Shown here piece after piece: positions 1 to 64,000 of a DNA stretch of 64,000 nucleotides. The DNA comes from Burkholderiales bacterium RIFCSPLOWO2_12_FULL_61_40 (GTDB taxonomy: Bacteria > Pseudomonadota > Gammaproteobacteria > Burkholderiales > Burkholderiaceae_C), in assembly GCA_001770935.1 (NCBI GenBank), contig MESI01000017.1:1-64000 (forward strand), written 5' to 3'. The notes under the pieces are model-generated. The model was not told the DNA's origin, made no database searches, and was given only the letters and a program-made list of their open reading frames with translations. Every line of letters starts with the position of its first letter. Within the stretch, counting starts at the first letter, position 1. Position numbers and translations under genes: made by a program.

Positions 1-118
1 CTGTGCTGAGCCGTTGACTACGACCCCGTGCGAAAAGCCCAGGTACTGCAAAGCCGTGGGCAACACTTCGCCAGTAATTGCGTAGTCGGCGCACAGCCAC
101 CAAATCGGCTGTTGAGCT
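1..118 (-). pseudogene. Possible gene 3' fragment running off the window edge
   Basis: One minus-strand frame stays open from the hairpin at 119-146 to base 1 and reads QQPIWWLCADYAITG followed by EVLPTALQYLGF. The composition looks protein-like, but I see no start codon between the hairpin and the frame, and the other end lies outside the window. It may be the interior of a gene that continues leftwards and was cut by the hairpin repeat. The product is not recognised, and this could be a chance open frame. Confidence 0.2.
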
Positions 119-146
119 CCCCTCTCGCCCGGCGGGGCGAGAGGGG
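119..146. repeat. REP-like perfect hairpin
   Basis: CCCCTCTCGCCC, loop GGCG, GGGCGAGAGGGG: a perfect 12 bp stem with a 4-base loop. No T-tract follows (the next bases are TTGGGGGAGAG), so it is not a classical intrinsic terminator. CCCTCTC-type palindromes of this kind are commonly dispersed intergenic repeats in proteobacteria. The rest of the stretch up to 289 is G-rich with short GGAAGT repeats and no gene that I can support. Confidence 0.55.
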
Positions 147-289
147 TTGGGGGAGAGTGGGGGCCGGAAGTCGGAAGTCCCGGCAGTTCGGAAGTTAGAA
201 ATTGGGGCAAAAGGTGCGCCAAATGCCCGAGGCAGCTCCGCATCAGTTTGAATCGCACCCGGAGAGGGCCGGGGCGTTGACAAATATTT

Positions 290-577
290 TCAGGTATGAC
301 GCATTTCCGCATGCAGATTCACACCCAGTGCCCGCACCACTTTCATGACCGTTTCAAAGCGCGGTTTTGCACCGGGTGAGAGCGCCTTGTAAAGGCTTTC
401 GCGCCCCAAACCGGAGTCCTTTGCCAACTGAGCCATGCCGCGCGCACGCGCCACGGTTTTCACCGCGACAAGAAAAGCATCAGGGTCGGCGTCTTCCAGT
501 GCGGCAGTCAGATAGGCGGCAATCATTTCTTCGTTGTCGAGATAATCCGCCACGTCAAATGGGGTGAAATTGCTCAT
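290..577 (-). CDS. HigA-family antitoxin, helix-turn-helix
   Basis: A 95-residue antitoxin of the 'probable addiction module antidote' type (HigA2-like Xre family). The N-terminus MSNFTPFDVADYLDNEEMI is typical. The helix-turn-helix lies near residues 50-75 (AQLAKDSGLGRESLYKAL). It should bind and neutralise the toxin encoded four bases upstream on the same strand and autorepress the operon. The toxin-first order matches HigBA systems. The pair is divergent from a second module starting at 1061. Family assignment is confident; activity is inferred. Confidence 0.85.
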   Translation of the reverse strand: MSNFTPFDVADYLDNEEMIAAYLTAALEDADPDAFLVAVKTVARARGMAQLAKDSGLGRESLYKALSPGAKPRFETVMKVVRALGVNLHAEMRHT

Positions 578-581
578 GGTG

Positions 582-881
582 TTAGTCCTTGGGTAATGTG
601 CTCGCCATGGCTATGGCGCGCTTGATATCACGCTTCTGGGTTGATTTGTCACCGCCCAGCAGCAGCAAATAAATCACTGCACCGCGCCGGGTGAAATACA
701 CCCGGTAACCGGGGCCGTAGTGAATCCGCATCTCGGATACCCCTTCGCCCACCGGTTCGCAATCGCCAAAATTGCCGTTGGCAGCCCGATCAAGACGCAA
801 AGCAATTTGGGCTTTTCCAACCTGATCTTTCAGGCTGATCAGCCAAGCATCGAATTCATCGGATTTCTGAAAGATGTTCAT
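582..881 (-). CDS. HigB/RelE-type toxin (Gp49-like family)
   Basis: A RelE/ParE-superfamily toxin, probably a ribosome-dependent mRNA interferase. The track ORF begins at 944, but the family N-terminus is MNIFQKSDEFDAWLISLKDQ, so I place the start at 881 (99 residues). Family hallmarks are RLDRAANGNFGD, EGVSEMRIHYGPGYRVYF and LLGGDKSTQKRDI, the last with the basic C-terminal residues used on RNA. Its stop lies four bases before the antitoxin start, which implies coupled translation. Confidence 0.85.
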   Translation of the reverse strand: MNIFQKSDEFDAWLISLKDQVGKAQIALRLDRAANGNFGDCEPVGEGVSEMRIHYGPGYRVYFTRRGAVIYLLLLGGDKSTQKRDIKRAIAMASTLPKD

Positions 882-1060
882 GAACCAAGTGTATTCGTTT
901 GGATACTCAAAGCAAGAATTCTCAGGCAAGGACTTCCAGTCCATGCATCTGAATCATCGCAAACGGTATGACGAAAGCAGCACCGTGCTTGTTACGTATC
1001 AGACAAAACGCCAAAAGCAGGGTAAATTCGGACTATTCTGGTCTGAATTTGGAGGGGCTT

Positions 1061-1312
1061 ATGCAAACATGGCAAATGCAAACGGCGAAAGCGCGGTTTT
1101 CTGATGTGGTCAGGAGCGCAAAACAAGAGGGTCCACAAGACATCACGGTGCATGGCAAATCGGTGGCCGTAGTGGTGTCGCGCGAGATGTTTGACCGGCT
1201 CAGCGGCAATACCGAGTCTCTGCTTGAATTCATGCAAAAGTCACCGCTGTACGACCGCGATGACATTGAGTTTGAGCGCGACCCAAGCCTGGCGCGCGAA
1301 ATCGCGTTATGA
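1061..1312 (+). CDS. Phd/YefM-type antitoxin
   Basis: An 83-residue antitoxin. The start at 1061 has GGAGGGG seven bases upstream and gives MQTWQMQTAKARFSDVV, the usual Phd/YefM N-terminus; the track start at 968 is too long. The N-terminal half forms the DNA-binding fold and the acidic C-terminal tail (SPLYDRDDIEFERD) should wrap the toxin. Its stop overlaps the toxin start as ATGA (1309-1312), typical of a translationally coupled module. Autoregulation is expected from the family and not visible directly. Confidence 0.85.
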   Translation: MQTWQMQTAKARFSDVVRSAKQEGPQDITVHGKSVAVVVSREMFDRLSGNTESLLEFMQKSPLYDRDDIEFERDPSLAREIAL

Positions 1313-1731
1313 GTTACCTGATTGACACCAATGTGTTGTCTGAATTGCGCCGCAAGCAGCCCGATGCCAACGTCGTGGCGTGGTTGCATCAGCGTCCGCG
1401 CCAATCACTGTATTTGAGCGTGCTGACTCTGGGCGAAATTCGCAAAGGCATTGCGCGTTTGGATAGTGCGCAGGACGTTGCGCGGCGCACCCTTCTTCTC
1501 GATTGGCTCGAACAAGAACTCCCCACCTATTTTCTGGGGCGCGTGGTGCCCATTGATGCACAGGTCGCCGATTGTTGGGGCCGTTTGCAAAGCGATGCGG
1601 GCAGGCCTTTGCCAGCCATTGATGGTTTGCTCGCCGCTACAGCGCTTCAGCACAATCTGACCCTGGTCACCCGCAATGTCAAGAATTTTGTTGGCTTCAA
1701 CCTTGACATCATCAACCCTTGGGAGGGCTGA
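1309..1731 (+). CDS. VapC/FitB-type PIN-domain toxin
   Basis: A 140-residue PIN-domain ribonuclease. The first acidic residue sits in MSYLIDTNVLSEL, the second in LTLGEIRKGI, and the C-terminal acidic cluster is replaced by the FitB-like PAIDGLLAATAL...LVTRNVKNF segment. These metal-binding acids define VapC-type toxins that cut tRNA or rRNA. It overlaps the Phd-type antitoxin by four bases. A Phd-family antitoxin paired with a PIN toxin is a common non-canonical combination. Confidence 0.87.
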   Translation: MSYLIDTNVLSELRRKQPDANVVAWLHQRPRQSLYLSVLTLGEIRKGIARLDSAQDVARRTLLLDWLEQELPTYFLGRVVPIDAQVADCWGRLQSDAGRPLPAIDGLLAATALQHNLTLVTRNVKNFVGFNLDIINPWEG

Positions 1732-1797
1732 AAAAGCGTTGTCAACGCAAGCGGCAATGAACGGAATTGCAGCCGGGCTGCGTAACATTGGGGTGCT

Positions 1798-2322
1798 TTA
1801 GGCGAAAACGTTCAGCCTGGCGGTCAGCTGCTGCAGGCTCCTGAAGCGGCCCAGCATGGCGTTGGAGGATTTGTCGTTGGCATCCGACGTGTGTTGTTTC
1901 AGGGACGCGATGCCTTCCTCAAAATCCTTGATGGTGGCGGCGGCAGAAGCGGCAAAGCCAGCGGATTTGGCGTTGAATCCGCCATGGGGTTTGGACACCA
2001 GCACGCCGTCTTTGCTGAGGGTGATTTTGGTGAAGACCCCTTTGTTGCGGCCAAACTCCAATTGGTTTTCCAAAGACATGTTGTCCAGGTCGGGGTAGTC
2101 AACGTCTGCGCCCAGGTCTGGCATCCCCGTGTTGCCGGAGCCGACGTAAATGACGCCAGGGCTCTGCGCAGGGGGGGCTACCGTGGCGGTCAGGATTGGC
2201 GGTGGGGCAGTCGGCGCGCCCGGAGCCACCGTCGGCTGCGCGGTGTCGGGCTGGTCGGCGTTGGTCTGGGGGAGGGTGGCCGGGAAAGCCAGGTTCAGGT
2301 TGTGGTTGCGGATGATTTGCAT
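1798..2322 (-). CDS. Hypothetical protein, Pro/Ala-rich N-terminal region
   Basis: 174 residues from MQIIRNHNLNLAF; the GGGGGA stretch upstream of 2322 supports this start over 2367. Residues ~20-60 are a low-complexity Pro/Thr/Ala linker (APTAPPPILTATVAPP). The C-terminal half is an ordinary soluble domain (LEFGRNKGVFTKITLSKDGVLV...) ending in a likely helix. There is no signal peptide or membrane segment. It is the first gene downstream of the GGDEF gene at 2395 (72 bases apart, same strand) and may be co-transcribed. I do not recognise the family. Confidence 0.6.
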   Translation of the reverse strand: MQIIRNHNLNLAFPATLPQTNADQPDTAQPTVAPGAPTAPPPILTATVAPPAQSPGVIYVGSGNTGMPDLGADVDYPDLDNMSLENQLEFGRNKGVFTKITLSKDGVLVSKPHGGFNAKSAGFAASAAATIKDFEEGIASLKQHTSDANDKSSNAMLGRFRSLQQLTARLNVFA

Positions 2323-2394
2323 GGAAATCCCCCAGAAGTGGATGCACCAAGTATGGCTTTGCGCCAAATCGGCCAGGCCAAAAATAAAGGTGGA

Positions 2395-4383
2395 TTAAGG
2401 GGGTATTTCCGGCGAATTGTGGAAGCAAACCACATTGCGGCCAGCCTGCTTGGCCTGGTACATGGCCTGGTCGGCCCACTGGAGCACGTCTTCCTGGCGG
2501 TTGTCGTGGTTGTTAAACAAAGTGACGCCGATGCTGGCGGAGGCATGGTGTTCCAGCGTCCTGTCCGCCTGGCCCTCCCGTTGAACGGACAACACATACG
2601 GCGCAGACAGGGCCAGGCGGATTTTTTCAGCGCTGGCGCTGGCTTGCTCCATGGATTTGGCGTGGGTGGCATCCAGTTCGCCAAGCACCACCACAAACTC
2701 GTCCCCCCCGATGCGCGCCACGGTGTCCACCTCGCGCACGCAGCTTTTCAGCCGACGGGCCACTTCCACCAGCAACAAATCCCCGACCGCGTGGCCATAG
2801 CTGTCATTGAGCGGTTTGAAATTGTCCAGGTCCAGAAACATCAGCGCGCCGTAGCAAGCACAGCGCCTGCTGGTCGCCATGGCATGGCCCAAACGGTCGT
2901 TGAGCAGCCGACGGTTGGGCAGCTGGGTCAGGGTGTCGTAAAACGCCATCTGGCGCACCTGCTCCTCCCTGCGGTGGCGTTCGGTAATGTCGGTCAACGT
3001 GCCTACGTAATGGGAAATGCGGGCATTGTTCCCTCGGATGGCTGAAATGGTGAGCCAGTAGGGATGTACTTCTCCACTTTTGATGCGGTTCCATATTTGC
3101 CCGTGCCAGGCGCCATCGATCTTGATTTTGAGCCACATTTCAGCGTAAAAATCGTCGTCGTGGCGACCGGAGCGCAGAAACTTCATGTCGCGGCCCACCA
3201 CCTCCTGGGCCGGGTAGCCGGTGATTTCGGAGAAGGCCCGGTTGCAGCGCAGGACCACGCCCTGGGCGTCGGTGACCACCATGCCGTCATGCGACTCAAA
3301 GGCCGCAGCCGCAATGCGAAGCTGTGCGTCAGTGCTTTGCAAGGCTTTGATCATGGTGTTGAACTCCGTGGCCACCTCGGCCAGTTCGCGCGGTCCTGTC
3401 AGGGGTGCACGCACGCCCAGGTCACCTCCGCGCACGGCACGCGCGGCTTTTTCCAAATCCGCCACGGGGCGGGCGATGCGCCGGGCGATGGTGGCGGCAA
3501 TCAGCACCAAAAGTACCAGGGCCGCCAGTGCTATGGCGGTGGCGGTGATGGCCCGCTGTTTGGCCGGGGCGTAGACGGTGGCGGCCGGCACCCCCACAAA
3601 GGCAGTCCACCCGGTCTGCGGCATGGGAACCACCGAAAAAAAACGCACCACCCCGTCCACGGCCAGGCTTTCCAACTCGCCATCCCGCAATTCGACAATG
3701 CGCCGCGCCGCATCCGCATTGGGGCGGGTGCCGATCACGCCTTCCGGGTCCGCGTTGCGCCAGACCATGGTCCCGTCTTCCGCAAAAAAACCGTAACGGC
3801 TTTGATCGGGCAGGAATTGGGTGGGAATATTGGGGTCAAACTCCTTCAGGGCGAACCCCAGCAAGACCGCGCCCACCATTTCACGGTTGGCATTCCAGAT
3901 AGGCGTGCTGAGGATGGAAATCCATTTGCCGGAAACGGGGCCGGTCACCGGATTGCCCACCGTGAAACGCTTTTCCTGGATGAGTTTGGCGAACCAGGGT
4001 GCATTCGCAAAGTCGACCGGGTGCTTGCTGTCCGGCTGTGGCAGCGCGGAGCAGACCAACTGGCCCTGCATATTCATGGTCGCCACATTGGAATAGCCCA
4101 GTTGGAGGCGCTGCATGTCCTGCAGGATCTTGTCGCAATGGCGGGGGTCCATCTGCTGGATTCCGGGTCGGGCAGCCAGGTGTTCCATCAGCGCCCGCGC
4201 GTTGGCAATCTTGCCACCGGTGTTGCTCACCATGGTGCTGGCCAGCGTGCGCAGGGAGTCTTTGGAGTGGGCGACACTTTGCTGCATGTCGTTGTAAATG
4301 CCATAGCCCACCACTGCGCCCAGCGGCGCGGACCCTGCCACGACCAGCAGCAGAAGGTGGGTTCGGATAGACCACGCACCCAT
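2395..4383 (-). CDS. Membrane sensor diguanylate cyclase (Cache-HAMP-PAS-GGDEF)
   Basis: About 662 residues. An N-terminal membrane segment (LLLLVVAGSAPLGAVVGYGI) is followed by a periplasmic Cache-like sensor, a second membrane segment (AITATAIALAALVLLVLIAA), HAMP (RRIARPVADLEKAARAV), a PAS/PAC domain (~355-480) and a C-terminal GGDEF domain with an intact GGDEF motif. RxxD (REVD) sits five residues before it, the product-inhibition I-site. It should make c-di-GMP in response to an extracytoplasmic ligand. The track start at 4395 is TTG; I prefer the ATG at 4383. Confidence 0.88.
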   Translation of the reverse strand: MGAWSIRTHLLLLVVAGSAPLGAVVGYGIYNDMQQSVAHSKDSLRTLASTMVSNTGGKIANARALMEHLAARPGIQQMDPRHCDKILQDMQRLQLGYSNVATMNMQGQLVCSALPQPDSKHPVDFANAPWFAKLIQEKRFTVGNPVTGPVSGKWISILSTPIWNANREMVGAVLLGFALKEFDPNIPTQFLPDQSRYGFFAEDGTMVWRNADPEGVIGTRPNADAARRIVELRDGELESLAVDGVVRFFSVVPMPQTGWTAFVGVPAATVYAPAKQRAITATAIALAALVLLVLIAATIARRIARPVADLEKAARAVRGGDLGVRAPLTGPRELAEVATEFNTMIKALQSTDAQLRIAAAAFESHDGMVVTDAQGVVLRCNRAFSEITGYPAQEVVGRDMKFLRSGRHDDDFYAEMWLKIKIDGAWHGQIWNRIKSGEVHPYWLTISAIRGNNARISHYVGTLTDITERHRREEQVRQMAFYDTLTQLPNRRLLNDRLGHAMATSRRCACYGALMFLDLDNFKPLNDSYGHAVGDLLLVEVARRLKSCVREVDTVARIGGDEFVVVLGELDATHAKSMEQASASAEKIRLALSAPYVLSVQREGQADRTLEHHASASIGVTLFNNHDNRQEDVLQWADQAMYQAKQAGRNVVCFHNSPEIPP

Positions 4384-4592
4384 GTTTACGCCCAAAGACC
4401 CATGTTTGACATTGGTTTCTTCTTTTTGGAATGGACTTGCTTTTCAAGCATATACCCAATTTCCGGCGCAATCCACAGGGATAGCCCTGCATTCCACCCC
4501 CACTTGGGCTATTTGAGGGGGCCTTTGTCCTTGCTTTTGTGCTTGAATTTGCCCTGTTGGCTCCCAGCTAAGACCCTTGTCTCGATTGGTTT

Positions 4593-5435
4593 ATGGACGC
4601 CCAAACACTCTCCTTCCTCCTGCTTTGCAGTGCCGCACTGCTGTTCGTTTTGGCCATGCTGGGTCTGCCGTGGTGGGTGGCACGCCAGCGTGCACGGGTG
4701 CGCCAGCAGGCCTTTCCGGCGCAGTGGCGCAAGATTTTGCAGCGCCGGGTTCCCCTGGTGCGGCGCCTGCCCGCGGACCTGCAGCTGCAGCTCAAAAAGC
4801 ACATCCAGGTCTTCATTGCCGAAAAGGCCTTTATTGGCTGCGCGGGCCTGCGCATCACCGACGAGATGCGGGTGGTGATCGCCGCCCAGGCCTGCCTGCT
4901 GCTGCTGAACCGCCCCACCGATTTCTATCCCGGTTTGCGGCAGATTCTGGTGTACCCGGCCGCCTTTGTGGTGGACCGTACCCACACCGATGGCGCGGGG
5001 GTGCTGCAAGAGCAGCGCCAGGCGCTGGCCGGGGAGTCCTGGTCGCAGGGCCAGGTCATCCTGTCCTGGCAAGACAGCCTGGAAGGCGCCGCCGTGGCCG
5101 ACGATGGCCGCAATGTGGTGATCCACGAATTTGCCCACCAGCTGGACCAGGAAAACGGACCGGCCAACGGCGCGCCGCCGCCCGCGCCGGGCGTGCCAGA
5201 CCACAACCCGCAACGCTGGTCGCAGGTGTTCCACGCCGCGTTTGCCCAACTGCAGCGGCAGGCGCGTACCGGGCACGCGGGCCTGCTGGACCCCTATGGC
5301 GCCCAGGACCCGGCCGAGTTTTTTGCGGTGGCGTCGGAGGTGTTTTTTGAGCAACCCGAAGCGCTGCGCCTGGAGCACCCGGATTTGTACCGCGAGTTGG
5401 CCGGTTTTTACCGGGTGGACCCGGCCAGCTGGTAG
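4593..5435 (+). CDS. mtfA: MtfA-family zinc metallopeptidase (M90)
   Basis: 280 residues. An N-terminal membrane segment (LSFLLLCSAALLFVLAMLGL) precedes the MtfA domain, with zinc-binding HEFAH at residues 178-182 (VVIHEFAHQLDQENG) and a downstream acidic ligand region (DPAEFFAVASEVFFEQ). In E. coli MtfA binds the glucose repressor Mlc and has aminopeptidase activity. Betaproteobacterial homologues are similar in length and often have this N-terminal anchor. The physiological target here is unknown. Confidence 0.88.
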   Translation: MDAQTLSFLLLCSAALLFVLAMLGLPWWVARQRARVRQQAFPAQWRKILQRRVPLVRRLPADLQLQLKKHIQVFIAEKAFIGCAGLRITDEMRVVIAAQACLLLLNRPTDFYPGLRQILVYPAAFVVDRTHTDGAGVLQEQRQALAGESWSQGQVILSWQDSLEGAAVADDGRNVVIHEFAHQLDQENGPANGAPPPAPGVPDHNPQRWSQVFHAAFAQLQRQARTGHAGLLDPYGAQDPAEFFAVASEVFFEQPEALRLEHPDLYRELAGFYRVDPASW

Positions 5436-5580
5436 TCAGTGCGTCGCGTAGCCCATCGTTTGTGGTAGCCACAGCACGGTCTGTGGAAACACCGTCATGG
5501 CCAGCAGCAAGATCAGCATACCCGCCACCAATACGCACACCAGTTGCAGTAGTGCAGTGTTCAAAGCCGCAGCTTGCGCC
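5436..5580 (-). pseudogene. Truncated C-terminus of a TRAP-transporter DctM-type permease
   Basis: Read on the minus strand, the bases directly beyond the next gene's stop encode AALNTALLQLVCVLVAGM followed by LILLLAMTVFPQTVLWLPQ and TMGYATH, then a stop at 5436. This is the usual ending of a DctM large permease (last membrane helix, Pro, then LP). The rest of the gene is missing: upstream is the foreign TOPRIM/ATPase cassette, whose TAG stop is the codon immediately before the fragment. I infer that the cassette replaced or truncated a TRAP transporter gene. Confidence 0.55.
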
Positions 5581-6170
5581 TATCGCTCAATCTGCGGTTG
5601 GGCAAGTTGCAGCAATGCATCGTGAAACAACTTTGCACTTGGGCAAGCAGGGTGTAATGCGGCTTGAGTCAGATCAAAACCGTACAGCTTGCACATATTT
5701 CTGGCAAATATTGGTTTGCTATTGCCTGGACCGCGAACCTTCAGTTCAGCCGCCAAGGCTTTGAGCCTATCCCATGGCATTCCAGGCGTTGCTTCAGGAG
5801 CAATCTCAAAGGCATCATCCATCTTCAGCCACCGCCGCAGTGCACCGGTGTCCGCCAGAAACCAAGCTTCGATAGCCTTTACAGCAACAAAAATTAAATT
5901 TGTATGTTCCAAGCCAATTCGGGCTTTGACGGTTTCTACATCGGGTGCAGTCTCCAAGTCCGTCAAGATCACGATGTGGTCTACATTGGCCATTCTCAAC
6001 CGCGCGACCGACGGGAGTATGTTCTGGGGCAACAAGTTGCCACCACCCCTGGCATCAATAACAGGAGAGCACACCTCGACACCGTTGTTCTTGGCGAATG
6101 CCTTAAACCGATCCGACTCAATGAGTATTTTTTCGGTATCCCCCTCCACGATGAAGCCAACCTTCACCAT
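5580..6170 (-). CDS. TOPRIM-like protein, partner of the adjacent ATPase
   Basis: 196 residues. The N-terminus VGFIVEGDTEKILI carries the EGxTE-type motif with the conserved TOPRIM glutamate (Glu9), and HIVILTDLE (71-73) supplies the DxD-like acidic motif. The rest is alpha/beta with no membrane segment. Its start overlaps the ATPase gene's end by seven bases (ATGGTGA), so the two are translationally coupled. In OLD-family nucleases these two modules are fused; in PARIS and Gabija they are split or rearranged. A metal-dependent nuclease role in phage or plasmid defence is my inference. It might belong to a named DUF family that I cannot confirm. Confidence 0.7.
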   Translation of the reverse strand: MVKVGFIVEGDTEKILIESDRFKAFAKNNGVEVCSPVIDARGGGNLLPQNILPSVARLRMANVDHIVILTDLETAPDVETVKARIGLEHTNLIFVAVKAIEAWFLADTGALRRWLKMDDAFEIAPEATPGMPWDRLKALAAELKVRGPGNSKPIFARNMCKLYGFDLTQAALHPACPSAKLFHDALLQLAQPQIER

Positions 6171-7279
6171 GGCAACCCACCGTCAAACAGGTTCATCAAC
6201 CATGCCGTGTCAAGGTTCAACTGTCCAATACCAGCGCTGTGCGTGGCGGCATTTTTCGCCACAGTCTTGCCGTCCAATTTATTGACCAACCAGAGTTCGT
6301 CGATGCGAGAGGCACGCACCAGTGACTCGCTGTGCGTTGTGACAAAGACGGGGTGCTCTGGCGAGGCTTTGTCACGCATCAAGTCAGCCAGTGCTTCAAT
6401 CCCTTTGGGATGGATGCCCCGCTCAGGCTCCTCAATCAGCGTGATGCCGTAGCCGGAGGATCGGCTCAACACTGCCGTCATGATGCAAAGCGCATAGATG
6501 GTTCCGTCAGAAATCAGATTCGCCGGAAAGTGCGGCTTGATGCCAAGTTCTTTGAACTTGATGACCGTGCCACCGCTCAATCTTTCAGGCGCTGTGTGTA
6601 CCTGCTCCATTCCCGGTACCAACAGCGTCATCCAGTCCGTGACCTGCGCACGAAATTCAGCTTCCTTTTCTAGCGACGCTAGCATGGTGGCGACGTTATG
6701 TCCGTGGGAATCCAATTCGGTAGCGTCCGCACTCGATCCATCGGGTTCTTTTGCCCCCATCGGATCAAACCGAAAAACCTGGACATTGGTCAAATAGTGA
6801 TATAGCGGCACAAGTCCTTGTGTGAACATCAAGGCTGAAACGTCAGACGGAAATCCTTCAACTAACGACTGAGTTCCATCTTCCTTGATGAGCGTTGGAA
6901 CTTCGCCTTTCTTGCGAATAAGAACCGGCTTCCCCGCCACGGTTAACTTTTCCTCCAGCAGCGGGCTGGTGTCCATCTCATGAATTTTCAAGCCGTAGGT
7001 GAGCTTTTGACCATTCATGGTCGCATGAATGTCAAATTCAAAGGTGCGCGTGTTGTTCTTGCGCAGCTTGTAACAGTGAATTTGTGAAAAACCTCGGAAC
7101 TTGCGAATGGCCTTCACCGCGCCCAGTTCAATCACTGTGCTCACAAATGCCAAAGCATCCATCAAATTGCTTTTGCCTGAGCCATTGGGGCCAGCGAATA
7201 CGCTGTAAGGCTTGAGCTGTTCCAGCTTCAAGCGCGCCAGGCTCTTAAAACCCGCTATTTCAATATGATCGATGTTCAT
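6164..7279 (-). CDS. OLD/RecF-like AAA_21 ATPase (putative defence ATPase)
   Basis: 371 residues. FKSLARLKLEQLKPYSVF and Walker A GPNGSGKS (30-37) open the domain. The ABC signature-like LISDGT is near 255, Walker B ITLIEEPERGIHP near 279-291 (catalytic Glu pair), and the H-switch TTHSES near 314. The middle (~60-240) is a variable coiled or lobe region. This is the stand-alone ABC/SMC-type ATPase found in OLD-like and other defence operons. The start has AAGGAAGA just upstream and overlaps the stop of a small leading ORF by ATGA. GC content is visibly lower than in neighbouring alaS, suggesting transfer. Confidence 0.85.
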   Translation of the reverse strand: MNIDHIEIAGFKSLARLKLEQLKPYSVFAGPNGSGKSNLMDALAFVSTVIELGAVKAIRKFRGFSQIHCYKLRKNNTRTFEFDIHATMNGQKLTYGLKIHEMDTSPLLEEKLTVAGKPVLIRKKGEVPTLIKEDGTQSLVEGFPSDVSALMFTQGLVPLYHYLTNVQVFRFDPMGAKEPDGSSADATELDSHGHNVATMLASLEKEAEFRAQVTDWMTLLVPGMEQVHTAPERLSGGTVIKFKELGIKPHFPANLISDGTIYALCIMTAVLSRSSGYGITLIEEPERGIHPKGIEALADLMRDKASPEHPVFVTTHSESLVRASRIDELWLVNKLDGKTVAKNAATHSAGIGQLNLDTAWLMNLFDGGLPW

Positions 7280-7512
7280 TCTTCTTCCTTGCCACCCGCC
7301 ACCGCCGTCGCTCTCACCAGCAAATCGCCAAACCTAGCATAGTTCACTTTAGTCCCTTTCCCTTCAGCCCCTGCCAGAGGGGCCAGGCGCAGCGCAAAAC
7401 CTTGCCGGCCAGCAGCACAAAGAGGAGGTACGCCCACCCACATTTTGGCGTGCCAGTCGTCGGGCACCGCAGGGGTAGAGATGTGCAGCATGGTTTGGGC
7501 CTGCGCCACCAT
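7276..7512 (-). CDS. Small ORF leading the ATPase/TOPRIM cassette
   Basis: A 78-residue frame (MVAQAQTMLHISTPAVP... to ...RATAVAGGKEEE) whose TGA overlaps the ATPase ATG as ATGA. GGAG lies nine bases before the ATG at 7512; an alternative ATG is at 7527. In the ORF track it is hidden as the tail of the 892-codon alaS shadow. GC-rich third positions and the coupled stop/start favour a real gene. No family or motif is recognised; it has no signal peptide and no membrane helix. It could be an antitoxin-like, sensor or leader peptide, or spurious. Confidence 0.4.
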   Translation of the reverse strand: MVAQAQTMLHISTPAVPDDWHAKMWVGVPPLCAAGRQGFALRLAPLAGAEGKGTKVNYARFGDLLVRATAVAGGKEEE

Positions 7513-7626
7513 GAACTTTGTCTCCATCCATGAATTGGGCGACTTTGCGCGATGCGCAGCGCGCGCCGCAGGCAGGCGGGGGATAATACCCAGTTCCATT
7601 GAACCCCTGCCAGAAGAACCCCTGAC

Positions 7627-10251
7627 ATGACCCAGCCCGTAATGAGTGTTGCCGACATTCGCAAAATCTTCCTCGACTTCTTCGCCTCCAAGGGCCACAC
7701 GGTGGTGGCGAGCAGCCCGCTGGTGCCCGGCAACGACCCCACGCTGATGTTCACCAACTCCGGCATGGTCCAGTTCAAGGACGTGTTCCTGGGCACCGAC
7801 AAGCGCTCTTACGTGCGCGCCGCCTCGGTCCAGGCCTGCCTGCGCGCCGGTGGCAAGCACAACGACCTGGAAAACGTGGGCTACACCGCGCGCCACCACA
7901 CCTTCTTCGAAATGCTGGGCAACTGGAGTTTTGGCGACTATTTCAAGCGCGACTCGCTCAAATGGGGCTGGGAGCTGCTGACCCAGGTCTACGGCCTGCC
8001 CGCCGACAAGCTGCTGGCCACGGTCTACATCGACGACCAGGAAGCCTACGACATCTGGACCCAAGAGATTGGCCTGCCGCCCGAGCGTGTGATCCGGATT
8101 GGCGACAACAAGGGCAAAAAATACGCGTCCGACAACTTCTGGATGATGGCCGACACCGGCCCCTGCGGCCCGTGCTCGGAAATCTTTTACGACCACGGTG
8201 ACCACATCCCCGGCGGACCTCCCGGCAGCCCCGGTGAAGACGGCGACCGCTTCATCGAAATCTGGAACCACGTGTTCATGCAGTTCGACATGCAGCCCGA
8301 TGGCAGCCTGGTCAAGCTGCCCGCGCCCTGCGTGGACACCGGCATGGGCCTGGAGCGCCTGGCCGCCATCCTGCAGCACGTGCACAGCAACTACGAAATC
8401 GACATTTTCCAGGGCCTGATTGCCGCCGCCGCCCGCGAAACCGGCACCGCCGACCTGTCGCACCCTTCGCTCAAGGTGATTGCCGACCACATCCGCGCCA
8501 CCGCCTTCCTGGTGAGCGACGGTGTGATCCCCAGCAACGAAGGCCGGGGTTATGTGCAGCGCCGCATCATCCGCCGCGCCATCCGCCACGGCTACAAGCT
8601 GGGCAAAAAGACCCCGTTTTTCCACAAGTTGGTGGGCGATCTGGCCGCGCTGATGGGTGAGGCCTACCCCCACCTGGCGGCGCAGCAGGCGCGTATTACC
8701 GAAGTGCTGCGGGTGGAAGAAGAGCGTTTCTTTGAAACGCTGGCTACCGGCATGGAGATTCTGGACGTGGCATTGCAAGGCGGCGTCAAGCTGCTGCCCG
8801 GCGACGTGGCCTTCAAGCTGCACGACACCTACGGCTTTCCGCTCGACTTGTCCGCCGATGTGTGCCGCGAAAACAGTGTGGAAGTGGACGAAGCCGGTTT
8901 CCATGCCGCCATGGAGAAGCAAAAGGCCGCTGGCCGCGCGGCTGGCAAATTCAAGATGGACCGCGCGCTGGACTACAGCGGCGAGGGCAACGACTTCGTG
9001 GGTTACGAACAGCTCACGCAAGCTACAAAAATCGTAGCGCTCTACGCAGACGGTACGCCGGTGAGCAGCCTGAAAGCCGGTCAAAACGGCGTGGTGGTAC
9101 TGGATGCCACCCCGTTTTACGCCGAGAGCGGCGGCCAGGTGGGCGACGAGGGTGCCATCTTCTGCGACCACGGCCTGTTTGAGGTGGCTGACACCCAAAA
9201 GATCAAGGCCGATGTGTTTGGCCAGCATGGCATCCTGGCCACTGGCAGCCTCAGCGTGGGTGATGCGGTCACCGCCCATGTGAACACGGTCATCCGCGCC
9301 GCCACCCAGCGCAACCACTCGGTCACCCATTTGATGCACAAAGCCCTGCGCGAAGTGCTGGGCGAGCATGTGCAGCAAAAGGGCTCCCTGGTCAACGCTG
9401 ACCGTACCCGTTTCGACTTCACCCACAACGCCCCGGTCACCGATGCGCAAATCCGCGAGATCGAAGTGCGTGTGAACGCCGAAATTTTGGCCAACGCCGC
9501 CACCCAAGCCCGCCTGATGGACATCGAAGCGGCCAAGCAAACCGGCGCCATGATGCTGTTTGGCGAGAAGTACGGCGAGACCGTGCGTGTGCTCGACATT
9601 GGCAGCACCACCGAACTCTGCGGCGGCACCCATGTAGCGCGCACCGGCGACATTGGCCTGTTCAAGGTGGTGGGCGAGGGCGGCGTGGCCGCCGGTGTGC
9701 GCCGTATCGAGGCCGTGACCGGCCAAAACGCGCTGGCCTATTTGCAGAACCTGGAAGACACCGTGGGCGTGGCGGCGGCCACCCTCAAGGCCCCGGTGGC
9801 CGAGCTGACCAGCCGCCTCGGGCAGGTGGTCGACCATGTGAAAGCACTGGAAAAAGAAGTGGCTGCGCTCAAGGGCAAGCTGGCCTCCGCCCAGGGCGAC
9901 GAACTGGTAACCCAGGCGCTGGAGATCAACGGCGTCAAGTTGCTGGCTGCCCAACTGGACGGCGCCGACACCAAGACCCTGCGCGAGACCATGGACAAGC
10001 TCAAGGACAAGCTCAAAACCGCGGTCATCGTGTTGGCCGCCGTGGACGGCGACAAGGTGCAGCTGGCCGTGGGCGTCACGCTAGATACCACGGGCAAGGT
10101 CAAGGCCGGTGAACTGGTCAACTTCCTGGCAGCGCAGGTGGGCGGCAAGGGCGGCGGCAAGGCCGACATGGCCATGGCCGGTGGCACCGAGCCCTCCAAA
10201 CTGCCCGCAGCCCTGACCAGCGTGCAGGCCTGGGTGGCAGGCAAGCTTTGA
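7627..10251 (+). CDS. alaS: Alanyl-tRNA synthetase
   Basis: 874 residues, full length for the family. The class II catalytic core is clear ([38 protein letters not shown]). The editing domain has the zinc-binding HxxxH ([12 protein letters not shown], ~residue 563) and CGGTH (~664). The C-terminal DHHA1/C-Ala domain is glycine-rich ([15 protein letters not shown]). It charges tRNA-Ala and clears mischarged Ser/Gly. A short stretch near 9012-9045 resembles half of the dispersed 55 bp repeat. Confidence 0.98.
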
Positions 10252-10265
10252 TTCTTGTTGCATTT

Positions 10266-10322
10266 GCTACTGATTTAATAGCTGCTTGCGCATATTCCAT
10301 AAGGGCTGGAGTGCTATTTTGC
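10266..10322 (+). repeat. Dispersed ~55 bp repeat, copy 1
   Basis: Copy between alaS and the next GGDEF gene: hairpin-like GCTACTGATTTAATAGC, then TGCTTGCGCATATTCCATAAGGGCTGGAG. The same core recurs at 11554, 28378, 28583, 44391, 46262 and 51305. It has no coding capacity of its own in this orientation. Confidence 0.8.
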
Positions 10323-10380
10323 ATATAAACCTGATGGAACACGTCGCCCATCTGCCCATGCCCACCACGGCCTTTCATCC

Positions 10381-11517
10381 ATGATCCGCATTGACCCGCG
10401 CACGGTCATTCTGCTGGCCGGCGTCATGGGCGCGTTCATGGCGGGCATCATGTACGCCCTCAAGCGCAGTTATCCGCCAGCGATCAAAGGCCTGGGCGAA
10501 TGGGCGCTGGCGCTGGCGCTGATCTCGGTGGGCGGGGTGTTGGGTTTTGGGGTCGGGTTTTTGCCCGATGTGGTGAGTATCACCTTGCCCCGGCTGTTGT
10601 TTCCCTCCGGGCTTCTTTTGGCGTATGTGGGTACCCAGCGCTTTTTTGGCCTGACGCCCCGGATGTGGCCCTGGGTGGTTGTGATTGCCGCAGTGGTGCT
10701 GGCGCAAATGTGGTTTACCTTTGTAGCGCCCAGCTTCCATATGCGCCTGGTGCTGTCGGGCTCGCTGGGGGTGTGCTTGTTGATGGCCTATGTCCACCTT
10801 TTGCACCGGCAGGGAGTGTCGACATTTGCCAGGGCGCTGACGGTTGGCGTGTTGCTCACTCTGATGGCAATTGTGCTCATGCGCATCGTGACCACCTTTA
10901 TTTGGCCTGTAGGGGAGGGTGTTTTGGATACCTCGACCCACCACCTGATCTATGTCACCGGTTTTTCGTTCGGCATAGTGCTGCTCTCGGTCAGCCTGGT
11001 GCTGATGGCCACCGAGCGCCTGCATTCGGAAGTGGCGTATCTGGCCAGCCATGACTCGCTGACCAATGCTTTCACAAGGCGGCACATGAACGAAGTCTGT
11101 GCGATGGAGATGGAACGCAGCCAGCGCCACGGCCACAGCATGGCCCTGCTGATCATGGACCTGGACCATTTCAAGTCGGTCAACGACACCTACGGGCACC
11201 AGCGCGGGGATGGTTTGCTGGTTGATTTTGTCACCAAGGTCCAGGCGCTGCTGCGCCGTCCTGACCAGTTGGGGCGCTTTGGCGGGGAAGAGTTCGTGGC
11301 CTTGCTGCCGGAAACTTCGCTGGACGAGGCGATGGGGGTGGCAGAACGCATCCGGGCCGCCTGCGCCGCGTCCGACCAGGAACCTTGCCGCACCGTGAGT
11401 ATTGGCGTCACCACCAACCACACCGCGGGCGACAGCGTGGGCTCCCTGATCGCCCGGGCTGACGCCGCCATGTACCAGGCCAAGGCCAGGGGCCGCAACC
11501 GGGTGGAGACGGCCTGA
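10381..11517 (+). CDS. Membrane diguanylate cyclase (GGDEF)
   Basis: 378 residues. Residues ~10-215 form six or seven membrane helices (VILLAGVMGAFMAGIMY, WALALALISVGGVLGFGVGF and others) with no recognised extracellular domain. The C-terminal ~165 residues are a GGDEF domain: DLDHFKSVNDTYGH, the active GGEEF motif in RFGGEEFVALLPE, and an I-site RRPD five residues before it. It should synthesise c-di-GMP. It is flanked by copies 1 and 2 of the dispersed repeat. Confidence 0.9.
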   Translation: MIRIDPRTVILLAGVMGAFMAGIMYALKRSYPPAIKGLGEWALALALISVGGVLGFGVGFLPDVVSITLPRLLFPSGLLLAYVGTQRFFGLTPRMWPWVVVIAAVVLAQMWFTFVAPSFHMRLVLSGSLGVCLLMAYVHLLHRQGVSTFARALTVGVLLTLMAIVLMRIVTTFIWPVGEGVLDTSTHHLIYVTGFSFGIVLLSVSLVLMATERLHSEVAYLASHDSLTNAFTRRHMNEVCAMEMERSQRHGHSMALLIMDLDHFKSVNDTYGHQRGDGLLVDFVTKVQALLRRPDQLGRFGGEEFVALLPETSLDEAMGVAERIRAACAASDQEPCRTVSIGVTTNHTAGDSVGSLIARADAAMYQAKARGRNRVETA

Positions 11518-11553
11518 TCGACCGAGTTGCATATTGCAGTCTTGCCTGCTGTT

Positions 11554-11609
11554 GCTATCTATTTGGTAGCTGCTTGCGCACATTCTATAAGGGCTGGAGC
11601 CTGATTTGA
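11554..11609 (+). repeat. Dispersed ~55 bp repeat, copy 2
   Basis: GCTATCTATTTGGTAGC then TGCTTGCGCACATTCTATAAGGGCTGGAGCC, same orientation as copy 1. Its last bases (TTTGATA) contain the TTG that starts the next gene, so the repeat supplies the translation start region of the TlpA-like protein. Confidence 0.8.
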
Positions 11610-12160
11610 TACTGAAAACCTTTCATTGGTGTACTGCAGGGCTGGCCTGGGGGCTGTTGGGCTCCCTGGCCGCACTGGCGGCCGAGCCCGAGCCCGCTAC
11701 GGGGTATGAGGTGCAGGCCTGGGACCCGCGCAAGCCGGTGCCCACCTTGCAGGCGACCGACCTGAACGGCAAAGTCTGGCGCTTGGCCGACTTGCGTGGC
11801 AAGGTGGTGCTGGTCAACTTCTGGGCGAGTTGGTGTGAGCCCTGCCGGGCCGAGATGCCTTCGCTGCAACGCCTGGCGGCGATGCATGCGCACGAGTTGG
11901 TGGTGCTGGCCGTCAACTTCAAGGAGTCCGCCGCCACGGTGCAGCAGTTTGTGCAGCGCACCGGACTGACGCTGCCGGTGTTGCCCGACCCGCAAGGCAG
12001 TGTGGCGCGCGCCTGGGGTGTGGCGATTTTTCCGTCCACCGTGCTGATTGATGCCCGTGGCAAGGTGCGCAGCGTGCTGCGGGGGGAGTTGGATTGGACT
12101 GGGGCGGATGCACAGCGCTTGCTCACGCCGATGTTCAAGCGAGCGTCCTTGCCGCTATGA
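11606..12160 (+). CDS. TlpA/ResA-like thiol-disulfide oxidoreductase
   Basis: 184 residues. The N-terminal signal sequence (KTFHWCTAGLAWGLLGSLAALAAEPE) indicates a periplasmic protein. The AhpC/TSA-thioredoxin fold follows with the active site FWASWCEPCRAEMP near residue 76 and the cis-Pro region IFPSTVLID. TlpA-type proteins reduce periplasmic disulfides, for example in cytochrome maturation. The only in-frame start near the signal sequence is TTG at 11606, which lies inside the dispersed repeat. Confidence 0.87.
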   Translation: MILKTFHWCTAGLAWGLLGSLAALAAEPEPATGYEVQAWDPRKPVPTLQATDLNGKVWRLADLRGKVVLVNFWASWCEPCRAEMPSLQRLAAMHAHELVVLAVNFKESAATVQQFVQRTGLTLPVLPDPQGSVARAWGVAIFPSTVLIDARGKVRSVLRGELDWTGADAQRLLTPMFKRASLPL

Positions 12161-12197
12161 GTGCCTTCTCAATGTCCATGGGGCAATCAGCACAGGC

Positions 12198-12755
12198 TCA
12201 ATGCGCATGTGGATTGCCAGGCGCCTGGGGCTCTCCCTGGCTCGTGTATCCGCGCAACGCGGCGTAGCGCTTGTTTTGCGCGGGCGTGAGTATTTGTATT
12301 TGTGCAAGGTGTGCTTCCAGGTGTGTCTCGCGCACCTGGGCTTGCAGCGCACCTATGTCCTCCAGCGACCGGCTCAGCAGCTCCGGCGTGATCGCTTGGT
12401 TTGCAAATAACTGGTCCAGTTTGCGTTCTGCCTCGACCAATGCTTGGCCCAGCGGCCTGGCCTTGCGCTCCATGGCTGCGAAGAGGGCTTGCGTTTGGGC
12501 CAGTTGTTCCGGCGTGAGGGCCAGGGCGGCGCCCAACTCCAGAACGTGCGCGGGGCCGGCATAACCGTTCAGTTCGGCGGCCCGCGCCAGCCCCATGCCC
12601 TTGCCCGACAGCAAGCTGCGGACCTCGTCCGCCGAGAGTGCCTTGATCGCGCGTTCTTCCTGTCCCGCGTAGGCCGAAAGAGGAGGGGCTGCCCCCACCA
12701 GGGTGGAGCTCAGGGACAGGGCCAGAACCAGGCTGGCAAGGGGGGGGTGGTGCAT
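12198..12755 (-). CDS. Spy/CpxP-like periplasmic protein
   Basis: 185 residues from MHHPPLASLVLALSLSSTLVGAAPP, a clear signal peptide; the track ORF (to 13523) is artificially long. The mature protein begins YAGQEERAIKALSADEV and continues with long amphipathic helices (LTPEQLAQTQALFAAMERKA..., HLEAHLAQIQILTPAQNKRYAALRGY), the LTP/Q pattern of Spy and zinc-resistance-associated proteins. Likely role: envelope stress chaperone or metal sensing. It is divergent from a Crp/Fnr-type regulator, which may control it. Confidence 0.75.
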   Translation of the reverse strand: MHHPPLASLVLALSLSSTLVGAAPPLSAYAGQEERAIKALSADEVRSLLSGKGMGLARAAELNGYAGPAHVLELGAALALTPEQLAQTQALFAAMERKARPLGQALVEAERKLDQLFANQAITPELLSRSLEDIGALQAQVRETHLEAHLAQIQILTPAQNKRYAALRGYTSQGEPQAPGNPHAH

Positions 12756-12830
12756 GGGAGTCTTTCTGCTGAGGTCAACCGATGGGTATCGGTCCGAGGG
12801 AAATTGTCCAGGCAAGCCGTGTTTCATAGG

Positions 12831-12846
12831 TATGATTCTGATCATA
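12831..12846. promoter_or_regulatory. Crp/Fnr-type operator palindrome at the regulator start
   Basis: TATGAT-TCTG-ATCATA is a perfect 6-4-6 inverted repeat ending on the first base of the downstream ATG. Its core TGAT-N4-ATCA matches the FNR/CRP family consensus (TTGAT-N4-ATCAA). The position, overlapping the ribosome-binding region, suggests repression of the regulator by itself. It is also in the divergent promoter region of the Spy-like gene. Confidence 0.5.
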
Positions 12847-13508
12847 TGACACCCCCTGCGCTCCCGCTCCCCGCCGCCTTGCACGCGCTGCTGCCTGCCG
12901 ACCTTCAGGCGGTGGCAACGCCCATGCAATTGAAACGCGGAGAGCGGCTGTTTGTGCAAGGCCACACGCCCGCCCGGATGTTTTACGTGGTGGGTGGTGA
13001 AGTGGTGCTGCAGCGCCTGGGTATCCAGGGTGAAAACGTGGTGCTGCAGCGGGTGCGCCAGGGCTTTGTGGCCGAGGCCAGCCTGCAGTCGCCCCGCTAC
13101 CACTGTGAGGCGGTCATGACATCGGCGGGTGAGTTGATCGCCCTGCCCATTGATGCGGTGCGCCAGGCCCTCTTGGACGACTCTGCATTTGCCACGCGTT
13201 GGATTGGCATGCTGAACCAGGAGCTCAAACGCCTGCGGGCCCAGTGCGAACGCCTGTCGCTGGTGGGGGTCAGAGACCGGGTGCTTCACCTCATCGAAAC
13301 CGAAGGGGCGGACGGGTGTTTGCGGCTCCAGGCCAGTCTCAAGTCGATCGCCGCAGAAATCGGTGTGACCCACGAGGCCCTGTACCGCACCCTGGCGGCG
13401 ATGGAAAAGCAGGGCCAACTGCAACGCACGGACGGGCAATTGCGGCTTGGCCGCATGGGTGCCGTCGGCGGCGGCGGATCGCCACTCCGGCAGGGAAAAG
13501 TCCGGTAG
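12846..13508 (+). CDS. Crp/Fnr-family transcriptional regulator
   Basis: 220 residues from MTPPALPLPAALHALLP; the long track ORF from 12444 is upstream read-through. Residues ~10-125 are a cyclic-nucleotide-binding-like beta barrel (LKRGERLFVQGHTPARMFYVVGGEVVLQ). The C-terminal winged helix is HTH_Crp (QASLKSIAAEIGVTHEALYRTLAAMEKQG). There are no N-terminal cysteines, so it is not an FeS FNR. The family often senses redox, NO or heme status. No ordinary Shine-Dalgarno is visible; a palindrome occupies that position. Confidence 0.87.
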   Translation: MTPPALPLPAALHALLPADLQAVATPMQLKRGERLFVQGHTPARMFYVVGGEVVLQRLGIQGENVVLQRVRQGFVAEASLQSPRYHCEAVMTSAGELIALPIDAVRQALLDDSAFATRWIGMLNQELKRLRAQCERLSLVGVRDRVLHLIETEGADGCLRLQASLKSIAAEIGVTHEALYRTLAAMEKQGQLQRTDGQLRLGRMGAVGGGGSPLRQGKVR

Positions 13509-13574
13509 CTTGTTTGTAACCATAGTGCATGGGTGCCGTGGTTAAATGAAGCACCAAAAGCAAGGGAACTGGCA

Positions 13575-14264
13575 ATGAATCACAAACCATGGGCAGAAAT
13601 CGCGCTCGTTTTTTTAGGGTTTTTGTTGTGCGCGCCATCACACGCGCAAAAAATGTACCGCTGCGGGAACGTGTACCAGGACCGACCTTGCGAGGGGGCG
13701 CAGGTCGGCAAGGAAGTTCGCAATTTTGACCCCACCCCTAAGCCTGTCGCCAGCGCCAGTACGGACAGCCAGTGCAGGCAACGCGGCATCGATTCGCAAA
13801 AAATTGTCTGGTCGCGCGAGGCTGGAGCATTGGCCGAAAAACTGATGGCCCATGCCTCGGATGACGAGAAAAGCCTGATCAGGGACGTGTACAGCAAACG
13901 CGGGACTGCACCGGAGGTGCGTGCCGCCATAGAGGCCGACTGTGTGGCGGCCAAAAAACAGGCCGAGCTGGCTGCGGCCATGCTGGCCGCCAGTGAGAAA
14001 TTGCAAGGCAAGAACCCAGCGTCCGCTGCCGCCGCTCCTGCGCGGGCTGCGGCCACCGATGCCAAAACAACGCAAGCGCAGCCCAGTGACGATGCATCGC
14101 TGCGCAAGGTCGCCGAAATGAAAAAAGCGCTTTGCACCAACATCCATGCAAAGTTGGACGACATTCAGAAAAATCAACGCGCCGGTGGCAGCATTGCCAC
14201 CATGGAAAGCCTGAATCAACGCCGACGGGACGTTGAAACCGAACGCAGCCGTGCAGGCTGCTAG
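13575..14264 (+). CDS. DUF4124-like secreted protein
   Basis: 229 residues from MNHKPWAEIALVFLGFLLCAPSHAQ, a signal peptide. The mature start KMYRCGNVYQDRPCEGAQ is the DUF4124 signature (YRC...YQDRPC). The middle is Ala-rich and helical with a likely flexible segment (ASAAAAPARAAATDAKTTQ). The C-terminal helix carries basic residues. Function unknown; periplasmic or cell-surface localisation is inferred. It converges on and just overlaps the stop of the broken DUF2269 gene. Confidence 0.75.
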   Translation: MNHKPWAEIALVFLGFLLCAPSHAQKMYRCGNVYQDRPCEGAQVGKEVRNFDPTPKPVASASTDSQCRQRGIDSQKIVWSREAGALAEKLMAHASDDEKSLIRDVYSKRGTAPEVRAAIEADCVAAKKQAELAAAMLAASEKLQGKNPASAAAAPARAAATDAKTTQAQPSDDASLRKVAEMKKALCTNIHAKLDDIQKNQRAGGSIATMESLNQRRRDVETERSRAGC

Positions 14265-14897
14265 TTACGCCACCACATGCGGCGAAAGATGCCATCCCGG
14301 AGGAAAAAGTGGTGGTAAAAGACCGCACCGACATGTAGCGTAAGCAGGGCAGTCAGGGCAGGCAGGTCCAGAAAATGCGTAAACGACGGAACCAGCTTGC
14401 CGCGCTCTTGCTCCAGTTCCGGGGTGAATTGGCCCAACTGCAGGGCCTGGCCTGTCAGGCGCCGAAGCCGCATGAAGTACAAGCGGGTTACCGTATTTCC
14501 CTCAATGAATTCCGCCAGAAACAGAATCACCATGCCTGCCAGCCACGGCACGTTCAGGAAGTTCAGTCCACCGTAATACTGGGTGATCATCCAGCCCCAG
14601 ACGCAAGCAGCAATAATGCCCCCGGCACGACCAAACCGTCATAGCAAACAGCAATGGTGCGGACGGCCCCGGCAAATGTCGGGAGTTCCCGGAGTTGCCG
14701 TGAGCGCATATCCGCCAGCCAGACGGCCACCAGACCGGCACCCATGAGGATGGCACCCAGTATGTGGACAAACTTGAGCAGGTTGTAATTCCATTTCCAT
14801 ATCAATGCGATATGTCGTTGCCCCTCCTTGTCGTGCTAAAGCACTGCCTGCGTCGGGGCGCCTAATCTCCCATTGATTTGGAAACGGAATAAGACAT
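14261..14897 (-). pseudogene. DUF2269-type membrane protein, split by a MITE and frameshifted
   Basis: Two minus-strand frames together make one DUF2269 protein: YNLLKFVHILGAILMGAGL...GALLLLASG and WMITQYYGGLNFLNVPWL...RRMWWRN. They join near 14595, where TCTGGGGCTGG is one base short of the expected SGxW codons. The 5' end is interrupted by a 101 bp element at 14789-14889. Removing it with one TAA duplication restores ATG TCT TAC AAC CTG CTC from an ATG at 14897. The gene is therefore doubly disabled. Intact homologues have four membrane helices and unknown function. Confidence 0.8.
14786..14892. mobile_element. 101 bp MITE-like element, copy 1, with TAA target duplication
   Basis: Element 14789-14889, flanked by TAA (14786-14788) and TAA (14890-14892). 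Terminal inverted repeats are TTCCATTTCCATATCAAT and the complement of ATTGATTTGGAAACGGAA, 16 of 18 positions matching. The interior has GTGCTAAAGCAC. A second copy of identical length lies at 46309-46409. It is non-coding, so any transposition must have been driven in trans. Confidence 0.8.
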
Positions 14898-14920
14898 GGG
14901 GAATCTCTCGTCTTAGGTGC

Positions 14921-15388
14921 TCACTGAGCTTTTTTGATGGCGGGTGGCGCTACCCTGAGACGCCCGGCCATGCGCAAACCATCGCGAACATTTAAACCCA
15001 TCAGCGTCAGATTGGTGGCGCCAGCCAGGAGTTCGATGCTTTGCACGATGTAGAAGGTCGTATCAAAGCCGCCTGCCGAGGCCCAGCGGTTCAGCGCAAT
15101 CGCGCAGGGAACCAACACCAACAGGCCGTTGGCTGCGATCAAGGGCATACGTTTCTTTTTTGCATCCACCAATCGACCACGCCGCGATTTACCCAGGAAC
15201 ATGCCGCTCGCGCCTGCCGCCACCATGGCCGGAATGAGAATCCACAAGCCCGGAGTCACAATCAGCGACTTCAGTTGGGCCACTGCCTCGTGCGAGCCGA
15301 ATAGCTCGACCATGAGCGTGGATATAAAAAAGGTCGCGATACACAGCGGGGCAAGAATTCCCGCAATCAGATGTGCGCGTTTTGGCAT
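14921..15388 (-). CDS. Small integral membrane protein of unknown function
   Basis: 155 residues from MPKRAHLIAGILAPLC; AAAGGAC upstream of 15388 supports this start over 15445. Four membrane helices are evident (LIAGILAPLCIATFFIST, LWILIPAMVAAGASGMFLG, MPLIAANGLLVLVPCAIAL, VQSIELLAGATNLTLMGL) with a basic loop SRRGRLVDAKKKR. It is divergent from a LysR-type regulator 190 bases away, which probably controls it, and lies next to the broken DUF2269 membrane gene. Family not recognised. Confidence 0.65.
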   Translation of the reverse strand: MPKRAHLIAGILAPLCIATFFISTLMVELFGSHEAVAQLKSLIVTPGLWILIPAMVAAGASGMFLGKSRRGRLVDAKKKRMPLIAANGLLVLVPCAIALNRWASAGGFDTTFYIVQSIELLAGATNLTLMGLNVRDGLRMAGRLRVAPPAIKKAQ

Positions 15389-15578
15389 GACAAGTCCTTT
15401 TGGTGCAGTGGTTTGAAGCAGCACTCGGGTCAGCCGTTGGATCAACTTGACCTGAGCGTGTGCCTGGTAGGTACTTTAGAAAACCACGTTCAAATGGCAT
15501 AGCCCGCGCGACTTGATTCACTGTTTGGTAAACGTTGACAATCGGCATCAAACACCCCACAGAAAATGGAGGCTCCGT

Positions 15579-16496
15579 ATGGATCGTTTTGATGCAATGC
15601 GCGCGTATGTGCAGGTTGTGGAAAGCGGCAGCTACACCAAAGCAGCGCAGCAGCTGAACATGCACAAGGCCACCGTCAGCCAGCAGATTCAGCAACTGGA
15701 AGGAAAAATCAACGCCCGCCTGCTGATCCGTACCACGCGTTCGGTGACTCCAACCGCTGAGGGCCTGACGTATTACCAACACGCGTGCTCCATACTGAAG
15801 CAGGTGGACGATGTGGAAGCCCAGATGCGTCAAGGGTCGCACGCCCCAGCCGGGCATTTGCGGGTCAACGTGCCCGTGGCCATGGGGCGACAGATATTCG
15901 CACCGGAGATTCGCGGCTTTCTCAAGCGTTACCCCCAGATCACCATCGAACTTGCATGTTCTGACCGGTCTGTGGACCTGATCCAGGAAGGGGTGGATTG
16001 CGCGCTGCGCGGAGGGTTGTTGCCTGATTCCAGCTTGTCGGCATACCCAGTTGGCAACTTGCGATTTGCGCTATGTGCCGCGCCGCTCTACATCGAAGAA
16101 TATGGGCTTGCGCAATCTCCGCAGGAATTAACGCGGCACCAGCAAATCGGGTTTTTGCTGGCTTCAACAGGAAAAATGCGCCCTATCCAACTGACCAAGG
16201 CGGGGCAAACTTTGGAAGTGGATGTTCCGGCCCGATTCGTCACCACCGATAGTGCAGCTGCGCTGAGTGCAGGGCTGGACGGTCTGGGTATCGTTCATCT
16301 GGCAGAGTTTGTAGCCAGCCACTACCTGGCCAGTGGTGCGTTGGTGCGTGTGCTGCCGCACTGGCAGTGCCCATCCCTGCCACTTCACCTGGTGACACCA
16401 ACCAACCAACGCCGCGCGGCACGCGTCAAGGCCTTCATGGAGTGGGCGCAATTGCTGCTTCGCCAAAGGCTGGGTACGCAACTTGAACTACGCTAA
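15579..16496 (+). CDS. LysR-family transcriptional regulator
   Basis: 305 residues. The start at 15579 has GGAGG seven bases upstream and gives MDRFDAMRAYVQVVESGSYTKAAQQLNMHKATVSQQIQQLE, the standard LTTR helix-turn-helix. The effector-binding domain spans ~90-295 (HLRVNVPVAMGRQIFAPEIRGFLKRYPQITIEL). The sequence is of the CrgA/AaeR-like group. The divergent membrane gene at 15388 is the obvious regulatory target. Confidence 0.9.
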   Translation: MDRFDAMRAYVQVVESGSYTKAAQQLNMHKATVSQQIQQLEGKINARLLIRTTRSVTPTAEGLTYYQHACSILKQVDDVEAQMRQGSHAPAGHLRVNVPVAMGRQIFAPEIRGFLKRYPQITIELACSDRSVDLIQEGVDCALRGGLLPDSSLSAYPVGNLRFALCAAPLYIEEYGLAQSPQELTRHQQIGFLLASTGKMRPIQLTKAGQTLEVDVPARFVTTDSAAALSAGLDGLGIVHLAEFVASHYLASGALVRVLPHWQCPSLPLHLVTPTNQRRAARVKAFMEWAQLLLRQRLGTQLELR

Positions 16497-16581
16497 AACG
16501 AAAGTGTGGCCACGGTCTTGAATTGGGCCGTGCAGCTTCTTTCAGCCCAGACTCACCTCAGGTCAAAGCCCGACACCGCCA

Positions 16582-17886
16582 CTACGCATCAATCAAAATC
16601 GCCCGAAAATCATTCACATTGGTCAGCGTGGGGCCGGTGATGACCGCGTCGCCCAGTCGACCGAAAAAGCCATGGCCGTCGTTGTTGCTCAAATAGTCGT
16701 GGGGCTTCATCGCCAAGGTGTGGGCGCGCTCCAGCGTATCGGGGCCGATGTGGGCACCGGCGATTTCGGCCAAACCATCCACGCCATCGGTGTCACCGGC
16801 CAGCGCGTGGATGCGCGGGTGGCCGCCCAGGGTGATGCCCAGGGACAGCAGGCATTCCACATTGCGCCCGCCATTGCCGGTGCCGCGCACGGTGACCGTG
16901 GTTTCGCCCCCCGACAGGAGCACGCAAGGGGCTTGCACTGGCTGGCCGCGTTCAGCCACCTGCAGGGCAATGCCCGCCAGCACCTTGCCAACGTCGCGGG
17001 CTTCGCCTTCCAGCGCGTCGCTCAGGATGTAGGCGCTGTAACCCGCCTCTTTGGCCACGGCGGCGGCAGCTTCCAGTGCCATTTGGGGTGCGGCGATGGT
17101 GCGCACCGTGGACCGCACCAGCCGGGCGTCGCCGGGTTGGATGGATTCGCCCCGGCCGGACTCCAGCACCTCGCGCACGGGCGCGGGCAGGTCAATGCCG
17201 TAGCGTTGCACAATCGCCAGCGCGTCTGCACAGGTGGTGGGGTCGGCCACCGTGGGGCCGGAGGCGATGTTGATGGGGTCGTCGCCCGGCACGTCGGAGA
17301 TCAGCAGCGTCAGCACTTTTGCTGGGTGGCAGGCCGCGGCCAGACGGCCGCCTTTGATGGCCGAGAGGTGGCGGCGCACGCAGTTCATCTCGCTGATGGT
17401 GGCGCCAGATTTCAGCAGCGCGCGGTTGACTGCTTGTTTGTGCTCCAGTGTCAGGCCCTCCAGCGGCAGGGGCAGCAGGGACGAGCCTCCACCGGAGATG
17501 AGGCACAACACAAAATCCTCCGGGGTCAGGCCTCGCACGATTTGGAGCATGCGCCGGGCGGCGGCCAGGCCTGCGGCGTCGGGCACCGGGTGGGCCGCTT
17601 CCACAATCTCGATACGTTCGCAGGGCACTGCATAGCCATAGCGGGTGACCACCAGCCCCGACAGCGGCCCGCTCCAATGGTCTTCCACCGCCCGCGCCAT
17701 GGCGGCCGACGCTTTGCCTGCGCCAATGACGATGAGCCGCCCCGTGCCTAGCGCCTGCGGGGAGGGCAGGTGTGCGGGGATGCACAGCGCGGGTTGCGCG
17801 CTGGCAATGGCCGCGTCAAACATGCGCCGCAGCAATGCGCGCGCCGGTGGGGTGGTTTCAGGGACGGGTGGGGTGGCTGTGGTCAT
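16582..17886 (-). CDS. ttuD: Glycerate 2-kinase / hydroxypyruvate reductase (MOFRL family)
   Basis: 434 residues. The N-terminal DUF4147 domain (GTGRLIVIGAGKASAAMARAVEDHW, CLISGGGSSLLPLP) and the C-terminal MOFRL domain (CVLLSGGETTVTVRGTGNGGRN) identify the GckA/TtuD family. Members phosphorylate glycerate to 2-phosphoglycerate; some annotations call it hydroxypyruvate reductase. It follows hydroxypyruvate isomerase on the same strand, so both belong to glyoxylate/tartronate-semialdehyde use, although glxR and gcl are not adjacent. Confidence 0.92.
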   Translation of the reverse strand: MTTATPPVPETTPPARALLRRMFDAAIASAQPALCIPAHLPSPQALGTGRLIVIGAGKASAAMARAVEDHWSGPLSGLVVTRYGYAVPCERIEIVEAAHPVPDAAGLAAARRMLQIVRGLTPEDFVLCLISGGGSSLLPLPLEGLTLEHKQAVNRALLKSGATISEMNCVRRHLSAIKGGRLAAACHPAKVLTLLISDVPGDDPINIASGPTVADPTTCADALAIVQRYGIDLPAPVREVLESGRGESIQPGDARLVRSTVRTIAAPQMALEAAAAVAKEAGYSAYILSDALEGEARDVGKVLAGIALQVAERGQPVQAPCVLLSGGETTVTVRGTGNGGRNVECLLSLGITLGGHPRIHALAGDTDGVDGLAEIAGAHIGPDTLERAHTLAMKPHDYLSNNDGHGFFGRLGDAVITGPTLTNVNDFRAILIDA

Positions 17887-17973
17887 GGACAGAGGCTCGG
17901 GGTGGGGCTGGCGGCCAAGTTTGCCATGGTTTCCCGCATCGGCATCAGGGCCACGACGCCGATGCGCAGTGGG

Positions 17974-18762
17974 TTAGCGCACTGTGCTCAGGAAGTGCCG
18001 GACCCAGCCCAGACCCGCTTCGGTGCTGGTGGCGGGCCTGTATTCGCAGCCAATCCAGCCTGTGTAGCCGATGCGGTCCAGATGGGCGAACAAAAAGGGG
18101 TAGTTGATCTCACCGCTGCCCGGTTCGTGGCGGCCCGGGTTGTCGGCCAGTTGCATGTGGCCGATGCGGTGCACGTACCGTGCCATGGTGGCGGCCAGCT
18201 CACCCTCCATGCGCTGGGCGTGGTAGATGTCGTACTGCACAAAGGCGTTGTCGGCATTCACCTCATCCAGGATGGCGATGGCCTGCGCGGTGTAGTTGAG
18301 GTAAAAGCCGGGAATATCGTAGCTGTTGATCGGCTCAATCAGCAAGCGCAGGCCCGCATCCTGGAAGGCGTGGGCGGCATAGACCAGGTTGTCCACGAAG
18401 GTCTTGCGCAGTACGGCGTCACCCACACCGGCAGGCGCCTTGCCTGCCAGGCAGTTGAGTTGGCCCACGCCCAGCACCTTGGCGTAGGCGATGCCCAGGG
18501 CCACCCCGGCGCGAAACTCCTCCACCCGCGCGGGGTCGCAGGCTATGCCTCGGTCCCCGGCGTCCCAGTCGCCCGCAGGCAGGTTGTGCAGTGCCAGCGT
18601 CAGGCCGTTGGCATCGAGCCGCTGGCGCAGGTCTTCGGCGCGGTAGGCATAGGGAAAAAGAAACTCCACTGCCTTGAAGCCTGCCTTGGCGGCAAGCTCA
18701 AATCGCTCCAGAAAAGGAACTTCATTGAACAACAGGGTGAGGTTGGCGGCGAAACGGGGCAT
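17974..18762 (-). CDS. hyi: Hydroxypyruvate isomerase
   Basis: 262 residues from MPRFAANLTLLFNEVPFLERF; the track start at 18837 reads back into the tRNA. A TIM-barrel of the xylose isomerase-like family with metal ligands in LLIEPINSYDIPG, QYDIYHAQRMEG and WIGCEYRP. It interconverts hydroxypyruvate and tartronate semialdehyde. The usual order gcl-hyi-glxR-ttuD is reduced here to hyi-ttuD, separated by 87 bases, with a tRNA-Gly gene directly upstream. Confidence 0.92.
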   Translation of the reverse strand: MPRFAANLTLLFNEVPFLERFELAAKAGFKAVEFLFPYAYRAEDLRQRLDANGLTLALHNLPAGDWDAGDRGIACDPARVEEFRAGVALGIAYAKVLGVGQLNCLAGKAPAGVGDAVLRKTFVDNLVYAAHAFQDAGLRLLIEPINSYDIPGFYLNYTAQAIAILDEVNADNAFVQYDIYHAQRMEGELAATMARYVHRIGHMQLADNPGRHEPGSGEINYPFLFAHLDRIGYTGWIGCEYRPATSTEAGLGWVRHFLSTVR

Positions 18763-18792
18763 GTGTGTGCTGTTGTACCGCAAGAAAGGAAA

Positions 18793-18868
18793 TGGAGCGG
18801 GAAAAGAGTCTCGAACTCTCGACCTCAACCTTGGCAAGGTTGCGCTCTACCAACTGAGCTATTCCCGC
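18793..18868 (-). tRNA. tRNA-Gly (anticodon GCC)
   Basis: On the minus strand the 76-base sequence starts GCGGGAATAGCTCAGTTGG and ends with encoded TCCA. The acceptor stem GCGGGAA/TTCCCGC, D-loop AGCTCAGTTGGTAGAGC, anticodon stem-loop CAACCTTGCCAAGGTTG and T-arm GAGAGTTCGAGACTC all fold. Anticodon GCC reads GGC/GGU. Confidence 0.97.
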
Positions 18869-18883
18869 ATTTCCGAGCTCAAA

Positions 18884-18889
18884 ATTATA
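18884..18889 (-). promoter_or_regulatory. Candidate -10 element for tRNA-Gly
   Basis: TATAAT read on the minus strand, 16 bases before the tRNA 5' end and preceded by a GGGT. A convincing -35 at 17 bases is not visible. The context resembles the TATAAT upstream of rpmE at 36739. Confidence 0.35.
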
Positions 18890-18962
18890 ACCCGTGATTT
18901 TTTGGTTTTCTCCGTCCAGCGCACGAAATGCGCGAAAAATAATTGAGAGATTCTTTTGCCGC

Positions 18963-19334
18963 TCAGGCTGCTTGCTGCTTGCGCACCAGTCCTTGGACCA
19001 ACCCCCGCAAACCACCTGCCTCCGGCAGTGCCCGTGCACCGGGCTCCTGGTGGGTCTGGATGAGGCGGCGCAGGGTGTCGATGTGCGGCGTCACCGTGCC
19101 GAAGAAGCGGGGCTCACCATTCGCCGCAATCAGCAGGGTCGGGAAGTTGTCGACTTCGAGCGGGTCCACCAGATCGGCTTCGTCTTCAATATCCACCCAC
19201 AGCAACTTGGCTTGGGGGAACTCCTGCTGCAACTGTTCGAAAAGCGGCTGGTACTCGCGGCAGGTGCCGCACCAGTCGGCGCACAGGCAGGCGACGATGA
19301 GGGTGGCGGGGGGGGAAGTGGGCTGAATCGGCAT
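18963..19334 (-). CDS. Thioredoxin-fold protein
   Basis: 123 residues, cytoplasmic (no signal peptide). The redox motif ADWCGTCREY is at 21-25 and the cis-Pro loop is VDNFPTLLIAANGE. The C-terminal ~35 residues (HQEPGARALPEAGGLRGLVQGLVRKQQAA) extend beyond the thioredoxin core. It is probably a general or specific disulfide reductase. It lies between the tRNA-Gly gene and the divergent thiamine operon, with no obvious functional partner. Confidence 0.85.
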   Translation of the reverse strand: MPIQPTSPPATLIVACLCADWCGTCREYQPLFEQLQQEFPQAKLLWVDIEDEADLVDPLEVDNFPTLLIAANGEPRFFGTVTPHIDTLRRLIQTHQEPGARALPEAGGLRGLVQGLVRKQQAA

Positions 19335-19393
19335 GGCGTAATGATCGCAGAATAATCACAACTGGTTAGAATCAGCCTCGTGTTCATCCGAAC

Positions 19394-19498
19394 ACATTCG
19401 CTAGGGGTGTTGCGCTGTTTTTATAGAAAGCGGTGCGACTGAGAAAGTCCCTTTGAACCTGATTGAGGTAATTCTCGCGCAGGGAAGCAGATCCAGCT
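19394..19498 (+). promoter_or_regulatory. TPP riboswitch (thi box)
   Basis: Conserved elements in order: GGGGTG (19404), GCGACTGAGA (19435-19444), CCCTTTGAACCTGATTGAGGTAATTCTCGCGCAGGGAA (19449-19486). The last contains the CCTGAT...GGTAAT core that binds the pyrimidine ring and the pairing CCCTTT/AGGGA. It lies just upstream of thiO and is expected to shut down thiO-thiS-thiG-thiE when thiamine pyrophosphate is bound. A TAGAAT -10-like hexamer at 19367-19372 could be the promoter. Confidence 0.93.
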
Positions 19499-19578
19499 TT
19501 GGCGCCCCCGTATTCTCTGGAGGTGTGTTACCCAAGCCGGATTCAGCCCACCTGCCCACTTTTTTGCTTGGAGCAATG

Positions 19579-20658
19579 ATGAACATCGTCATTCTGGGTG
19601 CCGGCCTCATGGGCCGTTTGTTGGCTTGTCAGTTGGCGCGTGCGGGGCATACGCTGGAAGTATTTGATGCCGGTGGGCCGGAGGCGCTGAACACGGCGGC
19701 CCGGGCTGCGGCGGCCATGCTGGCGCCGCTGGCCGAGTCGGCCATCACCGAGCACAGCGTGGTGCACATGGGCATGTATGGCCTGCAGCGCTGGCCAGAG
19801 TTGATCGCACAACTCGACGAGCCCGTCAATTTTCAGCAGGAGGGGACGCTGGTGCTGTGGCACCGCCAGGATGCGGCCGAGGCGGACCGTTTTGCCCGCC
19901 AGATGGATGCCACCTGCAAGGCACTCCCCACCATCCCCGCGGTGTGCAGGTTGGATGCGCAGGGTATCGCCCAACTGGAGCCGTCCCTGGGTTCGCGTTT
20001 CTCCCAAGGCTTGCATTTGCCGGGCGAGGGGCAGCTGGACAACCACCAGTTGCTGGCGGCCCTGCTGCACCAGTTGCAGCGCCTGAATGTCAAGCTGCAT
20101 TGGGACAGCCCGCGCGCGCCAGGTGACTTTTCTCCCGGACAGATGGGGCAGCCTGACTGGGTGTTTGACTGCCGGGGCTTGGGTGCGCGCGCGCAGTGGC
20201 CCGCGCTGCGCGGAGTGCGTGGCGAGATCATCACCCTGGTGGCGCCCGACGTTCAATTGACCCGCCCCACACGGCTGATTCACCCGCGTTATCCCATCTA
20301 CATCGCGCCCAAAGGGGGCGGTTATTTTGTGGTGGGAGCCACCGAAATCGAGTCCGACGATGTGTCGGAAATGAGTGTGCGTTCGACGCTGGAGCTGCTC
20401 AGCGCTGCCTATTCGGTGGACAGCGGATTTGCCGAAGCGCGGATTGTGGACATGGTGACGCAGTGCCGCCCCACCTTGCCCAACAATTTGCCTTCCGTGC
20501 GGCGACTGGGAGAGCGGGTGGTGCAAATCAACGGCCTGTACCGCCATGGTTACCTGATTGGGCCGGCCATGCTGGATGTGGTGATGGAACTGTTCCACGG
20601 CGATGGCACCGCCCTGGCGGACCGGTTTTCTATAACCATTGAGAATGCCGACGCTTAA
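19579..20658 (+). CDS. thiO: Glycine oxidase ThiO
   Basis: 359 residues from MNIVILGAGLMGRLLACQLARAG, a Rossmann FAD-binding GxGxxG. GGAG five bases upstream supports 19579; the track start at 19453 lies inside the riboswitch. A DAO-type C-terminal FAD region is visible (RHGYLIGPAMLD). ThiO oxidises glycine to iminoglycine (dehydroglycine), the C2-N donor for the thiazole ring. First gene of the TPP-controlled cluster, followed by thiS four bases later. Confidence 0.9.
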   Translation: MNIVILGAGLMGRLLACQLARAGHTLEVFDAGGPEALNTAARAAAAMLAPLAESAITEHSVVHMGMYGLQRWPELIAQLDEPVNFQQEGTLVLWHRQDAAEADRFARQMDATCKALPTIPAVCRLDAQGIAQLEPSLGSRFSQGLHLPGEGQLDNHQLLAALLHQLQRLNVKLHWDSPRAPGDFSPGQMGQPDWVFDCRGLGARAQWPALRGVRGEIITLVAPDVQLTRPTRLIHPRYPIYIAPKGGGYFVVGATEIESDDVSEMSVRSTLELLSAAYSVDSGFAEARIVDMVTQCRPTLPNNLPSVRRLGERVVQINGLYRHGYLIGPAMLDVVMELFHGDGTALADRFSITIENADA

Positions 20659-20661
20659 GCC

Positions 20662-20859
20662 ATGAACGTCTATATCAACCAGGTGCCACATGCGCTTGCC
20701 ACCGGTGCGACGCTGGCCGACGCGGTGGCGCTGGTGCAGGCGCGGCCGCCCTTTGCTGCTGCGGTCAATCTGCAGTTTGTTCCCAACAGCCAATACGCCC
20801 AGACGCCACTCCAGAGCGACGACCGTATTGACATCATCACCCCGGTCACCGGGGGCTAG
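20662..20859 (+). CDS. thiS: Sulfur carrier protein ThiS
   Basis: 65 residues with the diagnostic C-terminal Gly-Gly (ITPVTGG), which is activated and thiocarboxylated. It has the ubiquitin-like fold of the family (MNVYINQVPHALATGATLADAVAL). It passes sulfur to ThiG for thiazole synthesis. It starts three bases after the thiO stop and ends 12 bases before thiG, consistent with one transcript. Confidence 0.92.
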   Translation: MNVYINQVPHALATGATLADAVALVQARPPFAAAVNLQFVPNSQYAQTPLQSDDRIDIITPVTGG

Positions 20860-20871
20860 GACCACCACACC

Positions 20872-21687
20872 ATGTCTGACTCCACCCGCACCGCGCCCGC
20901 CGCCGATCCCTTGGTTCTGTATGGGCACACTTTTGCCAGTCGCCTGATGCTGGGTACTTCGCGTTACCCCTCGCCCAGCGTGCTGGAGGCGGCAGTCCGC
21001 CTGGCTAAGCCCGCCATGCTGACGGCATCGCTGCGCCGCCAAAACGTCAGTGACCCCAACACCAGCAACCGCTTTTGGGAAATGCTGCGCGCGCTCGACG
21101 TGCCGGTGCTGCCCAACACCGCCGGTTGCCACAGCGTGCAGGAGGTCATTACCACCGCCCATATGGCGCGGGAGGTGTTTGCCACGCCGTGGATCAAGCT
21201 GGAGCTGATTGGGGACGATTACACCTTGCAGCCCGACACCCTGAACCTGGTGGAGGCCGCCAGCCGTCTGATCAAGGACGGTTTCCTGGTACTGCCCTAT
21301 TGCACCGAAGACCTGGTTGTGTGCCAGCGCCTGGTGGATGCGGGTTGCCAGGCCATCATGCCCTGGGCGGCGCCCATCGGCACCGGCAAAGGCCCGATCA
21401 ACCCCTATGCCCTGCAGATGCTGCGCGAGCGCCTGTCGGTGCCCATGATTGTGGATGCGGGCCTGGGCCGGCCCTCGCATGCCTGCCAGGTGATGGAGTG
21501 GGGTTTTGACGGTGTACTGCTCAATACCGCCGTGGCGCTGGCACAAGACCCGGTGGCCATGGCGGGGGCCTTTGCCCATGCCACACAGGCCGGGCGCGAC
21601 GCCTACCGCAGCGGGGCCATGAGCGAACAGCATGCGGCCCAGCCCAGTACCCCGGTGCTGGGCACGCCTTTTTGGCACCAGGCCTGA
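20872..21687 (+). CDS. thiG: Thiazole synthase ThiG
   Basis: 271 residues, TIM barrel. [23 protein letters not shown] at the N-terminus and [17 protein letters not shown] with the Schiff-base lysine are typical; phosphate-binding loops are [12 protein letters not shown] and [10 protein letters not shown]. It condenses DXP, dehydroglycine from ThiO and sulfur from ThiS-COSH into the thiazole phosphate. Third gene of the riboswitch-controlled operon. Confidence 0.96.
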
Positions 21688-21702
21688 GCGGGGACGGTGC
21701 GA

Positions 21703-22605
21703 ATGACGACACATGACACGGTGCTGGCGCAAGCCATCATCGCCGCCCATCCCGACCTGGCATTGCCAGTCATCACAGGCCATGAGCCCATCCCTTTCAG
21801 CAGCGCCAAGCCGGTGTACCGTGCGGCCAAAGTAGCCTGCCTGAGTCTGGGTTTCATCGAAGCCGATGCCGAATGCCTGGCCCACGCATGGCAGGCCATG
21901 GTGGAGCGCACGGGCTCCTGCGACCCTGCCTCCTGGCCCGACCAGGCGGGCGATTTTGGGTTGCAGGCCTGGCCGCGCCAGGACGCCTTTGCGCCGTGCC
22001 CGCACCAGCTGGGCTTGTACGCCGTGCTGCCGGATGCGGCCTGGGTGGGGCGCATGGCCAGGGCAGGGGTGCCCACGGTGCAACTGCGCTTCAAATCGGA
22101 TGATGCACTGGCGGTGGAGCGCGAGGTGCGCGCGGCGGTGGCTGCGGTCCAGGGCACGGACAGCCTGCTTTTCATCAACGACCACTGGCAGGCCGCCATC
22201 GATGCCGGTGCCTATGGTGTGCACCTGGGACAAGAAGACCTGGGCACGGCCAATCTGCAAACCATCCGTGCGGCCGGTCTGCGCCTGGGCCTGAGCAGCC
22301 ACGGCTATGCCGAAATGTGCAGGGCCGACCGCCTGAGCCCCAGCTACATCGCCATGGGTGCGGTGTTTGCGACCACGCTCAAACGCATGGTGACGGCACC
22401 CCAGGGCACAGGCCGTTTGCACGCCTACGCCCGGCTGATGCGCGACTATCCTTTGGTGGCCATTGGGGGCATTGATGCCAGCACCATGCCACAGGTGCTG
22501 TCCAGTGGCGTGGGGTCGGTGGCGGTGGTGCGTGCCCTGGTGGCGGCCGAGCAACCCGAGGCCATGGCTGCCCGTTTGCAGGCCGCCATCAGCCCAAGGC
22601 CTTGA
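21703..22605 (+). CDS. thiE: Thiamine phosphate synthase ThiE with N-terminal extension
   Basis: 300 residues. The ThiE TIM barrel begins only near residue 103 (HQLGLYAVLPDAAWVGRMARAGVPTVQLRFKS) and carries FINDHWQAAIDAGAYGVHLGQEDL and the phosphate loop IGGIDAST. It couples HMP-PP with thiazole phosphate. The first ~100 residues (IIAAHPDLALPVITGHEPIPFSSAKP...) form a separate module not needed for ThiE and unidentified. I prefer ATG 21703 over GTG 21697. It overlaps convergent thiD by 17 bases. Confidence 0.9.
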   Translation: MTTHDTVLAQAIIAAHPDLALPVITGHEPIPFSSAKPVYRAAKVACLSLGFIEADAECLAHAWQAMVERTGSCDPASWPDQAGDFGLQAWPRQDAFAPCPHQLGLYAVLPDAAWVGRMARAGVPTVQLRFKSDDALAVEREVRAAVAAVQGTDSLLFINDHWQAAIDAGAYGVHLGQEDLGTANLQTIRAAGLRLGLSSHGYAEMCRADRLSPSYIAMGAVFATTLKRMVTAPQGTGRLHAYARLMRDYPLVAIGGIDASTMPQVLSSGVGSVAVVRALVAAEQPEAMAARLQAAISPRP

Positions 22606-23434
22606 GCCGCATGACCACGGGCGCGTAACCGTGGTTGAGTGGCCCGTTGCCTTGTCCGGTGCGCACCACCGAGCCGGCCAGTAGTGCGCCGCGCACATAA
22701 GTGCGCGCTTGTTCCACCGCGTCGAGCAGGGTTGCACCCAAAGCCAGATGGGCCGCAATGGCGCTGGAGAGCGTGCAGCCCGTGCCATGGGTGTTGGGGC
22801 TGACAATGCGCGGGGCTTCCATCCAGTGGGCTTCGCCATCGGCGCCCACCAGCACATCAATAACAGTGTCGCCCGGCAGGTGCCCACCTTTGAGCACCAC
22901 GGCATGGGCCCCTTGGGCCAGCAAAGCCCGCGCCGCCTTCTCCATATCCGCTGCCGACTGGATCGCTTGGCCCAGCAGCAGGGCGGCCTCGTCCAGATTG
23001 GGCGTGATCACCGCCGCGCGCGGAAACAACTCGCGAACCATCAACTCCACCGCCGGGTTGTCCGTCAACTCCGCGCCACTGGTGGATGCCATGACGGGGT
23101 CCAGCACCACATGCTTCATGGCATGGCGGTCGATGGCCTCGGCGACGGTGTGCACCACCTCTGGCGTGTGCAGCATGCCGATCTTCACCGCATCGGCGCC
23201 GATGTCGTCCAGCACGGCGTCAATCTGGTCGCGCAGCATTTGGGGCGGCACCGCGTGGATGGAGCGCACGCCGCAGGTGTTTTGCGCCGTGAGTGCGGTG
23301 ATGGCCGTCATGCCGTAACACCCCAGCGCTGAAAACGTTTTTAAATCGGCCTGAATACCGGCGCCCCCCCCACTGTCGGACCCGGCAATGGTGAGCACCC
23401 GAGGGTAGGCAAATTGAAAGGTATGGAGGGTCAT
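22589..23434 (-). CDS. thiD: Hydroxymethylpyrimidine/phosphomethylpyrimidine kinase
   Basis: 281 residues, ribokinase-like. VLTIAGSDSGGGAGIQADLKTFSALGCYGMTAITALTAQNT is the ThiD signature, and NTHGTGCTLSSAIAAHLALG carries the catalytic Asp/anion-hole region. It phosphorylates HMP and HMP-P to give the ThiE substrate. It faces the thi operon and is separate from the riboswitch; no thi box is visible upstream of 23434. Confidence 0.95.
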   Translation of the reverse strand: MTLHTFQFAYPRVLTIAGSDSGGGAGIQADLKTFSALGCYGMTAITALTAQNTCGVRSIHAVPPQMLRDQIDAVLDDIGADAVKIGMLHTPEVVHTVAEAIDRHAMKHVVLDPVMASTSGAELTDNPAVELMVRELFPRAAVITPNLDEAALLLGQAIQSAADMEKAARALLAQGAHAVVLKGGHLPGDTVIDVLVGADGEAHWMEAPRIVSPNTHGTGCTLSSAIAAHLALGATLLDAVEQARTYVRGALLAGSVVRTGQGNGPLNHGYAPVVMRLKALG

Positions 23435-23574
23435 GTAGGTTTCCTTGTCCAGGACGCGACATTCAAAGGGTATGTGTCAGGAAGTTGCAGTGTAGTCAAG
23501 TCAGAATTTTGTGTGCAGGTCTTACACTACAGGGTTATCCCGCATCCTTTTGTTTGACTTTTTGCAAGGCCCCC

Positions 23575-24351
23575 ATGAGTGCATTTCTGGAAGAAACCGT
23601 TTTAAGCGTTCACCACTGGACCGACCGCCTGTTCAGCTTCACCACCACGCGTGACCAGGCATTGCGCTTTTCCAATGGGCATTTCACCATGATCGGTTTG
23701 CGCACCGAGGGTGGCAAACCCCTGCTGCGCGCCTACAGCATCGCCAGTGCCAACTACGAAGAACATCTGGAGTTTCTGAGCATCAAGGTGCAAGACGGCC
23801 CGCTCACCTCGCGCCTGCAGCACATCAAGGTAGGCGACAAAATTATTGTCGGCCGCAAACCTACGGGCACCTTGTTGATTGATTACCTCTTGCCCGGAAA
23901 GACCCTGTATCTGTTGGGTACTGGCACCGGACTGGCGCCTTTCCTGAGCGTGGTGCGGGACCCCGCAACCTACGAACGGTTTGAAAAGGTGGTGCTGGTA
24001 CATGGTGTGCGTGAGGTGGCTGAGCTGGCCTATATGGACATGCTGACCATCGACCTGCCAGCGCACGAATTTTTGGGCGATATGGTGAAGGAGCAAATGC
24101 TGTATTACCCCACCGTGACGCGTGAGACCTTCAAGAACCGCGGGCGGATTCCCGACCTGTTTGAAGCCGGAAAGATTGAGGCCGATCTGGGCCTGCCCAA
24201 GCTCAACCCCGAACATGACCGCGTGATGCTGTGCGGCAGCCCGGCCATGTTGAAAGACCTGAAGCACATGCTGGAAAAGCGCGGCTTCATGGAAGGCAAC
24301 ACCACCAAACAGGGCGACTTTGTCATTGAACGCGCGTTTGCCGAGCAATGA
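23575..24351 (+). CDS. fpr: Ferredoxin/flavodoxin--NADP+ reductase
   Basis: 258 residues from MSAFLEETVLSVHHWTDRLFSFTTTRD; the longer track start at 23485 adds a non-conserved segment. FAD binding is shown by RAYSIASANY, the NADPH domain by GTGTGLAPFLSVV and MLCGSPAML. The C-terminus ends FVIERAFAEQ as in bacterial subclass I FNRs. It transfers electrons between NADPH and ferredoxin/flavodoxin for FeS assembly or oxidative-stress defence. Its TGA overlaps the next ATG. Confidence 0.93.
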   Translation: MSAFLEETVLSVHHWTDRLFSFTTTRDQALRFSNGHFTMIGLRTEGGKPLLRAYSIASANYEEHLEFLSIKVQDGPLTSRLQHIKVGDKIIVGRKPTGTLLIDYLLPGKTLYLLGTGTGLAPFLSVVRDPATYERFEKVVLVHGVREVAELAYMDMLTIDLPAHEFLGDMVKEQMLYYPTVTRETFKNRGRIPDLFEAGKIEADLGLPKLNPEHDRVMLCGSPAMLKDLKHMLEKRGFMEGNTTKQGDFVIERAFAEQ

Positions 24352-25358
24352 GCACCACACGCTACGACCTTTACGCCATTGGCAATGCGCTGGTGGACTC
24401 GGAATACGAAGTCACCGATACCCAGCTGCAGGCCATGGGCGTGGAAAAGCGCCACATGACCCTCATTGACGCCGAACGCAAGGCCTATTTGCTCTCGGCC
24501 GTGGAAGGCAAGCACTCCCGGCGCACCGGTGGCGGCTCGGCTGGCAATACCGTGGTGGCGATGGCCCAACTGGGCGGACGTGCGTTTTACTCCTGCCGGG
24601 TGGGCGACGATGAGTTGGGCGCCTTTTATAGGCAAGACCTGCAGGCCAATGGCGTGGTGTCCAACCTCACACACCGCCCTTCGGCGCCGGGCCAGACTGG
24701 CAGCTGCATGGTGATGGTGACACCGGACGCCGAGCGCAGCATGAGCACGTTTTTGGGGGCCACCGCCGACCTGGATCCCACCGCATTGCATGCGCAGGAC
24801 ATTGCCAACTCCAAGGTGTACTACATGGAGGGTTACCTCGCAGCATCGCCCACGGGGCTGGACGCCGCGCTGAAGGGGCGCGCCATTGCAAAAGCGGCTG
24901 GCGTGGCGCTGGCGACGACCTTGAGCGACATGAGCATGATCAACTTTTGCCGCGCCGGGCTGGAAGCCATGGTCGGCGAGGATTTGGACTACCTGTTTTG
25001 CAATGAAGAAGAAGCCCAGGTCTGGTGCGGCAGCCAAGACCTGGCGCTGGTTTGCCAGCAGCTAGGCCTGCTGGCCCGCACCGTGTGCCTCACACGCAGT
25101 GCCAAAGGCTGCATTGTTTTGCACGATGGACAAGCGACCGAAGTGCCCGCCGCCCAGGTCCACGCGGTGGACACCAACGGTGCCGGCGACATGTTTGCGG
25201 GTGCCTTTTTGTACGCGGTAACGCACGGCTACAGCCATGCACAAGCGGCCTGGCTGGCCAACCAGTCTGCAGGGGAGGTGGTGGCCCAGTACGGCAACCG
25301 CCTTAGCCAGCAGGCCATGGCGGGCCAAAAGGCCCGTTTCGCGCAGCACGTGGCGTGA
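24348..25358 (+). CDS. PfkB-family sugar kinase, adenosine kinase-like
   Basis: 336 residues. PfkB signatures: GGGSAGNTVVAMAQLGGRAFYSCRVGDDELG near the N-terminus and VDTNGAGDMFAGAF near the C-terminus with the catalytic Asp. The N-terminal AIGNALVDSEYEVTDTQL is typical of bacterial proteins annotated as adenosine kinase. It overlaps fpr by ATGA, so expression is coupled. Whether the substrate is adenosine or another nucleoside/sugar cannot be decided from sequence. Confidence 0.85.
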   Translation: MSTTRYDLYAIGNALVDSEYEVTDTQLQAMGVEKRHMTLIDAERKAYLLSAVEGKHSRRTGGGSAGNTVVAMAQLGGRAFYSCRVGDDELGAFYRQDLQANGVVSNLTHRPSAPGQTGSCMVMVTPDAERSMSTFLGATADLDPTALHAQDIANSKVYYMEGYLAASPTGLDAALKGRAIAKAAGVALATTLSDMSMINFCRAGLEAMVGEDLDYLFCNEEEAQVWCGSQDLALVCQQLGLLARTVCLTRSAKGCIVLHDGQATEVPAAQVHAVDTNGAGDMFAGAFLYAVTHGYSHAQAAWLANQSAGEVVAQYGNRLSQQAMAGQKARFAQHVA

Positions 25359-25365
25359 CAAGGGA

Positions 25366-25389
25366 CTGACCCGCCTACGGGTGGGTCAG
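25366..25389. terminator. Hairpin between convergent genes
   Basis: CTGACCCGCC-TACG-GGTGGGTCAG, 9 of 10 stem positions paired, located between the PfkB kinase stop and the sigma-factor stop and overlapping the latter. There is no T-tract, so it may be a weak or Rho-assisted bidirectional terminator or only an mRNA-stabilising stem. Confidence 0.4.
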
Positions 25390-25985
25390 CACATCAGCTG
25401 TTTTCTGGCACGGTGCAAGCGCACAAACAGGCTGGCCTCGCTGATGCACAGGCGCTGGCACACGGCCTCGGAAGACTCTTCCTCCAGCACCCGGAACTGC
25501 ACCACGTCCCGCAGGCCCGGCGGCAAGGTGGAAATGCGTTGCAGGGTCTGCTGCAGGCGCTGGCGGTGTTCGGCAAGTTCGTCGGGCATGGCGCCTTCAC
25601 ACACGGGCTGGTGCGCCACTTCATCGTCCGCCTCGGTGTCAAAACTCTCAAAACGCACGCTGTGGCGAATGAGGTCGATGATTTTGTTTTTCAAAATGGC
25701 GGTCAACCAGCTTCGCAGCGCCGCGCGGCCTGAAAAAGTAGCGCGCCCGGAGATCACCGCTTCAAACACATCGTGCACCACGTCTTCGGCCTGGGTGGGG
25801 TCTTGTAATTTGCGCCGGGCAAAACGCACCAGGTAGTCGCGGTGTTCGACCACATCGTCCCAGCACAGGGGGAGCGCCGGGCCGGCGTCAAAGCAGGCCA
25901 GGCCTGCGGTGGAGGCCGGGGAGCTGCTGGAGTGGTGGGCGAGGATCATGGTGTTTTGTGTTTCAAGTGGCGGCGATGGGTCCAC
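25386..25985 (-). CDS. ECF-type RNA polymerase sigma factor
   Basis: 199 residues. Sigma region 2 is RDYLVRFARRKLQDPTQAEDVVHDVFEAV and SWLTAILKNKIIDLIRHS; region 4 is LPPGLRDVVQFRVLEEESSEAVCQRLCISEASLFVRLHRARKQL. AGGGA sits six bases before the GTG at 25985, favouring that start. It resembles small-genome-context ECF factors whose regulator is encoded elsewhere: no anti-sigma gene lies next to it. It is divergent from a two-component system. Confidence 0.88.
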   Translation of the reverse strand: MDPSPPLETQNTMILAHHSSSSPASTAGLACFDAGPALPLCWDDVVEHRDYLVRFARRKLQDPTQAEDVVHDVFEAVISGRATFSGRAALRSWLTAILKNKIIDLIRHSVRFESFDTEADDEVAHQPVCEGAMPDELAEHRQRLQQTLQRISTLPPGLRDVVQFRVLEEESSEAVCQRLCISEASLFVRLHRARKQLMC

Positions 25986-26075
25986 TGTCGTTCCCTGAGC
26001 TCACGCCCATCTCTCGAAATATCACAGCCAGATAACAATTGCGTAAGAAAACCGCGACAGACCTGACTTAGCATC

Positions 26076-26795
26076 ATGGACATGAAAAAAATCCTGGTGG
26101 CTGAAGACCAAGCCGATATCCGCAACCTGCTGGTGCTGAACCTGCGCAGTGCAGGTTATGAGGTCACCGATGTGGCCGATGGCTTGGCCGCCCTGGCCGC
26201 CGAGACCGCGCGCAACCACGACCTGCTGGTGCTGGATTTGATGATGCCCGGCCTGGACGGCCTGGAGCTGTGCAAGACCCTGCGCGCACGCGGCTGCAGC
26301 ACGCCCATCCTGATGCTGACCGCCAAGTCCACCGAACTGGACCGGGTGTTGGGGCTGGAACTGGGCGCGGACGATTACCTGACCAAGCCCTTTTCCCTGG
26401 CCGAGCTGCTGGCCCGCGTCAAAGCGCTGCTGCGCCGTGCCGACTTGCTGCGCGCAGCCCAGCTCGGAGCGCAGACCCAGGCCAGTGTGTTGCGCAACGG
26501 CGATCTGGAGATTCTGCCGGTCAAACGCCAGGCCCATATGCGTGGCCAGGCGCTGGACTTCACGGCGCTGGAGTTTGATCTGCTGCTGCATTTTGCGCAG
26601 CACCCGGGCCATGTGTTTTCACGCGGGCAACTGCTCAACGCCGTGTGGGGCTACACCCACGATGGTTATGAACACACCGTCACCACCCACATCAACCGCT
26701 TGCGCGCCAAGCTGGAGGCCGACCCGCTGCGCCCAGAGCTGATCCTGACGGTGCGCGGTGCCGGTTACAAAATGCGCGAAGCCCCGCGCGCCTGA
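26076..26795 (+). CDS. OmpR-family response regulator
   Basis: 239 residues. Receiver domain 1-120 with the acidic pocket (VAEDQAD), phospho-acceptor Asp in LLVLDLMMPG and Lys in YLTKPFS. The C-terminal winged helix (ALDFTALEFDLLLHFAQHPGHVFSRGQLLNAVWG) binds DNA. It is followed four bases later by its sensor kinase. The start could be the ATG at 26076 or 26082. The signal is unknown. Confidence 0.93.
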   Translation: MDMKKILVAEDQADIRNLLVLNLRSAGYEVTDVADGLAALAAETARNHDLLVLDLMMPGLDGLELCKTLRARGCSTPILMLTAKSTELDRVLGLELGADDYLTKPFSLAELLARVKALLRRADLLRAAQLGAQTQASVLRNGDLEILPVKRQAHMRGQALDFTALEFDLLLHFAQHPGHVFSRGQLLNAVWGYTHDGYEHTVTTHINRLRAKLEADPLRPELILTVRGAGYKMREAPRA

Positions 26796-26799
26796 ATGC

Positions 26800-28347
26800 A
26801 TGACGGTTCGCCTCAAAATTGCGCTCACCATTTTTCTGACCGGGTTGTTGACGGCGGTAGGGGTGCTGGCCACCGTGGTATTTGCGTTTCAGCGCTTTGA
26901 GCACGAAGCCACCTACTACCGGGCCAGCGCTTTTCTGGAGCGCGTGGTGGCCAAACACAGCGATATGTTCGCCATGCAGGAGCGGTTTCGGGAGGACTTC
27001 AATGGCTTCCTGGGCAACCTGGTCCTGTTCGAACCCGACACGCAGCTCTACCTGCTCGACAGCCAGGGCGCTGTCATCGCGTCTTCCAGCGATATGCCCT
27101 TGCCTAAAGGCTTCAAGGTCGCACTGAAACCTGTGCTGGAAGCCGCTGGGGCTGAACCCATGCCTTATGTGCTGGGCGACGACCCCGAGCGCATGGACGC
27201 CAGCGCCGTGATCGCGGCCCGGGCGCTGCGCCGCACGGTCATCCGCAACGGCCCCGGCGTGGACGGCTACCTGTATGTGGTGAGCCACAAGGCCCGCTTG
27301 CCGCAGGGCGGCCTGGCCGCGCTGCAAAGCACCTTTGCCAAACCCGCGCTGGTTTCGATTTTGGCAGTGCTGGCCCTGGGCACGTTGCTGGCGGCCTGGG
27401 TGACTGCCGCCGTGACCCGGCCGCTGCAACAACTCACCGCCTCGGTGGCCGCTGTCACGCGCCACGGGCTGGAAGACTTCTCGGCGGCACCGGATGCGGT
27501 GGGCGCCGCGCCGTTTGGTCTGGCGCCCACCTCGGCCCAAGACGAATTCGGCCAACTCGGCCAGGGCATACGCAGCATGCTGGCCACCTTGCATGCCCAG
27601 TGGAGCATGCTGCGCCGCCTGGACCACTTCCGCCGCGAAGGCGTCAGCAATTTGTCGCACGATTTGCGCTCCCCCCTGACCGCCACCGCCGCCTGCCTGG
27701 AAACCCTGGAAGGCCGCTGGGCGGGCCATGCCGAGCGCAACGCCGACCGCCAGTTGCTGGAAGTGGCTTTGCGCAACACCCGCAATGCCGCACGGCTGGT
27801 GCAATCCCTGGGCGATCTGGCGCAACTGGACGAACCGGAGTTCAAGCTCAAAACGGAAATGATGGACGTCTCGGAGCTGCTGGACGACGTGGCGCTGCGT
27901 TTCACCGAACGCGCGGCGCGCCAGGGGGTGCATATCGAAGCCTGTCCCAGTGCGGCGGATGCGTCTGTGGCCGACAGTGCAGCAGTGCCGCTGGCCGCCG
28001 TGGATGTGGAGTTGTTTGAACGCGCCCTGGCCAACCTGGTGGACAACGCGCTCAAGGTCTGCCCCGCAGGCGCCAGCATCTGCCTGGACGCCAGTTGCGT
28101 AGGCCACGAAGTGCAGGTCACCGTCAGCGACACCGGCCCCGGCATCGCGCCCGCCGATCTGCCCCACCTGTTCGACCGCTTCTACCAAAGCCGCCACAAC
28201 GTGGCCCCGGCCACCGGCGAAGGCGGCAAAGGCCTGGGCCTGGCCATCGTCAAACGCATCGTCGAACTGCATGCGGGCCGCGTACAGGTGGACAGCGCGC
28301 CGGTGGCGGGGACTCGGGTCACTTTGACGCTGCCGGGTCGGGTGTGA
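26800..28347 (+). CDS. Membrane sensor histidine kinase
   Basis: 515 residues from MTVRLKIALTIFLTGLLTAVGVL; the track start at 26758 lies in the preceding gene. Two membrane segments bracket a ~150-residue periplasmic sensor. HAMP and a linker follow (WVTAAVTRPLQQLTASV). The H box is SNLSHDLRSPLTATAACLE, with N box NLVDNALKV and G boxes DTGPGIAP and GKGLGLAIVKRIVELH. It partners the OmpR-type regulator upstream. The cognate signal cannot be read. Confidence 0.92.
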   Translation: MTVRLKIALTIFLTGLLTAVGVLATVVFAFQRFEHEATYYRASAFLERVVAKHSDMFAMQERFREDFNGFLGNLVLFEPDTQLYLLDSQGAVIASSSDMPLPKGFKVALKPVLEAAGAEPMPYVLGDDPERMDASAVIAARALRRTVIRNGPGVDGYLYVVSHKARLPQGGLAALQSTFAKPALVSILAVLALGTLLAAWVTAAVTRPLQQLTASVAAVTRHGLEDFSAAPDAVGAAPFGLAPTSAQDEFGQLGQGIRSMLATLHAQWSMLRRLDHFRREGVSNLSHDLRSPLTATAACLETLEGRWAGHAERNADRQLLEVALRNTRNAARLVQSLGDLAQLDEPEFKLKTEMMDVSELLDDVALRFTERAARQGVHIEACPSAADASVADSAAVPLAAVDVELFERALANLVDNALKVCPAGASICLDASCVGHEVQVTVSDTGPGIAPADLPHLFDRFYQSRHNVAPATGEGGKGLGLAIVKRIVELHAGRVQVDSAPVAGTRVTLTLPGRV

Positions 28348-28377
28348 GGGGGGAGGGTATTAACGGTGGTTAGGTAT

Positions 28378-28432
28378 CAAATAGGCCTGCAGCCCTGGTG
28401 AAATGTGCGGTAGCCGCTATGAAATATATAGC
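28378..28432 (-). repeat. Dispersed ~55 bp repeat, copy 3 (divergent)
   Basis: CAAATAGGCCTGCAGCCCTGGTGAAATGTGCGGTAGCCGCTATGAAATATATAGC is an older, diverged copy in reverse orientation with the hairpin GCTAT-N7-ATAGC retained. It forms an inverted pair with copy 4 about 150 bases away. Confidence 0.6.
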
Positions 28433-28582
28433 GAGTCTTTTTAAAGGGGCCAGGCTCGAATTAAAGGTCGGCATCGCACCAGCCGCCCCTGCTCCCACCC
28501 CTCCCGCGTTCACCATTCCCATAAAAACCAGTGAACTCAACCGTTGCGTTGGGAATGTCATGTCGAACATCATTCAAGTGTT
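28433..28582. other. Non-coding spacer between inverted repeat copies
   Basis: 150 bases between the histidine kinase and dinG-like genes. It contains AAAGGGGCCAGGCTCGAATTAAAG, a motif reminiscent of the GGTCAGGCTCGAATT tails often seen beside REP/transposase remnants. The short frames listed here (28370-28573 and 28398-28598) have no recognisable product. Confidence 0.4.
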
Positions 28583-28636
28583 GCTATTGTTTATGTAGCT
28601 GCTTGCGCACATTCTGCAAGGGCTACAGGCCCAAAC
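28583..28636 (+). repeat. Dispersed ~55 bp repeat, copy 4
   Basis: GCTATTGTTTATGTAGC then TGCTTGCGCACATTCTGCAAGGGCTACAGGCCCAAA, forward orientation, ending six bases before the stop of the dinG-like gene. Confidence 0.75.
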
Positions 28637-28641
28637 AATCC

Positions 28642-30795
28642 CTAAGTCCGGCTGTCCCGCCGCTCCAGCCGGTAGGGCGGCAATCCGGCCAGCATGCGCC
28701 GTCCATAGGTCTGCAGCTGCAGGCGTTTGTCGTAGCAAATCACCTGGGCGCGGTCGTCTTCGGTGCGGATGGCGCGGCCGGTCCATTGCAGCAGCTTGAT
28801 GCCGGTGGCCGGAATCACCAGCTCGTTGAAGGGGTCGCGGCCCACGCTGCGCAGCCATTCGGCGCGCGCCTCGTCCACCGGGTCGGAGGGCGGCGCGAAG
28901 GGCAGTTTGGCGATGCACACCGTTTCGCACAGGGCGCCGGGCAGGTCCAGCCCTTCGCCAAAGGACTGCAGGCCAAAGATGACCGAAGGATTGCCGGACT
29001 CCACCCGCGCCATGTGGGTGGCCAGCAGGCGCGCGCGCGACAGGGTGCCCTGCACCAGCACGGCGTCTTTCAGTGTGTAGGGCAGGGCCTCGGTGGCGGT
29101 GCGCATTTGGGCGCGTGAGGTGAACAGCACCAGCGCACCGCGCTGCACCTGGGCCAGGTCGGCCATCAGCTCGGCCACCATCTCGCGGGTGTAGGCCTCG
29201 GCGTTTTTGGGGTCGGTCTGGGTATGGACCACGGTGAGCGTGCCCTGCGCGGTGTAGTCAAAGGGGCTGGCCACTTCCAGCGCGGTCACGTTCGGGTTGT
29301 TGATTAGTCCGGCTTCCCGCAAAAAGTAGTCAAAGCTGCCGCAGCTGGTGAGCGAGGCCGAGGTCAGCACCGCGCCGCGCGTCTGGCTCCACAAAAACTG
29401 ACGCAGCAGGTCGCCGGGGACGATGGGGCAGGCGTGGGCGGTCAGGGTTAGAAAGCTGCTTTCGCTTTCGGCCTGCAGCCACTTGGCCAGAGGCTGCTCG
29501 CCATGCTCCAGCATCAGCCCGGCGGTGGACACCAGGGCGCCCAGGCGCGGCGCCAGGCCGCCCAGTTGCGCATAGAGCTGGGCGCAAAGCACGGCCTGCG
29601 AGGGGTCCTCCTTGGCCACGGCCTTGACGTCCACACCCAGGGCTTCCAGCACCTTGGACAGGCCCGCGGCCTGCGCGTGGATTTGTGTCACCGGCTCGTG
29701 CAGGGCCTCGGGCAAGACGCCGTGGGCAAAACGCAGGGTGCCGTCCTGCCCACCACCGTCTGCATTTTTTCCGGTCTGGGCCCAGACCAGGTCCATGGCC
29801 ATGCGCGCCAGGGTGGTCAGCACGCCCTTGAGCTGGCTGGTGACGGTTTGCACGTCTTCGCCAATATGCAGGTGCAGTTTGCCGGCCACCTCGTTCAGGG
29901 TTTTGGGCAGTTTGTCCAGCCAGCGCAGGTTGGACAGGTCCATGGCGCTGGAAAATTGGTCGAGCGCCACCGCAGGCAGGTGGTGTGCTTCGTCAAACAC
30001 CACCAGGCAGTTGTCCAGGTCGGGCAGGGTCTTCATGCCCAGCGAGGCCAGCACCAGGTCGTGGTTGGCCACAATGACATTGGCCTCGGCCAGCCGGGTG
30101 CGGGCGTTGTAGTAGCTGCATTCCCGAAAACGCGGGCAGTGGCGCGCGGTGCAGGTGTGGCGCTCGGCGGCCACCCCGGCCCAGTCGCGCGGGTCGGGGG
30201 TGTCACTCAGGGTGTCGCGGTCGCCATCCCATTGGCCTTTGGCCAGCAGGTGGGCCATGGACTCGTAGAGGTGGATGCGGCGCTCTTCAATCGCCTCTTG
30301 CGAGGCGGTGGACGGCAAGGCGGCTGCGGGCAGCTCGTCTTCAAACATGTCGTCGCCGCCGCTACCCGTGCCCACCAGGCGCTCCAGCTTGATCTTGCAC
30401 ACATAGCGCCCGCGCCCCTTGGCCAGGGCGTAGGCAAAGGGGGTGTCCATGCTGGCGGCCAGCGCCGGCAGGTCCTTGGTCATCAGTTGCTCTTGCAGGG
30501 CCACTGTGGCGGTGGAGATCAGCACCCGGGTTTTGCGCTCCAGCGCCATGGCAATGGCGGTGCTGGAGTAGGCGGCGGATTTGCCCACGCCGGTGCCGGC
30601 CTGGATGACGGTGATGGCCTTGTTGGGGTGGGGGTGTTCGCCCAGATCGGCCCGGGACAGGGTGGTGGCAATGCTTTGCGCCATGTCGTGCTGGCCTGGG
30701 CGCGCGCGAAAGCCGGGCGTAGCGCCGACCACGCGTTCAAACGCGTCCAGGGCATGGGCGGCCAGGGCTGCGCTGGCGGGTGTTTCAAAAGTCAA
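28642..30795 (-). CDS. dinG: DinG/YoaA-family ATP-dependent DNA helicase
   Basis: 717 residues. Walker A is IQAGTGVGKSAAYSS and the DEAH box VVFDEAHHLP. Between them four cysteines (RYVC, RHTC, ARHC, FREC) make the FeS cluster typical of XPD/DinG superfamily 2 helicases. C-terminal motifs include GLQSFGEGLDLPG and QWTGRAIRTEDD. It unwinds 5'-3' and is used in repair and R-loop or G4 resolution. The only in-frame start is TTG at 30795. I cannot separate DinG from YoaA with certainty. Confidence 0.88.
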   Translation of the reverse strand: MTFETPASAALAAHALDAFERVVGATPGFRARPGQHDMAQSIATTLSRADLGEHPHPNKAITVIQAGTGVGKSAAYSSTAIAMALERKTRVLISTATVALQEQLMTKDLPALAASMDTPFAYALAKGRGRYVCKIKLERLVGTGSGGDDMFEDELPAAALPSTASQEAIEERRIHLYESMAHLLAKGQWDGDRDTLSDTPDPRDWAGVAAERHTCTARHCPRFRECSYYNARTRLAEANVIVANHDLVLASLGMKTLPDLDNCLVVFDEAHHLPAVALDQFSSAMDLSNLRWLDKLPKTLNEVAGKLHLHIGEDVQTVTSQLKGVLTTLARMAMDLVWAQTGKNADGGGQDGTLRFAHGVLPEALHEPVTQIHAQAAGLSKVLEALGVDVKAVAKEDPSQAVLCAQLYAQLGGLAPRLGALVSTAGLMLEHGEQPLAKWLQAESESSFLTLTAHACPIVPGDLLRQFLWSQTRGAVLTSASLTSCGSFDYFLREAGLINNPNVTALEVASPFDYTAQGTLTVVHTQTDPKNAEAYTREMVAELMADLAQVQRGALVLFTSRAQMRTATEALPYTLKDAVLVQGTLSRARLLATHMARVESGNPSVIFGLQSFGEGLDLPGALCETVCIAKLPFAPPSDPVDEARAEWLRSVGRDPFNELVIPATGIKLLQWTGRAIRTEDDRAQVICYDKRLQLQTYGRRMLAGLPPYRLERRDSRT

Positions 30796-30924
30796 GGCAT
30801 TCCAGGGAAGAGGACAGGGGAGCTTGAATATAACGGGTGGCTGCGATAATCGGGCTACCGCGCTACCTCGGGGTACTTACCGTTACGCCGTACGCGCTTT
30901 TTTTACCATACCGGAGTTCTTTGA

Positions 30925-32055
30925 ATGACCACCGTTCACGCCTTGGCGGGCGCTGTTGCGCGCCGCACTTTTTTGAAAAATTCAGCGCTGGCCGGCATGG
31001 CTGCTGCGCTGCCTGCTATCAATTTTGCACAAACGGCGGAGCGCCAGTTCAACCCCCGGCCCGGCCTCTGGCGCACTTTTGAGGTGACCACCCGCGTCGA
31101 TATTGCCCAACCCCAGGGCGTGACCCGTGTCTGGCTGCCGTTGCCCAGCGTCAATAGCGATTGGCAAAAATCCTTGGAGAGTAGTTTCTCCAGCAACGGC
31201 AAAACCGAACTGACAAGCGACGACCGTTATGGTGCACGCATGCTGTACGCGGAGTTTGCGGCCGACGAGGCCCGCCCCTATGTGGAGCTGACCAGCCGCA
31301 TCCAGACCCAGAATCGGGCGCAGAACTGGGCACAAGCCCCCGTGGCCGCGGAAGACGCCGCCACCCTGAAATACTGGATGCAACCCACCAGCCTGCTGCC
31401 CACCGACGGCATTGTGCGCACAACGGCCCAGGAGGCCATTCGCGGCGCCAGCACCGATGCCGAAAAGGCCCAAAAGCTGTTCGACTGGATCGTGGCCAAT
31501 ACCTTTCGCGAGCCCAAGGTGCGCGGCTGTGGCGAAGGCGATATCAAGACCATGCTGGAAACTGGCAACCTGGGTGGCAAATGCGCCGATCTGAACTCTT
31601 TGTTTGTGGGCCTGTGCCGCTCGGTGGGCCTGCCAGCCCGCGATGTGTACGGGATACGCTTGGCGCCCAGCGCCTTTGGCTACAAGGAGCTGGGAGGCAA
31701 CTCCGCCAGCTTGAAGGGCGCGCAGCACTGCCGCGCCGAGGTCTACCTCAAGGGCTACGGCTGGGTCGGTATGGACCCAGCCGACGTGGCCAAAGTGATG
31801 CGTATGGAAACACCGGAGTGGATCAAGACCCCCAAAAATACCATCGTGGCGCCGGTGAACAAGGCCCTGTTTGGCGGCTGGGAAGGCAACTGGATGGCCT
31901 ACAACAGCGCCCACGATGTGGCCTTGCCGCACACTGCGGGTGCGCGTCTGGGTTTTCTCATGTACCCGACGGCGGAAAATGCGGACGGTCGCCTGGACTC
32001 CTATGCGCCGGATGACTTCAAGTACCAGATCAGCGCGAAAGAAATCAAGGTCTGA
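30925..32055 (+). CDS. Secreted transglutaminase-like protein with Tat signal
   Basis: 376 residues. The N-terminus ARRTFLKNSALAGMAAALPAINFAQ is a twin-arginine signal. The transglutaminase catalytic triad is present: Cys ~220 in LGGKCADLN, His ~269 in QHCRAEVYLKGYGWVG and Asp in MDPADVAKV. The N-terminal domain (WRTFEVTTRVDIAQPQGVTRVWLPLP) is the usual leader of these proteins. It is probably a periplasmic protease or cross-linker; substrate unknown. It is divergent from the dinG-like gene. Confidence 0.85.
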   Translation: MTTVHALAGAVARRTFLKNSALAGMAAALPAINFAQTAERQFNPRPGLWRTFEVTTRVDIAQPQGVTRVWLPLPSVNSDWQKSLESSFSSNGKTELTSDDRYGARMLYAEFAADEARPYVELTSRIQTQNRAQNWAQAPVAAEDAATLKYWMQPTSLLPTDGIVRTTAQEAIRGASTDAEKAQKLFDWIVANTFREPKVRGCGEGDIKTMLETGNLGGKCADLNSLFVGLCRSVGLPARDVYGIRLAPSAFGYKELGGNSASLKGAQHCRAEVYLKGYGWVGMDPADVAKVMRMETPEWIKTPKNTIVAPVNKALFGGWEGNWMAYNSAHDVALPHTAGARLGFLMYPTAENADGRLDSYAPDDFKYQISAKEIKV

Positions 32056-32057
32056 CG

Positions 32058-32276
32058 TTAAAAGTGCGGAGGGAGTTCGTCGCGCAGGTTGCGGGGTGCA
32101 TCCAGCCCCTGCCCAGCGGACTGCTGGCGCAGGTGCTGGACCTCGCGGATCAACATGTCGATGTGCTGCTGCTGGCGGACAATGACCTTGTCCAGCTGGT
32201 CCAGCAGATCTTCCGTGAAGCTGGCCTTGATTTCCAGGTCCGTGAGGCGCTGGTCTGTGGTGTGTGAGGTTTCCAT
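32058..32276 (-). CDS. slyX: SlyX-family protein
   Basis: 72 residues, a coiled-coil protein (RLTDLEIKASFTEDLLDQLDKVIVRQQQHIDMLIREVQHL) with the conserved C-terminal PPHF that marks SlyX. Function is unknown; in E. coli it sits beside slyD. Here it is convergent with the transglutaminase-like gene, two bases between stops. Confidence 0.88.
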   Translation of the reverse strand: METSHTTDQRLTDLEIKASFTEDLLDQLDKVIVRQQQHIDMLIREVQHLRQQSAGQGLDAPRNLRDELPPHF

Positions 32277-32348
32277 CCCCCTATTGGACCCGAAATGGGC
32301 AGCCGGACTCGCATGCCTGACGCGAACCCGTGCCGACCTTGTGTATCT

Positions 32349-32921
32349 TTACCTGGATTTTGGAACCCGACCCAGCAGGTAGAACTCGGGGTTGGGCTGC
32401 ATGCCGGACATATTGGCCATGCGGTTGGACAGGCCAAAGAAGGCGGTGATGGCGCCGATGTCCCAGATGTCTTCGTCATTGAAGCCGTGGGCGTGCAAGG
32501 CGGTGAAGTCGGCGTCTTCGACCTGGTCGCTGTGCAGGCAGACTTTCATTGCAAAGTCCAGCATGGCACGCTGGCGCGGCGTAATGTCGGCCTTGCGGTA
32601 GTTGACGGCCACCTGGTCGGCCACCAGCGGTTTCTTTTCGTAAATGCGCAAAATCGCACCGTGCGCCACCACGCAGTACAGGCAGTGGTTGGCGGCGCTG
32701 GTGGTGGTGACAATCATCTCGCGGTCGCCCTTGCTCAGGCTGGAGCCTTCGCGCAGCATCAGGGCATCGTGGTAGGCAAAGAAGGCGCGCCACTCGGCGG
32801 GGCGACGGGCCAACGCCAAAAACACATTGGGGATAAACCCCGATTTTTCTTGCACTTCCAGAATCTTGGCCTGGATGTCTGCGGGTAAATCGTTGATATC
32901 GGGCATGGGGTAGCGTGCCAT
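32349..32921 (-). CDS. Peroxidase-related enzyme, AhpD/CMD fold
   Basis: 190 residues from MARYPMPDINDLPADIQAKILEVQEKSGFIPNVFLALA; the track start at 33077 overlaps the neighbour. The AhpD-like redox motif is NHCLYCVVAHGAIL (CxxC with downstream His), plus the C-terminal SNRMANMSGMQPNPEFYLLGR of the TIGR01926-type group. It probably reduces peroxides through a disulfide relay. It is divergent from another CMD-family gene 70 bases away. Confidence 0.87.
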   Translation of the reverse strand: MARYPMPDINDLPADIQAKILEVQEKSGFIPNVFLALARRPAEWRAFFAYHDALMLREGSSLSKGDREMIVTTTSAANHCLYCVVAHGAILRIYEKKPLVADQVAVNYRKADITPRQRAMLDFAMKVCLHSDQVEDADFTALHAHGFNDEDIWDIGAITAFFGLSNRMANMSGMQPNPEFYLLGRVPKSR

Positions 32922-32991
32922 AACGGGTCTCCTGTCGTGGTGGTGCAAACCATTATCCTTCTGGTTCTTATTCCTAGGCACGGAGGCCAAT

Positions 32992-33363
32992 ATGACAACC
33001 CCTTTTGAGCAAGGACTCGCCACACGCAAGCAGGTGATGGGCGAAGACTTTGTGGCGACTGCTCTCGCCAACGCCACACCGTTTACCCAGCCCCTTCAGG
33101 AGCACATCACCCGTGCCGCATGGGGTGATGTGTGGCAGCGTCCGGGGCTGGACCTCAAAACCCGCAGCCTGATCACCGTCGCCATGCTCACGGCCCTGGG
33201 CAAACAAAATGAACTCAAAGGCCATGTGCGCGGCGCCCTGAACAACGGTGCCACGGTGGCCGAGATCCAGGAGGTGTTGTTGCATGCAACCATCTACTGC
33301 GGTGTACCCGCTTCGGTGGAGGCGTTTCGCACGGCCAACGAAGTGGTCAGCGGGACAACTTAG
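32992..33363 (+). CDS. Carboxymuconolactone decarboxylase family protein
   Basis: 123 residues (MTTPFEQGLATRKQVMGEDFVATALANATPFTQPLQEHITRAAWGDVWQRPGLDLKTRSL). It is close to gamma-carboxymuconolactone decarboxylase (PcaC), including ELKGHVRGALNNGATVAEIQEVLLHATIYCGVPAS. No other protocatechuate genes are nearby, so an aromatic pathway role is unproven and it could be a general CMD-family protein. GGAGG is close to the start. Confidence 0.85.
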   Translation: MTTPFEQGLATRKQVMGEDFVATALANATPFTQPLQEHITRAAWGDVWQRPGLDLKTRSLITVAMLTALGKQNELKGHVRGALNNGATVAEIQEVLLHATIYCGVPASVEAFRTANEVVSGTT

Positions 33364-33388
33364 GGGGCGAATGGCCTTGCGGCCTTTG

Positions 33389-34498
33389 TTATTGCTTGGC
33401 GCCCAGCGCCATGGCTGCGTCCCGTGAAGCGCTCAGTGCCTGCATGTCGGGTCCACTTTGTGCAGGCCATCCGGCCAGGTGTTGCTGCGTGATGCCGCAC
33501 AGCGCGGTGATCCAGGCGGCATCGTCGTTGAGGCAGGCAATGTAATGGAATTCTTTGCCACCCGCCTTCAAAAAGGCACTGCGGCCTTCCATCGCAATTT
33601 CTTCCAGGGTTTCCAGGCAGTCGCTGGTGAAGCCGGGGCACACCACATCCACCCGGTTGACGCCGGCTTGTGCCATGGCGATCAAGGTAGGCTCGGTGTA
33701 GGGTTCCAGCCATTTGGCACGGCCCAGGCGTGACTGAAACGTCACCTTGAATTGTTCTGGGTTCAGACCCAGAGCGTGGGCCAGCAGGCGCGCCGTCTTG
33801 AAGCACTCGCAGTGGTACGGGTCGCCCAGGGCCAGCGTGCGCTCTGGCACGCCATGAAAGCTCATGACCAATTGATCCGGTCGCCCATGGGCTTGCCAAT
33901 GGCGCTGGATATTGCTGGCCAGTGCCCTGATGTAGCCGGCATCATCGTGGTAACGGTTGACAAACCGGAGTTCGGGAATATTGCGCACCTTGGCAGCCCA
34001 GGCATAGACGGCGTCAAATACGCTGGCGGTGGTGGTGGCGGAATATTGGGGGTATGCGGGAACGACCAGCACACGGGTGACGCCTTCGGCTTTGAGAGCA
34101 TCCAGCTGGGAGCCAATCGATGTCTGTCCATAACGCATGGCGTAACGCACCAGCACCCGCTGTCCGCGTTGGCCCAGCCAACCCTGGAGCAGCTTGGTTT
34201 GTTTCTCGGTCCAGACCTTGAGCGGTGAGCCCTCCGGAGTCCAGATGCTGGCGTATTTCGCAGCCGATTTTGCAGGCCGGAAACGCAAAATAATACCGTG
34301 CAGGATCAGCATCCACAGCAGCCGTGGAATCTCGACGACACGGGCATCGCTCAAAAATTCGGCCAAAAACCGCCGCACGTCGGGCGTCGTGGGTGAGTCG
34401 GGCGTCCCCAGGTTGCAAAACAGTACCGCAGTTTTCGGTGTTTGTCCGTGGACAAAGGGGGGTTCTTTGGCGAAAGCGCCAAGCGTAATTAAAGCCAT
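33389..34498 (-). CDS. hemH: Ferrochelatase
   Basis: 369 residues. The N-terminal [30 protein letters not shown] is diagnostic, with the metal-binding His in [21 protein letters not shown] and the acidic track in [16 protein letters not shown]. It inserts Fe2+ into protoporphyrin IX to make heme. It is convergent with the CMD-family gene. Confidence 0.95.
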
Positions 34499-34576
34499 GC
34501 CGTATTCTCCCGCACCTGCGCCGGAGTTTGCCGATTGCCGCGGGCCTGTTGGCTTGTATTTCTGCGAGCCTGACGG

Positions 34577-36295
34577 TCAATGGCGTTTGAAAATCAGCAC
34601 GGTTTCCTCGCGCGCGACGGGGTGGTTCAAGCGTGCGGTCAAATCCCACTGAGATAGGTCAATCACTGAGGGGATAGACATGTCCAATGCTGGCTCCGCC
34701 AGCAACCAGGGGCACGCGGGGGAGGCTTGCAGTGCCTTCAGCGGGAGCTTGCCGTAAAACCGGAGTGCGGCAATGGTCCCTTCTCCGAGTCCTGTGGTTT
34801 CAATACAGGCGGGGGGCGCACCTATAGAGTCGACCGTGCGGTTCACGAGTGAAACATAGCTTTGGGCGTAGTTCAGCAGTGGCATCCACAGGGTCATGAG
34901 GAGTAGCCAGCACAGGCCCGCGCCCCCTGCGGGAAGCACCAGGCTCTTCCAGATGGCTGCGCGGTGCCGACCTACGCGCCATTGCACCAACCAGGCCCAT
35001 GCCAGGGTGGCCGCGACGGCGATGGCAAATGCCAAGGGGGAGAAACGGTCCACGAAGCCGGGGGCCAGGCGTGCCACATTGGCGGCTGGCTGGCTGGGAA
35101 ACCCGGTTTGCATGGCGATCCACACCACCCAAATGGTAAAGCCGCAGCCTGAGAAAAACAGCAGCGTGAACCAGTCAATCAGCGAGGCCATTTGCCGCTT
35201 CAGCGTCGGCAAAGCAAAAGCAGCCAGGCTGGCCAAAGCCGGTAACGCCAGCAACAGGGTCCGATCCGCAGAGCCGGTCGTCAAGGTGGCGACCACACAC
35301 ACCAGGGCAAACCAGGCGGGCAAAGTCAGGTGGCGGCTGATGTGCCGGTTAAAGAGCTGGTGGCGCCAGCGCCAAGTGGTCCACAGGGCCAAAGGCCAGG
35401 CGGGCCAGGTAAACCAGATGAGCAATTGCGCGTAGCCATTCCAGTCTGCCCAGGTGGCGTGTGGCAGTTCAATCTTCCACCGCCACAAATTCAGCGCTAT
35501 GCCCATGGCCGCCACAGCGGCAGTGCACAGCACAATCAGGGTGCTTTCCAGCACTACAGGGGTAAGGGGCCTGGTCTTGGTGGTGTCACTGGCGAGTGAC
35601 CTATCCTGGTCGAAGCCATGGATGACGGCACTGCCTAGCCCAAATAGCACCGCCATTGTCGGTGCGCCTGACAAAGTCAGGCCGCTCAGTCCCAGCACTG
35701 CAGCAAGCGCAGGCCAACCACGGTGGTAGGGCAGTGCGCTCATGGCGTAGTAGAGCAAGGCGGTAAAGCACAGTTGTGCCAAGGCAGGCGTTGTCTCGTG
35801 GGAAAGTTGGGCCAGGCCAAGGCAGGCCATTAACGCGAGCAAGCCGCCATCCGCAATGGCGCGGGCATAGTCAGCGGGAAGTGCCTCTCCCCCAAACGCA
35901 AACGCAACGGGTTGGGCTTGGCGGCTGCGGGCCAGATAATAGGTGCCGTACCAGGTGGAGATCAGGGCCAAGGCCATCATCAGGCCAAACGGAATGCGGG
36001 CTGCAAAATCCAAAGGTATTCCACCCGGAGCCATTTGGATGGCCCAGGCACCCAGCCAATAGGGCAGCAGAGAGGGGTTTTCCAGAGATACGCCCATCAG
36101 GCTCGGCTTGAACCAGCTGGCGGATCCCTGTACCAGTTCACCCATGTAGCCCAGAGCCGCCATGTCGGCGCTTCTCCAGGCATCGCGTCCAACAAACCCG
36201 GACAAAACGTAAGCGGCACAAAACAGCAGCAATACAGAGCGCGGAAAGCGCCGTGCAGCGGCCTGGGTGACGATGGCGGGAGTAGGGTGGTTCAC
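34577..36295 (-). CDS. Polytopic membrane glycosyltransferase-like protein
   Basis: 572 residues with about eleven membrane helices. Early loop FVGRDAWRSADMAALGYMGELVQG with paired acidic residues, followed by SLENPSLLPYWLGAWAI, resembles ArnT/PMT-type (GT-C fold) transferases that use lipid-linked sugars. The C-terminal ~110 residues form a small extracytoplasmic domain (CIETTGLGEGTIAALRFYGKLPLK...). The start is GTG. The donor, acceptor and pathway are unknown, and no LPS cluster is adjacent. Confidence 0.75.
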   Translation of the reverse strand: MNHPTPAIVTQAAARRFPRSVLLLFCAAYVLSGFVGRDAWRSADMAALGYMGELVQGSASWFKPSLMGVSLENPSLLPYWLGAWAIQMAPGGIPLDFAARIPFGLMMALALISTWYGTYYLARSRQAQPVAFAFGGEALPADYARAIADGGLLALMACLGLAQLSHETTPALAQLCFTALLYYAMSALPYHRGWPALAAVLGLSGLTLSGAPTMAVLFGLGSAVIHGFDQDRSLASDTTKTRPLTPVVLESTLIVLCTAAVAAMGIALNLWRWKIELPHATWADWNGYAQLLIWFTWPAWPLALWTTWRWRHQLFNRHISRHLTLPAWFALVCVVATLTTGSADRTLLLALPALASLAAFALPTLKRQMASLIDWFTLLFFSGCGFTIWVVWIAMQTGFPSQPAANVARLAPGFVDRFSPLAFAIAVAATLAWAWLVQWRVGRHRAAIWKSLVLPAGGAGLCWLLLMTLWMPLLNYAQSYVSLVNRTVDSIGAPPACIETTGLGEGTIAALRFYGKLPLKALQASPACPWLLAEPALDMSIPSVIDLSQWDLTARLNHPVAREETVLIFKRH

Positions 36296-36321
36296 AATCG
36301 GTAGAAGAAAATCGCGGGTCG

Positions 36322-36356
36322 AAAAAAAAGCAGCACGGAAACCCGAGCTGCTTTTT
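36322..36356 (-). terminator. Rho-independent terminator after rpmE
   Basis: On the minus strand AGCAGCTCGGGTTTCCGTGCTGC forms a stem-loop followed by eight T. It lies ~30 bases past the rpmE stop and is flanked by A-rich sequence, so it may act in both directions. Confidence 0.8.
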
Positions 36357-36388
36357 GGTGACGCTTCAGGCCAAAACCTGAATTTGAA

Positions 36389-36646
36389 TTACTTGGCTGC
36401 AGTCTTGCCGAAACGGTTGCGGAAGCGCTCCACACGGCCGCCCATGTTGTCCACGGATTTTTGTGTACCCGTGTAGAAAGGATGCGACTCGCTGGTGGTA
36501 TCCAGCTTGTACCAAGGCAGCTCACGGCCGTCTTCCATCTTGATCATTTCTTTGGTGTTGGCACAAGAACGGGTCACGAACTTGAATCCGTTGGACATGT
36601 CCTGGAAACAAACTTCGCGGTAGTTGGGGTGAATGCCTTCTTTCAT
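36389..36646 (-). CDS. rpmE2: 50S ribosomal protein L31 type B
   Basis: 85 residues from [28 protein letters not shown]. The N-terminus and the insertion [24 protein letters not shown] are type B (zinc-independent, usually induced when zinc is scarce); the length fits. It has single cysteines at VCF and RSC rather than CxxC pairs. The track start at 36700 is upstream of the conserved N-terminus. I see no Zur box that I can defend. Confidence 0.92.
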
Positions 36647-36738
36647 ATTTTCTCCATCAGTAGCAATAGCCGCGTCAGGCCCTCGTGCAAACCTCTGCAC
36701 AATTCAAAACCCGGCGTACTTGTCGCGAAAAGCCTTCA

Positions 36739-36744
36739 ATTATA
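36739..36744 (-). promoter_or_regulatory. Candidate -10 element for rpmE
   Basis: TATAAT on the minus strand in TGGGTTATAATTG, about 93 bases before the rpmE start. No strong -35 is visible at the expected distance. It lies in the rho-rpmE spacer. Confidence 0.35.
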
Positions 36745-36814
36745 ACCCAGCCCAAATTCACCCCCCTTTGGGGCAGTGCGCCACACCGAGCGGGCAAACG
36801 TGGGGGCAATAATT

Positions 36815-38077
36815 TCAGCCGCCCCGTCGCATCATTTCAAAAAACTCGTTGTTGGTCTTGGTGGCCCGCATTTGCTTGAGCACCATTTCCATGGCTTCGA
36901 TCTCGTCCATGTTGTACATGAACTGGCGCAGGATGCGGGTTTTTTGCAGGATGTCCGGGGCCAGCAGCAATTCTTCGCGGCGGGTGCCGCTGCGGTTGAG
37001 CTGGATGGACGGGAACACGCGCTTTTCGTAGAGGCGGCGGTCCAGGTGAATTTCGCTGTTGCCGGTGCCTTTGAATTCTTCAAAGATCACTTCGTCCATG
37101 CGGCTGCCGGTGTCGATCAGGGCGGTGGCGATGATGGTCAGCGAGCCGCCTTCCTCCACATTGCGGGCGGCGCCGAGGAAGCGCTTGGGACGTTGCAAGG
37201 CGTTGGCATCCACACCGCCGGTCAATACCTTGCCGGAAGAGGGGACCACGTTGTTGTAGGCGCGGGCCAGGCGGGTGATGGAGTCCAGCAAAATCACCAC
37301 GTCTTTTTTCAGTTCGACCAGGCGCTTGGCGCGTTCAATCACCATCTCGGCCACATGCACATGGCGCGCGGCAGGTTCGTCAAAGGTGGATGCAATCACC
37401 TCGCCCTTGACGGTGCGTTGCATTTCGGTCACTTCTTCGGGGCGCTCATCGACCAGCAGCACCATCATGTGGCTGTCGGGGTAATTGGCGGAAATGGCGT
37501 GGGCGATGTGCTGCATCATCACCGTTTTACCGCTCTTGGGCGGGGCAACCAGCAAAGCGCGCTGGCCTTTGCCGATGGGCGCAATGATGTCAATGATGCG
37601 GCCCGTGATGTTTTCATCGCCCTTGATTTCCTGTTCCAGGCGCATCTGCACCTTGGGAAACAGGGGGGTCAGATTCTCGAACATCACCTTGTGTTTGTTC
37701 TCTTCGGGGCCGCCACCGTTGACCCGGTCCAGTTTGTTCAGGGCAAAGTAACGTTCACCGTCCTTGGGGGTGCGCACTTCACCTTCGATCATGTCGCCGG
37801 TGTGCAGGTTGAAGCGGCGCACCTGGCTGGGGCTGATGTAGATGTCGTCCGTGCTGGCGGTAAAGCTGGTGTCGGGGCTGCGCAGGAAGCCAAACCCATC
37901 GGGCAAAATTTCCAGCACGCCGTCGGCAATGATTTGTTCACCAGCGCGGGCGCGCTTCTTGATGATGGCAAACATGAGCTCTTGCTTACGCATGCGGCCG
38001 GTGTTTTCAATTTCAAGCTCTTCGGCTTGCTTGAGGACTTCCGACACGTGCAGTGCCTTGAGTTCGTTTAAGTGCAT
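36815..38077 (-). CDS. rho: Transcription termination factor Rho
   Basis: 420 residues from [41 protein letters not shown]-binding cold-shock-like domain ([21 protein letters not shown]), Walker [14 protein letters not shown], Walker [18 protein letters not shown] and the R-loop/Q-loop region are present. It is a hexameric RNA helicase that ends transcription. It follows trxA on the same strand after a 225-base leader, which is where Rho autoregulation usually acts. Confidence 0.97.
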
Positions 38078-38302
38078 GGAAATGGTCCCGTAGGGGAGTT
38101 GACCGAAATATCGGGTGAATGTTGGGCTATTGCGAAAATTCAGGGGAGAGGGGAGAGGCAAGACCTGTGGCTCGGGCCTCTGCGTTCTAAACCGGGGAAG
38201 TGGAACCGGACCCTGGCAGGGCCGGTGAACTTTTTGAATTATGACAGGAAAACGCGACCGTGCGGCAGTGTCACGGTCACTAGCGAAAAATCAGCCCCCG
38301 GA

Positions 38303-38635
38303 TCAGGCCAGCTGTTGGTCGATAAACGCGACCAACTGGGCTTTGCTCATGGCGCCCACTTTGGTGGCCGACAGTTGGCCGTCTTTGAACAGCATGAGGG
38401 TGGGGATGCCGCGGATACCGAACTTGGCGGGGATGTCGCGGTTTTCGTCCACATTCATCTTGGCAATCTGCAGTTTGCCTGCGTAGCTTGCAGACAGGTC
38501 ATCCAAAATGGGGGCAATCATTTTGCAAGGGCCGCACCACTCAGCCCAGTAGTCCACCAAGACGGGCTGGGCCGATTGCAGCACATCGGCCTCGAAAGAC
38601 GCGTCGGTTACATGTTTAATCAGTTCGCTGGCCAT
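38303..38635 (-). CDS. trxA: Thioredoxin
   Basis: 110 residues with the canonical active site [16 protein letters not shown] and cis-Pro [13 protein letters not shown]. It is the general cytoplasmic disulfide reductase. The trxA-rho order is widely conserved in proteobacteria. It is divergent from the addB-like gene, with only 46 bases between start codons. Confidence 0.97.
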
Positions 38636-38681
38636 TTTTATTCCTTTGGAAGTTTGCTATTACAGCTAAAGTTGCGGCATT

Positions 38682-41336
38682 GTGACAGAAACCAAGTACC
38701 CCGCCGACCCCGTCGGAGCTATGGACGACATAGCCAAAATTGATGCCCTGTGGGGCTTTTCCACCCCCAACGGATGGTTGAAACACCCCGCTGTGGTGGC
38801 GTGGACCGATGCCCAAACCGGGATGTTGGCCCGCCTGCGCAGTGAAATGGCTTTGCGCGGCGCGCACCCGGCCCGCACGGTGGTGTTGCTGCCCTATGCC
38901 CAGCTGCGGCCCCTGGCGGCACGCCTGTGGACGCTGTGTTTTCCCGACGGCTTTGCACCGCGGTTCGAGACCACCATGAGCTGGAGCACCGAGCGGGGGG
39001 GCGACGCCGCGGGTGGGACCGACATTGCGTTTGACGTGGCGCTGGACACGCTGACCGCGCGGGTTCTTTTGGCCAAGGCCGGGCTGGCCGCCCAGCAGGA
39101 CGCATTGGCCGGTATGCTGGTGCTGGCCACGCACCAATTGGCGCCTTTGGCTGCCGCCTGCAGCCCGGCAGATCGGGCTGAATGGGCACAAAACGCGCGC
39201 ATTGGCGCCGTCGTGGGCATGGACGGCCCGGCATTGGCGTGGGAGGCCGCCGTGGTGCGCATCGCGGTGGAGTGGGCGGCGGTGTCGGCCTATGTCAGCG
39301 ATGTGTTATTCACCCCGGCGGTGCGTGACGGATGGGACTGCCTGCTGGTGGTGCAGGGTTTTTCGGTGGACCCCCTGATGTCGGTCCTGCAGCCGGTTTG
39401 GGGCGACAAATGGGGGTGCTTGTCCCTGGCGCCGTCCGTGGACGGTATTGCCCCTGCTTTGGAGCCTGTTGACATGGCCTTGCATGCCTGCCGGGATGCC
39501 GAGGATGAAGCGCAGCGCAGCGCGGCCTGCGCTTTGCGGCATATCGAGGCCGGGCGCACCCCGGTCGCCCTGGTGTCGTCCGACCGCGCACTGACGCGGC
39601 GCGTGCGCGCCATGCTGGACGGCGCGGGTGTACAGATACGTGATGAAAACGGCTGGAAACTCTCCACCAGCCATGCTGCGGCCCAGGTGATGGCGTTTTT
39701 GAAGGCCTGCGAGTGGAACGCCTCCACCGATGGGGTGCTGAACTGGCTGAAAAGCGCCACGGCTTTTGCCGAGGTGGTGGACGCGCTGGAAGCCGCCGTG
39801 CGCCGCAACCAGGTGCGCGACTGGCGCCAGGTGGCAGGCCTCCCCGCACTGAAGAAAAACGCGGCGCTGCTGGAGGCCCACCAAAAAATTCACCAGCTGC
39901 AAGAGTTGTTCAAGGGCAGCCACACGCTGGCGGGCTGGCTGGCGGCGCTGCGCACCGCGTTGCAAACCAGTGGCGTGTGGGCTGGTTTGCAGGCCGATGG
40001 CGCCGGTGCCGCCGTGCTGGCGGCGCTGCGCCTGGCAGACACGCCCTTGCCGGCCTGGGATGCCTTGCAGGGGGGGGCGCTGTGGGGGCCGGGGCGCATG
40101 GACCTGGCGCAGTTCACCCACTGGGTCAACCTGGCGCTGGAGGGCGCCAGTTTTTCGCCACCCTACCCTGAGCGCGAGGAAGTGGTCATCCTGCCCATGA
40201 GCCAGATGCTGGGCCGCCCTTTTGCCGCTGTGGTGCTGGCCGGCTGTGACGAGGTGCGCATGAACCCGTCCCCCGAACCACCGGGGGGCTGGACCGCGCC
40301 GCAGCGTGCGGCGCTGGGCCTGCCTTCCCGTGAGACCCTGGATGCACTGGCCCGTGCCGCCTGGTACCAGGCCCTGCAAACGCCCGTGTGTGATGTGTTG
40401 TGGCGCACCAGCGACGACGCGGGCGAGACCTTGTTGCCCAGTGCACTGGTGCAGTTGTTGCAACTGGAGGACGGCCACCGCACGGTGGCGGCCGATCCGC
40501 GTGTGAACCGCCGGGTGGCATCCACACCGGTGCTCCCGCCCCAGCCCATCGGCGCGCTGGTACCGGTGCAGCAGCTATCGGCCAGCGCCTACGAGGACCT
40601 GCGCCAATGTCCGTACCGCTTTTTCGCCCTGCGCCAACTGGGCCTCAAAGCCGTGGACGAACTGGACGCCGAGGTGGACAAGCGTGATTTTGGATTGTGG
40701 CTGCACGAGGTGCTCAAACGCTTCCACGAGGCCTTGGCCCCCAGCAGCGGTTTGGACCGCGCGGCGCGGCGGGTGCTGATCGACGCGGCCAGCCTGGCCA
40801 CCACCCACGCGATGGCTCTGCCGCAAGGCGAGTTTTTGCCATTTGCCGCCGCGTGGCCTGCGGTGCGTGAGGGCTACCTGGACTGGTTGCTCAAACACGA
40901 AGCCAGCGGGGCCGTGTTTTTCAGCGCGGAAACCGCGCACACGCAATCGCTAGGAGACCTCACCCTGGTCGGGCGGATTGACCGCATCGATACCCTGCCA
41001 GACGGCACGGTGTTGGTGGTGGACTACAAGACCGAGCCTGCCGCCAAAACCAGCTCGCGGGTGAAAGACCCGCTGGAAGACACCCAAATGGCGTTTTATG
41101 CCGCCTTGTTGCCCCACGACACCTTGCAAGGCGCCTACGTGAACGTGGGGGAGCGCGATGCCACCCGCACCTACCCCCAGCCAGAACTCGTGGAAGCGCG
41201 TGATGCCCTGATCGAAGGCATGCTGATAGACATGCAAAACATCCGGGAGGGCGTTCCGCTACCCGCATTGGGTGAGGGCGTTGCGTGTGACTATTGCAGT
41301 GCGCGGGGCCTGTGCCGCAAAGACTTTTGGGCATGA
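38682..41336 (+). CDS. addB: AddB-like nuclease/inactivated helicase subunit
   Basis: 884 residues. The C-terminal PD-(D/E)XK nuclease is RIDRIDTLPDGTVLVVDYKTE. Four cysteines flank it (RQCPYRFFALRQL at ~640 and CDYCSARGLC near the end), the FeS staple of AddB nucleases. The N-terminal region is a degenerate helicase fold with no Walker A. With AddA it would form the double-strand break resection complex that replaces RecBCD. It begins GTG or ATG near 38682 and is followed by addA 137 bases later. Confidence 0.85.
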   Translation: MTETKYPADPVGAMDDIAKIDALWGFSTPNGWLKHPAVVAWTDAQTGMLARLRSEMALRGAHPARTVVLLPYAQLRPLAARLWTLCFPDGFAPRFETTMSWSTERGGDAAGGTDIAFDVALDTLTARVLLAKAGLAAQQDALAGMLVLATHQLAPLAAACSPADRAEWAQNARIGAVVGMDGPALAWEAAVVRIAVEWAAVSAYVSDVLFTPAVRDGWDCLLVVQGFSVDPLMSVLQPVWGDKWGCLSLAPSVDGIAPALEPVDMALHACRDAEDEAQRSAACALRHIEAGRTPVALVSSDRALTRRVRAMLDGAGVQIRDENGWKLSTSHAAAQVMAFLKACEWNASTDGVLNWLKSATAFAEVVDALEAAVRRNQVRDWRQVAGLPALKKNAALLEAHQKIHQLQELFKGSHTLAGWLAALRTALQTSGVWAGLQADGAGAAVLAALRLADTPLPAWDALQGGALWGPGRMDLAQFTHWVNLALEGASFSPPYPEREEVVILPMSQMLGRPFAAVVLAGCDEVRMNPSPEPPGGWTAPQRAALGLPSRETLDALARAAWYQALQTPVCDVLWRTSDDAGETLLPSALVQLLQLEDGHRTVAADPRVNRRVASTPVLPPQPIGALVPVQQLSASAYEDLRQCPYRFFALRQLGLKAVDELDAEVDKRDFGLWLHEVLKRFHEALAPSSGLDRAARRVLIDAASLATTHAMALPQGEFLPFAAAWPAVREGYLDWLLKHEASGAVFFSAETAHTQSLGDLTLVGRIDRIDTLPDGTVLVVDYKTEPAAKTSSRVKDPLEDTQMAFYAALLPHDTLQGAYVNVGERDATRTYPQPELVEARDALIEGMLIDMQNIREGVPLPALGEGVACDYCSARGLCRKDFWA

Positions 41337-41473
41337 AGGTGGCGCCCACCGTCGCCCACGCTGTGTGGCTCCCAGCCCCCTATGGGGCCGCGTTTTCCCT
41401 GCCGGGGCTGACCGCCAAGCGGTTCAGGAGCCTCGGGGCGGCCCGCCGACACTACCTAATGGAGTAAACCTGC

Positions 41474-44400
41474 ATGTCTGACACGGCCGCTTTCGAGCAC
41501 AACGGCATCACCGTTGCGCGCCAGCGCTTTTACGAGATTGCCTGCGACCCCCGCCGCAGCGTGGCGGTGGAAGCCTGCGCCGGGGCAGGCAAGACCTGGA
41601 TGCTGGTCTCACGCATGGTGCGTGCTCTGCTGGAGGGCAGCGCCCCGCAAGAAATTTTGGCCATCACCTTCACCAAAAAAGCGGCGGGCGAAATGCGCCA
41701 GCGCCTGCTGGATTGGTTGCTGCAGTTTGCGCAGGCCACCGACGCCACGTTGCGCCAGGAGTTGCAAACCCGCGGGCTCAAGCAAGAGCCCACGCCGGAG
41801 CAGTTGTCCACCTTGCGCCAATTGCACGCCACCTTGCTCAAGAATGGCCGTCCGGTGCAAATCCGCACCTTCCACAGCTGGTTTGCCGCCTTGCTGCGCA
41901 GCGCGCCGCTGGCCGTGCTGCAGGAGCTGGGCTTGCCTACAGCCTACGAATTGCTGGAGAACGATGCCAAGGCCGTGGCCCAGGTGTGGCGCCGGTTCCA
42001 GACCCGGGTGGCCCAGGACGCGCAGGCGCATGACGACTACCTGGCGGCCGTGTCCACCTTTGGCCGCCACCAGGCGCACAAGGCGCTGGAGGCAGCCTTG
42101 TCCAAGCGGGTGGAATTTGTGCTGGCCGACGCGAACGGCGTGGTGGACCGATCGGTGCAAACTTTTGCGCAGCAGTTTCCTGATTTTGCGGGCATGGACA
42201 TGCCGCAAGACCGGCTGGTGCATCCCGTGGTGCGGCAATTGCTGCTGGACGCCGCACGCGCGCTGGGCGCATCCAGCCTGGTCACCTGCACCAAGGCCGC
42301 AAGCGCCCTGGAGCAAGGCCTGACCCAGAACGATCCTGCCAGCGTGTGTGATGCCCTGCTGACCAAAACCGGCACAGCACGCAAGTTCAGCGACAAGCTG
42401 AGCGGCATCGCCACGGTGCAGCAGGCGCAAGAGCTGCTGCTGCGCATGGCCCAGGCGCAGGCCCAGCACGCGGCCTGGCTGCACCAGCAGCGCATGGCGC
42501 GGCTGGTGCGTGGGCTGGTGGACGACTACGCCGCGCTCAAACGCGAACGCGGCTGGATCGACATGGGCGACCTGGAGCGCGCGGCGCTCACCCTGATGAG
42601 CGATCCGTGCTTAAGTGGCTGGGTGCAGGAGCGCCTGGACGCGCGGGTGCGCCACCTTTTGATCGACGAGTTTCAGGACACCAACCCGCTGCAGTGGCAG
42701 GCGCTGAGCGCCTGGCTCTCGGGGTATACGGGGGCAGGGCAGGCGCCCAGCGTGTTCATCGTGGGCGACCCCAAGCAAAGCATTTACCGCTTTCGCCGGG
42801 CCGAGCCGCAGGTGTTCAAGGCGGCCAAGGCCTTTGTGGTGGCGGGCCTGGGGGGCGACGTGCTGAGCTGCGACCACACGCGGCGCAATGCACCGCCCAT
42901 CATCGCACTGGTGAACCAGGTCATGGGCCAGGCGCAAAGCCAGGGCGAGTTTGACGGCTACCGCGCGCACAGCACCGAGTCCCTGCAGGCGGGCCAGGTC
43001 TTCAAATTGCCCCGCATGGCGCGCGAGGCCAAGGACGGGCCCCCGGTTCAGGAAGGTGCCGCCGAGGGCACCTGGCGCAACTCCCTCACCATGGCGCGCC
43101 AGCAGGTCGAGGAAACCCGCAAAACGCTGGAATGCAAGCAGGCCGCGCAGTGGCTGGCCCAGCAGCTGCAAGCGGCGGGCGCGCAGCTCAAGCCCCGCGA
43201 CATCATGGTGCTGGCCCGCAAACGCGAGCGCCTGGGGCTGATGCAGGCCGAACTGGCGGCCCTGCGCATCCCGGCCCAGCAACCCGAAAAGAACGAACTG
43301 GCCGACATGCCCGAGGTGCAGGACCTGGTGGCCCTGCTGGACGTGCTGGTGTCGCCCCGGCACGACCTCTCGCTGGCCCGGGTGCTGAAGTCCCCGCTGT
43401 TTGGCGTGAACGATGCCGACTTGGTGCAACTGGTACTGCGCCAGCGCGCGATGGCCGCGCAGGTGAATAGCGTTGCGAATACAGACACAGCAGGCACAGA
43501 CGCCGCAGGCACAGACGCCGCAGGCACAGACGCAGCAGGCACAGACGCAGCAGGCACAGACGCGAACGCGGACGCGGACGCCCTGCCGGAGTTGGTCGTC
43601 GCCAAGCCTACAGTGACCTGGCTGCAGGTGCTGCAGCAGGCCACCGGTTTGCCCGACGCCCTGGCCCAGGTAGGCCAGACACTCGCTACCTGGAAGCAGT
43701 GGGTGGACAGCCTGCCGCCGCACGATGCCCTCAACGCCATCTACCAAGATGGCGACGTGCTGGCCCGCTACGCTGCCTCCACGTCCGCCAACCAGCGCGA
43801 CGCCGTGCTGGCCAATTTGCGCTCGCTCCTGTCGGCGGCTTTGCAGGTGGACGGCGGGCGTTATGTCACGGCCTATGCACTGGTGCGGGCCCTGCGCGCC
43901 GGCGGCATGGCGGCGCCGGTGCGGGCCGACACCGATGCGGTGCGCCTGCTCACCATCCACGGCGCCAAGGGCCTGGAAGCGCCGCTGGTGCTGCTGCTGG
44001 ACACCGATGGCGAGGCCCTCAAATCCGAAACCATGGGCGTGCTGGTGAACTGGCCCGGCGAAGATGCCTACCCGCGGCGTTTTGTGTTCCTGGCCAGCGA
44101 GTCCCGGCCCCCGGCCTGCGTGGCCGACGCCTTGGCCGTGGAGCAGGCCGAGCGCAGCCGCGAAGAACTCAACGCCCTGTACGTCGCCCTGACGCGCACC
44201 CAGCGCACGCTGGTGGTGTCCAGCCTGGAGCCGCACAGCCCCAACCTGGGAAGCTGGTGGCAGCGGCTGGAAGCGCAGGCCCAGGACGCGCCTTGGCAAG
44301 GTGTGGTGGGTGCCGCGGCCCAGCCGGTGCCGCTGGCCGCAGACCCGCATGCCGAGCTGCTGGTCGACGATTACCTGCTAAAAATACTGCCAAATCGGCC

Positions 44401-44977
44401 TCCAGCCCTTATGGAATATGCGCAAGAAGCTCCTAAATTGGTAGCAAAAGTAAAACCCAAGCCAGGCGATGCGTCGGCGGAAAGTGCCTTGGCGGGGCCT
44501 GCGGACAGCCTCGACTCGCGCATGGGCCAGGCCATGCACCGCCTGCTGGAGTGGGTGCCGCCTGAGGCGGGCGGGGCCAGGGCGGCGTTGTGGTCCCCAG
44601 AGCAGTTGGTCACCGTGGCGCGCGACTTTGTGCTGGAGGCCGAACAGGTGCATGCCGCCAGCCAGATGGCCCGCGCCATCCTGAACGGCCAGGGCGCCTG
44701 GGCGTGGGACAGCCAGCTGCTGGGCTGGCACGGCAACGAAGTGGCCATGGCGCACCGGGGCCGCATGCTGCGCCTGGACCGCCTGGTGCAGCACCGCACC
44801 AGCCAGGAATGGTGGGTGCTGGACTACAAATCCAGCGCACAACCCGAGCAGCAGGCCGATCTGCGCGCACAACTGCTGGCTTACCGCAGCGCCGTGGCAC
44901 AGGCCTACCCAGGCCAGACAGTGCGCGCCGCCTTTTTAACGGCGCTGGGCGCCCTGGTGGAATTGCACCATCCCTGA
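41474..44977 (+). CDS. addA: AddA/RecB-like UvrD helicase-nuclease
   Basis: 1167 residues. Helicase motif I VEACAGAGKTWMLVSRM, Ia ITFTKKAAGEMRQRLL, II LLIDEFQDTNPLQW, III FIVGDPKQSIYRFRRA, VI LYVALTRTQRTLVVSS. The C-terminal nuclease is WWVLDYKSSAQPEQQADLRAQLLAYRSAV. Two insertions are unusual: a (GTDAA)n tandem repeat at ~671-700 and an in-frame dispersed repeat around residue 980. Both sit in linkers and do not break the frame. It works with AddB in recombinational repair. Confidence 0.9.
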   Translation: MSDTAAFEHNGITVARQRFYEIACDPRRSVAVEACAGAGKTWMLVSRMVRALLEGSAPQEILAITFTKKAAGEMRQRLLDWLLQFAQATDATLRQELQTRGLKQEPTPEQLSTLRQLHATLLKNGRPVQIRTFHSWFAALLRSAPLAVLQELGLPTAYELLENDAKAVAQVWRRFQTRVAQDAQAHDDYLAAVSTFGRHQAHKALEAALSKRVEFVLADANGVVDRSVQTFAQQFPDFAGMDMPQDRLVHPVVRQLLLDAARALGASSLVTCTKAASALEQGLTQNDPASVCDALLTKTGTARKFSDKLSGIATVQQAQELLLRMAQAQAQHAAWLHQQRMARLVRGLVDDYAALKRERGWIDMGDLERAALTLMSDPCLSGWVQERLDARVRHLLIDEFQDTNPLQWQALSAWLSGYTGAGQAPSVFIVGDPKQSIYRFRRAEPQVFKAAKAFVVAGLGGDVLSCDHTRRNAPPIIALVNQVMGQAQSQGEFDGYRAHSTESLQAGQVFKLPRMAREAKDGPPVQEGAAEGTWRNSLTMARQQVEETRKTLECKQAAQWLAQQLQAAGAQLKPRDIMVLARKRERLGLMQAELAALRIPAQQPEKNELADMPEVQDLVALLDVLVSPRHDLSLARVLKSPLFGVNDADLVQLVLRQRAMAAQVNSVANTDTAGTDAAGTDAAGTDAAGTDAAGTDANADADALPELVVAKPTVTWLQVLQQATGLPDALAQVGQTLATWKQWVDSLPPHDALNAIYQDGDVLARYAASTSANQRDAVLANLRSLLSAALQVDGGRYVTAYALVRALRAGGMAAPVRADTDAVRLLTIHGAKGLEAPLVLLLDTDGEALKSETMGVLVNWPGEDAYPRRFVFLASESRPPACVADALAVEQAERSREELNALYVALTRTQRTLVVSSLEPHSPNLGSWWQRLEAQAQDAPWQGVVGAAAQPVPLAADPHAELLVDDYLLKILPNRPPALMEYAQEAPKLVAKVKPKPGDASAESALAGPADSLDSRMGQAMHRLLEWVPPEAGGARAALWSPEQLVTVARDFVLEAEQVHAASQMARAILNGQGAWAWDSQLLGWHGNEVAMAHRGRMLRLDRLVQHRTSQEWWVLDYKSSAQPEQQADLRAQLLAYRSAVAQAYPGQTVRAAFLTALGALVELHHP
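43481..43570 (+). repeat. 15 bp minisatellite inside addA
   Basis: Five tandem units of ACAGACGCMGCAGGC followed by a decayed sixth (ACAGACGCGAACGCG), encoding TDTAG-TDAAG repeats and then NADADA. The length is a multiple of three, so unit gain or loss keeps the frame. It lies between conserved helicase motifs in a region that varies in AddA proteins. Confidence 0.9.
44391..44445 (-). repeat. Dispersed ~55 bp repeat, copy 5, inside addA
   Basis: Reverse-orientation copy CAAATCGGCCTCCAGCCCTTATGGAATATGCGCAAGAAGCTCCTAAATTGGTAGC, close to consensus. In the addA frame it encodes NRPPALMEYAQEAPKLVA. The insertion point is the linker between helicase and nuclease domains. Confidence 0.85.
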
Positions 44978-44986
44978 CAATAGGGC

Positions 44987-46276
44987 ATGAACTCAGAAAA
45001 CAAAATAATTGATGTCGTTGTGATTGGTGGCGGCCCGGCGGGCCTGATGGCCGCCCAGGTTGCGTCTGACGCTGGCCTCACCGTGCACCTGTATGACGCC
45101 ATGCCCTCCGTGGGGCGCAAATTCCTGCTGGCCGGCAAGGGCGGGCTGAACCTGACCCACTCCGAGGGGGCAGATACCTTTGCCGGGCGTTTTGGCGCCC
45201 GCCGCGAAGCCATCTCGGCGCTGCTGCAAGACTTTGACTCGGGCGCCGTGTGCGCCTGGGCGCAGGGCCTGGGGGTGGAAACCTTTGTGGGCTCGTCGGG
45301 CCGCGTATTTCCCAAGGACATGAAGGCCGCGCCCCTGCTGCGCGCCTGGCTGCACCGGCTGCGCCACCCCGCCACGGGCGCCGGTGTGCAATTCCATATG
45401 CGCCACCGCTGGACCGGTTGGGCCGAGTCCGCCGCACGGTCGGCGCCCGCGCACCAGAGCCTGTGTTTTGACACGCCGCAAGGCCCGGTGCAGGTGCAAG
45501 CCCGTGCCGTGGTGCTGGCCCTGGGCGGTGGCAGCTGGGCGCGTTTGGGTTCCAACGGCGCCTGGGTGCCCTTGCTGGCCCAAAAAGGCGTGGCCGTGGC
45601 GCCCCTGCTGCCTGCCAATTGCGGTTTTGATGTCAAGGGCGGCTGGAGTGCCTTCTTTGCAGAGAAGTTTGCGGGGCAACCGTTCAAATCGGTGGCGATG
45701 GCACTTACCACCGCGCAAGGCCAGACGTTCCAGCGCAAGGGCGAGTTCGTGGCCACCGCCACCGGAGTGGAGGGTAGCCTGGTGTACGCCGCGTCCAGCC
45801 TGCTGCGCGACGACATCATCCGCACCGGCAGCGCCACTTTCCACCTGGACTTGCTGCCCGACCTGTCGGCCGAAAAAGTCCTGGCCGAAGTCAGCCACCC
45901 GCGCGGCACCCGCTCGCTATCGAGCCACCTCAAAAGCCGCTTGCACCTGGACGGCATCAAATCCGCCCTCCTGCACGAGCTGCTGCCCAAAGCGGTGTTT
46001 GAAAACCCGGCGCAACTGGCAGCGGCCATCAAGGCCTTGCCCATCACCCTGCAGGCGGCCCGCCCCCTCGACGAAGCCATCAGCACCGCCGGCGGGGTGC
46101 TGTTTGAAGTGCTCTCGCCCCAACTGATGCTGGAGGCCCTGCCCGGCGTGTTTTGCGCCGGTGAAATGCTGGACTGGGAAGCCCCCACCGGCGGCTACCT
46201 GCTCACCGCCTGCTTTGCCAGCGGCCACAAGGCCGGGCAGGGTGTGGTGAATTTTCTGAGCAAAAATAGGCTGTAG
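44987..46276 (+). CDS. YhiN/HI0933-type FAD-dependent oxidoreductase
   Basis: 429 residues. FAD-binding GGGPAGLMAAQVASDAG at the N-terminus, then VGRKFLLAGKGGLNLTHSE, the signature of the TIGR03862/HI0933 flavoprotein family, and the C-terminal GVFCAGEMLDWEAPTGGYLLTACFASGHKAG. Redox role unknown; family members are linked to rRNA modification or redox maintenance only loosely. It starts nine bases after the addA stop, so it could be co-transcribed. Confidence 0.87.
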   Translation: MNSENKIIDVVVIGGGPAGLMAAQVASDAGLTVHLYDAMPSVGRKFLLAGKGGLNLTHSEGADTFAGRFGARREAISALLQDFDSGAVCAWAQGLGVETFVGSSGRVFPKDMKAAPLLRAWLHRLRHPATGAGVQFHMRHRWTGWAESAARSAPAHQSLCFDTPQGPVQVQARAVVLALGGGSWARLGSNGAWVPLLAQKGVAVAPLLPANCGFDVKGGWSAFFAEKFAGQPFKSVAMALTTAQGQTFQRKGEFVATATGVEGSLVYAASSLLRDDIIRTGSATFHLDLLPDLSAEKVLAEVSHPRGTRSLSSHLKSRLHLDGIKSALLHELLPKAVFENPAQLAAAIKALPITLQAARPLDEAISTAGGVLFEVLSPQLMLEALPGVFCAGEMLDWEAPTGGYLLTACFASGHKAGQGVVNFLSKNRL

Positions 46277-46420
46277 CCCGCGTAGATGCTGCGCAAGAAG
46301 CTATCTAATTCCATTTCCATATCAATCCGACATGTTGTTGCATCGCCTTGCCGTGCTACAGCACTGTCTGCGGCTTCGCGCCTAATGTCGTATCGATCTG
46401 AAAATGGAATAAATGGTAGC
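46262..46420 (-). repeat. Dispersed ~55 bp repeat, copy 6, interrupted by a MITE
   Basis: The halves AAAAATAGGCTGTAGCCC...GCGCAAGAAGCTATC and AATGGTAGC join into a normal repeat once the element at 46309-46409 and one TAA are removed: the nine-base hairpin loop ATCTAAATG then matches the length in all other copies. The left half also overlaps the last codons of the flavoprotein gene. Confidence 0.75.
46306..46412. mobile_element. 101 bp MITE-like element, copy 2, nested
   Basis: Element 46309-46409 with TAA on both sides (46306-46308, 46410-46412). Ends TTCCATTTCCATATCAAT and the complement of ATCGATCTGAAAATGGAA match at 15 of 18 positions. The interior (GCCGTGCTACAGCACTGTCTGCG) aligns with copy 1. 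It has no coding capacity. Bases 46421-46590 downstream hold only the leader of the outer-membrane gene. Confidence 0.8.
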
Positions 46421-46590
46421 AAAAGTGCTGGTTTGAGGTCTGTTGCCGGACGGGTGCCGTGGGGTGCTGTTGAAACGTGATTTTTCTCAACCAGCGCCAT
46501 CCCTTTGCTTCGTACATTGGATTCCATGCCGTGTGGTGCGGCATTGCATCGGGTGCGTGGTGGGTATCCAATTTGAAAGGGAGGGTTCAC

Positions 46591-47196
46591 ATGAAGAAAA
46601 TCATCCTGGCGACGGCGCTTGCAGCAGCCTTGGTTTCGCCGCAGGCGTATTCGCAAATGAGAAATTTTGACGGGCCGAGCCTGGGCGTTAACTTGAACAT
46701 AGCCAATGCGTCCAACGAGTTCAGTGTGGGGGGCGCGTCATTTAAGAATGGGGATACTTCGCAAACCGGCAATCTTCAGGCCGCGTATGGCTTTGCGGCC
46801 AGCGACAGCATCGTGCTGGGCGTGGGCCTGACCTATGGGCCTGGTGACATCAAGGCCGGTTCCGTGACCACCGGGGGGGTGGGGTACGAATTAAAGGCCA
46901 AGGACCTGTATTCCCTGTATTTCGAGCCGGGATTTTTGGTCGCCAACTCCACCCTGGCATACGGCAAGCTGTCCTACCAGGGCATGACTGGGGAAACCAG
47001 GTTGTCGACCGGATCCACCCTGAGCGACAGTTTCGTTGGGACCGGGTACGGGGCTGGCATTCGCACCATGCTGGGTTCCAATCTGTATCTGCAAGCTGAA
47101 TTTGAGCAAATTGGCTATAGCGAAAAGTCCAATTCCGGCTTGACGTCCAAACCCACGGCCACGATGGGTTCGGTAGGGCTCGGCTACCGATTCTGA
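46591..47196 (+). CDS. Outer-membrane beta-barrel protein
   Basis: 201 residues with signal peptide MKKIILATALAAALVSPQAYSQ and GAGGG upstream. The mature protein alternates hydrophobic residues and ends in aromatic GLGYRF, the C-terminal signature for BAM-dependent insertion. It resembles small OmpW/OmpX-like eight-stranded barrels (NLQAAYGFAASDSIVLGVGLTYGPG). Ligand and function unknown. Confidence 0.78.
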   Translation: MKKIILATALAAALVSPQAYSQMRNFDGPSLGVNLNIANASNEFSVGGASFKNGDTSQTGNLQAAYGFAASDSIVLGVGLTYGPGDIKAGSVTTGGVGYELKAKDLYSLYFEPGFLVANSTLAYGKLSYQGMTGETRLSTGSTLSDSFVGTGYGAGIRTMLGSNLYLQAEFEQIGYSEKSNSGLTSKPTATMGSVGLGYRF

Positions 47197-47215
47197 TGAC
47201 CGGTGCGCAGGCCGT

Positions 47216-49135
47216 TCAGAGAGGTTCGGACGTGGTGTGGGGGAGGGTGGCCGACCTGACACAGTTGCGCCCATCGTGCTTGGCTTGGTAAAGAGCCTTG
47301 TCGGCGGCGGCCAGATAGTCCTGCGCGCACAAGGGGGGCTGGGGGATGGCAGAGGCAATGCCGAAGCTCGCCGTGAACTGGATGGTTTGGCCTTCAAACT
47401 CCACCCGCAGGCTTTCGATGGCTGCGCGGAATTCTTCGGTCAGTGCGATGGCGCTGGCCAGATCACTCGCCGTCAGTACCACCACGAATTCCTCCCCGCC
47501 GAAACGCGCGAATACGTCGCCGGCACGGTTGATTCTGGGGCGCAGCCGGTCCGCCAGCGCACGCAAGCAGGCGTCACCCGCCAGGTGGCCATAGGTGTCA
47601 TTGACGTGCTTGAAGTGGTCGATATCGAACATCACCAGCGTCAATGCGCATTTTTGGCGCACGGCCCTGCGGAATTCCAATGCCAGGGCGGTATCAAAAT
47701 AAGCCCGGTTGCTGATTTGGGTCAGTCCGTCGGTGGTGGACAGGAGTTGCAGCCGGTCGTTGGCGTCCTTCAGTTGTTCCAGCGTCGCATGCAGGTCGAG
47801 GGTGCGCGACTGCACCCGTAGTTCCAGTTCGCGATTGGCGTCTTCCGTGGCCCGTATCAGGGCTTGTTGCGTAGCACGCGCATGGCGCTCATGGGCGAGG
47901 GCAGCGGCTTGGGCGTTGAGTCGCAGGGTTCGGTCGTTGTTGATCTGGTCCGCCAGCGTGAACGACAACAGCATCACCAACAGCACAATGCCGATTTCCG
48001 ACGCATTCTCGGTCCACCCATTGAGCGGTATCCAGCCCTGCTTGCTGGCGTTGAGCACGCAAAGACCGATCAAAATGGCCGTCCAGGCCAGGCAATAAAA
48101 GCGCGCGAACTTGGCCCCGGTCCACCACCGCCAGTACCCCAGTACCAGGGCGGTGATCGCCATGGGCAGGGTGACGGCTGCGCCGATACGTACAGTCAGG
48201 CTGTAGGGCAGCACAAATGTCAGTGCCAGTAAAAGGGCGCTCAAGAGCGTCAGCGCGCGCACCCAATAAAACGCGGGCATCGAAAATTGACGGAGTTTGA
48301 GAAAACGGCCTGCAAAAAGGCAGGTAAAGAGCATGGAGCTGGCCATGAAGGAGGAAATGGCGAAACTGTTCCAGCGAACCGCATGGGGCCAGACATAGGC
48401 AAAGGTGTAGCCCGTCAGCGTGAGGTGAAACAGCAGGTAACTGGCGACAAAGCCGATGTAGTAGATGTAGTTGATATTGCGGGTGGAGAAAAATATGAAC
48501 AGGTTGTAGGCAATCATGATCAACAACACGCCTATCACCGTGCCCTGCAGCAGGTTTTCGTCGTTGCTGGCCGCATGGAATTGGACCGGGTCCCAGATCC
48601 TGAAAGGCGCTTCGATTGTTCCCGACGAGGCCAGTCGGATGTAAATCAGGTTGCCCCCCGGCGCCAGGTTCACCGGCATGACGAAATTGCGGTGCATGAC
48701 CACCCGCCGGGCAAAAGGCAGCTCATCGCCCAGGGCATAGTGCGTCCTGAGCACGCCCCCGGCGTAATGGTGCAGCCGCACATCGTCGATAAAGGGGATG
48801 GGAAGTTCGATAAACCGCGTGAGTTCTTGCGGGTTCGGGTTGTTGATTTGAAAGCGAAACCAGTAGGCGTCCTGGGTGAATCCAAAATTCGGAGAAGGCC
48901 GGGAAATCGACTGCCAGTGCTGCCCAGGGGCGGTGACCTGCCCTGCGGTGAGGTCTCGGGACGCATCGACCAGCACCCCCATGCGGGATTCGACATCCAT
49001 CCGGCCAGGGGTGTTCCGGGAAACCTCAAAAACAGGAAAAGTGGCGTCGGGCTGCGCCTGGGCCGCAATGGGCGCCAGGAACCATAGCGCTATCAGCAGT
49101 GGTGCGAGCAAACGACAGAATGACTTCAAATTCAT
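47216..49135 (-). CDS. 7TMR-DISM diguanylate cyclase
   Basis: 639 residues. Signal peptide, then a 7TMR-DISMED2 periplasmic domain (~30-175, WFRFQINNPNPQELTRFIELP), seven membrane helices (~185-390), a coiled coil (~395-455, DRTLRLNAQAAALAHERHARATQQAL) and a GGDEF domain with active GGEEF in FARFGGEEFVVVL and I-site RAGD five residues before. It is a carbohydrate- or envelope-sensing c-di-GMP synthase. It is the third cyclase with an intact I-site in this window. Confidence 0.92.
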   Translation of the reverse strand: MNLKSFCRLLAPLLIALWFLAPIAAQAQPDATFPVFEVSRNTPGRMDVESRMGVLVDASRDLTAGQVTAPGQHWQSISRPSPNFGFTQDAYWFRFQINNPNPQELTRFIELPIPFIDDVRLHHYAGGVLRTHYALGDELPFARRVVMHRNFVMPVNLAPGGNLIYIRLASSGTIEAPFRIWDPVQFHAASNDENLLQGTVIGVLLIMIAYNLFIFFSTRNINYIYYIGFVASYLLFHLTLTGYTFAYVWPHAVRWNSFAISSFMASSMLFTCLFAGRFLKLRQFSMPAFYWVRALTLLSALLLALTFVLPYSLTVRIGAAVTLPMAITALVLGYWRWWTGAKFARFYCLAWTAILIGLCVLNASKQGWIPLNGWTENASEIGIVLLVMLLSFTLADQINNDRTLRLNAQAAALAHERHARATQQALIRATEDANRELELRVQSRTLDLHATLEQLKDANDRLQLLSTTDGLTQISNRAYFDTALALEFRRAVRQKCALTLVMFDIDHFKHVNDTYGHLAGDACLRALADRLRPRINRAGDVFARFGGEEFVVVLTASDLASAIALTEEFRAAIESLRVEFEGQTIQFTASFGIASAIPQPPLCAQDYLAAADKALYQAKHDGRNCVRSATLPHTTSEPL

Positions 49136-49370
49136 GGCTGCAGTTTGTATGGACCAGGTACAGGGGCGTGAATTGTAGAGTGACCTTTCACGGGCCAGGC
49201 CGCCACAAAGGTATATTGTGATTCTCTCCGCAATAACACCTCTTCGTACATGCTGGACGATGTGACGCCATTTTTACTCCATCGGTCGATCACGGCGGCA
49301 GGCAATCCGGCGCAATCGATCCAGATGCCGAGCCATGGTACGTGGCTCTGAGCCCGGATTCTTGCGAAAT

Positions 49371-49589
49371 TTACATTCCCGACTGGAGTGCGACCTCGGC
49401 AGGATCAAAAAATAGACAGGCCCGCTCGTACCGCTGAACTTCCTCAACGGGATATTTGACAGCACCGTCGATCTTGACGTACCGGGGGCCAACGCCGACC
49501 GCGCTGGCCAGACCAATGGCGGTTTCAGAGCGGCTCCAACGCGCGGCAAGTTCGCGTTGCGAGAGAAACATAGTGCTGTTGGATTCCAC
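49371..49589 (-). CDS. AlpA/excisionase-like helix-turn-helix protein
   Basis: 72 residues (MFLSQRELAARWSRSETAIGLASAVGVGPRYVKIDGAVKYPVEEVQRYERACLF). The RELAARWxRSE...GPRYVKIxGxVxYPxEEVxxYERA pattern is that of MerR-like excisionase/AlpA proteins found on phages and genomic islands. It lies ~90 bases beyond the 3' end of the SRP RNA gene and no integrase is intact nearby. It may be a remnant of an integrated element or a host regulator. The 235-base stretch to its other side holds no gene I can support. Confidence 0.6.
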   Translation of the reverse strand: MESNSTMFLSQRELAARWSRSETAIGLASAVGVGPRYVKIDGAVKYPVEEVQRYERACLFFDPAEVALQSGM

Positions 49590-49676
49590 GGGACTCTCCT
49601 CATACGGTGTAGGTATGGCCTCTTTATCGGCACAGGAGGCAAGAAATGGAGGGTATTGTGGTTCTTGAAATAAGGT

Positions 49677-49772
49677 TGACGAGCCTTGACCCCGGCACTG
49701 GCTCCACAGTTAGGGCTGCTTGGTTCCCCACCTGACCCGGTTGGCCGCTTTACCATGCGGGAAGGCCCGTCA
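49677..49772 (-). ncRNA. ffs: 4.5S signal recognition particle RNA
   Basis: On the minus strand TGACGGGCCTTCCCGCATGG...GGGTCAGGTGGGGAACCAAGCAGCCCTAACTGTGGAGCC...AAGGCTCGTCA. The conserved core GGTCAGG...GGAACCAAGCAGCC binds Ffh, and the ends GACGGGCCTT/AAGGCTCGTC pair. Length ~96 bases. It is divergent from dnaX, a frequent arrangement in betaproteobacteria. Boundaries are good to a few bases. Confidence 0.9.
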
Positions 49773-49855
49773 GCTTCTATTGTAAGGGCGCTGGCGCCAA
49801 CTTAAAGACCCTGGGGCCAGAAAATCTCATACGGGCCGCACCTTAGAATCCACGC

Positions 49856-51817
49856 ATGTCCTATCTCGTGCTCGCCCGCAAGTACCGCCCCCGCAACTTC
49901 ACCGAAATGGTGGGGCAGGACCATGTCGTGCAGGCCTTGAGCAATGCACTGACCACGCAGCGCTTGCACCATGCCTACCTTTTTACGGGTACGCGGGGCG
50001 TGGGCAAGACCACGGTTTCGCGCATTCTGGCCAAATCTCTCAATTGCCAGGGGGTCGATGGCTTGGGCGGCATCACCGCCACGCCGTGTGGTGTCTGTCA
50101 GGCCTGCACCGACATTGATTCCGGTCGTTTTGTCGATTACACCGAGCTGGACGCGGCCTCCAACCGGGGTGTGGACGAGGTGCAAGCGCTGCTGGAGCAA
50201 GCGGTCTACAAGCCGGTGCAGGGGCGCTTCAAGGTCTTCATGATCGACGAGGTGCACATGCTCACCAACACGGCGTTTAACGCCATGTTGAAGACGCTGG
50301 AAGAGCCACCCGAGTATTTGAAATTTGTGCTGGCCACCACCGACCCGCAGAAAGTGCCGGTCACGGTGCTCTCGCGCTGCCTGCAATTCAACCTGCGCCC
50401 GATGGCGCCCGAGACCATCCGTGAACATTTGACCAAAGTGCTGGAAGTGGAGCAGGTCAGCTCCGAGGTGCAGGCCCTGCGCCTGCTGGCCCGCGCCGCG
50501 CGCGGCTCCATGCGTGACGCCCTCAGCCTGACCGACCAGGCCATTGCCTTTGGCTCGGGCCAATTGCAAGAGGCTTTGGTGCGCCAGATGTTGGGCAGTG
50601 TGGACCGATCCTATGTGTTTCGTTTGATTGAGGCGCTGGCACTGGGCGATGGCAAAACCGTGGTCGAAACCGCCGAGGCGCTGCGTCTGAACGGACTGAG
50701 TGCTGCTTCGACCCTGGAGGAGATGTCCACCGTGCTGCAGCGCATGGCAGTGGTGCAGGCCTTGGCGCAGGCTGGAGGCACCAGCACCGCCAGTGTGACC
50801 AATGACGACAGTGACCCGGAGGCGGCGGACACCGCCCGTCTGGCGGCCCTGATGCCTGCGGACGAAACCCAATTGCTTTACAGCATCTGCCTGCATGGGC
50901 GGGGAGACTTGGGACTGGCCCCGGACGAATACGCCGCCTTGACCATGGTGCTGCTGCGTTTGCTGGCGTTCAAGCCCAAAGGGGTGGTGGCCAGCACCGT
51001 GCCGGACAAGGCGTACGCGCCACCGGCTGAAAAAAAAACTCTGATTAGTTCGACCCTGACGTTGGCGGCTGCGGCTGCGGCTCCAGCGCCAGTTTCTTCT
51101 GCCGCGAAGCCTGCAGTGCTCCAGCCGTGGGAAGATGCGCCTGTAGCGTCGATAACTCCCCCCGTGGTTGCCGCTGGAACGATGGTGTCGACTGTGGCAC
51201 CACGGCCCGCGCTGGCCCCACGCATGGCGTCAGATGTTCCGCCAGGCCAGGTGCTGCCGGTACGCAGCGGCACCGGCCCAGCCGAATCCGCACCCAATTG
51301 TGAACAAAATACGGCTCCAGCCCGCATGGAATATGCGCAAGCAGCTACTGAAATTGTAGCAATTCCGGTGCACACGCAGATGGAGAGCCGCGCTGATGCG
51401 GTGGCTGGTGCTGCCGCGCCGGTGCTGCTTCCTACCGAAGAAGGCGATTTCTGGCATGCCACGGTGCAGCAGCTCATCCAAAACGAAGCGATTACCGCCA
51501 TGGTGCGCGAACTGGCCTTGCAGTCGCAGCTGGTGGCGCGTGACACCGACCAATGGATTTTGCGTTTGGAGCGCGAATCGCTGAATCAGCCAGCTACCCG
51601 GGACCGTTTGACCAATGCTTTGCAGGCGGCTGGTTTTGCTGTCAAACTGGCGGTGGAAATTGGCCGCGTGGTCGACAGTCCGGGGCGGCGCAACGCGGCT
51701 GCCGCTGCACAACGGCAGCTGGGCGCCGAGAAGATTATTTTTGATGACCCCTTCGTGCAGTCGATGATGCGGGACTTTGGCGCGAAAATCGTCCCAGGCT
51801 CGATCAAACCCCTGTAG
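49856..51817 (+). CDS. dnaX: DNA polymerase III subunits gamma and tau
   Basis: 653 residues. AAA+ clamp loader with Walker [10 protein letters not shown] (45-53), zinc module [17 protein letters not shown] and SRC motif LSRCLQFNL. Residues ~370-510 are a Pro/Ala-rich linker. The C-terminal tau domain (~515-653) resumes with [23 protein letters not shown]. The linker contains an A9 run at codon 392, whose -1 frame terminates after NSD, and an in-frame dispersed repeat around residue 491 ([16 protein letters not shown]). Followed by ybaB and recR, the usual cluster. Confidence 0.97.
51029..51053 (+). promoter_or_regulatory. A9 slippery run in dnaX (candidate gamma frameshift site)
   Basis: GCT GAA AAA AAA ACT CTG ATT AGT: nine consecutive A. 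A -1 shift or transcript slippage reads AAA AAC TCT GAT TAG and stops, giving a ~395-residue product against 653 for full tau. E. coli uses ribosomal frameshifting and Thermus thermophilus uses transcriptional slippage on A9 to make gamma. Confidence 0.55.
51305..51360 (-). repeat. Dispersed ~55 bp repeat, copy 7, inside dnaX
   Basis: CAAAATACGGCTCCAGCCCGCATGGAATATGCGCAAGCAGCTACTGAAATTGTAGC, reverse orientation, in frame with dnaX and encoding [19 protein letters not shown] in the tau linker. The hairpin GCTAC-N7-GTAGC is intact. Confidence 0.85.
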
Positions 51818-51870
51818 TGGGGGAGCAGCGTGCGGCACATTTCATTTTTACACTTTTAAAGGAATTTTCC

Positions 51871-52203
51871 ATGTTCAACAAAGGACAACTCGCAGGCCTG
51901 ATGAAGCAAGCCCAGGCGATGCAGGACAACATGAAGAAGGCCCAGGACGAGCTGGGCAATATTGAGGTCAGCGGCGAGTCCGGTGCGGGCTTGGTCAAGG
52001 TCACCATGACCTGCAAGCACGATGTCAAGCGTGTGACCATCGACCCCAGCCTGCTGGCCGAAGACAAGGACATGCTGGAAGACCTGGTGGCTGCGGCTTT
52101 CAACGCCGCTGTGCGCAAGGCCGAGGACACCTCCAGCGAGAAAATGGGCAAGATCACGGCGGGCATGCCCGGCCTGCCCGGTGGAATGAAGTTTCCTTTC
52201 TAA
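51871..52203 (+). CDS. ybaB: YbaB/EbfC nucleoid-associated protein
   Basis: 110 residues from [33 protein letters not shown] with AAAGGAA upstream; the track start at 51817 is too long. The C-terminus [20 protein letters not shown] is characteristic. It is a small dimeric DNA-binding protein affecting nucleoid structure. It lies between dnaX and recR as in most proteobacteria. Confidence 0.95.
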
Positions 52204-52221
52204 GGCTTATGCCGCGCCACC

Positions 52222-52812
52222 ATGTCCGATGCCCATTCCCTTGACACCTTGATCCAGGCGCTGCGGCGCTTGCCTGGCGTAGGTGTCAAGTCGGCCCAGC
52301 GCATGGCTTTTCATTTGCTGCAAAACGACCGCACTGGCGCACAGACGTTGGCGCGCGCTTTGCACGATGCGGTGGACCATGTGCACCACTGCGAGCGCTG
52401 CCACACGTTCACCGAGGCACAGGTCTGTGCCACTTGTCTTGACCCCAAACGGGACCCCACCACACTGTGCGTCGTAGAGACACCCGCGGACCAGTCGGCT
52501 CTGGAGCGCACCAAGGCGTACAAAGGTTTGTACTTTGTGCTGATGGGCAAGCTCAGTCCGCTGGACGGTGTCGGACCGCACGAGCTGGGACTTAAAAAAT
52601 TGTTTGAGCGGGCTTGCGACGGTGTGGTGCAAGAGGTCATTTTGGCCACCAATTTCACTGCAGAAGGCGAGGCTACGGCCCACATCATCAGTGAAGGCCT
52701 CAATGCCCGCGGCGTGAAGCCAACCCGTCTGGCACGGGGGGTGCCGGTGGGCAGTGAACTGGAATACGTTGACTTGGGAACCATCGCCCATGCGTTGGTG
52801 GACCGCCGTTGA
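52222..52812 (+). CDS. recR: Recombination protein RecR
   Basis: 196 residues. Helix-hairpin-helix [21 protein letters not shown]4 zinc finger [22 protein letters not shown] domain ([38 protein letters not shown]) and the Walker-B-like C-terminus. It acts with RecO/RecF to load RecA at gaps. Third gene of dnaX-ybaB-recR; its stop abuts convergent mltD. Confidence 0.97.
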
Positions 52813-52814
52813 AT

Positions 52815-54407
52815 TCAACGGTTGGCTAAGCGGACTGGTTTTTTCTTGGCATTTTTTGAGGCGACTGCGCGGCCTTTGCTCTTTGGTTTGGCAGACGCTG
52901 ATCTCGTTTTTGAACGGGCTTTTGGTTGCAGAAATACGATCACCTGCTGACCGCGCTTGAAGCTTGCGGATGCGCCCACCTTGTTCCATTGCGCCACCTT
53001 GTCTGGAGAAACACCGAATTTGCGCGCAATACTGGCGACATTTGCTCCCTGGCCGGCACGCACCACGGTGCGCTTGAGCACCACTTCCGGGGTCAATAAT
53101 ATTTGACCGTTGTCAGCAACTTTGGAGGTGATATCCTGCTCCATTCGGGCTGAACGGGGCACCAAAAGAGTCGAACCCGCCCGGATGACCATCTTGGGGG
53201 GAATGTGGTTGACACTGCGCAGTTCCGCCTCACTCATGCCAACGCGTTTGGCCGCTTCTGCGGGGCGCATGGTGGAGGGGGCGATCCACACGGTCCAACT
53301 GGCCAAGCGGCCGCCACTGTAGCCTTCCAGATTGTTTTGGTAGATTTCGGCGTTGTCCCAGGGCAGCAGTATTTGTGGTGTGCCTGCAGCCATGATGACA
53401 GGGCGGTTGATGGACGGGTTCAGCGCCTTGAAGTCTTCCAGGGGAACTTCGGCCAGTTTGGCCGCCAGTGCCAGGTCGATATCGCGGCGGATGGTGACGG
53501 ACTGGAAGTAGGGGTGGTTTTCAATCAGTGGGAGCTTGGAGTTGAAAGCGGTGGGGCTGGAGACAATGTTTTTTACGGCCTGTAGCTTGGGCACATAAAA
53601 CCGTGTTTCCATGGGCATGTTCAGGTCCACATACCCGGTGGGTTGGCCTGCGCGCTGGTTTTTGGCGACGGCGCGGCCCACGCTGCCTTCGCCCCAGTTG
53701 TAGGCGGCCAAAGCCAGATGCCAGTCGCCAAACATGCCGTACAGTTTTTGCAGGTAGTCCAGTGCGGCACGGGTAGACGCCAGCACGTCGCGCCGGTCAT
53801 CCCGAAAGGCGTTTTGTTTGAGCTCGAAGTATTTACCGGTTGCGGGCATGAATTGCCACATCCCCGCCGCCTTGGCGCTGGAAACGGCCTGGGGGTTGAA
53901 TGCACTCTCAATGAACGGCAGCAAGGCCAGTTCGGTGGGCATGTTGCGCAGCTCCAGCTCTTCCACGACATGGAACAGGTACTTTTTGGAACGCTCCGTC
54001 ATCCGAAAGATGTAGTCGGGTCGGGAGGCGTACCACTGTTCGCGGTCATGTACCAGATCGCTGTCCAGATCGGGCATGCCATAGCCCCGGCGTATGCGCT
54101 CCCACAAATCAGCGGGCGGCGCCAACGCCACCACCGTGCGCGAAGCAGTTTGCTGTGCGCTGATGGGTGTCAGTGGCAGGGTGTTGTCGGTATTTGTGTT
54201 TGCACTGGGGCTTGCCGCAGGCACATTGCGGCGCATTTCACGGCTTGTCAGCAAAGCAAGACCGTCACCGGGGGCGGACGCCGCCACGGCTGTGCCTGTG
54301 TGTTCTGCCGGAGGCGTTTCGCCACTGGGGACGCCGATCATGGTGGTGCTGGCGCACCCGGTGAGCCATGCGGTCAACGCCAGGCAGCTTATTTTTAAAA
54401 AATTCAT
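52815..54407 (-). CDS. mltD: Membrane-bound lytic murein transglycosylase D
   Basis: 530 residues from MNFLKISCLALTAWLTGCAS, a lipoprotein signal with lipobox LTGC. The lytic transglycosylase domain (~150-300) has catalytic Glu in LLPFIESAFNPQAVSSAKAAGMWQFMPATGKYF. Two LysM peptidoglycan-binding modules follow (~375-425 and ~440-485), then a Lys/Arg/Ser-rich tail (KARSKTRSASAKPKSKGRAVASKNAKKK) that is unusually basic. It cleaves the glycan strand to anhydromuropeptides. Its start overlaps the gloB stop as ATGA. Confidence 0.93.
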   Translation of the reverse strand: MNFLKISCLALTAWLTGCASTTMIGVPSGETPPAEHTGTAVAASAPGDGLALLTSREMRRNVPAASPSANTNTDNTLPLTPISAQQTASRTVVALAPPADLWERIRRGYGMPDLDSDLVHDREQWYASRPDYIFRMTERSKKYLFHVVEELELRNMPTELALLPFIESAFNPQAVSSAKAAGMWQFMPATGKYFELKQNAFRDDRRDVLASTRAALDYLQKLYGMFGDWHLALAAYNWGEGSVGRAVAKNQRAGQPTGYVDLNMPMETRFYVPKLQAVKNIVSSPTAFNSKLPLIENHPYFQSVTIRRDIDLALAAKLAEVPLEDFKALNPSINRPVIMAAGTPQILLPWDNAEIYQNNLEGYSGGRLASWTVWIAPSTMRPAEAAKRVGMSEAELRSVNHIPPKMVIRAGSTLLVPRSARMEQDITSKVADNGQILLTPEVVLKRTVVRAGQGANVASIARKFGVSPDKVAQWNKVGASASFKRGQQVIVFLQPKARSKTRSASAKPKSKGRAVASKNAKKKPVRLANR

Positions 54408-55183
54408 CGGTAGTGGTTTTTCCATTGGCGCAGCGTGGCGAATACCCCCGCTTGGGATGTACCGTTGGCATCAAAAGTGTGTACGGATGCCATGACGGAG
54501 GGATGGTGGCTGCGTAAAAACGGGTTTATCTGGTTCTCAAGTGCGATGGTGCTTGGCAGGGTGGCTTGTCCCTTGGCGCGCAGATCGAGACAGTGTGCAT
54601 AGTAGGCTGCCAATTGTGGATTATCGGGATCGACTTCCAGCGCAAATTTCAGGTTGCCCAAGGTGTATTCGTGGGCGCAGCATACACGGGTGGGGCCAGG
54701 CAAAGCGGACAATCGCTCCAGAGACGCCAGCATTTGTGCCGGCGTTCCTTCAAAAAGGCGGCCACAGCCCCCGCTGAACAAGGTATCTCCGCAAAATAAC
54801 ACGGGGCCGTCGGCCAGCGCGGCCACAGAGTTGCAAAAATAGGCAATATGACCTGCCGTGTGCCCAGGCACGTCCATGACCCGAAGCTCTAACCCCAGGA
54901 CGGATACCACATCGCCGTCAACGAGTCGCCTCAGGGGCTCGGGCATGGGTTCGTGGGCAGGACCAAACACTGGAGCGCCCGTGGCCTGGCGCAAATACTC
55001 CACCCCCCCGGTGTGGTCGGCATGGTGGTGCGTGACTAAAATAGCTTTCAGTTGCACCCCCTCGTGCTGCAAGGCCTTCAAGACGGGCTGTGCATCGCCT
55101 GGGTCCACCACGATAGCCTCATACCCGTCGTGCAGCATCCAGATGTAGTTGTCGTCAAAGGCGGGCAGCGGTATTAACTTCAT
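54404..55183 (-). CDS. gloB: Hydroxyacylglutathione hydrolase (glyoxalase II)
   Basis: 259 residues. Canonical N-terminus [17 protein letters not shown] and metal motif LVTHHHADHTGG, with downstream ligands (HTAGHIAYF, VLFCGDTLFSGGCGR, RVCCAHEYTL). It hydrolyses S-lactoylglutathione to lactate in methylglyoxal detoxification. It is followed by mltD with a 4-base overlap. Its ATG shares two bases with the divergent methyltransferase ATG. Confidence 0.95.
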   Translation of the reverse strand: MKLIPLPAFDDNYIWMLHDGYEAIVVDPGDAQPVLKALQHEGVQLKAILVTHHHADHTGGVEYLRQATGAPVFGPAHEPMPEPLRRLVDGDVVSVLGLELRVMDVPGHTAGHIAYFCNSVAALADGPVLFCGDTLFSGGCGRLFEGTPAQMLASLERLSALPGPTRVCCAHEYTLGNLKFALEVDPDNPQLAAYYAHCLDLRAKGQATLPSTIALENQINPFLRSHHPSVMASVHTFDANGTSQAGVFATLRQWKNHYR

Positions 55184-55955
55184 GAGCGATCAAATTATAG
55201 GTTTGCACGACTGGCTTGAGACACCTGCGGGACGTTACCTGCTGGATTGGGAGCGCTCCTACGTGGATGAAGCCGTGGCCGACATCTTTGGTTACCATGC
55301 ATTGCAGCTTGGCGTACCAGAACTGGAAGGTTTGCGGGCCAATCGGATGCCGCACCAGTGGCTGGCCCTGGAGGACGTTCAAAATCATGGTGGGCGCGTC
55401 ATGGGCGCGGGAGCTGCGCTCCTGTGCGACTTCTCTGCCTTGCCTTTTTCCGCCAACAGCATGGATTTGGTGGTGTTGCCCCATACTTTGGAATTGAGTG
55501 CCAACCCCCACGCGACACTACGGGAAGTGGAGCGTGTATTGGTGCCTGAGGGGCGGGTGGTGATTTGCGGACTGAACCCCATCAGTTTGTGGGGGCTTCG
55601 CCAGCAGCGCGGGCATTTGTACCGAAGGTTTGGACGCGGAAACCTGTTTTTGCCCAACTGTGGTGAGTTCATTGCTTACTGGCGATTGCAAGACTGGCTG
55701 CGCTTGCTGGGTTTTGAAGTGGAGTTGGGCCAATTTGGCTGTTATCGCCCGGCCGTGACGTCCGACAAGTGGTTGCAGCGTTTTGAGTGGATGGACCGTG
55801 TCGGTCCGCGCTGGTGGCCCATACTGGGCGCTGCCTATTTTTTAGTGGCGGTCAAGCGGGTGCGCGGCATTCGACTTTTGGGGCCGGCCTGGAAGACTGT
55901 GCCGGTTCGCGCCGGCAAGGTGGTGTCCGTTGCGAGCCGAACCCGTGATTTTTAA
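55182..55955 (+). CDS. SAM-dependent methyltransferase
   Basis: 257 residues from [44 protein letters not shown]. Methyltransf_11-like region: [50 protein letters not shown]. The first glycine-rich SAM loop is weak, as in this betaproteobacterial group next to gloB and rnhA. Substrate unknown. The stop TAA overlaps the rnhA ATG by one base. Confidence 0.82.
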
Positions 55956-56419
55956 TGGATGGAGAGAAACAATTGAATCAGGTTGTGATTTATACCGATG
56001 GCGCCTGCAAGGGCAACCCTGGCCCCGGAGGCTGGGGCGTTCTTTTGCGTTCACCCGATGGCTCTGAAAAGGAGCTGTTCGGAGGGGAAAAGGGGACGAC
56101 CAACAACCGCATGGAGATGATGGCCGTCATTCAGGCCTTGACCGCTCTCAAACGGCCCTGCACGGTGACGCTGCATCTGGACAGTCAGTACGTGCTTAAG
56201 GGTATTACCGAGTGGCTTCCCGGCTGGAAAGCCAAGGGCTGGAAAACGGCTGCCAAACAACCCGTTAAGAACGTAGATCTCTGGCAGCAACTCGACCAGT
56301 TGGTGGCCCAGGGTGGGCACAAAATTGACTGGCGATGGGTCAAGGGGCACAACGGCGACCCTGGCAATGAGCGTGCCGATGCACTGGCAAACCGTGGTGT
56401 GGAGCAGATCGCCCGATAG
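55955..56419 (+). CDS. rnhA: Ribonuclease HI
   Basis: 154 residues. Catalytic acids in [45 protein letters not shown] and the C-terminal [16 protein letters not shown]. It removes RNA from RNA-DNA hybrids. It is translationally linked to the methyltransferase. An alternative start could omit the first five residues (MDGEKQ). Confidence 0.96.
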
Positions 56420-56448
56420 ACATCGGCCCTTATTGCGCTGGATGCCAA

Positions 56449-57726
56449 TTAGATTGCACCGTCGAACATCAGCACATTGACCTCATCACCTTTGCCAATA
56501 TCGCCTTGGTCATGCGCCAGCACCAGCAGGCCATTGGCCTGCACCATGGAGCTCAGCACGCCCGACCCTTGTTGACCGGTCAGTTGTGCGAACAGTGACC
56601 CGTCTGGCGCGGTGGTGACGATGGCGCGTTGGTATTCGGTGCGGCCCGGCTTTTTGCGGATGGCCGCCACGCTGCGGGCTCGGAGCAAGGGTGTGGGGCG
56701 GGGTGTGCATCCCATCATCTGCAAAAGGGCCGGACGAACAAAGGCCAAAAAGGTCACCATCACCGCCACCGGGTTACCAGGCAATCCAAACAACACTGTC
56801 TTGCCGATGTGCCCCACGGCCATCGGGCGTCCCGGGCGCATGGCGATTTTCCAAAATACCACGCCCGCATCACCATCGGCCAGCTTGCGCATGGTGGCTT
56901 TGGTGTGGTCGGCTTCGCCCACGCTGACTCCTCCACTGGTGATAATGGCGTCAGCCTGACTGGCCGCGGTACGAAAGGCGGTTTCGAGAGCGACGGGGTC
57001 GTCTTGAACCACCCCCATGTCGATGACATCAATGCCCAGGCGGGTTAACAGTCCGTAAATGGTGTAGCGGTTGCTGTCGTACACCGCACCTTCGCGGGGT
57101 GGCTCACCCAGGCTCAGGATTTCGTCCCCGGTGGAAAAATAGGCGACCCGAAGGCGGCGCAGTACCCGAACCTGGGGCACGCCCAGGCTGGCCAACAGCC
57201 CAAGTGCGGCGGGCGTGATGCGGGCGCCCGCCTGCAGGGCCGGTTGGCCAAGGCCGATATCCTCCCCTTTGCGTCTACGGTTGTCGCCAACCCGTACCGT
57301 GTCGGCTGCAATGGTGATGGTTTCACCGTTGCACGCCACCATTTCCTGGGGCACCACCGTGTCCAGCCCCGCAGGCATCACCGCGCCGGTCATGATTTTG
57401 ACGCACTGCAAGTCACCCACTGTTCCCACCCACGCCTTGCCTGCCAGCGCCGTGCCCACTACCTTGAGTTCCAGAGGCGTGTGGGCGGTGAGCTGTGCGC
57501 CGACAAAAGCATAGCCATCCATGGCCGAGTTGTCATGGGCCGGTACATCGACGGGAGAAATCACATCCTCGGCCACCACGCAGCCCAGCGCATCCATGAG
57601 GTGCACCGAACGGGTTTCGGCAATTGGCTGGACCAGATGCGTCAAAAATCGGGTTGCAGCATCAGCGCGTAACGCATGGGGGTCGTAGCCCTGCAATTGC
57701 GCTGCGATCTCATCAAGGGTATTCAT
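56449..57726 (-). CDS. moeA: Molybdopterin molybdenumtransferase MoeA
   Basis: 425 residues. PVDVPAHDNSAMDGYAF, the MoCF_biosynth region (GDEILSLGEPPREGAVYDSNRYTI...IITSGGVSVGEADHTK) and GLPGNPVAVMVTFL identify MoeA. It inserts molybdate into adenylylated molybdopterin. It is last in the moaA-mobA-moeA operon, overlapping mobA by ATGA. Confidence 0.95.
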   Translation of the reverse strand: MNTLDEIAAQLQGYDPHALRADAATRFLTHLVQPIAETRSVHLMDALGCVVAEDVISPVDVPAHDNSAMDGYAFVGAQLTAHTPLELKVVGTALAGKAWVGTVGDLQCVKIMTGAVMPAGLDTVVPQEMVACNGETITIAADTVRVGDNRRRKGEDIGLGQPALQAGARITPAALGLLASLGVPQVRVLRRLRVAYFSTGDEILSLGEPPREGAVYDSNRYTIYGLLTRLGIDVIDMGVVQDDPVALETAFRTAASQADAIITSGGVSVGEADHTKATMRKLADGDAGVVFWKIAMRPGRPMAVGHIGKTVLFGLPGNPVAVMVTFLAFVRPALLQMMGCTPRPTPLLRARSVAAIRKKPGRTEYQRAIVTTAPDGSLFAQLTGQQGSGVLSSMVQANGLLVLAHDQGDIGKGDEVNVLMFDGAI

Positions 57727-58391
57727 ATCTGTTCAAGCTGGTGTAACTGGGCCAGCGTGTTGGCATTGGAGAAATCACGCGGATGGTCCTGTGCTGCGTC
57801 AAATGGCACTTCGACTAGAGAGTGCAGTGCAGTCCATGCCGCGATTTTTCTGCCGCCCGACGCCAGGTAATCCACCAAACTCGCTTGCAATGCGGTTCGC
57901 ATCAGGCAAAACACCGGTTGGGCCCGCAGGGTGGTTACGCCATCACGGTCTGCCTCGGGTATGGCCGCCAAAGCGATATCAGCGCCCGAGGCAGAAAGTC
58001 CCAAGGCCAGGCGTTCCAATAAATGCAGTGGAAATAGCGGCGAGTCACAGGGAACCGTCAGCAGGTACTCAAAGGGCGTGTTCTGTTGCTGGCTGTGCCG
58101 CAAGGCGGTCTGAAAACCCGCCAAAGGCCCGGCAAAGTCCTCCATGGTGTCCGGCCATACCGGTTGGCCCCATGCCGCATAGGCTGGCAAGTTGCGGTTG
58201 GCATTGATGGCAATCAGGCCCGGAGCCCCCCCCGTTTGGGCTTGGAGGCGTTGCACTGCGTGCCAAGCCAATGTATGGCCTTTGAAATCTTGCAAGCCCT
58301 TATCGACTCCGCCCATGCGGGTGCCGCGGCCACCCGCTAAAACGGTTGCACAAATGGTTTTGGGATGGATTGAATGCTGCACCGTTATCAC
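57723..58391 (-). CDS. mobA: Molybdenum cofactor guanylyltransferase
   Basis: 222 residues with the nucleotide-binding signature [26 protein letters not shown] and [11 protein letters not shown]. It transfers GMP from GTP to Moco to make MGD for DMSO-reductase-type enzymes. Overlaps moaA upstream and moeA downstream by four bases each. The N-terminal [11 protein letters not shown] may be a few residues too long. Confidence 0.93.
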
Positions 58392-59548
58392 CCACCGATG
58401 TAACTCATTTCAACCCGGCGCCCGCCAGTACTGGCGTCAGCAGGCAAGGCACTGCGCAATTCGGAATAGCGGTCGGTTCGGCCGCTCCAGATATGACCGA
58501 TGGCGGATGCAAGGTCTTCTTGCGGCGCACCGCTGCGGATCAGGGTGCGCAGGTCATAACCTCTGTCTGCAAATAGGCATAAATAAAGCTGCCCCTCGGT
58601 GGACAGCCGGGCACGATTGCAGTCCTTGCAAAAGGCTTGCGTCACACTGCTGATAACGCCGATTTCACCGGCCTGGGTGTCATGTTCTCCGGCCGCATTG
58701 GCATAGCCCCAGCGTTGTGCGGTTTCGCCTGGGCTTGCTGCCTCCAGCGCCACCAGCGGTAATTCGGTTTGGATCAGGCGAATGACCTCGGCGGACTGCA
58801 GCACGTCGTGCATGCGCCAGCCGTTGGTGGCTCCCACATCCATGTACTCGATGAACCGCAGCACAATGCCACTGCCTATGAAATGGCGCGCCATGGGAAT
58901 AATCTCGTGGTCGTTGGTTCCACGTTTGACGACCATGTTCACTTTGATGGGGCCCAATCCTGCATCCTGGGCTGCCTGTATACCTTTCAGCACATCGGCC
59001 ACTGGAAAGTCGACATCGTTCATGCTCCGGAAAACGGCGTCATCCAGGCCGTCCAGACTGACGGTCACCCGGTGCAGTCCCGCTGCTTTGAGCGCCTTGG
59101 CCTTGCGTGCCAGCAGCGATCCATTGGTGGTGAGCGTTAAATCCAGAGGCGTTCCGTCTACGGTGCGCAACGCTGCAAGCTGCTCAATCAGTCGTTCAAT
59201 GTTTTTACGCAGCAGGGGCTCCCCCCCGGTCAGCCGGATCTTTTGCACACCGTGCGCTACAAACTGCTGGGCGATTCGCGTGATTTCTTCAAAAGAAAGC
59301 AAGGAGGCGTGGGGGAGGTAGGGGTAATCCTTGTCAAAAGTCTCCTTGGGCATACAGTAGTTGCAACGGAAGTTGCAGCGATCCGTCACGCTGATGCGTA
59401 AATCGCGAAGGTTGCGGCCCAAGGTGTCCGCCAATTGCCCCGTTGCCAGGAGACGGCTGCCTCCCGCAAATGCAACTGCGGGCGCAGGCATGGCGCCAGG
59501 CCGCAGGTCTTTCAGAGGCACGATGCGAGGAGTGGAGCGTTCGGACAT
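58388..59548 (-). CDS. moaA: GTP 3',8-cyclase MoaA
   Basis: 386 residues. Radical-SAM motif [14 protein letters not shown] and the C-terminal FeS ligands [20 protein letters not shown], ending Gly-Gly. It makes the first intermediate of the molybdenum cofactor. Its N-terminus is ~45 residues longer than E. coli MoaA ([27 protein letters not shown]...). First gene of moaA-mobA-moeA; moaC and moaE are not here. Confidence 0.96.
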
Positions 59549-59645
59549 AAGCGCTATTGTCTACCGCCTGTGGCGATTTGGTGACGGCATGCCGTGCAAA
59601 AATACGGGTGCGATGCCAAGAATAATAATTTCGGTGGAAAAAAAT

Positions 59646-59786
59646 ATGTACAAAAAATTTTCCTTTCTCTTTTTGCTCTTTGGCGCGCGCGTGACGGTGA
59701 ATGAACCTGTTGTGCGATCACTTGGATTGAAGCTGGACGGAGCCGCATTGGCGGACCGATTGCACCGGCTGGAGACATTGCCATGA
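59646..59786 (+). pseudogene. 3' remnant of an ABC-type substrate-binding gene
   Basis: A 46-codon frame whose C-terminal part RVTVNEPVVRSLGLKLDGAALADRL resembles the end of periplasmic ABC substrate-binding proteins of the PF04392 kind (VNxxxAxxLGLxxPxxLLxRA). Its TGA overlaps the start of the hybrid kinase (ATGA), the way a sensor-associated binding protein gene would. Everything upstream is missing; the bases before it (59600-59660) are AT-rich. It could still be translated and serve only to couple translation. Confidence 0.4.
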
Positions 59787-61750
59787 ACTTTACAGCGATT
59801 CGTTCGCGCATGCTCGCCGCTGCCTTGCTTCCGGTATTTCTGGTGGTGGTGGCTTCCGTCAGTGTATTTTGGGCCGGTCGTGTAGACGATTTGGACACCG
59901 CGCACCGTCAACGCGCCAAACTATTGGTGCGTCAAGTGGCCATTGCCAGCGAATACGGTTTGCTCTCCAACAATACCGTGAGCCTGCTAAGTGTGGTCAA
60001 CAGGGTGCAGCACGAGCCTGATGTACGCGCCGTAGCTGTATTTGATGCCAATGGGACTCAGCTTGCCGGCTCCGGTTTGCAGATATCCGCGAACTTTCAG
60101 GGTGACGGTGGCTCCGAGTACGTGGCACACCAGAGCAGACTGGGTGTGGACGCACTGGTGGAAAAAATCTCCGCCAGCAGTGTTGCTGCGGATGATCTGT
60201 TTGAAACCGCAAAAGATGCCAATGCAGAGCCGCCCGTAGCGCTGGGCTATGCCGTGGTGGAGTTGTCGCGGGACAGCCTGAAAGCGCGCGAGCGAAGCAC
60301 CTTGTTTATCGCGGCAGGGGTGGGTCTTTTTGGCTTGTTGGTGGGTGGTTTCTTGGCTGTCCGTCTGGGGGAGCGCGTGATGCAGCCTATATTGAGTGTG
60401 TCGCGCAGGCTTGAACGGATTGGACAGGGTGATTTTTCCGTGCGAAGCGATATACGTTACCAAGACCCCTTGCATGAATTGCAGGAAGGACTCAATGAGA
60501 TGGCCATTCGTTTGGCCTGGGGGCGTGAAGAGTTGGAACAGCGGGTGACCGATGTGACGCAGGAATTGCGGGTGAAGATGGGCGAGGCGGAGAGTGCTAC
60601 GTTGGCAAAATCCAGGTTTCTGGCTGCCGCCAGCCACGATTTGCGTCAGCCCACCCATGCCCTGGGGCTGTTTATTGCACGCCTTGGGCAATTGCCGATG
60701 GATGAACAGATGCGCCAGTTGGTGCTTAGTTTGGATGCATCCGTCCAGGCTATGCAGGACTTGCTGGATGGCCTGCTGGATATTTCCCGCTTGGATGCGG
60801 GGGTCGTTCAAGTCCAGAAGCGCCCTGTGAATTTGGGTGAACTGTTGGGCACCTTGCGTGCTGCTCTGGCGTCTGTGGCCACTGAAAAAGGGCTGCGCTT
60901 GCGGGTGCGTCCTACCCACCTGTGGGCCTTGAGCGACCCTGTGGTGTTGCAGCGCATGGTCATGAATCTGGCCAACAATGCACTGCGGTACACCGAGCGT
61001 GGATCGGTGCATATCGCCTGCAGGCCGGTGGACGGCGGTAAAAATATCCGTATCGACGTGTCAGACAGTGGCATTGGCATATCGCAAGAGCACCAGACCG
61101 AGATTTTTCGGGAGTTCTACCAGGTGGGCAATCCCAGGCGGGACAGGACTTACGGCCTTGGTTTAGGCCTCAATATTGTGGAACGCAGCGCGCGATTGCT
61201 GGGGCACACGGTGGCGCTTCGCTCCAGTTTGGGGTGTGGCACCCGCTTTTCCATTACGCTGCCTCTGGTGGCCGCACCAGAGGCCGCACCATCGGTGGTT
61301 CCGGTGGAGGTCCATGTGACGGTGGCCTTGAAAGGCTTGCGCGTATGGGTGATTGAAGACGATGAGTTTTCGCGAGAAGCGATTCAGGAATTGCTGGAAT
61401 CCTGGGGGTGCAGCGTGTGCGTGGCATCCACTGCGGAACAGGCTTATGCAAGGATGCAGCATGCGTCCGCCCCCGATGTCATCGTCAGTGATTACCGTCT
61501 GGGCGGGGGGGACAGCGGTTTGAGTGCTATTGCCTGCCTGCGTGCATTGGCAGGGCGTAGCATCCCTGCATGTTTGATGAGTGGGGATACCGATGCCGCG
61601 CTGATGCAGGCGGTGAAAGATTCTGGATTGACACTGCTGCACAAACCGGTTCGCCCTGCCAAATTGCGAAGTTTGGTACGCCATTTGGTGGCGTCTGCAG
61701 CGACCGCTGGTGTGGTTCCCGACGTCCAGTTGCCCTCGCACGAGCCCTAA
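59783..61750 (+). CDS. Hybrid sensor histidine kinase with C-terminal receiver
   Basis: 655 residues. Membrane segments at ~8-30 and ~175-195 bracket a periplasmic/CHASE8-like region; then HAMP (RLGERVMQPILSVSRRLERIG), coiled coil, HisKA with ASHDLRQPTHALGLFIARL, HATPase_c (NLANNALRYTERG, DSGIGISQ, GLGLNIVERSARLLGH) and a receiver (VWVIEDDEFSREAI, DVIVSDYRLGG, LLHKPVRPAKL). The DLRQP H box is the HK type often paired with LuxR regulators, as here: the RR gene is convergent and overlaps by four bases. Confidence 0.92.
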   Translation: MNFTAIRSRMLAAALLPVFLVVVASVSVFWAGRVDDLDTAHRQRAKLLVRQVAIASEYGLLSNNTVSLLSVVNRVQHEPDVRAVAVFDANGTQLAGSGLQISANFQGDGGSEYVAHQSRLGVDALVEKISASSVAADDLFETAKDANAEPPVALGYAVVELSRDSLKARERSTLFIAAGVGLFGLLVGGFLAVRLGERVMQPILSVSRRLERIGQGDFSVRSDIRYQDPLHELQEGLNEMAIRLAWGREELEQRVTDVTQELRVKMGEAESATLAKSRFLAAASHDLRQPTHALGLFIARLGQLPMDEQMRQLVLSLDASVQAMQDLLDGLLDISRLDAGVVQVQKRPVNLGELLGTLRAALASVATEKGLRLRVRPTHLWALSDPVVLQRMVMNLANNALRYTERGSVHIACRPVDGGKNIRIDVSDSGIGISQEHQTEIFREFYQVGNPRRDRTYGLGLGLNIVERSARLLGHTVALRSSLGCGTRFSITLPLVAAPEAAPSVVPVEVHVTVALKGLRVWVIEDDEFSREAIQELLESWGCSVCVASTAEQAYARMQHASAPDVIVSDYRLGGGDSGLSAIACLRALAGRSIPACLMSGDTDAALMQAVKDSGLTLLHKPVRPAKLRSLVRHLVASAATAGVVPDVQLPSHEP

Positions 61751-62385
61751 GGCATGGTGGAGGAGCGGTATCCGCACCGCGCCGCCGCCACTACGGCCTG
61801 TGTGCGGTTCTGAACTTCAAATTGCCGCAAGATGGCTGCGACATGGGTTTTCACGGTTTCGTCGGAAATTCCAAGAGACTGGCTGATTTCACGGTTGGAG
61901 CGACCATCCAGCAGTTCGCGCAGTACCAGTTCCTGGCGCTGTGTCAAGGGAGGTTTGTTGGCAGTCGCATCGTAAAACTCTTCACCGAATCCGCCTTCCG
62001 GGTCCTTCGGTAAATACACATCACCGTTCAGTACCTGTCGAATGGCATTGAGAAGTTCGTCGCTCACCCCTGATTTGGTCACAAAACCCGCGGCACCTGC
62101 GCTCAAAACCTGGTGCATGATCTGAAGGTTGGCAGATCCGGACAGCATCAAAATGGGGAGTTCGGGGTGTTGGCGTCCGAAAACTGCCAATGCCGCCAAT
62201 CCAGTCATGTCGGGGAGGTGGTAGTCCAGCAGCACCAAGTCCAGGTCATGGTGCGATTCTGAGAGAACAAAGCCTTGGGCGCATGTGCCTGCTTGCAGGA
62301 CTTCCACATTTTCGTCCAATCCTTTGAGCACCTGGCGCAAGCCTTCCCGCACGAGCGCGTGGTCATCAATGACAAGAATCTTCAT
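61747..62385 (-). CDS. LuxR/NarL-family response regulator
   Basis: 212 residues. Receiver 1-120 (ILVIDDHALVREGL, DLVLLDYHLPDMTG, GAAGFVTKSG) and LuxR helix-turn-helix (LTQRQELVLRELLDGRSNREISQSLGISDETVKTHVAAILRQFEVQNRTQAV). Probable partner of the hybrid kinase next door, which converges on it and overlaps by four bases. Regulon unknown. Confidence 0.93.
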   Translation of the reverse strand: MKILVIDDHALVREGLRQVLKGLDENVEVLQAGTCAQGFVLSESHHDLDLVLLDYHLPDMTGLAALAVFGRQHPELPILMLSGSANLQIMHQVLSAGAAGFVTKSGVSDELLNAIRQVLNGDVYLPKDPEGGFGEEFYDATANKPPLTQRQELVLRELLDGRSNREISQSLGISDETVKTHVAAILRQFEVQNRTQAVVAAARCGYRSSTMP

Positions 62386-62430
62386 GGTGTGGTCTTTTGC
62401 ATCGGCCGGTGAAATGTCAATGGGGGCAGG

Positions 62431-63024
62431 TCAGTGCACGATCACACTGGGCGGCACGTTGACTGTGGACGGACCTACGTCTTGCAATGGGCCCAGTGGG
62501 TTGGTGTTCACTTCAGTTTCGTTCAACAGGGGTTGCCCACCCCAGGTTCGGTAGACCACCACGTTGTCCACCAGCAAAATGACGGCGTTGAAACGCCACC
62601 CGGTGGTGTCGGTGCGCCGGGAAAAATTGAAAAAATCGGCAAAAAAATTGCCGGTCCGGCGTTTGGCAATGCGCGCAGCCACCACGTCCATGCCCCGGCA
62701 GGCATCACGCGCTTCCAGGCATGCCACAACACCCGCGTCCAAATCACTTTTCGTCAGGACGCTGCCCGGCACAAAGCGCCGCACCACGTCGGCGTGTGTC
62801 AAAAGTGTGGTGTTGGGATGTTTGGCGGGATCAATTCCCATGGCTGTCAGCGTTGCAAGATCGCTTTGCATGGGGCGCAGACCTTCAATGGCGGCGCGGG
62901 CCTCGTCAAAGGTATTGAATGCCGAGGATTCATTTTTGGACTGTGGCAGCAATGAAGCACAGCCCGTCAGCAGCACCAGAGCCCACACCAAGGCGGTCCG
63001 AACGATAAACTTGTAACGCTTCAT
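62431..63024 (-). CDS. Putative lipoprotein
   Basis: 197 residues with signal peptide and lipobox VLLTGCAS. The body (FNTFDEARAAIEGLRPMQSDLATLTAMGIDPAKHPNTTLLTHADVVRRF) and C-terminus have no domain I recognise. It reads like a conserved betaproteobacterial outer-membrane lipoprotein. Between a LuxR regulator and hppA, all on the minus strand; a terminator separates it from hppA. Confidence 0.75.
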   Translation of the reverse strand: MKRYKFIVRTALVWALVLLTGCASLLPQSKNESSAFNTFDEARAAIEGLRPMQSDLATLTAMGIDPAKHPNTTLLTHADVVRRFVPGSVLTKSDLDAGVVACLEARDACRGMDVVAARIAKRRTGNFFADFFNFSRRTDTTGWRFNAVILLVDNVVVYRTWGGQPLLNETEVNTNPLGPLQDVGPSTVNVPPSVIVH

Positions 63025-63042
63025 GATGGTCGAGTATGACGC

Positions 63043-63073
63043 AAAAAAAAGCCCGCGGAAGCGGGCTTTTTTT
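63043..63073. terminator. Bidirectional intrinsic terminator after hppA
   Basis: AAAAAAAA-GCCCGC-GGAA-GCGGGC-TTTTTTT, a perfect 6 bp GC stem with A and T tracts on both sides. It lies 14 bases beyond the hppA stop, so it ends hppA transcription before the lipoprotein gene. Confidence 0.88.
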
Positions 63074-63087
63074 AAGGTTGACCGAGG

Positions 63088-64000
63088 TCAAGCGCCGTGG
63101 ATTTTCATCATCAGGGGCACGATCAGCAGGGCCACGATGTTGATGATTTTGATCAGCGGGTTGACGGCAGGACCTGCGGTGTCTTTGTAGGGATCGCCCA
63201 CCGTGTCACCAGTGACGGCGGCCTTGTGGGTTTCGGAGCCTTTGCCGCCATGGTTGCCATCTTCAATGTACTTCTTGGCATTGTCCCAGGCGCCACCGCC
63301 GGTGCACATGGAAATAGCCACGAACAGACCGGTCACGATGGTGCCCATGAGCAAACCACCCAGGGCGGCAGGGCCCAGGGCCAAGCCCACCACAATGGGG
63401 GCCACAACGGGCAGCAAGCTGGGGATCATCATTTCCTTGATCGCAGCGGTGGTCAGCATATCGACTGCGGTGTCGTATTCAGGCTTGCCCGTGCCATCCA
63501 TGATGCCTTTGATGTCACGGAACTGGCGGCGTACCTCCACCACCACCGACCCGGCGGCGCGGCCGACGGCTTCCATGGCCATGGCGCCGAACAAGTAGGG
63601 AATCAGCCCGCCGATGAACAATCCAATGATGACTTTGGGATCACTCAGGTCAAACTTCACATGGCTGCCCAGGCCTTCGAGCTTGTGGGTGTAATCCGCA
63701 AACAAGACCAATGCCGCCAGGCCGGCCGAACCAATGGCGTAACCCTTGGTCACCGCTTTGGTGGTGTTGCCCACCGCATCCAGGGGGTCAGTGATGTCGC
63801 GCACGCTTTTGGGCATTTCGGACATTTCAGCAATACCGCCGGCGTTGTCGGTGATGGGGCCATAGGCGTCCAGTGCCACCACGATACCGGCCATGCTGAG
63901 CATGGAGGTGGCTGCGATGGCAATGCCGTACAAACCCGCCAGAGAAAACGCTGTCCAGATGGCTGCACACACAAAAATGACCGGCCATGCGGTCGAACGC
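63088..64000 (-). CDS. hppA: Membrane proton-pumping pyrophosphatase, C-terminal part
   Basis: The C-terminal ~303 residues; the frame runs off the window edge (upstream codons read TAWPVIFV before the track's GTG). The loop [20 protein letters not shown] and later [21 protein letters not shown] are hallmark PPi/Mg sites. GNTTKA has lysine where K+-dependent enzymes have alanine, so this is the K+-independent H+-pumping type. It couples PPi hydrolysis to proton export across the membrane. Confidence 0.95.

Follow-up and report, generated by a model that had tools for sequence, protein, structure and literature searches.

What family does a small two-gene cassette on the minus strand of a 64,000-nucleotide stretch of a Burkholderiales genome (the window) belong to, and how did it come to lie between mtfA and alaS, amid the remains of a transporter operon? 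The answer favored here, with good though not full confidence, is that the pair is a HEC-01 module that was once embedded after the pglX gene of a BREX-1 system and now stands alone, and that it would act as an ATPase-controlled TOPRIM nuclease by analogy with PARIS.

Identity of the gene pair

The cassette consists of the following elements:

6164-7279, minus strand: HEC-01A, an OLD/ABC-type ATPase of 371 aa (PADLOC and Pfam)
5580-6170, minus strand: HEC-01B, a TOPRIM-like protein of 196 aa (PADLOC, Pfam, AlphaFold2 model and Foldseek)
6164-6170, minus strand: 7-nt overlap ATGGTGA (CCATGGTGA) between the end of A and the start of B, which recurs in homologues L012 to L075

Both open reading frames are intact, internal stops being absent from either, and the start codon of B lies inside the last codons of A. 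The A homologues checked, some only about 35% identical, keep the overlap and the ...GG(L/V)PW C-terminus, GTG or TTG standing in for the ATG of the overlap in two of them; chance is excluded as the origin of the arrangement, since full-length homologues sharing 35-84% identity exist and the gene order is conserved. The motifs of A, comprising the Walker A (GPNGSGKS), a signature-like sequence (LISDGT), the Walker B (LIEEPE) and the H-loop (TTHS), are largely invariant among 14 homologues, with the first Ser of GSGKS changed to Ala or Thr in some. B contains FIVEGDTEK and ILTDLE, with the acids E9, E13, D71 and E73; in the same number of homologues, G10 and D71 are invariant, E9 is present in 13 of 14, and the third TOPRIM acid is variable (E73 here, D or G in some). 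These ORFs and motifs confirm the proposal, made in the initial annotation, of two coupled genes encoding an OLD-type ABC ATPase and a separate TOPRIM-like partner. The copy without E9 is that of Sphaerotilus (L017:11113-11709), where an Ala takes its place and VAGATEK replaces VEGDTEK; this loss of the first TOPRIM Glu may indicate that catalysis is dispensable in some copies. Compared with the copy in L019, pN and pS are 0.09 and 0.77 for A, and 0.18 and 0.77 for B, with synonymous sites saturated in both comparisons, and both genes have been under strong purifying selection since the split from L019.

Against the PADLOC models, A matches HEC-01A (PDLC04176; E 6e-157, 520.7 bits) over residues 1-371 of 371, and B matches HEC-01B (PDLC04191; E 5e-80, 266 bits) over positions 3-189 of 192. 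The other PADLOC matches of A, namely AriA (92.5 bits), AbiLi (78 bits), Old and GajA, are far weaker, and B gives no match to an AriB or AbiLii model at E <= 1. In Pfam, A is recognized as AAA_21 (6.6e-28), with RecF/SMC-like N-terminal motifs, and B matches DUF4276 at 2.1e-5, under the gathering score. Because both HEC-01 models are matched at about full length, with AriA, AbiLi, Old and GajA far behind, the pair is, by sequence similarity, a member of HEC-01. Its description as uncharacterised, in the sense of unnamed, has to be dropped, both proteins matching a named PADLOC candidate; the HEC systems were reportedly defined in a 2024 preprint by Payne et al. HEC stands for Hma-embedded candidate (PMC12111858), and HEC-01 has been predicted in Desulfovibrio piger (PMC12724379). 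The literature searched yielded no phage assay of HEC-01.

PDB sequence searches with B alone and with the B profile gave nothing meaningful, and for this reason fold comparison was used. An AlphaFold2 model of B based on five aligned homologues reached moderate confidence (mean pLDDT 71.6, pTM 0.71), and its sole Foldseek match in the PDB at E <= 0.001 was 6nk8_A, from a B. pseudomallei OLD protein, to the C-terminal region (E 4.5e-4, probability 1.00, TM-score 0.44); the next match was the second chain of 6nk8. That structure shows the Toprim domain of a Class 2 OLD nuclease on its own (PMC10568477). A TOPRIM-like fold of B is supported by this model, and the doubt for which structure prediction had been suggested as a check is largely answered.

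The window pair shares with HEC-01 the two-gene layout of an ATPase and a TOPRIM-like protein. The name refers to embedding in Hma, whereas the window copy is now embedded in nothing, its relatives are found in BREX, and the gene leftover beside it comes from BREX and not from Hma. PARIS also combines an OLD-type ABC ATPase with a separate TOPRIM gene and also occurs inside BREX islands (PMC11341690), but it was rejected because AriA is not the best family for A, by the scores given above, and the AriB model is absent for B. HEC-04 / IbfA, for which anti-phage activity has been reported (PMC12111858), is likewise built of ABC ATPase and TOPRIM modules, fused however in one protein. OLD Class 1 and the GajA protein of Gabija resemble the pair in ATPase type and TOPRIM fold, the best fold match of B being itself a Class 2 OLD protein, but the modules are fused there and split in the window; OLD Class 1 was rejected because ATPase and TOPRIM lie on two ORFs, and Gabija because the GajA fusion is absent and the GajB helicase is not adjacent, the neighbouring genes being mtfA and alaS. 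AbiL was rejected as well, since the resemblance of A to AbiLi is weak, far weaker than that to HEC-01A, and B has no AbiLii match. With separate ORFs, no AriB model and no GajB alongside, the initial statement that the pair has neither the OLD fusion nor a PARIS or Gabija partner holds.

Predicted function

The products of the two overlapping genes would probably form one complex, in which, by analogy with PARIS, the HEC-01A ATPase would sense that an infection is under way, perhaps through a BREX inhibitor made by the phage, and would then release or activate the TOPRIM nuclease HEC-01B, which in turn would cut nucleic acid and abort the infection. In PARIS, AriA senses Ocr and activates the TOPRIM nuclease AriB, which cleaves tRNA, and OLD-ABC/TOPRIM pairs occur in the BREX loci of many taxa (PMC12839542). 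One PARIS embedded in a Salmonella BREX was inactive in the assays tried (PMC11341690), so that embedding is no proof of activity. The pair is probably a functional defence module; the defence role put forward initially is judged probable, and the candidate itself is one already named, HEC-01.

The pair is present in 1 of 151 sampled genomes of its own family, in 7 of 399 from its order and, with the PADLOC model, in 2 of 399 genomes of the phylum. Such scatter, together with the small size and overlap of the two genes, the standalone copies amid housekeeping genes and the PDB entries that label AriA of PARIS as 'AriA antitoxin', would also suit a toxin-antitoxin-like or addiction module, in which the ATPase restrains a TOPRIM toxin and the pair is kept for its own stability and not for phage defence. 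This is unlikely, given the repeated placement of the pair in BREX operons beside other ATPase-TOPRIM candidates (see below), and the two readings are in any case compatible, as PARIS-type systems act as guarded toxins.

Landing site and probable BREX ancestry

The DNA around the gene pair in the window contains the remains of other genes:

5439-5501, minus strand: C-terminal remnant of the TRAP large permease gene dctM, about 21 residues (AMTVFPQTVLWLPQTMGYATH, then the stop; congener match)
7435-7512, minus strand: N-terminal remnant of the TRAP solute-binding gene dctP, about 26 residues (MVAQAQTMLHISTPAVPDDWHAKMW; congener match)
7276-7356, minus strand: 3'-end remnant of BREX-1 pglX, 26 codons (GTKVNYARFGDLLVRATAVAGGKEEE, then the stop; PglX C-terminus match)
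7276-7512, minus strand: in-frame dctP'-pglX' ORF of 78 codons that ends on the start codon of A (translation)

The short dctP and dctM peptides were not recognized by Pfam, a plasmid search with them also gave nothing, and their identity was established through congeneric genomes. The dctP remnant is 62-76% identical to open frames of 345-464 aa in 15 congeners, and the dctM remnant, over 21 aa, shares 81% and 95% of its residues with the dctM ends of L092 and L094; in G546, to which L092 belongs, dctP-dctQ-dctM is intact and lies near alaS. Synteny with a close relative, G554 (L046), whose mtfA and alaS are about 95% identical, is lost at window positions 5443 and 7508. The remnants of dctP and dctM on its two sides indicate that the cassette replaced most of the dctPQM operon, so that the displacement of a transporter gene noted initially is right and larger than claimed, the start of dctP and the end of dctM being what remains. 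In G554, where L046:5199-5723 is what we take to be a dctP piece fused to a dctM piece, the transporter appears to have been broken independently, by another deletion, and the replaced operon would have been already decaying or dispensable. At 51.5%, the GC content of the pair is below the 61.2% of the whole window, as the claim of lower GC had it, and horizontal acquisition of the cassette was also judged right. Two toxin-antitoxin-like pairs lie about 4 kb off, one formed by an HI1420-type antidote and a Gp49-like protein (290-944, minus strand) and the other by a Phd/YefM and a PIN protein (968-1731, plus strand).

The pglX remnant, which was absent from the initial annotation and is a new finding, lies immediately upstream of A, with a stop that shares nucleotides with A's start codon; 13 of its 26 residues are identical to the extreme PglX C-terminus of L019 (E 0.003 when 64 kb were searched). 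Compared with PglX tails, the 153 nt upstream of A score 80, whereas the highest score among 3,970 pieces drawn at random from the window is 40, and the upstream regions of eight standalone pairs score 21-31, corresponding to no tail. On this resemblance, the remnant, although only 26 codons long, is read as a leftover of BREX pglX. Remnants of pglZ, brxL and brxC were not found across the 64-kb window. The 78-codon ORF may serve as a leader through which translation is coupled to A; a scan of 5380-7680 found no sigma-70-like promoter.

BREX, to which the initial annotation made no link, is the setting of several relatives of the pair. In E. coli, a homologous pair is carried by 26 of 5,426 complete genomes (20 chromosomal and 6 plasmid copies), and in 26 of 26 the match overlaps genes of a BREX-1 operon annotated as pglX and pglZ; the gene maps of two plasmids (L012 and L013) give the order brxC-pglX-A-B-pglZ-brxL, with the genes abutting. 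These conjugative or mobilizable plasmids, one of them named pX14-3-NDM, have an HEC-01-bearing BREX-1. In two betaproteobacterial relatives, Limnohabitans L016 and the MAG L019, the latter being the nearest (84% identical in A), the pair is found, along with the ATPase pairs PDC-M38 and PDC-M25, in the interval from pglX to pglZ-brxL, so that three ATPase-TOPRIM-type modules occupy L016:4673-8443 and L019:9153-13045. The interval from pglX to HEC-01 in L019 also includes, at 5015-7259, genes for two further proteins, one of the P-loop type (MIKRLVIVGGPNGSGKS) and the other a YhcG/DUF1016 PD-(D/E)XK protein, and in L077 a different ATPase starts on the pglX stop codon.

Standalone copies make up most of the relatives sampled from genomes, which indicates that BREX is not required for function: in about nine (L017, L018/L069 and L070-L076), the retrieved flanks, of up to about 10 kb where the contig permits, are free of BREX genes, that of L076 being cut short by the end of its contig. 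The L018/L069 pair follows a polA-like gene, and that of L017 presumably follows trpE. The search of viral contigs gave no clean phage copy of the pair; on a phage-like contig (IMGVR_UViG_3300044729_001303; L058/L060), an intact HEC-01A is flanked on both sides by pieces of B (L060:6377-8114), which is probably a chimeric assembly. HEC-01 is associated with another defence system through its relatives in BREX and the pglX remnant in the window, with many other copies standing alone.

In a small, midpoint-rooted tree of A, the window copy groups with L019 (98/95), next to L016 and the standalone L017 (100/100), and the E. coli BREX copies are placed elsewhere. The pglX tail and the tree together point to an exit of the window copy from BREX. 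Recruitment into BREX seems to have happened separately in the two embedded lineages, the number of moves being tentative with a tree of this size and rooting. The flanks devoid of BREX genes would also be expected if the pair were a standalone mobile HEC-01 cassette that had never been in BREX and whose pglX-like tail was a chance resemblance. Such a history is improbable, however: the tail scores above the null maximum, is placed and oriented as a pglX end should be, its stop falling on the start codon of A, and has no counterpart in front of the eight standalone pairs compared, and the nearest relative, L019, sits inside BREX. A DNA-repair or SMC/RecF-like housekeeping pair lacking an immune role, which the N-terminal motifs of the ATPase could suggest, is highly improbable in view of the rarity of the pair in its family and order and its presence on conjugative plasmids and in BREX islands.

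Implications for HEC-01

In the same genome as the window (G000), contig C5 harbors a divergent BREX locus at about 37-51 kb (L056 and L057), in which identity to the query proteins is 46% for BrxL and about 26% for PglX and BrxC, and the PglZ match is weak. One tentative idea, doubtful for now, is that embedded ATPase-TOPRIM modules such as HEC-01 circulate between BREX and a standalone state via the pglX-pglZ junction, and that the orphans might act as free guards detecting phage inhibitors of BREX or restriction, possibly serving the contig C5 BREX in trans. HEC-01 was named from its embedding in other defence systems, and the copies described here link one of its subfamilies with the pglX-pglZ junction of BREX-1, which can carry up to three different ATPase-TOPRIM pairs. 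If the window pair was indeed once embedded after pglX, the pglX tail would be a datable trace of the exit of a module from BREX and of its solo survival, and, if the orphan still protects, HEC-01 would be a system in its own right, not an accessory of BREX.
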